A stretch of 40,925 nucleotides of DNA from an uncultured Chromatiaceae bacterium (lineage in GTDB: Bacteria > Pseudomonadota > Gammaproteobacteria > JAADHS01), in the NCBI GenBank assembly GCA_945787615.1, contig CALZJI010000306.1:1-40925 (forward strand), read 5' to 3'. Below, in pieces: positions 1 through 40,925 of the stretch. A program made the position numbers and the translations under genes. Below the pieces are notes generated by a model. The model was not told where the DNA came from. It saw nothing but the letters and a program-made list of their open reading frames with translations, and did not search any database. Numbering within the stretch: the first letter of the stretch is position 1; every line of letters starts with the position of its first letter.

Positions 1-102
1 AGCCTGATTGCGCCGATTGCGATGGAAGAGGGGTTGCGTTTTGCGATCCGGGAAGGCGGCCGCACGGTGGGCGCGGGCGTGGTGTCGAAGATTATTGAGT
101 AA
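1..102 (+). CDS. tuf: Elongation factor Tu, C-terminal end (partial)
   Basis: This is the last 33 codons of an EF-Tu gene that begins before the window. The frame opens at base 1 and ends in TAA. The visible peptide includes [20 protein letters not shown], which is the conserved end of EF-Tu domain 3. EF-Tu is the GTPase that carries aminoacyl-tRNA to the ribosome. Its position just before rpsJ is the usual str-S10 junction of gammaproteobacteria, so fusA, rpsG and rpsL probably lie further upstream. The 143 bp between this stop and rpsJ contain no tRNA or other gene that I can see. Confidence 0.96.
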
Positions 103-245
103 CTCAGTGGCGGGTCTTGGAGCGCGTGGCGAAGCATTGGTGCCGTCGGCAACGCTGACGAATCATGGCTCTCCTCAGTGGTTTATGAGGCCTGCAACCA
201 GCAACTTTTTGAGAAACGCGTTTTGCTCGCGAATGGATATATAAC

Positions 246-557
246 ATGGCTAATCAGCGCATACGAATTCGATTAAAAGCTTTTGACCACCGTCTGATCG
301 ATCAGTCAGCGCGGGAAATTGTTGAAACTGCAAAGCGCACAGGCGCCCATGTAAAGGGCCCGATTCCTCTGCCCACCAAGAAAGAACGATTTACCTTGCT
401 GATATCACCTCACGTCAATAAAGATGCGCGAGACCAGTATGAAATCCGTACACATAAGCGACTAATGGATATCGTTGACCCAACGGACAAAACCGTCGAT
501 GCACTTATGAAATTAGATTTGGCCGCGGGCGTGGATGTTCAGATAAAACTGAACTAA
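246..557 (+). CDS. rpsJ: 30S ribosomal protein S10
   Basis: S10 sits in the head of the small subunit and, as NusE, joins the antitermination complex with NusB. The 103-residue product has the same length as E. coli S10 and near-identical blocks ([18 protein letters not shown] at the start, [16 protein letters not shown] in the middle, [11 protein letters not shown] at the end). It is the first gene of the S10 operon. The ATG is fixed by this alignment. The upstream sequence offers only a weak GGA as ribosome binding site, which is odd for such a highly expressed gene. A small hairpin (568-584) follows the stop, without a convincing T-run. Confidence 0.98.
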
Positions 558-605
558 TGGGGTATGTAATTCGATAACCGAATTTTATCTAGAGGTTGAA
601 GAGAC

Positions 606-1250
606 ATGGCAATCGGGGTCGTGGGCCGAAAATGCGGAATGACGCGTGTATTCACCGAGATTGGCGAATCCGTTCCGGTAACTGTTATAGAGCTAGAGGC
701 TAACCGCGTTACACAAGTTAAGACAACAGCAACGGATGGTTACAATGCCCTGCAGGTAACCGTGGGGGAAAGTCGACCAACGAGGATTAACAAAGCACGG
801 GCGGGCCATTTCGCGAAAGCAGGCGTAGGGCCGGGTCGCGGGCTGTGGGAATTTCGTATTCTGGAGAGTGAACTGGAGGGCGTTTCCGTTGGCGATGAGA
901 TCAAGGCGGATATTTTTCATCAGGGCCAAAAAGTTGACGTAGCTGGCACGACTATTGGAAAGGGTTTTGCTGGAGGTGTAAAGCGTCACAACTTTCGTAT
1001 GCAGGATGCAACACATGGAAACTCATTAGCCCATCGTGCTCCCGGATCTATTGGGCAGTGCCAGACCCCCGGTAGAGTATTTAAGGGGAAGCGCATGGCA
1101 GGACACATGGGGAACGTTCGGGTTACGATTCCCAATCTTGAAATAGTAAGCGTCGACACTGAACGCAATATTGTGTTGGTAAAAGGCGCCATACCGGGTT
1201 CAAAAAGCGGTGATGTCGTGATCACTCCCGCCGTTAAAGCGAAAGGTTGA
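606..1250 (+). CDS. rplC: 50S ribosomal protein L3
   Basis: L3 is an early-assembly 50S protein whose long loop reaches the peptidyl transferase centre. The 214-residue product carries the conserved loop with [20 protein letters not shown] followed by [20 protein letters not shown]. The Gln in that second block is the residue methylated by PrmB in enterobacteria, so the modification is likely here too. It is slightly longer than the 209 residues of E. coli. A GAGG and GAAGAG stretch lies upstream of the ATG. It is the second gene of the S10 operon. Confidence 0.98.
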
Positions 1251-1261
1251 GGAATAACGCC

Positions 1262-1882
1262 ATGCAACTTAACTTAACCAGCGCGACCGGTGATGTTTCC
1301 GGCGATACGGTTGAATTATCAGAAGTTATTTTTGGTATATCGTTTAACGAGTCTCTTGTTCACCAGGTGGTTACGGCATATTTGGCCGGAGGTCGCGCAG
1401 GCACCCACTCACAGAAAACGCGCGCAGAGGTACGGGGCGGCGGGGCAAAGCCGTGGCGCCAAAAAGGTACCGGGCGCGCGCGCGCCGGCACCATCCGTAG
1501 TCCTATCTGGCGAGGGGGCGGTAAGGCGTTCGCGGCCTCACGGCGTGACTACTCTCAGAAAGTAAATAAAAAAATGTATCGTAGCGCTCTGCGATCCATT
1601 TTGTCTGAACTCGTTCGACAAGAGCGGCTAATTGTCGTCGCGGAAATAGGCGTTTCCGAACCGAAAACAAAAGAGTTGCTAAGCACGCTGACCGGCTTGG
1701 GGTTAGACCAAGCACTAATAATAACGGACAAGTTAGATCTAAATTTGGCTTTGGCGGCGCGTAATCTTCGTAACGTGGCCGTCGAAGAAGCGACGACGGT
1801 GGACCCAGTAAGCCTGATACGTTACGAGAAGGTTTTAGCCACTACGGAGGCTGTGAAGCAGTTAGAGGAACGGTTGGGATGA
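1262..1882 (+). CDS. rplD: 50S ribosomal protein L4
   Basis: L4 binds 23S rRNA and lines the exit tunnel; in E. coli it also represses its own operon. The 206-residue product shows the family blocks [49 protein letters not shown] and [21 protein letters not shown] chose the ATG at 1262 because it matches the E. coli N-terminus and has GAGGAAT upstream; an in-frame start at 1247 would overlap rplC. The stop overlaps the start of rplW by four bases (1879-1882), which suggests translational coupling. I did not see a clear L4-type attenuator leader before rpsJ. Confidence 0.97.
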
Positions 1883-2175
1883 ACAAAGAAAGACTAATGA
1901 ACGTTATGTTGTCGCCCCATGTCTCCGAAAAAAGCACGGGGTTGGCTGATACGAGCCGGCAGTTCGTTTTCAAGGTGGCTGTGGACGCCACCAAGGCGGA
2001 AGTTAAACAAGCCGTCGAGTTGTTGTTCGAGGTCAAGGTTGATGGCGTGCAAGTGTGTAACGTCAAAGGTAAGCGTAAACGATTCGGGCAAGTTGCAGGG
2101 CGAAGGTCAGATTGGAAAAAAGCGTACGTGACCCTTGCGGAAGGGGCCGACATTGATTTCTTGGGACCGCAATAA
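1879..2175 (+). CDS. rplW: 50S ribosomal protein L23
   Basis: L23 lies at the tunnel exit and docks trigger factor and SRP. The 98-residue product has the typical [10 protein letters not shown] near the N-terminus, the central [20 protein letters not shown], and a C-terminal [14 protein letters not shown]. Length is close to the 100 residues of E. coli. The start ATG overlaps the rplD stop in an ATGA arrangement, so re-initiation by the same ribosomes is likely. It is followed after 32 bp by rplB. Confidence 0.97.
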
Positions 2176-2207
2176 CGTCTATAACTTAAGATTAAGGTTT
2201 AAAAGTA

Positions 2208-3032
2208 ATGGCACTGGTTAAAACGAAGCCAACATCAGCCGGGCGGCGTTTCGTCGTGAAGGTGAAAACGCCTGATCTGGAAAAAAACGCACCCCACGGG
2301 CCACTCCTGGATAAGAAGAACGCAAAAGGTGGCCGCAATAATAAGGGGCGGATAACGGTTCGTCATCGGGGAGGCGGTCATAAAAAGCGTTATCGCATTA
2401 TCGACTTTAAGCGGAACAAGGATGGCGTTCCTGCTATAGTAGAGCGTATCGAATATGATCCAAATAGAAGCGCGAACATCGCTCTTGTGCTCTTTGCCGA
2501 CGGTGAGCGTCGCTATATTATCGCCCCGAAGGGGGTAGTGGTGGGCGCACAGCTTCTCTCCGGCCCGACCGCACCAATTAAATCGGGTAATTGCCTGCCG
2601 CTGCGTTATATACCGGTGGGTTCGACGGTCCACTGCGTAGAGTTGAAGCCTGGTAAAGGCGCCCAGCTTGCCCGGAGCGCGGGGGCATCCGCTCAGCTCG
2701 TTGCTCGAGAAGGGGCGCACGCGACGCTACGATTACGTTCTGGCGAGATGCGGAAGGTGCTCGCCGATTGCCGTGCCACCGTTGGTGAAGCCGGCAACGC
2801 CGAGCACGGTCTGCGCTCACTGGGCAAGGCCGGAGCTTCACGATGGAGAGGTGTCCGTCCGACTGTTCGTGGTGTTGCGATGAATCCGGTGGATCATCCC
2901 CACGGTGGCGGCGAAGGAAGGACATCCGGTGGTCGTCATCCGGTCACGCCGTGGGGCGTCGCGACAAAAGGCCATAAAACTCGCAGTAACAAGCGCACCG
3001 ATAAGATGATTGTGCGCGGCCGTAAAAAATAA
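2208..3032 (+). CDS. rplB: 50S ribosomal protein L2
   Basis: L2 is one of the most conserved 50S proteins and is needed for subunit association and peptidyl transferase activity. The 274-residue product has [17 protein letters not shown] in the N-terminal part and, near the C-terminus, the diagnostic [20 protein letters not shown] block containing the essential histidine. The rRNA-contacting segment [17 protein letters not shown] is intact. Length matches the 273 residues of E. coli. It is the fifth gene of the S10 operon. Confidence 0.98.
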
Positions 3033-3063
3033 ATTTTTAGATTACGCTATAGAGGAATGAACC

Positions 3064-3336
3064 GTGCCACGGTCAATTAAAAAAGGTCCCTTTGTGGATT
3101 TGCACTTAGTTAAAAAGGTTGATGAAGCTGTCTCAACTAGCAGTAGGAAGCCGATTAAGACGTGGTCTCGTCGGTCCGTCGTCATTCCGCAAATGGTGGG
3201 TCTGACGATTGCCGTGCATAACGGAAGGCAGCATGTACCTGTGTTGATTTCCGAGAACATGGTAGGTCACAAACTAGGCGAATTCGCAGCGACTAGGACG
3301 TATCGCGGCCATGCCGCTGACAAGAAAGCGAAATAG
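3064..3336 (+). CDS. rpsS: 30S ribosomal protein S19 (GTG start)
   Basis: S19 sits in the 30S head and forms a complex with S13. The 90-residue product begins [18 protein letters not shown] and contains [19 protein letters not shown], both standard S19 signatures. Translation starts at a GTG, preceded by AGAGGAATG. The C-terminal tail, [11 protein letters not shown], is typical. It lies between rplB and rplV, with only 13 bp before the rplV ATG. Confidence 0.97.
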
Positions 3337-3349
3337 CGGAGAGAATACG

Positions 3350-3679
3350 ATGGAAGCCGTTGCGAAACTAAAATACGCACGCCTGTCCCCGCAGAAAGGG
3401 CGGCTCGTGGCTGATTTAATTCGGGGGATGAGTGTAGAACGCGCGCTACAGACGCTTACCTTCGACAGTAAGAAAGCTTCCAAAGTTATTAAGAAGGTTT
3501 TGGAGTCTGCAGTGGCTAATGCCGAGCATAACGAAGGCGCGGATATCGACGAGCTGAAAGTCACGAAAATTTGTGTGGATGAAGGGCCTACATACAAACG
3601 CTTTCGCGCGCGAGCGAAAGGCCGTGGAACCCGAATATTAAAGCGTACCAGCCACGTTATCGTGGCAGTGGGCGACTAG
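3350..3679 (+). CDS. rplV: 50S ribosomal protein L22
   Basis: L22 has a globular rRNA-binding domain and a long beta hairpin that lines the exit tunnel, a known site of macrolide resistance mutations. The 109-residue product (110 in E. coli) contains [16 protein letters not shown] and the hairpin region [19 protein letters not shown]. The reading frame is open upstream to 3311, but the ATG at 3350 gives the family N-terminus ([11 protein letters not shown]) and has GGAGAGAATACG as a ribosome binding region. Confidence 0.97.
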
Positions 3680-3696
3680 ATCAAAGAGAGACCGCA

Positions 3697-4383
3697 ATGG
3701 GACAGAAAGTACATCCGACAGGTATTCGTCTTGGTATCGTTAAAGAGTGGACCTCCAAATGGTATGCAGACAACAATAGTTATGCCGATTATCTGTTCAC
3801 CGACCTAAAGGTCCGAGAGTTTCTGAGAAAGAAACTCGCTCATGCCTCGGTCAGTCGCATTCAAATCGAACGGCCGGCCCGTAACGCGCGTATCACGATT
3901 CATACTGCGCGGCCAGGTATTGTCATTGGAAAAAAGGGTGGCGATATTGAGGCATTGCGCAAGGAACTCGCAGCAAAGATGGATCTTCCAGTGCAAACAG
4001 TTCATGTAAATATTGAAGAGATCCGTAAGCCCGAGTTAGACGCATATCTTGTAGCCGAAAGTGTAGCGCAGCAATTAGAGAGACGGATCATGTTTCGACG
4101 CGCAATGAAACGGGCGGTGACCAACGCGATGCGTTTAGGTGCGCAAGGAATCAAGATAAATGTTGGCGGACGTCTCAACGGTGCGGAAATTGCCCGTAAC
4201 GAGTGGTATCGAGAGGGTCGGGTTCCGTTACATACGTTACGGGCGGATATCGATTACGGCTTTGCGGAAGCCAGTACCCCATCAGGCGTCATTGGTATTA
4301 AGGTCTGGATTTTTAAAGGCGAAGTCTTCGATAAGGGTGAAGAAGAGGATGCCGGCGCGAGCGCGCAAGTGGCGACCAAATAA
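3697..4383 (+). CDS. rpsC: 30S ribosomal protein S3
   Basis: S3 shapes the mRNA entry channel and has helicase-like activity. The 228-residue product starts [18 protein letters not shown] and carries a KH domain with the loop [17 protein letters not shown], then the C-terminal domain with [20 protein letters not shown]. Length is close to the 233 residues of E. coli. AAAGAGAGACCGCA before the ATG provides a purine-rich binding site. The acidic and alanine-rich tail ([14 protein letters not shown]) is variable in the family. Confidence 0.97.
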
Positions 4384-4399
4384 CGGGGTATAGTGAGTA

Positions 4400-4813
4400 A
4401 TGCTTCAGCCAAAACGAACGAAATTTCGCAAGCAGCATAAAGGGCGTAACCGCGGGCTTGCGACAAGTGGGAACCAGGTTAGCTTTGGCGAGTTTGGGTT
4501 AAAGGCCAAAACTCGCGGTCGGATTACGGCGCGCCAAATTGAGGCCGCACGTCGCGCAATGACGCGCCATGTGAAACGGGGTGGAAAAATATGGATTCGC
4601 ATTTTTCCCGACAAACCGGTCAGCAAAAAGCCGTTAGAAGTGCGTATGGGTAGCGGAAAAGGTAACGTCGAATATTGGGTCGCGGAGATAAAGCCGGGAT
4701 CGATGTTGTATGAGATGGAAGGCGTTGCTGAGGACGTTGCAAGGGAAGCCTTTCGTTTGGCGGCAGCGAAACTACCAGTAGAAACTACCTTTGTAACGCG
4801 GAAGGTTATGTGA
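4400..4813 (+). CDS. rplP: 50S ribosomal protein L16
   Basis: L16 binds near the A site of the large subunit. The 137-residue product (136 in E. coli) begins [19 protein letters not shown] and includes [20 protein letters not shown] and the loop [19 protein letters not shown]. The conserved arginine upstream of that loop, hydroxylated by RoxA in E. coli, lies in the matching segment. The stop TGA overlaps the ATG of rpmC in the form TGATG. Confidence 0.97.
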
Positions 4814-5007
4814 TGAGAGCAAGTGAATTAAGGGGAAAGGACATTTCCGAACTTCAGGAAGAGTTGTTTGGTCTGTTAAAGGAGCAGTTTAACCTTCGTA
4901 TGCAAAGGGGTTCCGGGCAACTGGCGAGACCACATCAGATGAAGGTGGTTCGGCGTGACATCGCTCGGGTAAAAACCATTCTTCGTGAAAAGACGAGGGC
5001 CGCATGA
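4813..5007 (+). CDS. rpmC: 50S ribosomal protein L29
   Basis: L29 is a small two-helix protein near the exit tunnel, next to L23. The 64-residue product contains [20 protein letters not shown] and [15 protein letters not shown], aligning with E. coli L29 (63 residues). I used the ATG at 4813 rather than the GTG one codon earlier, because the alignment begins M-R-A-S-E-L-R and ATG is stronger. It overlaps both neighbours by a few bases (TGATG with rplP, ATGA with rpsQ), consistent with coupled translation. Confidence 0.95.
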
Positions 5008-5273
5008 TGACTGCCAAAGAAAAGCTAACGCGTACGTTGACGGGTCGCGTTACGAGTAACAAGATGGATAAATCAATAACCGTGTTGATTGAGCGTCGTG
5101 TTCCTCATCCAGTCTATAAAAAATATGTGAAGCGTTCGACTAAATTTCACGCCCATGACGAGGCCAATGAATGCCAAGAAGGGGACATGGTCACGATTGA
5201 GGAGTGTCGCCCGCTGTCCAAAACCAAGTCGTGGCGCCTCGTTCAGGTCCTAGAGCGGGCAACGGCGGTTTGA
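5004..5273 (+). CDS. rpsQ: 30S ribosomal protein S17
   Basis: S17 is a primary rRNA-binding protein of the 30S body with an OB fold. The 89-residue product shows [38 protein letters not shown] and [18 protein letters not shown], all standard. Two ATG codons are adjacent (5004 and 5007); I take the first, which overlaps the rpmC stop. It ends the S10 operon as defined in E. coli, but rplN follows after only 43 bp and no terminator is visible, so the transcripts may be continuous. Confidence 0.96.
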
Positions 5274-5316
5274 GAGTTCTAGGCGAAAACCCCGTAACAG
5301 AAGTTGGAGACGGTCA

Positions 5317-5685
5317 ATGATTCAAATGCAATCAACGCTCAACGTGGCGGATAATAGCGGCGCGCGTAGGCTGATGTGTATAAAAGTGCTGGGTGGGTCA
5401 CACCGGCGTTACGCGCACATCGGCGACGTCATTAAAGTTACGGTTAAAGAAGCAATTCCCCGTGGAAAGGTAAAAAAGGGCGAAGTATATAATGCGGTCG
5501 TGGTGCGGACGGCGAAAGGTGTGCGCCGCCCGGACGGTTCACTGATCCGTTTCGATACCAATGCCGCTGTGCTGTTGAACAACCAACTGCAGCCTATCGG
5601 AACACGTATATTTGGCCCTGTGACTCGCGAGCTTCGCACAGAGAAGTTCATGAAGATTGTGTCGTTGGCGCCGGAAGTGCTATAA
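5317..5685 (+). CDS. rplN: 50S ribosomal protein L14
   Basis: L14 lies at the subunit interface and binds the silencing factor RsfS. The 122-residue product (123 in E. coli) begins [18 protein letters not shown] and includes [19 protein letters not shown] and [29 protein letters not shown] precedes the ATG. It opens the spc operon order (rplN-rplX-rplE-rpsN-rpsH-rplF-rplR-rpsE-rpmD-rplO-secY-rpmJ), complete in this window. Confidence 0.97.
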
Positions 5686-5707
5686 ATCGGAAAAAGGTAG
5701 CAGCGTA

Positions 5708-6025
5708 ATGCGTAGGATAAAAAAAGGTGATGACGTTATGGTTATCGCCGGAAAAGATAAAGGTAAACGCGGTAATGTCGTGCGCGTTTATCCCAATGAT
5801 CGGGTTATCGTAGAAAACGTCAACATGGCTAAGCGCCACGTTAAGCCGAATCCGCAACGAGGCATCGCTGGGGGCATCATTGAAAAGGAGATGCCCATAC
5901 AAATCTCGAACGTGGCGGTCTACAACCCGGCCATCAAGAAGGCGGACAGAGTAGGTTTTAGAGTACTCGAGGACGGGCGCAAGGTGCGCTACTTTAAATC
6001 AAATAACGAAGTCGTAGACATTTAA
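5708..6025 (+). CDS. rplX: 50S ribosomal protein L24
   Basis: L24 initiates 50S assembly and has a KOW motif. The 105-residue product begins [20 protein letters not shown], which is the KOW signature, and contains [18 protein letters not shown]. The same frame is open upstream to 5657 inside rplN, but the ATG at 5708 matches the family N-terminus and has AAAAAGGTAGC upstream. Length is close to the 104 residues of E. coli. Confidence 0.96.
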
Positions 6026-6043
6026 CGGCGGGTAAGAGACAAG

Positions 6044-6583
6044 ATGGCAAGGTTGCAAGAATACTATCGAGATTCCGTGGTCCAAAAGTTGACCGACCAG
6101 TTCGCTTACAAAAATCCGATGGAAGTTCCGCGAATCACCAAGATCACCATCAACATGGGAGTGGGTGAGGCGGTTGGCGATAAGAAAATCATTGAGCATG
6201 CGATGGGGGATATGGCTAAGATCGCTGGACAAAAAGGCATCGTCACGAAAGCGCGAAAGTCCGTAGCCGGGTTTAAGATTCGCGAAGGGTGGCCGATCGG
6301 TTGCAAGGTTACGTTGCGACGACAGCACATGTACGAGTTTCTCGATCGACTTATTAGCGTTGCGATTCCTCGGATACGTGATTTTCGCGGACTTAATGCT
6401 AAGTCGTTTGATGGGAATGGAAATTACAGTATGGGCGTCCGGGAACAGATTATATTTCCCGAGATTGACTACGATAAAATTGACGCACTACGCGGTATGG
6501 ATATCACTATAACCACAACGGCGAAGTCCGATGAAGAAGGGCGCGCACTATTGGCCGCTTTTAGCTTCCCTTTTAAGAGTTAA
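6044..6583 (+). CDS. rplE: 50S ribosomal protein L5
   Basis: L5 binds 5S rRNA and contacts the P-site tRNA. The 179-residue product, the same length as E. coli, contains [40 protein letters not shown] and [20 protein letters not shown]. The C-terminal [16 protein letters not shown] is typical of gammaproteobacterial L5. AAGAGACAAG precedes the ATG. Spacing to rpsN is 12 bp. Confidence 0.97.
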
Positions 6584-6595
6584 GGATCTGCAACG

Positions 6596-6901
6596 ATGGC
6601 AAAAGTTTCAATGGTTAATCGAGAAATAAAGCGCCTTCGAGCGGTCAAGAAGTACGCGGCAAAACGGGCCGAACTCAAGGCCAAGCTTGTTGACCGGAAA
6701 CTGAGTCCGGAGGAGCGCGAAGAAGCAATGCGGAAACTCCAATCGTTGCCGCGAAATGCCAGCCCATGCCGATTACGAAACCGCTGCAGCCTCAGTGGCC
6801 GACCTCATGGTTATTACCGGAAGTTTGGTCTAGCAAGGAATAAGCTTCGTGAAGCGGCCATGCGTGGCGACGTGCCGGGCCTAGTTAAAGCGAGTTGGTA
6901 G
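6596..6901 (+). CDS. rpsN: 30S ribosomal protein S14 (zinc-independent long form)
   Basis: S14 is a late-assembling protein of the 30S head. The 101-residue product is the long form without a CxxC...CxxC zinc ribbon; the core reads [20 protein letters not shown] followed by [20 protein letters not shown]. This is the standard form in gammaproteobacteria. AGGATCTGCA precedes the ATG. It contrasts with S4 and L36 in the same cluster, both of which keep metal-binding cysteines. Confidence 0.97.
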
Positions 6902-6962
6902 TTCGGGCCGGGAGAGATTCATTGATACAACGGATAGAGTTTCAGTTAGGAGTGCCACGCAC

Positions 6963-7358
6963 ATGAGCATGAACGATCCCATCGCTGACATGTTAACCCG
7001 AATTCGAAACGCGCAGGCGGCCGATAAGGTTGACGTCATAATGCCTTCCTCAAAACGAAAAGTCGCGATCGCAAACGTGCTTAAAGAGGAAGGTTATATA
7101 ATGGATTATTCCGTAATCCATGAAGGGAGCAAGCCGGAATTAGTCGTTACTCTCAAGTACTTCGAGGGTAAAGCGGTGATAGAGACAATTAGACGGGTAA
7201 GTCGGCCTGGCCTGCGAGTCTATAAAGGAAAAGCCGAGCTACCCAAGATCGAGGGTGGATTGGGAATCGCCATTGTGACCACCTCGAGAGGGGTGATGAC
7301 TGATCGCGCTGCACGTGCGGCAGGCTGCGGCGGTGAAGTCTTGTGTGTGGTGACTTAG
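6963..7358 (+). CDS. rpsH: 30S ribosomal protein S8
   Basis: S8 binds the central domain of 16S rRNA and in E. coli represses the spc operon by binding near rplE. The 131-residue product starts [18 protein letters not shown], almost the E. coli sequence, and ends with [20 protein letters not shown] followed by [11 protein letters not shown] took the ATG at 6963 rather than 6969 because AGGAG at 6948-6952 lies 10 bases before it and the E. coli protein has the same MSM start. A 61-bp gap separates it from rpsN. Confidence 0.97.
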
Positions 7359-7379
7359 TAGCGAACGCGAGGTGAGTTA

Positions 7380-7913
7380 ATGTCAAGAGTTGCGAAAAGG
7401 CCCGTCACGATCCCTAAGGGTGTCGACGTTGTCTTAAGTGGTCAAGACGTCACGGTTAAGGGCGGCAAGGGAAGTTTGAACTTTACGGCGCATGACGAGG
7501 TAAGTATTGAAAAAGAAGGCGAATCGCTGACCTTCTCGGCTCGATCGGAGAAGGTTGGCTCGCGAGCGCTTGCAGGCACGACACGCTCTATTTTGCAGAA
7601 TATGGTGACGGGTGTCAGTACGGGATTTGAACGAAAGCTCGAGTTGGTTGGAATTGGTTACCGCGCCCAAGCGCAAGGCAAGGTGCTGAACCTTACGCTC
7701 GGTTTTTCACATCCGATTGCGTTCGAAGTTCCTGAAGCTATTAGCATAGAAACGCCGAGCCAAACAGAAGTAATCGTGAAAGGCATAAATAAGCAACAAG
7801 TTGGGCAAGTAGCCGCGGAAATTCGAGCGTTTCGACCACCTGAGCCCTATAAAGGCAAGGGTGTGAAGTATGCTGATGAAGTTATCGTTCGCAAAGAGGC
7901 GAAGAAAAAATAA
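7380..7913 (+). CDS. rplF: 50S ribosomal protein L6
   Basis: L6 contacts the sarcin-ricin loop region and the GTPase centre. The 177-residue product equals the usual length. It begins [17 protein letters not shown], has the middle segment [20 protein letters not shown], and ends with the signature [31 protein letters not shown] precedes the ATG. It is spaced 21 bp after rpsH. Confidence 0.97.
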
Positions 7914-7931
7914 GAGTTTAAGGTGACGGTT

Positions 7932-8285
7932 GTGGATAAGAGAGTAAATCGTATACGTCGTGGTCGTCGAACCCGGGCCAAAATTAAAGAACGTCGCGTA
8001 CCGCGTTTGTGTGTATATCGTACGCCGCGCCACATTTACGCCCAAGTGATTTCAGCCGATGGATCGGGGACCGTAGTAAGCGCATCTACCCTTGATAAGG
8101 AGATAGCCAAGGGATTAGCGAGTACGGGCAATATCGACGCAGCATCAGTGATCGGTAAAGCGATTGCGGAACGCGCGAAGGGCGCTGGTATTACTAGCGT
8201 TGCCTTCGATCGTTCAGGATTTAAGTATCACGGGCGCGTGAAGGCCCTTGCCGAATCTGCGCGTGAAAATGGTCTTGTTTTCTAG
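7932..8285 (+). CDS. rplR: 50S ribosomal protein L18 (GTG start)
   Basis: L18 binds 5S rRNA together with L5. The 117-residue product matches the E. coli length and contains [20 protein letters not shown] and a C-terminal [20 protein letters not shown]. The frame also has a GTG at 7923, but I chose the GTG at 7932: AAGGTG at 7919-7924 lies seven bases before it, and the resulting N-terminus, [13 protein letters not shown], aligns with the MDKKSARIRR of E. coli. Confidence 0.94.
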
Positions 8286-8296
8286 GGGTTGAGTTT

Positions 8297-8803
8297 ATGG
8301 CAAGTTTTGAAGGTGCTCAAAGTAGCGATGGTCTACAAGAGAAGTTAGTGAACGTGAGAAGGGTGGCCAAGGTCGTTAAGGGCGGGCGCCAATTTGGTTT
8401 TTCAGCACTGACGGTTGTGGGCGATGGCCAAGGGCGAGTAGGCTTCGGTCGAGGCAAGGCACGTGAGGTACCCGCGGCAATTAAAAAAGCCATGGACGAC
8501 GCTCGAAAGAACATGCGGCAGGTCGCGCTAATAGACGGTACATTACAGTACCCCATAACTGCAACGCACGGAGCGGCGAAAATCTTTATGCAGCCCGCTT
8601 CCGAGGGGACCGGTATTATTGCCGGCGGGGCTATGCGCGCTGTATTTGAAGTGGTAGGAGTTCACAATGTGTTGGCCAAATGCATTGGATCCAACAATCC
8701 GGTTAACGTAGTACGGGCAACGGTACGTGGTCTTGCCGAAATGGGTGACCCCGAGAATGTTGCGGCGAAACGCGGTAAAACCGTTAAAGAAATTCTGGAG
8801 TGA
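8297..8803 (+). CDS. rpsE: 30S ribosomal protein S5
   Basis: S5 helps maintain decoding accuracy and lines the mRNA channel. The 168-residue product has [20 protein letters not shown] in the dsRBD-like N-terminal domain and a C-terminal half with [20 protein letters not shown] and [10 protein letters not shown]. The N-terminal tail ([16 protein letters not shown]) is of family-typical variable sequence. Length is close to the 167 residues of E. coli. rpmD follows after four bases. Confidence 0.97.
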
Positions 8804-8807
8804 GATC

Positions 8808-8999
8808 ATGGCGGGTGCGAGTAAGCGGCTAAAAGTGACCTTAGTACGCAGTACAAGCGGAAGGTTAGCCTCCCATAGGGCGTGTGTGAGCGGGCTGGGT
8901 TTGCGGCGGAGGCATCATAGCGTAGAAGTGGAAGACACGGCCGCCGTTCGGGGCATGATTAACAAGGTGAGCTATTTGCTCAACGTAGAGGAAGTGTAA
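8808..8999 (+). CDS. rpmD: 50S ribosomal protein L30
   Basis: L30 is a small 50S protein with a ferredoxin-like fold. The 63-residue product includes [20 protein letters not shown] and a C-terminal [16 protein letters not shown], matching the bacterial family (59 residues in E. coli). The frame runs open upstream into rpsE, but the ATG at 8808 is right after the rpsE stop with TGGAGTGAGATC as binding region. rplO begins two bases after its stop. Confidence 0.95.
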
Positions 9000-9001
9000 C
9001 T

Positions 9002-9436
9002 ATGCGCCTAAACACAATCGGTCCCAATCCTGGCGAAAAGACCGCTGCAAAGCGAGTGGGGCGAGGAATAGGGTCCGGCAGCGGAAAGACCTGTGGTCGA
9101 GGCCATAAAGGACAGCATTCCCGGTCGGGTGGCTACCATAAAGTCGGTTTTGAAGGCGGGCAAATGCCACTTCAACGGCGCGTGCCCAAATACGGATTTA
9201 CCTCGCGCGTTGGTTTCGCTACGGACGAAGTTCGCCTTGGCGAGCTAAATAAAATTGATTCAGAAGTTATCGATTTGGCCGCATTGAAGGCGGCTAAAAT
9301 CGTCAACCGCGGGGTTAAACGGGCAAAAGTGTTCGTTTCCGGGTCCATAGATAAGGCCGTAACGCTTCGTGGAATTTCCGTTACCAAAGGAGCCCGTGCC
9401 GCGATTGAGGCGGCCGGCGGAAAGGTTGAGGACTAA
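9002..9436 (+). CDS. rplO: 50S ribosomal protein L15
   Basis: L15 is a late-assembly 50S protein. The 144-residue product equals E. coli L15 in length. It has the glycine-rich rRNA-binding N-terminus [20 protein letters not shown] and the following [18 protein letters not shown]. The C-terminal half, with [20 protein letters not shown], is the globular domain. Its TAA stop is immediately followed by the GTG start of secY with no spacer, which suggests coupling to the translocase gene. Confidence 0.96.
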
Positions 9437-10789
9437 GTGGCTATTCCAGGTGGAGGACGTGGGACGCTCGGTAACGTAGCAGCATTAGGCGAGCTACGGA
9501 GCCGGCTGTTGTTTGTGCTTGGCGCTCTGATCGTTTTTCGGATCGGTGCCAGTATACCTGTGCCTGGCATTGATCCCGTGGCATTGGCTGCGTTGTTCGA
9601 GCAGCAGCGCGGCACCATTATCGATATGTTTAATATGTTTTCCGGTGGAGCGCTGGAACGGGTAGCGGTCTTCGCTCTGGGTGTCATGCCTTATATCTCC
9701 GCCTCCATTATTATGCAATTGCTAACGGTTGTTCACCCCAAATTGGAACAGCTAAAAAAGGAGGGTGAAGCAGGGCGGAGAAAAATTACCAAGTATACCC
9801 GTTACCTAACCCTCGCATTGTCGTCGTTTCAAGCGTTTGGCGTCGCGTTCGCCCTACAAAAGCAGCAAATGGGTGGGCAGGCGATTGTCATAGATCCCGG
9901 TCCGGCGTTTGTCCTTACTGCGGTGCTGACCTTAGTTTGCGGGACGATGTTTTTAATGTGGCTGGGTGAGCAAGTCACGGAGCGAGGGATCGGAAACGGG
10001 ATCTCACTTATCATTTTCGCCGGAATTGTGGCTGGACTGCCGTCAGCGATTGGCGGAACGTTGGAGCTCGCGCGTACAGGTGAGCTACATATCCTGATGG
10101 TCTTGTTCTTTTTCGTTCTGGCTTTGGCCGTAACAGGGTTTGTTGTTTTCATGGAGCGGGGCCAGCGACGGATAACGGTCAATTACGCGAAACGTCAGCA
10201 AGGGCGACGCATGTATGCCGGTCAGACAAGCCATCTACCACTCAAGGTTAATATGGCCGGCGTAATCCCACCAATTTTTGCGTCGAGTATTATCCTGTTT
10301 CCGGCGACCTTCGGAAACATCGTCGGAAGCACGGAAGGAATGGGGTGGTTACAAGACATTTCGTCGACGCTCTCTCCTGGTCAGCCGATTTACGTTATTT
10401 TGTATGCGCTCGCGATCATATTCTTCTGTTTTTTCTATACCGCTTTGGTCTTTAATCCCAAGGACACGGCAGACAACTTGAAGAAATCCGGCGCCTTTAT
10501 CCCCGGAATCCGACCTGGCGAGCAAACAGCGCGCTACATCGACGGGGTTATGACACGCTTAACGGTCTGGGGCGCGTCATATATAACCGCGGTGTGTCTG
10601 TTGCCCGAATTTTTAATTGTGTACTGGAACGTCCCGTTTTATTTCGGCGGCACATCGCTCTTGATCATCGTTGTGGTCGTTATGGATTTCATGGCGCAGC
10701 TGCAAGCCCACCTAATGTCTCATCAATATGATGGATTATTAAAGAAGGCCAAGTTCAAAGGTCCAGGCCCGACCGGCCTGGCGCGTTAA
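9437..10789 (+). CDS. secY: Preprotein translocase subunit SecY (GTG start)
   Basis: SecY forms the protein-conducting channel in the inner membrane, with SecE and SecG, for secretion and membrane insertion. The 450-residue product (443 in E. coli) has about ten hydrophobic segments. Diagnostic motifs are [13 protein letters not shown] in TM1, [20 protein letters not shown] in the plug region, [20 protein letters not shown] in TM4-5, and [20 protein letters not shown]. The C-terminal cytoplasmic loop has [20 protein letters not shown]. Translation starts at GTG directly after the rplO stop; GGTTGAGGA within rplO can serve as binding site. Its place as the penultimate gene of the spc operon is canonical. 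Confidence 0.97.
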
Positions 10790-10846
10790 CACCACTTTAG
10801 CTGCGCGGTCGTTTGGTATTTTGAAGAATTTTCTAGGGGTTGGATT

Positions 10847-10960
10847 ATGAAAGTTAGAGCGTCGGTAAAGAAAATATGCCGTAACTGTAAAGTTATTCGC
10901 CGTAGAGGCGTGGTACGGATTATTTGTAAGGAGCCCCGTCACAAGCAACGACAAGGATAG
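10847..10960 (+). CDS. rpmJ: 50S ribosomal protein L36 (zinc-binding form)
   Basis: This 37-codon gene encodes L36, the smallest ribosomal protein. The peptide [20 protein letters not shown] continues to a Cys-x4-His end (C11, C14, C27, H32), so it is the metal-binding C+ form. TAGGGGTTGGATT precedes the ATG. It closes the spc operon just after secY, as in E. coli. A 117-bp gap with a promoter follows before rpsM. Confidence 0.95.
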
Positions 10961-11003
10961 GCTGCTAGAGACGAGCTAAAGCGTAAAAAAAACGCGTTAG
11001 GGC

Positions 11004-11032
11004 TTGAAAAAATACAGTTTTCTCGGTACAAT
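11004..11032 (+). promoter_or_regulatory. Sigma70-type promoter in front of the alpha operon
   Basis: A -35 box TTGAAA (11004-11009) and a -10 box TACAAT (11027-11032) are separated by exactly 17 bases. Each box differs from consensus at one position. The expected start of transcription is near 11039, about 40 bases before rpsM. A short hairpin (CCGTTT / AAACGG, 11036-11051) lies at the predicted 5' end of the transcript, followed by AAGGAG (11063-11068). This would let rpsM-rpsK-rpsD-rpoA-rplQ be transcribed independently of the spc genes. Confidence 0.7.
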
Positions 11033-11077
11033 TATCCGTTTTCTTAAACGGGCTTTAAGTGTAAGGAGTGTGCGTCG

Positions 11078-11434
11078 ATGGCACGTATTGCCGGTATTAA
11101 CATCCCCACGCATAAACACACGGTTATTGCTTTAACATCGATCTACGGGATCGGCCGCACGGTAGCGGGCGGTATCTGTGAGGTGGCAGGTGTTAAACCC
11201 GAAACCAAGGTGAGGGATCTCACGGACGCAGAGTTGGAAAGCCTTAGGAGTGAGGTGGCGAAATACTCGATAGAAGGCGATCTTCGTCGAGAGATTTCTA
11301 TGAACATAAAACGACTGATGGATCTCGGGTCTTATCGCGGCTTGCGCCATCGACGCGGTTTGCCCGTGAGAGGTCAGCGTACCCGCACGAATTCCCGGAC
11401 GAGAAAAGGTCCGAGGCGCCCGATACGTAGATAA
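11078..11434 (+). CDS. rpsM: 30S ribosomal protein S13
   Basis: S13 lies in the 30S head and bridges to the large subunit and P-site tRNA. The 118-residue product, as long as in E. coli, starts [20 protein letters not shown], carries the helix-two-turn-helix region with [10 protein letters not shown], and ends with [20 protein letters not shown] and a basic tail. AAGGAG lies nine bases before the ATG. It is the first gene of the alpha operon and sits directly behind the promoter at 11004-11032. Confidence 0.97.
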
Positions 11435-11466
11435 TTACGTCAGTCAAGTCAGGAATCAATTGAAAT

Positions 11467-11859
11467 ATGGCTAAAGCGAGTAGCGGACGTGCGCGTAAGC
11501 GCGTCAAGAAGAACGTCGTTGATGGCGTTGCACACATCTACGCGTCCTTTAATAATACGATCATTACCATAACAGACCGACAAGGCAATGCCCTCGCGTG
11601 GGCAACGGCGGGAGGGTGCGGATTCCGAGGCTCAAGGAAAAGCACGCCCTTCGCGGCTCAAGTCGCCGCAGAGAAGGCCGGTACAACGGCGAAAGAGTAT
11701 GGGATGAAGAATGTGGACGTGTTTGTAAAAGGGCCAGGTCCGGGGCGCGAATCTGCGGTAAGAGCGTTGAACGCAACTGGATTTAAGATTAGCAATATAA
11801 CGGACGTGACGCCGATACCGCACAATGGTTGCCGGCCGCCGAAGAAACGTCGCGTATAA
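11467..11859 (+). CDS. rpsK: 30S ribosomal protein S11
   Basis: S11 lines the platform near the mRNA exit. The 130-residue product has [20 protein letters not shown], the segment [20 protein letters not shown] and the C-terminal signature [20 protein letters not shown]. The length is close to the 129 residues of E. coli. It lies 32 bp after rpsM and 15 bp before rpsD. Confidence 0.97.
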
Positions 11860-11874
11860 AAGCGGGGATAAAGC

Positions 11875-12501
11875 GTGGCCAAGTATACAGGATCGAAATG
11901 TCGCCAGTGCCGCCGAGAAGGCGAGAAACTTTTTCTCAAAGGCGAGAAGTGTTTTTCTTCAAAATGTGCAGTTGAAAACCGGAGTTTCCCGCCAGGTCAA
12001 CATGGCCAACGGCGCACACGCATTACTGATTATGCGTTGCAACTTCGGGAAAAGCAAAAGTTACGTCGGATATACGGGGTATTAGAGAGGCAATTTCGGG
12101 GCTATTATCAGGAGGCGGACCGTCGGAAAGGATCGACCGGGGAGAACCTATTAAAGATTCTCGAAGCACGGTTAGATAATGTTGTTTTCAGAATGGGGTT
12201 TGGGGTGTCTCGAAGCGAGGCCAGGCAACTCGTGCGCCATCACGCAGTTTTAGTCAATGGCAGAAGAACAAATATACCAAGCTATCAGCTTAGCCCTAGC
12301 GATATTGTAACCGTGCAGGAAGCTGCAAAGAAACAATTACGTATAAAGTCCGCATTGGAGCTTGCGGAGCAGCGGGGTTTTCCCGACTGGCTAGACGTAG
12401 ACGTCAAAAAGTTTGAAGGTGTTTTCAAAGCAGCCCCGGAGCGCAGCGATTTGCCAGCTGAAATTAATGAAAATTTAGTCGTCGAGCTGTACTCCAAATA
12501 A
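11875..12501 (+). CDS. rpsD: 30S ribosomal protein S4, four-cysteine form (GTG start)
   Basis: S4 nucleates 30S assembly and in E. coli represses the alpha operon. The 208-residue product has the S4 core ([38 protein letters not shown]) and the RNA-binding S4 domain ([18 protein letters not shown]). It ends [19 protein letters not shown], very like E. coli. The N-terminus is different: [20 protein letters not shown] is followed by two more cysteines, giving C9, C12, C26 and C31. That pattern is the zinc-binding C+ form known from Gram-positive and other phyla; E. coli S4 lacks it. Start is GTG with GGGGAT upstream. Confidence 0.96.
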
Positions 12502-12568
12502 TGTCCAAACAGGATAGGTTGAGTCAAAGGTACCGCGCAATAAACGAAGGTCACGGGAGAGGACATTA

Positions 12569-13570
12569 ATGCAGGGTTCCGTAACAGAATTGCTAAAACC
12601 GCGTATTGTAAACGTCCAGATGGAAAGTGCCACCCGCGCGCGGGTGGGTTTAGAGCCGCTGGAGCGGGGGTTCGGTCATACGCTAGGAAATGCGCTGCGC
12701 CGTATTCTTTTGTCGTCGTTGCCGGGGTGCGCCATTACCGAAGTCCAAATAGACGGGGTATTACACGAATACACGACGATTGAAGGGGTGCAGGAAGACG
12801 TCATCGCGATATTGCTGAATCTGAAGGAAATCGCGATTCGCATGCACGAGCGAGATGAGATCACACTCACGCTACGTAAGAAGGGGCCTGGTGAGGTGAC
12901 CGCTGGTGATATAGAGCTCACTCACGACGTTGAGATTATTAATCCCGATCTCGTTATCGCTAATCTAACCAAAGCGGGCGAGTTAAACATGAGCCTAAAG
13001 GTTAAGCGCGGGCGTGGTTATCAATTGGCAACAGCGAGCGATGACAGTCAGAGTGAAGATCGACCTATCGGAAGTTTGCAGCTCGATGCTACGTATAGCC
13101 CGATTCGGCGGGTAGCCTATCTTGTTGACAGTGCCCGTGTAGAACAGCGTACGGATCTGGACAAACTGATAATCGATCTAGAGACGAATGGGACCGTCGA
13201 CCCAGAGGACGCCATCCGTATGGCGGCGAGAATCCTACAACAACAACTATCCGTTTTTGTGGATCTGCAAGGGAAGGACGAGACCGTTTCCGCGGCCGAG
13301 GAGCCCGAAATAGATCCCATTTTACTGCGCCCGGTGGATGATTTGGAGCTTACTGTCCGGTCGGCCAACTGCTTGAAAGCCGAGAATATTTATTTTATCG
13401 GTGACCTGATCCAGCGAACCGAGGTCGAACTTTTAAAAACCCCCAACTTGGGTAAAAAGTCGCTAACTGAGATCAAGGATGTCCTTAACAACCATGGATT
13501 GTCTCTCGGTATGAGGCTTGAAAATTGGCCTCCTCCGGCGTTGCAGAGTAAAGACCGGGCATCCGCCTAG
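12569..13570 (+). CDS. rpoA: RNA polymerase subunit alpha
   Basis: RpoA dimerises to scaffold RNA polymerase and contacts UP elements and activators. The 333-residue product (329 in E. coli) has an N-terminal domain with [20 protein letters not shown] and [16 protein letters not shown], a linker at about 235-255, and a C-terminal domain with [20 protein letters not shown] then [16 protein letters not shown], which includes the DNA-contacting arginine and helix. AGAGGACATTA precedes the ATG. The 67 bp between rpsD and rpoA have no terminator. Confidence 0.98.
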
Positions 13571-13640
13571 GGATTTAGGTTATCGCAGTTAGCGTTTTAG
13601 CCGGGTAGAGCAACGTTTAAATAAAGGTTTAAGAAATCCA

Positions 13641-14027
13641 ATGCGCCATCGTAATATCGGTCGACAACTCAGCAGAAACAGCAGCCACCGTAGGGCCATG
13701 TTACGTAACATGGCCGTATCGTTGGTCCGCCACGAAGTTATTCGTACGACGGTCCCAAAAGCGAAAGAGCTAAGGCGTGTCGTTGAGCCTCTGATTACCA
13801 TGGCAAAAAACGACACTATAGCTAAGCGACGTTTGGCGTTCTCGCGTATGCGGGATCGAGACGTCGTGACTAAACTGTTTAGCGAGTTAGGACCGCGCTA
13901 CGAAGCTCGTCCAGGCGGATATACGCGAATATTAAAATGTGGGTATCGACCGGGTGACAACGCACCGATGGCGATCGTAGAATTAGTCGACCGTCCACGG
14001 GTGGAAGAGCCGGTAGAAACGGAATAG
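13641..14027 (+). CDS. rplQ: 50S ribosomal protein L17
   Basis: L17 sits near the exit tunnel. The 128-residue product begins [20 protein letters not shown] and includes [20 protein letters not shown] and [20 protein letters not shown], the normal gammaproteobacterial sequence (127 in E. coli). AAAGGTTTAAG precedes the ATG. It is the last gene of the alpha operon and is followed 24 bp later by an intrinsic terminator. Confidence 0.97.
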
Positions 14028-14050
14028 TAACTAAAGAAAGCAAAAACGAT

Positions 14051-14080
14051 AAAAGGACCGGGCATTGCCCGGTTTTTTAT
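14051..14080 (+). terminator. Intrinsic terminator of the ribosomal protein cluster
   Basis: A 7-bp perfect stem (ACCGGGC 14057-14063, loop ATT, GCCCGGT 14067-14073) is followed by six Ts, with an A-rich stretch before it. This is a strong rho-independent terminator for the rplQ transcript. Its T-run ends only about a dozen bases before the start codon of the next gene. Confidence 0.92.
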
Positions 14081-14089
14081 TTGCTCGTG

Positions 14090-14824
14090 ATGATCGCACT
14101 TTTTACGGATTTTGGCCTGGAAGGCCCCTACGTCGGGCAACTACAGCTCGTGCTCCACCGAGGCGCGCCGGGTGTACCGATCATTAACCTTTTCTCGGAC
14201 GTTCCCGCTTATAATGCGAAAGCCGCCGCCTATTTGCTCGCGGCCTATTCGGCTGGTTTTCCCCGTGGAACGGTCTTTTTATGTGTGGTCGACCCGGGTG
14301 TTGGCGGCGAGTCGCGAATTCCGGTCGTTGTAGACGTGGACGGGAGACACTTTGTAGGGCCGGACAACGGATTGTTCGTGCCATTGGTTCAAAGAGGGAC
14401 CAAAGTAAAACGTTGGGAGATCGTGTGGCGCCCGAGGAACTTGTCGGCATCGTTCCACGGTCGCGACTTATTCGCGCCGATTGCGGCTGAATTGGCGCTG
14501 AGAAAATCGCTGATCACTAAATTATCGGAGACGGGGCTGGAGTCGTTGGACCGGTGGCCAGCCGACTGTCGTGAGGTTATTTATATCGACCATTTCGGTA
14601 ACGCAATGACAGGGATTAGGGCAGACCAACTCGGAAGCGGCGCGCGCCTGAAAATTGGGGCGCATGTCTTTCGCCGAGCAAAAACGTTTTCGGATGTGGA
14701 AAAAGGCCGGGGATTCTGGTATGACAACTCAAACGGTCTCGCCGAGATCGCAATAAATTGTGGCGCTGTCAGTGAACACTTGAATCTTTGCGTCGGCGAC
14801 ACCGTTACGGTGATTGAAACGTAA
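14090..14824 (+). CDS. S-adenosyl-L-methionine hydrolase (DUF62 / SAM hydroxide adenosyltransferase family)
   Basis: The product (244 residues from the ATG at 14090) belongs to the SAM hydroxide adenosyltransferase family, which cleaves SAM to adenosine and methionine and is related to fluorinase and chlorinase. Visible motifs are MIALFTDFGLEGPYVG at the N-terminus with the conserved Asp7, DPGVGG at about 68, VGPDNGLF at about 90, SFHGRDLFAP at about 122-131, and YIDHFGNAMTG at about 165. The physiological role of these enzymes in most bacteria is unsettled. In-frame TTG (14081) and GTG (14087) are alternatives, but the family normally begins MI-x-L-x-TDFG. No ribosome binding site is visible because the terminator of the previous operon abuts the gene. 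Confidence 0.88.
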   Translation: MIALFTDFGLEGPYVGQLQLVLHRGAPGVPIINLFSDVPAYNAKAAAYLLAAYSAGFPRGTVFLCVVDPGVGGESRIPVVVDVDGRHFVGPDNGLFVPLVQRGTKVKRWEIVWRPRNLSASFHGRDLFAPIAAELALRKSLITKLSETGLESLDRWPADCREVIYIDHFGNAMTGIRADQLGSGARLKIGAHVFRRAKTFSDVEKGRGFWYDNSNGLAEIAINCGAVSEHLNLCVGDTVTVIET

Positions 14825-15189
14825 AAAACACTCAAGCGCGCGCGGCATATCAAAAAAATATGGTTAAATAGGACACGCGGTGCTTTTTCAGCGTAAATTA
14901 ATCCGGTGAGTCGTAGCGAGAGCGGCGAAGAGGCATGAAACTTTTGTGATAATTTCGGGCGTAGGCGTATCAACCACAGGTTGGGTGTTCGGAAACGTCT
15001 CATAGATTTAGTGCGTTAGTCGTTCGCAGTCGATTAGAGTATTTAATTTAGGTTCCGTTAAGTCCACGAAAACAGCCTGTTGGACGAGGTTTCTTGGCTT
15101 TCTGACGGATAAGGCGACAGGCCGCGCACGAGCTTTAAACGGTGTATATAACATTCGAGATCGGTGGGTCAGCAATCTCACGCTAACTG
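14825..15189. other. Intergenic stretch before the PerM-like gene
   Basis: This 365-bp gap holds no convincing gene. It is A+T-richer at the left end. A small dyad (GTCCA 15062-15066 / TGGAC 15081-15085) and a TATATAAC at about 15146 are visible, but no matching -35 box. It presumably contains the promoter of the following gene. Confidence 0.5.
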
Positions 15190-16278
15190 ATGACTAACGT
15201 AATCAACAGGTGGTTTAAGAAGTATTTCTCAGACCCAGAGGGCGTCATACTCGCGTTTTTACTTGTTCTAGGGTTTGCCGTCGTCATTTTTATGGGCGAG
15301 ATGCTGGCACCGCTCTTAGCAGGTGTAGTGTTAGCGTACTTATTGGAAGGCGTGGTGGGTGCCATCGAGAGTCGGAACATTGTGCGAATGCCGGCAGTCA
15401 TCGTTGTTTTTACTCTTTTCGTGGCCTTTCTAGTATTCATTGTGTTGGGATTGTTGCCGCTTTTATCGGGACAGATTACGCAGTTGATTGAAAAGCTGCC
15501 GGATATGATCGCGCGGGGGCAGCAGGCGTTGTTGCGTTTACCCGAAAACTACCCCAATTTCATTTCCGAGGAACAGGTCAATCAACTGTTTAGCGAGATG
15601 GGTGCCGCCGTACGCGGACTCGGACAACAGGCGGTTACAGTATCGCTTGCGTCGATATCGGGTGTATTTGGACTATTGGTTTATCTTGTTTTGGTACCCG
15701 TACTTGTGTTCTTTTTTCTTAAGGATAAGCATCTGATTGTAAACTGGATTACCAGTTATTTGCCTCAGGAGCGAGGCCTAGCAACTCGCGTATGGCGTGA
15801 GATGGACCATCAAATAGGCAACTACGTGCGCGGTAAAATAGCCGAAATACTTGTTGTTGGCGTGACGACCTATGTGGTGTTCGCGTTTATGGGTTTGCAG
15901 TACGCCATGCTGTTGGGGGCGTTGGTCGGCTTATCCGTGATTATTCCCTACATAGGGGCCGCCGCGGTGACACTGCCGGTGGCATTGATCGCTTACTTTC
16001 AGTGGGGGTGGACGGCCGATTTTGCTTACCTGATGCTGGCATACGGGATTATCCAAGCACTAGACGGTAATGTTCTTGTTCCGTTACTCTTTTCAGAGGC
16101 GGTGAATCTACATCCGGTTGCGATTATTGCTTCGATCCTGGTATTTGGCGGCCTGTGGGGGTTTTGGGGTGTGTTTTTCGCCATCCCTCTTGCTACGTTG
16201 GTGAAGGCCGTGATTATGTCGTGGCCCCGCTCAAGCGAAGAGAAAGAGCTGGTTCAAGAGGCGTCGGGGCCCGCTTAG
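15190..16278 (+). CDS. perM: AI-2E family transporter / PerM-like permease
   Basis: The 362-residue product is a multi-pass inner-membrane protein of the AI-2E transporter (UPF0118, PerM) family. Hydrophobic segments appear near residues 18-55, 63-92, 155-180, 215-265, 275-300 and 305-340, with a soluble stretch (about 95-150) between the first and second sets, the usual layout. Typical blocks are LVPVLVFFFLKD, GLSVIIPYIGAAAVTLPVAL and DGNVLVPLLFSEAVNLHPVA. Substrate is uncertain: family members have been linked to AI-2 export and to sodium/proton exchange. Nearness to bcp and gcvR fits gammaproteobacterial gene order. No clear ribosome binding site precedes the ATG, so the start is less certain than the product. 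Confidence 0.85.
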   Translation: MTNVINRWFKKYFSDPEGVILAFLLVLGFAVVIFMGEMLAPLLAGVVLAYLLEGVVGAIESRNIVRMPAVIVVFTLFVAFLVFIVLGLLPLLSGQITQLIEKLPDMIARGQQALLRLPENYPNFISEEQVNQLFSEMGAAVRGLGQQAVTVSLASISGVFGLLVYLVLVPVLVFFFLKDKHLIVNWITSYLPQERGLATRVWREMDHQIGNYVRGKIAEILVVGVTTYVVFAFMGLQYAMLLGALVGLSVIIPYIGAAAVTLPVALIAYFQWGWTADFAYLMLAYGIIQALDGNVLVPLLFSEAVNLHPVAIIASILVFGGLWGFWGVFFAIPLATLVKAVIMSWPRSSEEKELVQEASGPA

Positions 16279-16347
16279 GACTCCCGTCATACAGCACGCC
16301 CGAAGGGGGTAGGCTATGGGTGGCCTGCATCAAGAATTAAACAAGCG

Positions 16348-16381
16348 AGATCGCGTGGACACTGAGAGAAATACGCGCTAG
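16348..16381 (+). repeat. Copy A of an intergenic repeat (shared with 21876-21909)
   Basis: This 34-nt segment begins AGATCGCGTGGA and ends in CTAG. It matches 21876-21909 at 28 of 34 positions without gaps. It lies between the convergent perM and phoH-like genes. The right half is a degenerate copy of the 18-nt motif GTGAGAAATGCGGGCTAG found elsewhere in the window. The left flank (GGCCTGCAT at 16322) also resembles the left arm at 21846. Confidence 0.6.
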
Positions 16382-16387
16382 TAGGTG

Positions 16388-17788
16388 TTATAAATACTCC
16401 GAGGCATATTCGGTGAGCCGCGATCGTTCACCACTGACGAGGGTAATATGGCCGCTGTAATGCCAGTCCTTAAAGCGGTCTACGGCAAAAGTGATTCCCG
16501 ATGTCGTCTCCGTAAGATAAGGTGTGTCGATCTGAGCAACATTACCGAGGCATACCACCTTGGTTCCAGGGCCTGCTCGTGTGATGAGGGATTTCATTTG
16601 TTTCGAGGTCAGGTTTTGAGCCTCGTCGAGGATAAGGTATTTATTTAAAAAGGTGCGGCCCCGCATGAAATTCAGGGAATGGATTTTGATACGGTGGCGT
16701 ATCAGGTCATTGGTTGCTGCCCGACCCCAATCGCCGTTTTCTGAAGCCGTTAACACCTCCAAATTGTCCATTAACGCACCCATCCAGGGGGCCATTTTTT
16801 CTTCCTCCGTTCCGGGAAGGTAACCGATATCCTCGCCCATTGGCACCGTCGCTCGAGTCATTATCACCTCGTGGTAACGTTTCTCGTCGAGCACTTGGGC
16901 TAATCCCGCGGCAAGCGCAAGCAAGGTTTTCCCCGTTCCCGCATTTCCAAGTAGGCTGACGAAGTCAACATCGGGGTCCATGAGTAAGTTCAATGCGAAA
17001 TTCTGCTCCCGGTTTCTTGCATTGATGCCCCAGACTGCGTGATGCGTTGAGCGATAATTCGCACACAATTGGACGACCGCAGCGTCATCCTCAATAGAAC
17101 TCACGATGCCTTCAAAGCCGCCCTCTTGGCCATCGTGTACGAGTTGATTGGTATACCATTCAGATATATGTGGTCCCGTGATACGGTAAAAGGTGCGCCC
17201 TTCCTCTTTCCATGATTCCAGCTCCTTTCCGTGAATTGTCCAAAAATCTGATGCGAGAGTCGTTTGCCCGGTATAGAGAAGGCTTAGATCGTCAAGCACC
17301 TGGTCAACTTGGTAATCTTCCGCTAAAATTCCGAGCGCCGCGGCTTTTATACGAAGATTAATATCTTTGGACACGATTACGATGGCAGCATCGCTTCTCT
17401 CGATTTGCAGGGCGAAAACAGTTTCTAGAATCGTGTTATCCGCCGTATTGCCAGGCAATGTCTGCGGTAGGTCATGGAGCAACGCCCGTGTTTGAAGGAA
17501 AAGGTGGCCGCCGGTGTAGTTCGCGTTGGCAGGGGTAGGAAGGGGGAGCCCTTGTTCGATGGTGCTGCGGGAAGCACCCTGCATTAGCTCTTCGATGAAA
17601 CGGCTTGCTTGCCTAGCGTTTCGCGCGACTTCCGAATGACCGCGCTTATTGTTGTCCAGCTCCTCTAATACAATCATAGGTATGAAAAGATCGTTTTCTT
17701 GGAAGCGAAATAAAGAACTTGGATCATGTATCAAGACATTGGTATCTAAAACGTAAAGCCTTTTGCTGTTTTCTATATAGTCGCTCAT
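16388..17788 (-). CDS. PIN domain-PhoH family ATPase
   Basis: The 466-residue product joins an N-terminal PIN-type nuclease domain (about 10-150; VLDTNVLIHDPSSLF with Asp15, then VLEELD and a later acidic site near 140) to a C-terminal PhoH-type P-loop ATPase (about 255-460). Walker A is GNAGTGKT at 281-288 and Walker B is LILDEAQ at 385-391. PIN-PhoH proteins are thought to couple ATP-driven RNA unwinding to RNA cleavage; in vivo roles are poorly known. E. coli PhoH lacks the PIN part, so this is the YlaK/PhoH2-like long form. The gene lies upstream of the peroxiredoxin gene's 3' end, separated by 629 bp, so it probably has its own promoter. Confidence 0.9.
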   Translation of the reverse strand: MSDYIENSKRLYVLDTNVLIHDPSSLFRFQENDLFIPMIVLEELDNNKRGHSEVARNARQASRFIEELMQGASRSTIEQGLPLPTPANANYTGGHLFLQTRALLHDLPQTLPGNTADNTILETVFALQIERSDAAIVIVSKDINLRIKAAALGILAEDYQVDQVLDDLSLLYTGQTTLASDFWTIHGKELESWKEEGRTFYRITGPHISEWYTNQLVHDGQEGGFEGIVSSIEDDAAVVQLCANYRSTHHAVWGINARNREQNFALNLLMDPDVDFVSLLGNAGTGKTLLALAAGLAQVLDEKRYHEVIMTRATVPMGEDIGYLPGTEEEKMAPWMGALMDNLEVLTASENGDWGRAATNDLIRHRIKIHSLNFMRGRTFLNKYLILDEAQNLTSKQMKSLITRAGPGTKVVCLGNVAQIDTPYLTETTSGITFAVDRFKDWHYSGHITLVSGERSRLTEYASEYL

Positions 17789-18145
17789 GATTTGATGGCC
17801 CTGGTGTCGTTACGGTTTGCACCCCTATTTAAGTTTAGCCCCATATTCTGGTTATTGGTGTTAGCCCGCTCTTCTTACAGTATCCCGTCACCCTCGCTTG
17901 GTATTCACCTCAGAAGGGGGTGCCGAAGTGTTTCCACAGAGAATTTTGTTCGATGCCTCCCTCGACAACTGCTCGGTAATCGCTCCTGCATTACTCTACC
18001 GCCTACGTCCATGCAGGCGTCCATGCATTGCTCTCGATCACCTGCTCCCGGCGGTTTCTTCTTCACTCGTAAACGGATTCTTTTTTCCACTCATTGAGAA
18101 TATCCAGTGTGAAAACAATCTCCTGGGCGATTTTTTCGCGTCCCC

Positions 18146-18162
18146 GTGAGAAATGCGGGTGG
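18146..18162 (+). repeat. 18-nt intergenic motif, copy E (partial)
   Basis: GTGAGAAATGCGGGTGG agrees with the motif consensus GTGAGAAATGCGGGCTAG over its first 14 bases. It is preceded by ATTTTTTCGCG (18130-18140), an 11-mer also found in the terminal inverted repeat of the element at 26761-26926. Confidence 0.5.
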
Positions 18163-18270
18163 CGCAGGACGTGGAAATACATGGGGAGAATCTCGCGTCT
18201 CGTCCATAGCGCCCGTGGTTTTTAACCCGAATCGCGGCCTGGCCGGAATAAGATCTGCAGCTGTTCATTT

Positions 18271-18330
18271 AGTCTAGCGGCTACTTGGTCGATACTTTTA
18301 GGGTTGGGTGTGCGAAATCCGGGCTAGACT
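18271..18330. repeat. Palindromic intergenic repeat with motif copy C
   Basis: The 60-bp segment has perfect 8-bp outer arms (AGTCTAGC and GCTAGACT). Its right side contains GTGCGAAATCCGGGCTAG (18310-18327), a copy of the 18-nt motif. The inner parts of the arms are poorly paired. Confidence 0.5.
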
Positions 18331-18417
18331 ATGGACTACGGAAGCAGCGAAGCGGTTTTGGACCAAATCGTTAGAAGCGGTAAGGTTTAGTTCTTAAGAA
18401 TGTTGTTGAAACCTGCC

Positions 18418-18885
18418 TCAAAGTTCTTTAAGGGCGTCCAGTACTTCGTCAACGTGGCCTTTGACTTTTACTTTGCGCCATTCACGGCGCAAGATTCCTT
18501 GCGCATCGACGAGAAACGTGCTGCGTTCAATACCGCGGACCTTTTTTCCGTACATGTTTTTCATTTTGATGACGTCAAACATTGTACACAACGACTCATC
18601 GGGGTCAGAGACGAGGTCAAACTTAAAGGCTTGTTTACGTTTAAAGTTTTCATGGCTTTTTATGTTGTCGCGAGAGACACCTAGAACAACCGTATTTCTC
18701 CGTTTAAATTTTTGATGATTAGCGCTAAAGTCCAAACCTTCTTGCGTACATCCCGGCGTGCTGTCCTTTGGATAAAAATAAAAAACCACGTTTTGACCGG
18801 CTAAGTCGGACAACGAAATCGACTTTTCTCCTGTCGCCGTGGCGGTAAAGTCAGGAACGCGCTCTCCAACAGCTATTTTTCCCAC
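18418..18885 (-). CDS. bcp: Thioredoxin-dependent thiol peroxidase (Bcp/PrxQ-type peroxiredoxin)
   Basis: The 155-residue product reduces hydroperoxides in the cytoplasm with thioredoxin as electron donor. It begins MGKIAVGERVPDFTATATG and has the peroxiredoxin active site YFYPKDSTPGCTQEG with the peroxidatic Cys46. The second cysteine five residues later, the resolving Cys of many Bcp proteins, is a leucine here; the only other cysteine is Cys100. This would make it a 1-Cys-like variant. I chose the GTG at 18885 because GGAGG lies just upstream and it matches the family start; the frame is open 47 codons further but that extension is not peroxiredoxin sequence. gcvR lies upstream in the same orientation, as in E. 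coli. Confidence 0.92.
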   Translation of the reverse strand: MGKIAVGERVPDFTATATGEKSISLSDLAGQNVVFYFYPKDSTPGCTQEGLDFSANHQKFKRRNTVVLGVSRDNIKSHENFKRKQAFKFDLVSDPDESLCTMFDVIKMKNMYGKKVRGIERSTFLVDAQGILRREWRKVKVKGHVDEVLDALKEL

Positions 18886-19063
18886 ATTGCCTCCTTCGTC
18901 AATAGATTGTTTTTTCGTTACTACTCGGCGTATTTCTAGTCGTTCAAAAACGGCGTCGAAAATGCGTACGATCTTTGTGTGGTGTAGTAAAACGGAATAG
19001 GCGTAATTCGAACTGTTTTCCCGCACATGAACGTCGTGCTAAATAGTTACATTCTTGTTTTCG

Positions 19064-19594
19064 TTAACCTTTGACAGGTTCCATTAGGGCGTCCAAGTTG
19101 TACTCATCGCAGAATGCCATAAACTGCTCGCGCAACGACGCGATATGTAGCGCTGCCGGGATGCCGACGATGATATTGACACTAAACATAGGTGTCCCAG
19201 TGTGGGGCGCGGCGTAACAGTCTGTGCGTAAATCTTCGATATTGATATTTCGTTCGGAAAAAAATGCCGCGAGCTGATTTACGATACCGGGATGGTCTAT
19301 CGAGATTACTTCGACGGCGTAAGGTAGCACATCAGGTCGCGTGGGCCGGGCGGTGGTGCGCCTAGCGATAATGGTCAAGTCATGCGCCTCTTTTAAGCTG
19401 GGTATGGAGGTTTCGAGCTTTGCGAGCGTGTTCCAATGCCCCTCAACCATAACGATAATTGCGAATTCACCCCCCAAAACCGTCATACGGCTATCCAGGA
19501 TATTACACCCAGTCTCCATAATGGCTTTCGAAAATTCATTGACAATGCCCGGCCGGTCTTGACCAAGCGCGGATATCACCAGCCGATTTTGCAT
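19064..19594 (-). CDS. gcvR: Glycine cleavage system transcriptional repressor GcvR-like, two ACT domains
   Basis: The 176-residue product has two ACT domains: residues about 4-80 (VISALGQDRPGIVNEFSKAI, with GCNILDSRMTVLGGEFAIIV) and about 92-170 (VEVISIDHPGIVNQLAAFF, NINIEDLRTDCYAAPHTGTP). In E. coli GcvR binds GcvA and, with glycine, controls the gcvTHP operon. Divergence from dapA and co-orientation with bcp is the classical arrangement. Target genes are not in this window. Confidence 0.88.
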   Translation of the reverse strand: MQNRLVISALGQDRPGIVNEFSKAIMETGCNILDSRMTVLGGEFAIIVMVEGHWNTLAKLETSIPSLKEAHDLTIIARRTTARPTRPDVLPYAVEVISIDHPGIVNQLAAFFSERNINIEDLRTDCYAAPHTGTPMFSVNIIVGIPAALHIASLREQFMAFCDEYNLDALMEPVKG

Positions 19595-19626
19595 GTTTTA
19601 ACCCTGTGCGGTGTTCTTAAATCGCT

Positions 19627-19632
19627 TATAAT
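19627..19632 (+). promoter_or_regulatory. Candidate -10 box in the gcvR/dapA divergent region
   Basis: A perfect TATAAT lies 197 bases before the dapA start. No good -35 box sits 16-18 bases upstream (CTGTGC at 19604 is the best), so this is only a candidate. If used, the dapA mRNA would have a leader of about 190 bases, beginning with a small hairpin (CGACTA / TAGTCG, 19646-19662). I do not recognise a riboswitch in it. Confidence 0.35.
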
Positions 19633-19828
19633 ACGAGACTTTCGCCGACTAAGAAATAGTCGTTCGCCGTACCGCTGTGCGGTCACCCGGCGGCATTTCG
19701 ATGGCCGGCGCTTAATGGCTGTTTTAATTGAGGGTTTTAGGTAGCGTTACGAGTACGTCGTTTTTTAATGGCGGCACTGTGACAACAGCGCCTGTTCGTA
19801 GCGTGGGCTAATTTGGAGAAAGTACAGT

Positions 19829-20704
19829 ATGTTTCACGGGAGCATGGTGGCTTTAGTCACTCCCATGAATGACGATGAGTCGATCGATTTTGAGGCCCTT
19901 GAACGGCTGGTGGAGTTTCATGTGGAAAACCACAGTGACGCTATCGTCGTTGTTGGCACATCGGGCGAGTCCGCGACATTAAGTGAAAAAGAACATTGCG
20001 AGGCTGTTCGCCAGAGTGTGGCATTTGCTCGTGAACGCGTGCCGGTGATTGCGGGAACGGGTTCCAATTCGACACGAGAGGCCATTGAGTTAACACGTTG
20101 CGCAATGGAAGCAGGCGCCGATGCGTGTCTTTTGGTTGCGCCTTATTACACCAAACCGACCCAGGAAGGTATCTTCTTGCACTACCAGGCGATCGCAAAA
20201 GCCGTGCCCATTCCACAAATTCTGTACAATGTGCCGGGGCGGACCGTGTGCGACATTCTGCCGGAGACAGTGGCGAGGTTAGCGCAAATATCAAATATCG
20301 TGGGTATTAAAGAAGCCACGGGTGACTTAGAACGGACCCAGGCCATTCTTCAGCGCTGTGGCGAGAAGTTGGATGTGTACAGTGGTGATGATGCCACTGC
20401 GATGGAACTTATTCTGCTCGGAGCGAAAGGAGATATCTCCGTTACCGCCAATGTTGCGCCACAGGCAATGCATGATATGTGCGCGGCCGCGCTAGCAGGC
20501 GATCGCGCCAGGGCAGAGGAGATTAACAACCGCTTGATGGTGCTGCACCGTAACTTGTTCACTGAGGCTAACCCAATTCCCGTAAAATGGGCATTATTTG
20601 AAATGGGTATGATCCGCTGCGGTATCCGCTTACCTCTCACTCCCTTATCTGGTCAATACCGGGACACGATCAAACACGCTCTGAAAGAAAGCGCTGTACT
20701 CTAG
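19829..20704 (+). CDS. dapA: 4-hydroxy-tetrahydrodipicolinate synthase
   Basis: DapA condenses pyruvate with aspartate semialdehyde, the first step committed to diaminopimelate and lysine. The 291-residue TIM-barrel product has the Schiff-base lysine Lys161 in GIKEATGDLERT, Tyr133 and Arg138 in YNVPGRTV, and Thr44 in VVGTSGESATLSEKEH, at the same numbering as E. coli. Residue 45 is Ser where E. coli has Thr. GGAG lies 11 bases before the ATG. It is followed after 16 bp by bamC, as in E. coli, so the two are likely co-transcribed. Confidence 0.97.
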   Translation: MFHGSMVALVTPMNDDESIDFEALERLVEFHVENHSDAIVVVGTSGESATLSEKEHCEAVRQSVAFARERVPVIAGTGSNSTREAIELTRCAMEAGADACLLVAPYYTKPTQEGIFLHYQAIAKAVPIPQILYNVPGRTVCDILPETVARLAQISNIVGIKEATGDLERTQAILQRCGEKLDVYSGDDATAMELILLGAKGDISVTANVAPQAMHDMCAAALAGDRARAEEINNRLMVLHRNLFTEANPIPVKWALFEMGMIRCGIRLPLTPLSGQYRDTIKHALKESAVL

Positions 20705-20720
20705 AGGATCTGTATTATTT

Positions 20721-21827
20721 ATGCTGCGAATCATGTTGCGGTCGTCGGCTGCAGTGTTTGTAATTCTAAGTTTAGTAAGCGGGTGCGGCACGATTGAAAA
20801 GAGAGAGCTCGAATACAAACAGGCTGAGCCATTACCCACGCTGGAGGTGCCCCCCGATTTACTAAGCCTAGAGACGGGAGATCAGTTGGCCACCGCGACA
20901 GCGCCGCTTGGTGGTACGGTGTCGCTTTCAGAATTAAATCGCGCTCAACCCGAGGTTGCCGAAACCCCATCGGTTCCCGTTGGGATCGCTCAAAGCGACA
21001 ATGTACGGATTGGCCGCGATGCAGCCGCACGTTGGCTCATTGTGACGGGCGAGCCCGGAAAGTGGTGGGAACCCGTAAAAGAGTTTTTGAGTGGTCAGGG
21101 GGCTACGATCAAAAGGGAAAATCCGACATTGGGGTTGATAGAAACCGAGTGGCTTGAGAATCGCGGAGAGATAACAGTTCGTTCCTTCTTTAGCAAAACC
21201 TTTGACAAACTGTATTCGGCGTCGACCCGAGATCAATACGTTGTTCGCATGGAGCACGGCGCCGAACCGAGTACGACGGAGTTGCATATTGCTCATCGAG
21301 GCATGCGCCAAGTAGCGGTAGGCGAATCCCTTCGGTGGTTGCCTCGTCCGTCGGAAGCGGAACTTGAAATTGAGATGTTAAAACGGCTGGTGCTTTTTAT
21401 TACCGGTGACGAGGGCCGCGCTGAAGAGCTGGCGATGGACGCGGAAGAGCCGCAATTGTTGGCTCAGCTGCAGCATGGCGAAGAGGGCGAGGTCTGGTTA
21501 CAGGTGAGCATGGACTTTGCGCGGGCTTGGGGTCGTATCGGCGATGCGCTGAGTCGAATGCAAATAACGATAGAGGACTATAATCGCGCCACGGGTCACT
21601 ACTTCGTAACGGGCGTTTTAGCGGAACCTAAAGAGAAAAAAGGCTTTTTTTCAAGGTTATTTCGCGGTGGTGAAGACCAGGAGCAAGAAAAGCAGTTTAG
21701 GGTTAACGTCGTGAAAGATGGCGTGCAAGCACGTATTTTTCTCTTGGATAAGGACGGGAAAATGCGGGATGACTCCAAAGCGGCGGAAGCATTTCTCGGA
21801 CGTTTGGAGGAACAGTTGAACAACTAA
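20721..21827 (+). CDS. bamC: Outer membrane protein assembly factor BamC (lipoprotein)
   Basis: BamC is a lipoprotein of the BAM complex, which inserts beta-barrel proteins into the outer membrane. The 368-residue product has a signal peptide ending in the lipobox LVSGC (Cys22), then the flexible stretch LEYKQAEPLPTLEVPPDL that binds BamD in E. coli. Two helix-grip domains follow (about 95-215 and 235-365). An ATG at 20733 is a possible alternative start. The gene is longer than the 344 residues of E. coli, mostly in loops such as GFFSRLFRGGEDQEQEKQ. Next comes a 127-bp gap containing a palindromic repeat before purC. Confidence 0.9.
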   Translation: MLRIMLRSSAAVFVILSLVSGCGTIEKRELEYKQAEPLPTLEVPPDLLSLETGDQLATATAPLGGTVSLSELNRAQPEVAETPSVPVGIAQSDNVRIGRDAAARWLIVTGEPGKWWEPVKEFLSGQGATIKRENPTLGLIETEWLENRGEITVRSFFSKTFDKLYSASTRDQYVVRMEHGAEPSTTELHIAHRGMRQVAVGESLRWLPRPSEAELEIEMLKRLVLFITGDEGRAEELAMDAEEPQLLAQLQHGEEGEVWLQVSMDFARAWGRIGDALSRMQITIEDYNRATGHYFVTGVLAEPKEKKGFFSRLFRGGEDQEQEKQFRVNVVKDGVQARIFLLDKDGKMRDDSKAAEAFLGRLEEQLNN

Positions 21828-21845
21828 AGTCCGTTGTCCCTTGGT

Positions 21846-21909
21846 CTAGCCTGCATTTGTCACAGGAACGGGTGAAGATCGCGTGGATACAGTGAGCAAT
21901 GCGGGCTAG
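21846..21909. repeat. 64-bp palindromic intergenic repeat, copy B
   Basis: The arms CTAGCCTGCATTTGTCAC (21846-21863) and GTGAGCAATGCGGGCTAG (21892-21909) pair at 15 of 18 positions around a 28-base centre that contains AGATCGCGTGGA. There is no T-run, so it is not an ordinary terminator. It lies 18 bp after the bamC stop and 45 bp before purC. The right 34 bases match 16348-16381. Confidence 0.7.
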
Positions 21910-21954
21910 CGATGGGGCGCAACACGGTTCTTGTGTATTGAATTAGGAGGAACG

Positions 21955-22680
21955 ATGCAGATCGGAAAAGAACTGTATTCAGGCAAGGCAAAGTCTGTTT
22001 TCGAAACGGATGATCCGGATCGCTTAATATTAAGGTTTCGTGACGATACCTCTGCCTTTGACGGTGAGAAAGTAGCGCAGTTGGCGCGCAAGGGAACCGT
22101 AAATAATAAGTTCAACGCTTTCATTATGCAGCGACTGGAGGACGCGGGGATTCCGACTCATTTCGACGAACTGCTGTCAAAAAACGAGTCCGTAGTGAAA
22201 AGGCTCGAAATGATCCCCCTTGAATGTGTGGTGCGTAACATAGCAGCCGGAAGCCTTTGCAAACGATTAGGTGTTCAAGAGGGCATGGACCTAGATCCGC
22301 CCACGTTCGAGTTCTTTCTTAAGAATGACGAACTCCACGATCCGATGATCAACGACTACCACATTCGCTCCTTTGGCTGGGCAACGGATGAGGAAGTGGC
22401 GCAAATGAAAAAACTGACCTTCGAAGCCAATGACGCGCTCAAGGCGATATTTCAAGCCGAAGGTATGTTGTTGGTGGACTATAAATTAGAGTTTGGCCGA
22501 TATCATGGCCGCGTCCTGCTTGGTGATGAATTTACGCCAGACGGCTGTCGTTTGTGGGATGCCGATACCCGCAAGAAACTGGATAAGGATCGGTTTCGCC
22601 AAGGGCTGGGTGGCGTGGTGGAGGCCTACGAGGAAGTGGCGCGTCGGTTAGGCGTGGATTTGTCCGATGTTAACGCGTAG
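21955..22680 (+). CDS. purC: Phosphoribosylaminoimidazole-succinocarboxamide synthase (SAICAR synthase)
   Basis: PurC joins CAIR and aspartate with ATP to make SAICAR in purine synthesis. The 241-residue product (237 in E. coli) starts [20 protein letters not shown] and has [30 protein letters not shown], and [20 protein letters not shown], all SAICAR synthase signatures. AGGAGG (21945-21950) is immediately upstream of the ATG; the frame's earlier TTG at 21931 has no such site. In E. coli purC also follows dapA-bamC. Here purL follows after 33 bp. Confidence 0.97.
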
Positions 22681-22713
22681 TTGTTCATCGCAATGTTGAC
22701 GGGATAGAATGTC

Positions 22714-25700
22714 GTGCTGATATTTCGCGGTGCCGCGGCACTTTCCCCCTTTCGAGTCGAGAAGCTGTCGAAACTCGTCCGTCAATATGTGCCCAGGTTA
22801 AACGGGATTGAAACCCATTACGTTTATTTTGCTGATCTAGAACAAGCCCTTGATGAGGCACAAGCGCAACGGCTCGCGACGCTTTTAAATTCTGAAGCAG
22901 TCGATGAGACCCTTGCCTGTTCTCAACCGGATGTGTTGATTGTACCGCGGCTGGGAACGATCTCACCGTGGTCGAGTAAAGCCTCCGACATTGTACACAA
23001 TTGTGGGTTGAGTACGGTGCGGCGCGTCGAACGTGGTGTGGCTTATTTCTTCGCTAAATCGGACAGCACGGCATTGACCAGCAGCGAACACACGTCGGTC
23101 GTGCCGTTAATCCACGATCGAATGACAGAGGCCGTCTTGTTTAGCCTCAATGAGGCGGAAGGGCTATTTGCGTATGCGGAGCCTGCCGCGCTGACTACGG
23201 TCGATATATTAAGCACCGGCCGCGATGCGTTAGTGTATGCCAATGGGGAACTAGGGCTGGCGCTTGCCGAAGACGAGATCGATTACTTGGCGGAAAATTT
23301 CTCTAGCCTTAAGCGAAATCCCACAGACGTAGAGCTGATGATGTTTGCCCAGGCCAACTCTGAGCATTGTCGACACAAAATTTTTAATGCCGATTGGGTA
23401 ATTGACGGCAAGGCGATGGATCGCTCACTGTTTGGGATGATACGCAATACGCACGAAAAGTGCCCGCAAGGTGTTCTTTCCGCGTATAAAGATAATGCCG
23501 CCGTTACGCAAGGCCCGGTGTCGCACTGGTTCTTTCCGGATCCAAACGACAACGTGTACGGCTACCACGAAGAACCCAGTCATATTTTAATGAAGGTGGA
23601 GACCCACAACCACCCCACTGCAATTTCGCCTTTTTCCGGAGCCGCGACCGGTTCGGGAGGGGAGATCCGTGATGAAGGCGCGACGGGTCGCGGCTCGAAG
23701 CCTAAGGCGGGGCTGGTTGGATTCTCGGTGTCGAACTTGCGTATTCCGGGAGGCGAGCAGCCATGGGAAACCGACTACGGTACACCGCAGAGGATTGTCT
23801 CGGCGTTAGAGATCATGCTAGAGGCGCCTCTCGGCGCGGCGGCTTTCAACAACGAATTCGGCAGACCGAATATATGTGGTTACTTTCGAACATTTGAGGA
23901 GGAGGTGCCGGGGCCGAACGGACGGGAAATACGGGGCTATCATAAGCCCATTATGGTCGCCGGCGGTGTTGGTAATATTCGTTCGGGTGATGTGGAAAAG
24001 GGGAAGATTGCGCCTGCGGCGCAACTCATTGTGTTGGGTGGACCAGCGATGTTGATTGGGTTGGGCGGCGGTGCGGCCTCGTCAATGGCTTCCGGAGCAA
24101 GCAGCGAAGACTTGGACTTCGCATCCGTCCAACGTAGCAATCCCGAAATGCAGCGACGTTGCCAGGAAGTGATCAATCAATGTATTCAATTAGGTGAGCG
24201 CAACCCCCTCGTTTCCGTTCACGACGTCGGGGCGGGGGGGTTGTCTAATGCTTTACCCGAGTTGGTTCATGGCAGCGGTCTGGGCGGACGGTTCGAATTG
24301 AGGACCATACCCAACGATGATTTGGGGATGTCACCGATGGAAGTATGGTGTAACGAAGCTCAGGAACGTTATGTCATGGCGGTAGCACGTGACGACCTCG
24401 ATCGGTTTCGCGATATTTGCGAACGTGAGCGGTGTCCGTTTGCCGTCATTGGCGAGGCTACGGCCGAAGCACAACTGATGTTGGGTGACGCTCATTTCGA
24501 TAATACGCCCATTGATATTTCGATGGATGTGTTGTTAGGTAAACCGCCTAAGATGCTGCGAGACGTACGTCATAAGCTTTTTCCCAAACAAGACTTCGAA
24601 ACGGCCGGCATTACGATAAGCGACGCGCTAGGAAGCGTGCTAAGACTACCCTCTGTCGCCAACAAGGGGTTTCTCGTCACCATTGGCGATCGTAGCGTCA
24701 CGGGACAGGTTGCGCGCGACCAAATGGTGGGACCGTGGCAAGTTCCGGTGGCCGATGTGGCGGTGACGACCGCCGGCTTTTTGTCTCATCGTGGCGAGGC
24801 GATGGCCATGGGCGAGCGTACGCCCATCGCCGTACTCGACCACGCCTCGTCGGCGCGTATTGCCGTCGGCGAAGCCCTGACTAATATAGTCGCTGCGCGC
24901 ATCGCGCGTATAGGTGATATCGTGTTGTCTGCCAATTGGATGGCGGCTGCCGGTCACGCGGGGGAGGACGCGGGTTTATTTGACGCTGTGAAAGCCGTTG
25001 GAATGGATCTGTGTCCCGCACTGGGCATTGCCGTTCCCGTTGGAAAGGACTCCATGTCCATGAAGACCGTGTGGCAGCAAAACGGTGAGGAAAAAACGGT
25101 TACTGCCCCGTTGTCGCTGATCGTCTCCGCATTTGCCCCCACTGTCGATTGCCGCAAAACGTTAACACCGCAGCTGATCACAGACCAGGGCGATACGGAT
25201 CTTATTTTTCTTGATCTGGGTAAAGGCGCGAACCGGCTTGGCGGATCGGCATTGGCGCAAGTGTATAAGCAGGTTGGGCGCTATGCCCCTGACGTAGATG
25301 ATCCCGGGGCATTAAAAGCCTTTTTCACTTCCATCCAAGATCTTAATGAAGACCGATTGTTGCTTGCCTATCACGATCGTTCCGACGGTGGCTTGCTTAC
25401 CACATTATGTGAAATGAGCTTCGCTGGCCACACCGGTATAACAATAGATATCGACGGTCTTGGTGACGACCCGGTGGCCGCGCTTTTTAATGAGGAACTC
25501 GGTGCGGTAATTCAAGTCCGTCACAGCGAAACCGATGAGGTCTTGGAGTGGATGCGCGATGTGGGATTGGGCAAACACAGCCACGTCATTGGCACCCTCA
25601 ATGACCATGACCGTATCATTGTCCGTCGAAAACACCAAGCGCTTGTTGACGAATCACGCGTCGTTCTGCAGCGAGTTTGGTCAGAGACGTCCTGGCGTAT

Positions 25701-26613
25701 GCAAACGCTACGTGACAATCCTGTTAGTGCGCAACAAGAATACGACGCGGTGCTGGATAGCGACGACCCTGGGCTCCACGCGGTACTCACCTTCGACCCG
25801 GATGATGATATCTCCGCCCCGTACTTCAACCGAGGCGAGCGGCCCCGCGTGGCCATATTGCGCGAACAAGGGGTCAACGGTCATGTAGAAATGGCGGCGG
25901 CGTTTGAACGCGCCGGCTTCTCGAGCATTGACGTTCATATGAGCGATATCATGTCAGGGCGAGTTACGCTACGTGACTACCGGGGAATCGTTGGCTGCGG
26001 TGGATTTTCCTACGGGGACGTACTGGGTGCGGGCCAAGGCTGGGCAAAATCGATTCTCTATAATCCTCGTGCTCGCGAGGAGTTCGGCGAATTTTTTCAG
26101 CGCTCAGATAGTTTTGGGCTCGGCGTCTGTAACGGCTGCCAGATGATGGCGGGGTTGGGGGACCTCATCCCGGGGAGTGAATTGTGGCCACGCTTTGCCC
26201 GTAATATCTCCGAACAGTTCGAAGCGCGCTTTTCCATGGTAGAAGTGGTTGATTCTCCCTCTCTGTTTTTGCAGGATATGGCTGGGTCTCGATTGCCGAT
26301 TACCGTGGCCCACGGCGAAGGACAAGCCACATTCGGCGGCGAGTCCGATCCGCAACGGGCCATTGAGAACAAGGTTGTGGCGTTGCGTTACGTGGACAAT
26401 TACGGCGAGGTTACTGAGCGCTATCCCGCCAATCCCAACGGTTCGCCTAGAGGCATTACCGGCCTCACAACCTTCGATGGGCGCTTTACGATTATGATGC
26501 CCCATCCAGAGCGGGTATTTCGCACGGTCCAAAACTCATGGCACCCGAGCGACTGGGGGGCGGACGGTGCCTGGTTGCGATTGTTCCGCAACGCACGTAA
26601 ATGGATTGGCTAG
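22714..26613 (+). CDS. purL: Phosphoribosylformylglycinamidine synthase (FGAM synthase), large single-chain form (GTG start)
   Basis: PurL converts FGAR and glutamine to FGAM in the fourth step of purine synthesis. The 1299-residue product is the long proteobacterial type: an N-terminal PurS-like domain, a linker, two AIR-synthase-like halves (with [37 protein letters not shown] and [20 protein letters not shown]), and a C-terminal glutamine amidotransferase with [13 protein letters not shown] (nucleophile Cys1139) and the terminal [10 protein letters not shown] histidine and glutamate. Start is GTG at 22714; the nearby ATG at 22709 is out of frame and stops at once. Direct linkage of purC and purL differs from E. 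coli. Confidence 0.96.
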
Positions 26614-27141
26614 TAATCTTTCGGACTGAAAATGAATCTACTGCGGCCGCGGGAAATCGGTCCGATTAATCGATTATTCTCGTTAAATATGGCCGGGTTT
26701 TCTCCATGGAATCGATGAACTGGCCTCGATCTCCCACTTGCCTCGCGACGATCCCCTAAGGGCTCGCGAAAAAATAACTTCGTATTTTTCGCGCCCAGAT
26801 TTGGGTCAGATTTGGAGAATCCGATTGAGAAAAACCGTGGCTGATTCGAGGTTTTTGCGATTGAGGATTGTTCACAGATGGCCCAAAGATGGGATGCGAA
26901 AATTATAAGTTATTTTTTCGCGAGCCCTAAGTCCGACAGATTTCTAGGTTGATCCGTGTCGCCGCATTCTGACTTGAGTATATTTTTTGCATCTCTCAAT
27001 CGTGAATCGAAACCAGGCCTTCCCAGAATCGTCACCGAGACGAAGTCGGCCAACGTAGTAATAGTAAGGTCTTGAACGCCAACGAACTTTCGGTCTATCC
27101 TTAAGTTTGGATCGGCGAAGCATCAATGGAGAGTGGTTCGC
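26614..27141. other. 528-bp intergenic region after purL
   Basis: This gap contains the MITE-like element (26756-26931) and, before it, a perfect dyad AATCGG-T-CCGATT at 26655-26667. No open frame looks coding. No classical terminator for purL is visible immediately after its stop; the first strong hairpin is the one inside the element (CGCGAAAAA / TTTTTCGCG, 26765-26793). The last 200 bp before the Bax-like gene show no clear promoter. Confidence 0.55.
26756..26931. mobile_element. MITE-like element with terminal inverted repeats and target duplication
   Basis: A 166-bp body (26761-26926) is bounded by perfect 20-bp inverted repeats: GGCTCGCGAAAAAATAACTT on the left (26761-26780) and its exact complement on the right (26907-26926). 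It is flanked on both sides by CTAAG (26756-26760 and 26927-26931), a candidate 5-bp target duplication. It encodes no protein. The left repeat also forms a local hairpin with TTTTTCGCG at 26785-26793. The interior has a direct repeat of CAGATTTGG. Non-autonomous elements of this kind are moved by a transposase elsewhere; I cannot name the family. Confidence 0.75.
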
Positions 27142-28137
27142 ATGAGTGAGACCCGACGTCAAGTTTACATCGCCAGCGCCGTGTTTATGCCGGTGTTCAT
27201 GGCTTCTATTCTCGCTTGGGTCGGAGTATCACTTCGGCTGACCGTGGACAGTCCGGCTACTAGCCCCCTTGTGATGTGGGTGGGCGAAGGCGTTTTGTTG
27301 CCTGTCGAAGCGAATTCCGCCGTGGAATTAGAGGCTTATTTTGACCAGAGTGGTTACGGTTGGCTGCCATCCCCCGGTCCGACTGTGCTAGCCGTCGAGG
27401 TTGCGGCCATCCCGCCTGACCTTGGCGCCTTGAAAGACGTTCGGCGTAAAAAATCGCTATTTTTTCGCGCCTTGCTGCCTATAGTCTTATCGGAGAACAA
27501 CAGCATACGCGCGCAGCGCGCACTACTTGTACAACTGCTTCATAAGGGCGAGCCATCCCTGACCAGGGAAGAGCGCACCTGGCTGGAAAAGCTGGCCCGT
27601 TGGTACCGCGTGAAGGGTGACGCTCACGACGAGCGCGTTAGCGAACAGTTGCTCGCCCGCGTGGACGAGATCCCCGCTGAATTGGTGTTGGCCCAAGCCG
27701 CCAATGAGAGCGCCTGGGGTACTTCGCGTTTCGCCCAATTGGGTAACAATTTGTTTGGAATGTGGACGTTCGATGAGACGGAGGGTATCGTTCCTGCGCA
27801 GCGCACTAAGGGTCTTCGCCACGCGGTAAAGGCTTATCCCTCGGTCCGAGATTCGGTGCGAGCGTACATGCGTAATCTTAACACCCATAGGGCTTACGAG
27901 ACGCTGCGTAAATTGCGCAAACAGACTCGGGCGGCTGGCGACGCCATAAACGGAAAACAACTCGCTGGCGGGTTGTTGCGTTATTCGCAGCGTGGTCAGG
28001 CGTACGTCGATGAGCTACGTTCGATGATTCGTTCCAATAATCTCATCAAAGTCCGTTCCACGTCATTACGCACGGTTGAGAACCAAACACGCGTGTTCCT
28101 GCAGTCAGCTAGGGTTGACGGAGCCACGGGTGGCTAA
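27142..28137 (+). CDS. Bax-like membrane-anchored glucosaminidase-domain protein
   Basis: The 331-residue product has an N-terminal membrane segment (about 8-32, MPVFMASILAWVGVSL) and a C-terminal mannosyl-glycoprotein endo-beta-N-acetylglucosaminidase domain of the Bax/FlgJ/LytG type. The catalytic glutamate is in AANESAWGTSRFAQLGNN (Glu189), followed by LFGMWTF and YPSVRDSVRAYMRNLNTHRA. Such enzymes cleave peptidoglycan; E. coli Bax is the nearest named relative. I chose the ATG at 27142 over the GTG at 27133; GGAGAG at 27128-27133 fits the ATG. Its 3' end overlaps the convergent polysaccharide deacetylase gene by 29 bp. Confidence 0.85.
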   Translation: MSETRRQVYIASAVFMPVFMASILAWVGVSLRLTVDSPATSPLVMWVGEGVLLPVEANSAVELEAYFDQSGYGWLPSPGPTVLAVEVAAIPPDLGALKDVRRKKSLFFRALLPIVLSENNSIRAQRALLVQLLHKGEPSLTREERTWLEKLARWYRVKGDAHDERVSEQLLARVDEIPAELVLAQAANESAWGTSRFAQLGNNLFGMWTFDETEGIVPAQRTKGLRHAVKAYPSVRDSVRAYMRNLNTHRAYETLRKLRKQTRAAGDAINGKQLAGGLLRYSQRGQAYVDELRSMIRSNNLIKVRSTSLRTVENQTRVFLQSARVDGATGG

Positions 28138-29140
28138 ACCAATAATAGCGTCCCGATTGTTTAGCGCGTGCCGTGCAATTGTAGCGACTGCGGCCGAGCG
28201 GCAGGGGTGCCATTGCCTCGGTCGTGAAAGTGGGGGGTGAATTCGATACCCAGACGACATTGACTTGGCCTTGCCCGCTGACGAAGCAGGCTAAGTTTTC
28301 CTTCTCTGCGTTTGGGGTGAGTTGGACTTCCAAACGGGGCGGCGTTGAGCTCTTTCTTACCGGATCCCAAGGCGTAACGCGTTCCACAGGCATGGGTAGA
28401 CTCGCTGCCTTAATGCGGAAATTCCCTATGGCGGCATAGTTGCCCCCGACGGGAAAGCGCGGTAAGGCGCGGAAATCCGAGAACGGGCCTATGGCTCCGG
28501 ATTGCTGTCCGAGTCCGACGTAACCCAGGGCTTCAACGAGGTTTGCTAACTCGGTGGAGTACTCGCCGTAGGGGTAGGCAAATAGCAACGGTGCGTGGCC
28601 TAACTCTTCGGCTAAGCGTTGCTGCGCTCTGTTGATGTCCGCGGTGACGCGCGCGCGCCACTGTGAGTGCGTCTCGTTGGCGTTTGGTCCGACCAAGTGT
28701 TCATGGCTGGCTGAATGGTTCGCGAACGTCGCGCCGTATTGCTGCATTTCGCGCATTTGTTGCCACGTGATATAGGCCGGTAGGTTCTTATCAACAGGAT
28801 CTGTGTTAACGAATACGGTAAAGGGCCAGCTATAGGAACGTAACCGGGGATAGGCGCTTTCGTACACGGAGCGGTAGGCATCGTCGAAGGTGATGGCTAC
28901 GGTGTATGGCGGCAACGGTTGTCTTGACTGTATGTGGGTAACGATCTCCGTTAGTGGGCGTATTGTATAGCCCGCGTCGTTAAGGAATGCCAAGTGCGTA
29001 TCAAATTCTTCCAGCGTTACATTGGTGGGCGGATGTTTACTTACACCGACGTGGTGATAGGTAAAGATCACCGCATGGGTGTCGGCAATGGCGATACTGC
29101 TTGGAATTATAGCGAAGATAGCTAGCGCGATGAAATGCAC
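28109..29140 (-). CDS. Secreted polysaccharide deacetylase family protein (GTG start)
   Basis: The 343-residue product has a hydrophobic N-terminus with likely cleavage after about residue 19-23 (IIPSSIAIADTHA). A NodB-type carbohydrate esterase 4 domain covers about 25-240: VIFTYHHVG, VAITFDDAYRSVYESAYPRL with the metal-binding Asp-Asp, FANHSASHEHL with the His-x4-His pair, and LFAYPYGEYS. The last hundred residues are of unknown function. The GTG at 29140 is the only usual start before an upstream in-frame stop. No ribosome binding site is evident. Likely substrates are N-acetylated cell-envelope or extracellular polysaccharides. It is convergent with the glucosaminidase gene. Confidence 0.83.
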   Translation of the reverse strand: MHFIALAIFAIIPSSIAIADTHAVIFTYHHVGVSKHPPTNVTLEEFDTHLAFLNDAGYTIRPLTEIVTHIQSRQPLPPYTVAITFDDAYRSVYESAYPRLRSYSWPFTVFVNTDPVDKNLPAYITWQQMREMQQYGATFANHSASHEHLVGPNANETHSQWRARVTADINRAQQRLAEELGHAPLLFAYPYGEYSTELANLVEALGYVGLGQQSGAIGPFSDFRALPRFPVGGNYAAIGNFRIKAASLPMPVERVTPWDPVRKSSTPPRLEVQLTPNAEKENLACFVSGQGQVNVVWVSNSPPTFTTEAMAPLPLGRSRYNCTARAKQSGRYYWFSHPWLRQP

Positions 29141-29401
29141 AATATTATTAACGTAAAGCTATTGCGGTTGGCTGGCGATGGTGGTGTAGACATGCTAAGG
29201 GTATCGGCACTGGTGGGCGCTGGTTAACATTAACCTTTCTAAGAATATTGCTCCGTAGACGAAAACCCCGTCGCTAAGGATGTTTCGCCGCGTCGAAAAT
29301 GGGTAAACACTTAAGGTGTGCTATGTTAATAGTTATGCGTCCAAATCAAGTTATCGTTAAGCGTAGAAGTCGCTTCGTATCGGTTCAAAGGGAAAAACGA
29401 C

Positions 29402-30358
29402 ATGTTGATCAAAGCGCCAAAAAACAGTGACGTGTCTTCTTCGGAGATTACCGACGAAACGCTTTTTAGGCAGCGACGCCGTTTTTTACGTACCGCCGTT
29501 AACCTCGCATTAACCTCGACCATCGCTACTCCATTATTCGTACCTGCTAGCGCTCGTGCCGGAACTAAGCTTTCCAACGTAAAGAAAAGCGCTTATACCA
29601 TTGATGAAGAACTGACGCCTTTTGAAGATGTCACCCACTACAACAATTTTTATGAGTTTACGACTGAGAAGCGAGATGTCGCGGAGATGGCGCAAGGATT
29701 TCAAGCGCGGCCGTGGACTGTGGAAGTGAATGGCGAAGTGCACAAGCCTCGAACTTTCGATATCGATGATGCTATTAAGCGCTATGCTTTAGAAGAACGA
29801 ATTTATCGCCTTCGTTGTGTGGAGGCGTGGTCTATGGTAATTCCCTGGGTGGGATTCCCGTTAGCGAAATTGCTCAAAGACGTTGAACCCACTGCCAATG
29901 GGAAATACGTCGAATTTACGACGTTGCATGATCCCGAGAGAATGCCGGGCCAGCGACGGAAGGTGCTGCCTTGGCCGTATGTGGAGGGTCTGCGGTTAGA
30001 CGAGGCCATGCATCCGTTAACAATTCTGGCAGTGGGGTTGTACGGGGAGGTTCTTCCGCCGCAAAACGGCGCGCCATTACGCTTAGTGGTACCATGGAAA
30101 TACGGGTTTAAGTGTATAAAATCCATTGTTCGGATTCGTCTCACCGAAAAACAGCCTCGGAACACGTGGCAGGTTAACAATGCCCGTGAGTACGGGTTCT
30201 ACGCCAATGTGAATCCCAATGTCGATCACCCCCGCTGGAGCCAGTCCCGCGAGCGCCGTATTGGCGAGTTCTTCAAACGAAAGACGCTCATGTTCAACGG
30301 CTATGGGGAAGAGGTAGCCGGTTTATATACGGGGATGGATCTTGCCAAATTCTATTAG
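29402..30358 (+). CDS. msrP: Protein-methionine-sulfoxide reductase catalytic subunit MsrP
   Basis: MsrP (YedY) is a periplasmic molybdoenzyme that repairs oxidised methionines with electrons from MsrQ. The 318-residue product has a twin-arginine signal ([17 protein letters not shown], cleavage near PASARA at about 52) and the sulfite-oxidase fold with the molybdenum-binding Cys139 in [20 protein letters not shown]. The later blocks [34 protein letters not shown] and [20 protein letters not shown] are diagnostic. AGGGA lies ten bases before the ATG. msrQ follows after 14 bp, so the two form an operon. Confidence 0.96.
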
Positions 30359-30372
30359 CAGGTGTTAGCGAC

Positions 30373-31011
30373 GTGGCTATGAACTCTGAGCTGTGGCTGC
30401 GACGCATCGTAAAGCCCACCGTTTTTTTCGTTTCGCTGTTGCCCGCGACGCTGTTGACTTGGTATGCTTTAACCGACCAGCTCGGTGCCAATCCGATCGA
30501 AGAGATAGTTCGTACAAGCGGCGATTGGACGCTGCGTTTCTTATTGATTACGCTGGCCATAACGCCAACGCGCCGTCTGAGCGGTTTTCATTGGATTGCT
30601 CGTCTACGACGCATGATCGGCTTATTTGCCTTTTTTTACGCCTGTCTTCATTTCTTGTCTTACCTGGTGTTAGATCAGTTTTTCGCTTGGGGTGAAATTT
30701 TAAAAGATATCTTAAAACGGCCTTTCATTACCGTCGGGCTGGTCTCTTTCGTAATGTTAGTGCCGTTGGCCGTCACCTCGACCAATAAAATGATGAAACG
30801 GCTTGGCGGTAAACGGTGGCAGCGACTGCACCAATCGGTTTATATCATTGCCTGCGGCGGTGTGCTTCACTACCTATGGATGGTGAAAGCCGATATCCGC
30901 GATCCAATTATTTACGGCTCCATATTGATACTCTTATTAAGTCATCGCGCTTGGTCGAAAAGAAAAGAAGAGGCGGTGCGTAGACGGCGGGCACATTCCG
31001 CTACTATATAG
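30373..31011 (+). CDS. msrQ: MsrQ, heme-binding membrane subunit of the MsrPQ system (GTG start)
   Basis: MsrQ (YedZ) is a b-type heme membrane protein that passes quinone-derived electrons to MsrP. The 212-residue product has about six hydrophobic segments and the family blocks TGDWTLRFLLITLAITPTRR-like (here SGDWTLRFLLITLAITPTRR), FFYACLHFLSYLVLDQ with a heme-ligand histidine, and WQRLHQSVYIIACGGVLHYL with further histidines. I prefer the GTG at 30373 because AGGTG (30360-30364) lies eight bases upstream; the ATG at 30379 would remove two residues. Confidence 0.93.
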   Translation: MAMNSELWLRRIVKPTVFFVSLLPATLLTWYALTDQLGANPIEEIVRTSGDWTLRFLLITLAITPTRRLSGFHWIARLRRMIGLFAFFYACLHFLSYLVLDQFFAWGEILKDILKRPFITVGLVSFVMLVPLAVTSTNKMMKRLGGKRWQRLHQSVYIIACGGVLHYLWMVKADIRDPIIYGSILILLLSHRAWSKRKEEAVRRRRAHSATI

Positions 31012-31106
31012 AGACTGACGTTTAAACGTTTTTCGTTCGCATCTGTCCGTCTAAAAGTTATAAACTAGATCCCTGTCATGAAGATTTTGATTGCTAGGAA
31101 GGAAAC

Positions 31107-31523
31107 GTGCGGCAAAGAATCATTGCTATAAAGAACGAAGAAATCTCACTACAGGACAAATGTAGTCTCTGTACAGGGTCAAAATGCTGTACCTATATCA
31201 CCCAGCATATAACGACCCCGCGCTCAAAAGCGGATTTCGACTACTTATTATGGCAGATCTCCCACGGAAACATCAAAGTCTATAAAGACAGCGATGGTTG
31301 GTTCTTGCTCATCGAAAGTAAATGCCATCATATCCTCGCGGATGGGCAATGCGGGATTTATGAAACGCGTCCGCAAATCTGCCGAGACTACAGTAACGAC
31401 TTTTGCGAATACGATGCGCCTGCGGAAGAAAGTTTCGAGCTTTATTTTAACGGCTATGACGCGTTAATGGACTATTGCCGTAAACGGTTTAAACGTTGGG
31501 ATCGCTGGTTAGGCGAGCGTTGA
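31107..31523 (+). CDS. YkgJ family cysteine cluster protein (GTG start)
   Basis: The 138-residue product belongs to the YkgJ / zinc- or iron-chelating cysteine-cluster family. Cysteines appear as KCSLCTGSKCCTY near residues 20-30, KCHHILADGQCGIYETRP near 73-90, then ICRDYSNDFCEYD. The family is thought to bind a metal ion or an iron-sulfur cluster, but the function is unsettled. GTG at 31107 is preceded by AGGAAGGA. The 3' end overlaps the convergent YrfG-like gene by 35 bp. The preceding 95 bp contain a TTATAAA that may be part of its promoter. Confidence 0.85.
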   Translation: MRQRIIAIKNEEISLQDKCSLCTGSKCCTYITQHITTPRSKADFDYLLWQISHGNIKVYKDSDGWFLLIESKCHHILADGQCGIYETRPQICRDYSNDFCEYDAPAEESFELYFNGYDALMDYCRKRFKRWDRWLGER

Positions 31524-32196
31524 TGTCCGCCGGCATGATTTGCCGAAAATCGTATATGCCTGTGAACTCGGCGGTATTCATAGCTGCCATTTGCGATGAC
31601 GGCTGTTGAATCGCCAATAGAAACTGAATGCCGAAACGACGGGCCGACCGTAATGCTACCAGGTTATCGTCAATAAGAAGCGTACGCGCGGGATCAAATG
31701 TTTCGGTTTGCCGGAGATGCCCCCAAAAAGCCGCGTCCTCTTTTGGGTGACCGAGATCGTGCGCGCAAATTAGTTTATCGAGATAGGTGTCTAAGCGGGT
31801 TTGTCTTAGTTTTAGCGCGAGGCTTTTACGATGGGCGTTAGTGACCAACACTATTCTCTTCCCGAGTTGGCGAAGCGTGTTGAGGAAATCCGTCGCGTAT
31901 GGTTTGATTGTGATGAGTTCGGACAGTTCTTCTTTCAGAAGAGCAATGTCGAGATTCAATACGCGGGTCCAATAATCAACACAATACCAATCCAACGTAC
32001 CTTCGCTTTGACGGAAACGGGGAGTCAAGACGCGTTTTGCCGTTAGAATATCTAAACCCCGGCTTTGCGCGTACCGTTGCGGTACGTGTTCTCTCCAGAA
32101 GTATGTGTCAAAATGTAGATCCAATAGCGTACCGTCCATATCGAGGAGTACGGTGTCTATGCTGTCCCAGTCGATGGTAATCGGTTCCTCGTTCAT
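31489..32196 (-). CDS. yrfG: HAD-family nucleotidase, YrfG-type (GMP/IMP nucleotidase)
   Basis: The 235-residue product is a HAD-superfamily hydrolase. Motif I is LLDMDGTLLDLHFDTYFW, motif II VLVTNAHRKSLALK, and motifs III-IV HPKEDAAFW and LLIDDNLVALRSARRFG. The stretch after motif I (EHVPQRYAQSRGL) and the VDYWTRVL block are typical of YrfG, which dephosphorylates purine nucleotides GMP and IMP in E. coli. It is divergent from cysQ across 124 bp. In Pseudomonas a nudE gene is found beside these two; it is absent here. Confidence 0.87.
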   Translation of the reverse strand: MNEEPITIDWDSIDTVLLDMDGTLLDLHFDTYFWREHVPQRYAQSRGLDILTAKRVLTPRFRQSEGTLDWYCVDYWTRVLNLDIALLKEELSELITIKPYATDFLNTLRQLGKRIVLVTNAHRKSLALKLRQTRLDTYLDKLICAHDLGHPKEDAAFWGHLRQTETFDPARTLLIDDNLVALRSARRFGIQFLLAIQQPSSQMAAMNTAEFTGIYDFRQIMPADINARLTSDPNV

Positions 32197-32320
32197 GGTA
32201 ATGTCTAGCGGGTTATACGGATTTAACGTGATGATGCAACGAGACGGTAGTGTGAATCCGAATTATGCGTGAAAAACTGCAAATTCTAAAGACCCAGACG
32301 ACGGTGAGGGTAGACTTTTA

Positions 32321-33127
32321 ATGGAACAATCAGGCCTCCGTTCAATGATCAAACCCGTCTGTGGTATTGCCGAAAAAGCGAGTCGTACTATTTTAGACGT
32401 CTATCTCGGTAAATTTACCATTACGCAGAAAAAAGATTTTTCTCCCGTGACGGAAGCAGATTTAGCGGCTCACGATATCATTGCCGATGGTCTTGCCGAG
32501 CTCGACTCGGCTATTCCACTATTGTCGGAAGAAGATGCATCCGTTTCCTTCGCCCAACGGCAAGCTTGGGATTATTATTGGCTAGTAGATCCCCTTGACG
32601 GGACGCGAGAGTTCATTAAGAAAAATGGCGAATTTACGATAAATATTGCGCTCATACATGAACAGCGGGCAGTATTAGGCGTGATCTACGTGCCCGTTAC
32701 CGGGGTCGAATACTACGCGTATTGGGGCGGTGGGGCGTTCAAGACGGCGCCCAACGAGGCTCCGCAAGCGATAAAATCCCGCCAATGGGATGGAAAGCAT
32801 ATCACCGTCGCCGGAAGCCGCTCACACCGCACCGAAAAATTTAAAGCATTCCTTGAAGGGTTTTATAGTTATGAGGTGCTTAGCCTTGGAAGTTCATTAA
32901 AGTCGTGCGTGGTGGCCGAGGGGAGAGCGGATGTCTATGCGCGTTTCGGACCAACCTCTGAGTGGGATACAGCCGCCGCTCAATGCATTATCGAAGAGGC
33001 TGGGGGCCGCATTATCGGGCTAGACCAACAGCCGCTTCTCTACAACACAAAAGACTCGTTACTCAACCCACCTTTTCTAGCCGTAGGCGACGCTCGTCAC
33101 GATTGGGCCAGCTACGTGCCGGATTAG
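32321..33127 (+). CDS. cysQ: 3'(2'),5'-bisphosphate nucleotidase CysQ
   Basis: CysQ hydrolyses 3'-phosphoadenosine 5'-phosphate, a by-product of sulfate assimilation and phosphopantetheine transfer. The 268-residue product is an inositol monophosphatase-fold enzyme with KDFSPVTEADLAAHDII, LLSEEDAS, the metal site WLVDPLDGTREFIKKNGEFT, and SEWDTAAAQCIIEEAGG. It is a little longer than the 246 residues of E. coli. GAGGG lies ten bases before the ATG at 32321; an ATG at 32345 is possible. Confidence 0.93.
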   Translation: MEQSGLRSMIKPVCGIAEKASRTILDVYLGKFTITQKKDFSPVTEADLAAHDIIADGLAELDSAIPLLSEEDASVSFAQRQAWDYYWLVDPLDGTREFIKKNGEFTINIALIHEQRAVLGVIYVPVTGVEYYAYWGGGAFKTAPNEAPQAIKSRQWDGKHITVAGSRSHRTEKFKAFLEGFYSYEVLSLGSSLKSCVVAEGRADVYARFGPTSEWDTAAAQCIIEEAGGRIIGLDQQPLLYNTKDSLLNPPFLAVGDARHDWASYVPD

Positions 33128-33263
33128 TCTATGCTCGGGCGTAGCATTAGGCCCAAATTCTTCTAACGAGCCGCCTCTACGCGCACCCTCGTCGAGTTGT
33201 CAACGCTACGTCAACTATGATTCAACGACAGGTTTTTCAACCGCGTTGCAGGCGAAAGTGCTA

Positions 33264-33281
33264 GTGTGAAATGTGGGCTAG
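33264..33281 (+). repeat. 18-nt intergenic motif, copy D
   Basis: GTGTGAAATGTGGGCTAG differs from GTGAGAAATGCGGGCTAG at two positions. It lies between cysQ and the 3' end of the large minus-strand gene and overlaps that gene's last codons. No partner arm is seen within 60 bp. Confidence 0.5.
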
Positions 33282-36200
33282 TTATAACACTTCCATTTCC
33301 GAGTTCGGTACGTCCGTAGGCTATAAGTGACGAGGAGTAATACGAACGTGAGCGCGCCTATCGTTCCACCGCCCTCTCCACGCACGATCTTAAAGCGCGA
33401 AACGCCCACTTCGCTGCTGTTTCCTGCTTCGTCAATGGACATAAACCTCAATTCCGTATCAATTAATATCGCTACTGGTTCCGTGTACAGTTTGCTTGTC
33501 CCTGAAGGTTCATAAGTGACGATGTTTCGGGTGCTGTCGAAGAGTTCTTGAAACGCTGGTGTGCTGCCATCGGTGGTGTAGAATACCTCAGCGCAGCCGG
33601 ATACGGCGCTGTCGCTCAGATCCCCATCATTACATATTAACGGTGCAACCTGTGTGACGGGGTATGTTCCGTCCCTTAGTTGACCGCTGATGGTCGGGTC
33701 GGCGTAATCGAAAATATAAGTGTCTGTGACGGTATCGCTGCGTGTCCCTTCGTCGTCTTCAACGTAGAACGACAAGGTCGTCGTGGTGTCGAGCGTGAAA
33801 GGAACTGTGTATGTTGTCCACGTTGCTTCGTCTAGGTTTTCATCCGCCGTAAAAAATTTATTGTCGCAACGCGTATTAGAGTTATCTTTACAACGCAGCT
33901 CGATGGTTTGTGCGACGTTAAAGGGGCGCCCAAGGGGGTCCGCGCTCCCGTCCGGCGATTGAAACGCATAGACGGCTAATGATGGGTTGCTTCTCTGATG
34001 AATACGCTTGAATTGCCCACCGATGTATATGGTAAGGCCATTGTTTACGATCGCATTGCCACCGCTAATGGGTTTGTCCGGATCTGGCGCCCAAACTGTC
34101 GCATTATTGGTACTAACTGTCGTGCGAAGAGAGGCCAAATGGGCTCGTGCCTGTCCGCCTATATTCAGAAAACTCCCGGCGGCGAATACAAGATTGTCGT
34201 GATTTGTGACCAACAGGGATTCAACCGTGTTATCGGCGACAGGATTCCAGTCCGTCACCGTCGGCGTTGCCGTATTAACTGCTGCAAGGTTGGATCGTGC
34301 GGTGCTTTCAACGCGAGCGAAGCTCCCGCCCAGATAGAGCTGTCGCTCATCGCTGGTCAAGTCAATGGCTTCTACTACACCATCGTTATCGTCGACACTT
34401 GGTGCCCACTCGGTTGCCTTGGCATCGGCAGTATTCAGCGCGGCAATGCGATTGCGGGGTTGCCCGCCTATACTAGTGAATGCGCCGCCGGCATAGAGCG
34501 TGTTATTGTCTTCGGTTAAGTGTAATGCGTTAACAGAATTCGTGCTGTTGGCGGGCCAGTTCAGGAAATACTCCGTGGCGCTAGACATGGTGTCTAATGC
34601 GGCGATATAGCCGGTGAAATCGCCGCCGATATATAAGATGTCATTGGGGATACCCTCGTGGGCTTCCACCCAATTGTCGCCGCCATCGGTAGATTTGAAA
34701 ATCAGACTCAATGACGTTCCCGCGTAGACCGTGCTTGAATTAGTGGGATCGACGGCAAGCGAATAGACAATGGGGTTCTCGACTCCGGTGTTGGCATCGG
34801 TCCAGCGGATGCCGTCGTCATCGCCATCTTCGTCGGTATCGCCAACGCCAATGTCATCGACTTTGAAAATGCCTTGGCCCAGCGTGCTTGCGTAGAGCCT
34901 TTGGGTATTGTTAGGGTCTATGGCCAGTTTTACGACGGTGGCATTAGGTAAACCGCTGCGCGCGCGGATCCAATCTTCTCCGGCATTCGTGCTCTTGTGA
35001 ACAGATGTTCCGTTGGCGACGTAGATGGTGGAGTTGTTGGCTTCTGAGTCGTCGTCCGAGTCGCTCTCGACGATGTCCGTGCTAACCACGACATCGTTGA
35101 CGGTCGTCTCTTCTAGGCCGTCCGATCTGTCGGAATAATCTTCCCCTCCGTTCTCGCTGACGAACAGCCCATTGGAGGTGCCGGCATACAAAATGTCCTT
35201 GTTGTTGGGGTCTACGGCAACGCTTAACACATTGGCCACGGCTTTAAGCGACCAACTGCTTCCACCGTCTTCGCTTTTGTAAATACCGCCCTCTGTTTCT
35301 GAGAATGACTCCGTGCCGGCGAAAATTAGGCTAGAGTCCGCAGCCATGGCAAGAGTCCTTGCATTTAGATGGGTTAATCCATTGTTTGCGGCAGTCCAAT
35401 TTTCTCCGCGGTTCGTGCTTTTGAAGATGCCACCTTCCCAGGTCGCCACATATAACGTGGAGGGCGTATTGGGGTCAATCAGGATATCGAAGATGAGTTG
35501 GCTTGCCAGCCCCTCGTTGGCGGTTGCCCAACCTGTGCCGCCGTCCGTACTTTTGTATAAACCCGATTCCGTGCCAGCGTAAACGATATTGCTGTTTCCC
35601 GGTTCTACGGCAACCGCACGGACCGGCACGCCAAGATTTGCGAGGGCCATGGTCTTGACGCTAGAACCTTCATTACCTTCGACAACAGGATTCCAGGTGG
35701 TCAGTGAGGCGTCGACGGTGTTTAGCTTGGCAACCCGACTGCGTGTATTACCGTCGATCTCGGTAAAATCTCCTCCGATGTAAAGACTGGTGCCATCGCT
35801 CGAGAGGGCCATGACCTCAACGGTAGTATTGTCGGCAATATTTGGGTCCCAGCTTCGAGCGATACCGTTCGAGGCGCTAAGCGCCGCAATATTGGTTTGA
35901 GAGCGACCTCCAACAGAGAAAAACTCACCACCTATGAATAAAGTTGAACCGTTAACGGATAACTCGATGACATGGACAGGCTGGTCAGCGCTCGATGTCC
36001 AGCCACTAGGGTTGGGTGACGACGTGGGGAAAGCCGTTGTGTAACGATGGTCAACTGTCACCTCAGTTTCATCCGCTCTCACGGTCGTCACGCTAGTGAA
36101 TTCACCGCCTACGTATACTCGATTTAAAGATTGATTATCCCGAGCATCATCAATGAACAGTGTAGAAACAGCGCCGTTGCCGTTTAACACGGGGAGCCAA

Positions 36201-37276
36201 TCGGCATCGATGTTGTTGGTATTGGTTCCCGTATCGAGACGGGCGAGGAAGCTTTGATCGGTGGCACCTATCGTTGTGAAATGACCGCCGGCATACAGCA
36301 CATTGGCGAGGAAATTTAATTTTATGACATTGACTTCGCCATTAACGTTAGGATCCCAACCGGTGGTCGTGCCGTCGCTGGTGTTCAGCGCCGCGATATT
36401 ATTGCGAGTTTCGCCGCCGATGTTGGTAAATGTGCCGGCGGTATAAAGAATGTTGTTGGCATCATCCAAGGCGAAACCGTTGACCCAACCACCGGTATTT
36501 GTTGACACCGTGGCGGGGTCCCAGGTATCAAGCCGGTTATTGCTCCCCGTATCCAACGCAACGACCCCTACGACATTAGTTTCGCCGTTTACCGAGCTAA
36601 AGCTGCCCCCTACATAAAGCGTTTTGCCATCGTCACTGAGTGTCAGCGCATTTACACTATTGTTGTCAATGCTCGGGTTCCACGAGGTCACGCTCGCTGT
36701 AGTAACGGTGTCGGTGGGAAGTTGTATGGCCGCCACGCGGTTTCGCGTCTGGTCATCGCCGATCCGGGTAAAGTCCCCTCCTACATATAACGTTTGCCCA
36801 TCACTGGAAAGCGCCAGTGCTCGGACCGTACCGTTCGGTGAGGGGTCGAAGTTAGGATCAACCTCTTTTGATTCCGTAATGTGAACCAGGTTGGAGCGCG
36901 CTTGGTCGCCCACGGTGATAAAATTTCCGCCAACGTACCAGCCGCCGTTTCCATCATCGATTGCCGTAAGCACCCTACTGCCTTCGCCGCCCGAAATACG
37001 GGGATCGTCGCGGTTGGGCGCACCGCTACTCGTGCTGACGCCTACGCCATGTCCCGTATTGGCGCCGACGAAATCAAAGTCGCCCGCGATATAAACGGTC
37101 GTGCCGTCGTGAGCGATACTATTGACCGTGCCGTCTGTAACCCAAAATCGGGATTGCGGTTCCGTGGCCGCGTTGGCTACAAGAGCGAACAAAAGAGCGG
37201 CAGTGAACGTTGCGATCGTTAAGTAGGTTTTTAGAGCACACCGAAACGACGGAAGGGAACAAAAAAGCATATGCAT
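33278..37276 (-). CDS. Large exported repeat protein: two kinds of propeller-like repeats with a GlyGly-CTERM-like anchor
   Basis: The 1332-residue product has a Sec signal (cleavage likely after LFALVANA, about 36). Fourteen repeats of about 50 residues, with motif Y-x-G-G-x-F-T-x-I-G-G and then R-N-x-I-A-A-L-N, occupy about 60-550 (nine) and 880-1105 (five). Between them, about 551-870, lie seven BNR/sortilin-like repeats such as VYAGTESGLYKSTDGGTGW, enough for one seven-bladed propeller. Acidic linkers occur at 738-745 and 813-822. Residues about 1195-1297 resemble the chitobiase/hexosaminidase C-terminal domain (FYTTDGSTP). The end, GEGGGTIGALTFVLLLVTYS plus a basic tail, fits the GlyGly-CTERM rhombosortase signal. 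Function unknown; surface binding is a guess. The start lacks a clear ribosome binding site; an ATG two codons in is possible. Confidence 0.85.
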   Translation of the reverse strand: MHMLFCSLPSFRCALKTYLTIATFTAALLFALVANAATEPQSRFWVTDGTVNSIAHDGTTVYIAGDFDFVGANTGHGVGVSTSSGAPNRDDPRISGGEGSRVLTAIDDGNGGWYVGGNFITVGDQARSNLVHITESKEVDPNFDPSPNGTVRALALSSDGQTLYVGGDFTRIGDDQTRNRVAAIQLPTDTVTTASVTSWNPSIDNNSVNALTLSDDGKTLYVGGSFSSVNGETNVVGVVALDTGSNNRLDTWDPATVSTNTGGWVNGFALDDANNILYTAGTFTNIGGETRNNIAALNTSDGTTTGWDPNVNGEVNVIKLNFLANVLYAGGHFTTIGATDQSFLARLDTGTNTNNIDADWLPVLNGNGAVSTLFIDDARDNQSLNRVYVGGEFTSVTTVRADETEVTVDHRYTTAFPTSSPNPSGWTSSADQPVHVIELSVNGSTLFIGGEFFSVGGRSQTNIAALSASNGIARSWDPNIADNTTVEVMALSSDGTSLYIGGDFTEIDGNTRSRVAKLNTVDASLTTWNPVVEGNEGSSVKTMALANLGVPVRAVAVEPGNSNIVYAGTESGLYKSTDGGTGWATANEGLASQLIFDILIDPNTPSTLYVATWEGGIFKSTNRGENWTAANNGLTHLNARTLAMAADSSLIFAGTESFSETEGGIYKSEDGGSSWSLKAVANVLSVAVDPNNKDILYAGTSNGLFVSENGGEDYSDRSDGLEETTVNDVVVSTDIVESDSDDDSEANNSTIYVANGTSVHKSTNAGEDWIRARSGLPNATVVKLAIDPNNTQRLYASTLGQGIFKVDDIGVGDTDEDGDDDGIRWTDANTGVENPIVYSLAVDPTNSSTVYAGTSLSLIFKSTDGGDNWVEAHEGIPNDILYIGGDFTGYIAALDTMSSATEYFLNWPANSTNSVNALHLTEDNNTLYAGGAFTSIGGQPRNRIAALNTADAKATEWAPSVDDNDGVVEAIDLTSDERQLYLGGSFARVESTARSNLAAVNTATPTVTDWNPVADNTVESLLVTNHDNLVFAAGSFLNIGGQARAHLASLRTTVSTNNATVWAPDPDKPISGGNAIVNNGLTIYIGGQFKRIHQRSNPSLAVYAFQSPDGSADPLGRPFNVAQTIELRCKDNSNTRCDNKFFTADENLDEATWTTYTVPFTLDTTTTLSFYVEDDEGTRSDTVTDTYIFDYADPTISGQLRDGTYPVTQVAPLICNDGDLSDSAVSGCAEVFYTTDGSTPAFQELFDSTRNIVTYEPSGTSKLYTEPVAILIDTELRFMSIDEAGNSSEVGVSRFKIVRGEGGGTIGALTFVLLLVTYSLRTYRTRKWKCYN

Positions 37277-37888
37277 ACAACAACTAACAGTACATTAAAG
37301 TAAAAAGGGGAGGGCCGAGGTTGCTGGATTGAATCTCGTTACACCCTGCGTATATTTTCATTTTACGACAAAAGGCGTCCCCGCTGCTGGAAAACGCATA
37401 GTCCATTGATTTATACCCATCATAGATATATTCGGCTTACGGTCGTTTATCGTAAGGGCCATTTTTACGCTAACTTTTATGTATTCCCGTTGAATCATAA
37501 GCGTTTTTTTGTTAAACTTCGCGCACCTATAACTAAAAACGTCCTTCCTTAGGGTCGCGGCAACCGTACTTCACATATTTTAGGTGTCTGGGCGCTCGCC
37601 TGGCTAAGCTTTCGCGTCCTGCTCACGCCCCTTGCCTGCATCCATATAGGCAAGGCGCAAAAACGTTGGAATATCACTAACTTTCAAGGTGTTGAAATGC
37701 TACCGCGCGCTCGATTGTCGTTCCCGACGCAATTCTACCTCCTGCGTCCCTGCAGTCGTGCTTTCGCGCCTTACGTACGCGCGCCATGTGGGCAACGCCG
37801 CCAGGTGAGATGGGCCGGCGTCAAAAATGTGAAGTATTGTTGAGGCGAACCCTTAGTACAAAGTCGTTCTAAATTCCCGAGGTTTTTT
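37277..37888. other. 612-bp intergenic region upstream of the SulP gene
   Basis: The region separates two divergent genes. It contains an A+T-rich left part that probably holds both promoters, though no clear box pair is seen. Its right part (37567-37836) is bounded by inverted TACTTCACAT. No coding frame is convincing. A GAGG six bases before the SulP ATG is the ribosome binding site. Confidence 0.5.
37567..37836. repeat. 270-bp segment bounded by inverted repeats
   Basis: TACTTCACATATTT at 37567-37580 and the complement of 37823-37836 (TACTTCACATTTTT) match at 13 of 14 positions. Inside lies a perfect hairpin (CCTTGCCT 37630-37637, AGGCAAGG 37648-37655). No target duplication is seen at the ends, so a mobile origin is only a possibility. 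Confidence 0.35.
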
Positions 37889-39421
37889 ATGTTTTATCTG
37901 TCTCCCAAACAGGTGGGAGGGCTAAAAGACGACGTCCTCTCTGGCCTGACTGTGGCGTTGGCACTGGTACCGGAAGCGGTCGCGTTTGCTTTTGTAGCGG
38001 GTGTGCAACCCCTTGTCGGCTTGTACGCCGCGTTTCTTGTAGGGTTGATCACAGCCTCTATTGGCGGTCGTCCTGGGATGATTTCGGGCGCTACCGGCGC
38101 GCTGGCTGTGGTAATGGTGGATCTCGTCGCGCGCCACGGGGTTGAGTATTTGTTTGCCGCCGTGGTGTTGATGGGGATAATCCAGATTTCGGCAGGGTTA
38201 TTGCGCCTCGGGAAATTCATCCGTATGGTTCCCTACCCCGTGATGCTTGGGTTCGTGAACGGTCTTGCCATCGTTATTTTCCTTTCCCAATTACAGCATT
38301 TCCAATTTACGGGCGAGGATGGCCAGAGTCATTGGATGAGTGGTTCCGCGCTGTGGGTTCTGTTAGGGTTGGTGGGGCTGACCATGGCCATTATCCATTT
38401 TCTACCCCGACTCACTCGCGCGATCCCGGCTTCCCTGGTCGCCATAATCGTCATTACCGCCATGGTACTGGTGTTTGACATGGACGTGAAAACCGTGGGC
38501 GATTTAGCGTCCATCGCTGGTGGTTTCCCTGAATTCAGCATTCCAGGGGTTCCGTTCACATGGGAGACGTTATGGATCATTTTGCCCTATTCGGTAATCC
38601 TTGCGTTAATCGGGCTGATTGAATCCTTGCTGACCATGACGCTCATTGATGAAATTACCAGTACCCGCGGTCGCGGCAACAAAGAATGTGTCGGGCAAGG
38701 CGTGGCAAACACGGTAACAGGTTTCTTCGGCGGCATGGGTGGCTGCGCGATGATTGGCCAGAGTATGATCAATGTGAACTCCGGTGGCCGAGGTCGCGCC
38801 TCGGGTATCACGGCCGCGCTGTGCTTGTTGGGGTTTATTCTATTCGCCGCCGATCTAATCGAGATGATTCCTCTGGCCGCATTGATTGGCGTGATGTTTA
38901 TTGTTGTTTTGGGGACTTTTGAGTGGTCTAGCTTTCGTATCCTAGGGAAAGTGCCACGCGCGGACGCGTTCGTTTTGGTGTTAGTATCCGCCGTAACGGT
39001 CGCTACGGACTTGGCGATTGCCGTTGTAGTGGGCGTAATCGTGTCCGCGCTGGTGTTTGCTTGGGACCACGCTAAAAGAATCTATGTGGACGCGCATATC
39101 GATGAGAAGACGGGCAGTAAAGTCTACGTGCTAAATGGTCCGTTGTTCTTCGGCTCCGTGCATAATTTCAAGAATTTGTTCGATCCACAAAACGACCCGG
39201 ATGATGTGGTTATCGATTTCTTACACTCGCGGGTGTATGACCACTCAGGTTTAGAAGCCATTGATGCGCTGGCCGAACGCTACTTAGGGCTAGGGAAGAA
39301 ACTTCACCTCCGTCATGTGAGCGCGGAATGCCGTTTGCTGCTTGCCAAGGCCGGAAACTTAGTGGAAGTGAACGTTATCGAAGACCCAAGATATCGCGTC
39401 GCCACGGACCAACTTGGTTAG
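37889..39421 (+). CDS. SulP family inorganic anion transporter with STAS domain
   Basis: The 510-residue product is a SulP (SLC26-type) transporter. The membrane part (about 1-400) has the family start [40 protein letters not shown] and [20 protein letters not shown], then [20 protein letters not shown]. The C-terminal STAS domain (about 410-505) holds [20 protein letters not shown], with the conserved Asp-x-Ser. Likely substrates are sulfate or bicarbonate with sodium or protons; sequence alone does not decide. Only a weak dyad without a T-run (39430-39448) follows the stop. The next gene is convergent. Confidence 0.92.
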
Positions 39422-39506
39422 GTCTGCGTTTACCAATGACGATGGTAATCCTATCTAATGTCTACTGCTATGATGCCGGCAGAACATATTTTATGCGGAG
39501 CACACC

Positions 39507-39532
39507 CAAAAAGAGACCCGCCGGAGCGGGTC
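39507..39532 (-). terminator. Intrinsic terminator on the minus strand
   Basis: A 7-bp perfect stem (GACCCGC 39515-39521, loop CGGA, GCGGGTC 39526-39532) is followed, reading the minus strand, by TCTTTTTGGG. The T-run exists only in that direction. It lies about 48 bases after the stop of the small minus-strand gene at 39580-39807. Confidence 0.78.
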
Positions 39533-39579
39533 AAATGAAGGGAGAGTAACGCAATGAAAGTGTTGGTTTACGTGTCGAG

Positions 39580-39807
39580 TTATCTCGGCGTTCGCCGCCG
39601 TTTCATAGGGAGCGGTGTTTTCGATACCGGAACTCTCGCCAAGATGTTTTGCTCTCGTACTCCGCTAACCGTCAGGTGTATGAGAGCTATCGAAAGTATT
39701 ACGAGCAATAACGCGTCGGCTCCCGCCACCGCATAAGCCGTTAGAGCGCCCAAAATGCCCAGTATTGTAGCGGTTATTTTCCCATGTATACCGGTATATT
39801 TCGTCAT
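39580..39807 (-). CDS. Small predicted membrane protein, unknown function
   Basis: The 75-residue product is not recognised. Residues about 10-47 are strongly hydrophobic (ITATILGILGALTAYAVAGA, then LLLVILSIALIHLTV) and could form one or two membrane helices; the C-terminus is basic (MKRRRTPR). Three observations support a real gene: AAAGGA seven bases before the ATG on the minus strand, an intrinsic terminator just downstream, and a membrane-protein-like composition. It is convergent with the SulP gene. An overlapping frame on the plus strand (39554-39736) has no such support beyond a GGAG. Confidence 0.6.
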   Translation of the reverse strand: MTKYTGIHGKITATILGILGALTAYAVAGADALLLVILSIALIHLTVSGVREQNILARVPVSKTPLPMKRRRTPR

Positions 39808-39871
39808 AGAAAGTCCTTTCGCCCCTATTTTCTGTACATAAAGTTGGACAATGCAATCTCAGATAGTTCCT

Positions 39872-39889
39872 CTAGCACGCATTTCTCAT
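39872..39889 (-). repeat. 18-nt intergenic motif, copy F (reverse orientation)
   Basis: The plus strand reads CTAGCACGCATTTCTCAT; its complement differs from GTGAGAAATGCGGGCTAG at two positions. It lies about 65 bases upstream of the small minus-strand gene, where a promoter would be expected. Confidence 0.5.
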
Positions 39890-40862
39890 TAGGACGAGCG
39901 ATGGCGACCGGACCTGATGAGCACTGCCGGCAAGTGCGTTTTGGCATCGTTGGGTCACCAGCCCCAGCCAGCGTAGAGGCCCGTTTATTCAAATTCTACA
40001 TTAGCGACCTGAGGTGATAACGTCTAGATTAATTTATGATAATAATGATTTACTGGGGCGGTCGATGATCGAGTACTCAGTAAAGCTCGTGTTGTGCACC
40101 AGTAGTGGTGGTGAGGTCGAGGAAGATCTCGTAAGTTCAAGGGGTGCGAACCGAAAACGACGAACGCCAACTTTATATAGGGTTGAGGGGGTCGCATGGG
40201 TTACGACCGTGGAATAGACCGTGTTGCCAATCGATCGGCGGTTAGTAAAGGGGATTGCGCGTTTCGCTAACTTCCTGGAATACCTCGATAATTTAATTGC
40301 CGTAGGGTAAACTAACGAATCCGTTTGTGTTTTTTAAAGGGCGGGCGTGGTTGTTTCGCGTAGCGTCGTAGGAACATAGACCAGGAAACGCGTTAACTTT
40401 TTTTTTAATATTCAGTTCCTTTGGCGAACGTTTTTCGGGAATCGACGGGCTATGCGCTCGAAGGGCGTTGTCGTAAAAACACTCTACCTAGTACGGTGCG
40501 GGAACATGACGGGTCGGGAGATCTTTCCCGTAGGGTATACACCCGTACTAACGCTGTGATTGCATGGAGGCGCAAAGCACAAGCTCTAGATTTCGCAGCG
40601 GTTCAAATAATACCCTCTCATCCTATGGGGGAAGCTAAGATTTTTTGATTACACTAGGAGACCAATATCTTGCGCTATGCATCCGCCCTGAAGAAGCCAC
40701 GGATTCACGAGGTGGATTTAACTTGGCGCGTTTAGGGCCGCAGAAAACAATAATTATCCAAAGATGGCGCCGGATTTTTGCTCAGATTCAAGGCACGGCA
40801 AGTGGCGCATATTGAAATATACCCGTGGCGTTTGAGATTTAGGTGTTAAGAGTGCGTCATAT

Positions 40863-40906
40863 TCATTTCGTGGCAAGGCGAAATGACGAGTAATAGCCGG
40901 ACTATT
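40863..40906. repeat. Two adjacent hairpins at the right edge
   Basis: The first is TCATTTCG (40863-40870), loop TGGCAAGG, CGAAATGA (40879-40886), an 8-bp perfect stem. The second is AATAG (40892-40896), loop CCGGA, CTATT (40902-40906). There is no T-run. The sequence TGGCAAGGCG before and CAACGC after suggests a larger imperfect dyad that continues past the window. Confidence 0.5.
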
Positions 40907-40925
40907 GCGAGGAGTTTCAACGCAG

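Follow-up and report, generated by a model that had tools for sequence, protein, structure and literature searches.

What is the short element that lies downstream of purL in an uncultured Chromatiaceae bacterium, and does its body do anything? MITE bodies are usually regarded as filler between transposase-binding ends. The window was the whole analysed stretch of 40,925 nucleotides (contig CALZJI010000306.1, assembly GCA_945787615.1), and its source genome is a draft assembly with 616 contigs, a total length of 4.06 Mb and a completeness of 85%. An earlier, sequence-only reading of the window had described a gene-less, MITE-like element with 20-bp perfect ends, a 166-bp body and a 5-bp CTAAG duplication.

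The element, its copies and its surroundings

The element was read directly from the sequence as 168 bp with perfect 21-bp inverted ends (Table 1). The span given earlier (26756-26931) was correct and the inverted ends are exact, as had been seen; the lengths of the element, its ends and the duplication were revised. Arms of 67 nt with 75% complementarity were found by a repeat search. No ORF reaching 90 aa was found inside, in agreement with the description of the element as gene-less.

Table 1. Window coordinates of the element, its parts and the adjoining genes
Feature	Position	Strand	Basis or remark
purL, upstream gene	22714..26613	+	gene call; stop at 26613
Left TAA target duplication, 3 bp	26757..26759	.	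sequence; family statistics
MITE	26760..26927	+	168 bp; apex 11 bp shorter than the 179-bp family consensus
Left TIR GGGCTCGCGAAAAAATAACTT	26760..26780	+	sequence read; identical end adjoins ISAzo13 transposase fragments in L045
Conserved hairpin core	26785..26902 (approximate limits)	+	predicted fold and covariation
Right TIR	26907..26927	-	exact reverse complement of left TIR GGGCTCGCGAAAAAATAACTT
Right TAA target duplication, 3 bp	26928..26930	.	sequence; family statistics
Glucosaminidase-domain (PF01832) gene, downstream	27133..28137	+	gene call and domain match; start near 27133

The flanks read C-TAA (26756-26759) and TAA-G (26928-26931). Among the 58 copies in the window genome with usable flanks, an exact 3-bp repeat was present in 47 (27 TTA, 20 TAA). 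Positions outside the duplication varied, with C favoured in 43/58 and G in 38/58. On these flank statistics the duplication is 3-bp TWA (TAA at the window copy) in a CTWAG-like target, and the 5-bp duplication proposed earlier was abandoned. The CTAAG flank is composite: it is partly a CTWAG target preference and partly the terminal G and C of the element.

A 201-base query against the window genome yielded 40 scored candidates, all with at least 84% identity. The 19-base end pattern, allowing up to 2 mismatches, occurred 269 times, compared with once for a reversed-pattern control. At least 84 MITE copies were recovered by a central motif search, so the absence of any other copy, named earlier as the observation that would count against the element, is not what the genome holds. 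The family consensus is 179 bp, and subfamilies with related ends also occur. TIRs, a target duplication, multiple copies and the lack of a transposase gene make it near certain that the element is a MITE; its earlier description as non-autonomous agrees with the copy number and with the IS relatives with similar ends described below.

None of the 84 distinct copies lay inside a called gene, the gene calls for this analysis being made by a codon-usage heuristic. Copies in the window genome were biased in orientation relative to genes (37:15, p 0.003), whereas Desulfobacterota copies were not (42:34, p 0.42). A gene-orientation rule was dropped and no bias is claimed, since it was not replicated outside the window genome. 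Many contigs of the draft begin or end approximately 100-120 bp inside a copy (C20, C46, C193, C234, C366, C447, C453, C516, C518 and others), and from these breaks the MITE is taken to be a main cause of the fragmentation of the draft.

The position between purL and a peptidoglycan hydrolase gene was confirmed, the downstream gene having a glucosaminidase domain (PF01832). A syntenic purL-glucosaminidase pair without the MITE was found in G001, a member of the window genome's family. The empty-site comparison proposed earlier thus shows an empty site at the gene level only, the intergenic DNA of G001 and the window not being alignable. Further downstream, at 29402-31011, adjoining genes encode an oxidoreductase molybdopterin-binding domain (PF00174) and a ferric-reductase-like membrane domain (PF01794); we take this pair to be MsrP/MsrQ-like.

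A probable transposase link

GTDB species genomes were scanned for the exact 21-base end, which was found in 53 stretches. Their titles were mostly Desulfobacterales or other Deltaproteobacteria; the remainder included some Myxococcales, Sedimenticola, Wenzhouxiangella, and MAGs labelled Bacteroidetes and Thiotrichales. In one stretch (L045) the identical end lay upstream of ISAzo13-family transposase fragments (PF07592), and a remnant of an ISAzo13 transposase followed the same or a near-same end in three genomes (L045, L104, L103). A search of 389 genomes of Desulfatitalea's order gave Desulfobacterales ISAzo13 elements with TWA duplications and GG...AAATAAC ends, some of which terminate in GGGCTCACGCAAAAATAACTTCACATTTTTG (L136, L104), close to the MITE ends. 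In a second genome of the window genome's family (G002), the ends of the MITEs (GGAACGAGCACGTAATAACTT) agree with that of a resident ISAzo13 remnant (GGAACGTGCACGAAATAACTT), both having an end variant different from that of the window copy. ISAzo13 is known to make 3-bp duplications (PMC10045372). From the matching ends and the 3-bp TWA duplication, the element is likely a MITE of ISAzo13 type. The expectation of an IS with the same ends was supported by these similar or identical ends, although the 5-bp duplication expected with it was replaced by 3-bp TWA. An ISAzo13-family transposase made elsewhere would bind the MITE ends and transfer the element to TWA sites by a cut-and-paste mechanism.

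No intact ISAzo13 with exactly these ends was found in the window assembly, a fragmented draft that breaks at repeats. The only ISAzo13 copy there (G000:C602:17377-18686, L098) is broken and has ends (GGGCCGCGGAAAAAATAA) unlike those of the MITE, which suggests that the active partner is either missing from the assembly or lost. This copy has TAA duplications and GGGCC(G/A)CGGAAAAAA ends, and its transposase is frameshifted and contains stops. Similar ends (GGGCCGCGG) adjoin some MITE copies (L011, L019), a hint of a second MITE family. Five IS4/IS5-type transposases (PF01609) in the window genome were rejected as candidates: the loci examined had no MITE ends, the sole exception being a partial match (L031) at the ISAzo13 end of contig C602. 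Plasmid and phage searches gave no match.

A hairpin core that keeps its pairing

RNA folding of the whole window MITE gave an end-to-end fold of -90.5 kcal/mol on the plus strand (z -11.3) and -66.2 kcal/mol on the minus strand (z -9.0), the plus strand being far the more stable. MITEs of other phyla shared this strand preference and carried the oriented central motif CAGGAATAGCnAGCTATTTCGAGG. In the cultured Desulfatitalea alkaliphila a central motif search matched 9 copies. The self-folding left end recorded earlier is genuine, but that reading missed the conserved hairpin formed by the entire body. In alignment A1 (11 diverged copies), pairing-preserving double changes were present in 30 of 64 pairs, compared with 10.0 +- 2.3 in shuffles and 5-12 in slid versions. 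Alignment A3 comprised 25 diverged core sequences and was made without reference to structure. It had compensatory changes in 39/44 pairs (22.1 +- 2.4 in shuffles), 193 compensatory cells (56 in shuffles) and 91.7% paired cells (32-49% in slid versions). Compensatory base-pair changes above controls are one mark of a structured RNA, and the core shows them; it matched no curated model in Rfam. Several copies in one genome (L300-L306 and L310-L315, G163) have additional blocks near CAGGTAAGCGAAGACTCCG and GTGCCGCGAAGCAAATGCCCTTGGGG; the positions of these blocks are fixed, which looks like the insertion of small modules into the hairpin.

A hold-out covariance model was built from nine Desulfobacterota copies, with no sequence from the window genome. 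It scored the window copy at 129.9 bits on the plus strand and 71 on the minus strand, and had matches in 32 of the 369 genomes searched from the window's class (27 of the 272 genera sampled), a class taken from gene content to be Gammaproteobacteria. Core-model hits were also found between other ends: TA-flanked TACYC ends (L346-L349, L351, L039), TGCCTAACA (L339), and GGAACCTCTGAT ends with repeats of roughly 4 bp (L355, L359, L360, L364 and others). Weak covariance hits, at 50-64 bits, could be generic hairpins, and pair-permuted controls were therefore run with a profile that uses only the sequence of the Desulfobacterota core. A window-genome copy scored 105.7 bits (best of 100 pair-permuted hairpins, 8.5) and TA-flanked cores 25-47 bits (permuted hairpins, at most 8.2), so the TA-flanked cores are homologues rather than arbitrary hairpins. 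Members of the GGAACCTCTGAT class that were tested scored 13-20 bits, compared with at most 6 in controls; the single Myxococcota copy scored only 5.0 bits.

Judged by these profile scores, the core is common to ISAzo13-like (TWA) ends and TA-flanked TACYC ends, and it probably also lies between GGAACCTCTGAT ends as a third type. Compensatory changes preserve its pairing across Desulfobacterota and the window's class, and between unrelated ends. A source of the TACYC ends was sought among IS630-type transposases (PF13358); these were absent from G066, G565 and G558, and the one in G018 had no TACYC ends around it. In the single-contig genome G066 three hairpins (L039, L348, L349) have the same core and different TACYC-type ends. 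Tentatively, and short of an even chance, we suggest that what is conserved may be the hairpin core itself, as a module of structured RNA that travels in MITEs derived from more than one unrelated kind of transposon (ISAzo13-like, TA-target, and a probable third), with ends swapped and the fold kept across phyla.

Possible function of the core and known systems

Because the ends vary while a covarying fold is kept across phyla, the body either does something or is kept by some other process. We favour, with moderate confidence, the reading that this is a high-copy ISAzo13-type MITE whose hairpin core is under selection for its fold as RNA, likely acting on neighbouring mRNA. Selection of the core as RNA is itself probable to much the same degree, on comparative grounds. 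Conservation of the hairpin shape across phyla, and between elements with different ends, points to the folded molecule itself as being important. The core would be transcribed when a neighbouring transcript reads through it. The RNA would then most likely act on the mRNA that carries it, by affecting how stable that mRNA is or how it is processed, cleavage by a double-strand RNase being one example. Such an mRNA-level effect after read-through is proposed by analogy with ERIC and NEMIS/Correia elements, which form a stable stem-loop when transcribed and for which RNA-level effects on adjoining mRNAs are reported (PMC2229807).

The body could instead be functionless, in an ordinary ISAzo13-derived MITE whose paired changes arise by template-switch correction of imperfect palindromes in replication and whose distribution reflects repeated horizontal spread. 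Transcripts of bacterial MITEs generally form long stem-loops (PMC2229807), and the failure of the orientation bias to replicate is also compatible with this. The near-perfect outer arms could be corrected by template switching, and palindrome correction could contribute part of the covariation in the core. However, correction gives Watson-Crick pairs and does not leave G.U persistently more frequent than A.C. The ratio of G.U to A.C stood at 135:25 cells of A3 for the plus structure and at 44:18 for the minus-derived one, counts that come from related, hence not independent, copies and from a structure drawn from the same alignment. When pairing was scored without favouring G.U, the asymmetry was weaker (inner 140:69) and some orientations were uncertain. 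The surplus of G.U is compatible with selection of a single strand in RNA form. The unpaired apical motifs CGCA / CGAGGA, preserved across cores, and the unrelated ends around the same core also argue against a functionless body, which we consider unlikely.

Selection of the hairpin as single-stranded DNA, as a substrate for replication, cruciform formation or transposition, is less probable again. Hairpins in single-stranded DNA too can show strand-specific conservation, and in DNA a G.T mismatch is a mild one; a one-strand bias by itself cannot separate RNA from single-stranded DNA. The ends and the TWA duplication, on the other hand, point to a DDE transposase that works on double-stranded DNA, and no single-stranded DNA transposase was tied to the MITE. 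The element begins 146 bp past the purL stop. The earlier proposal that it is an intrinsic terminator for purL, which drew on its self-folding left end, can be set aside almost entirely: a scan of the plus strand (26550-27200) gave no terminator-like site and no U tract after the hairpins, the single minus-strand site in that scan falls outside the MITE, and homologous copies are found on either side of genes.

Selection of the core as a folded RNA stays the preferred reading, and a role of the body can be tested directly, since the elements are short, abundant and beside genes. No earlier report of this MITE family or its conserved core was found in the literature searched. The ISAzo13 family (PF07592, Rhodopirellula transposase DDE domain) has a eukaryotic relative, Zator. 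Its elements have in common with these MITEs the 3-bp TWA duplication and GG...AAATAAC ends, but the window element is only 168 bp and has no transposase. ERIC and NEMIS/Correia are likewise MITEs of 100-200 bp, mostly intergenic and forming a stem-loop; they have other ends and other hosts, whereas the core of the present family spans phyla and unrelated ends with base-pair covariation. REP/REPIN sequences are also high-copy intergenic palindromes. They are much shorter units mobilised by RAYT transposases, whereas the window MITE has long ends and a TWA duplication.
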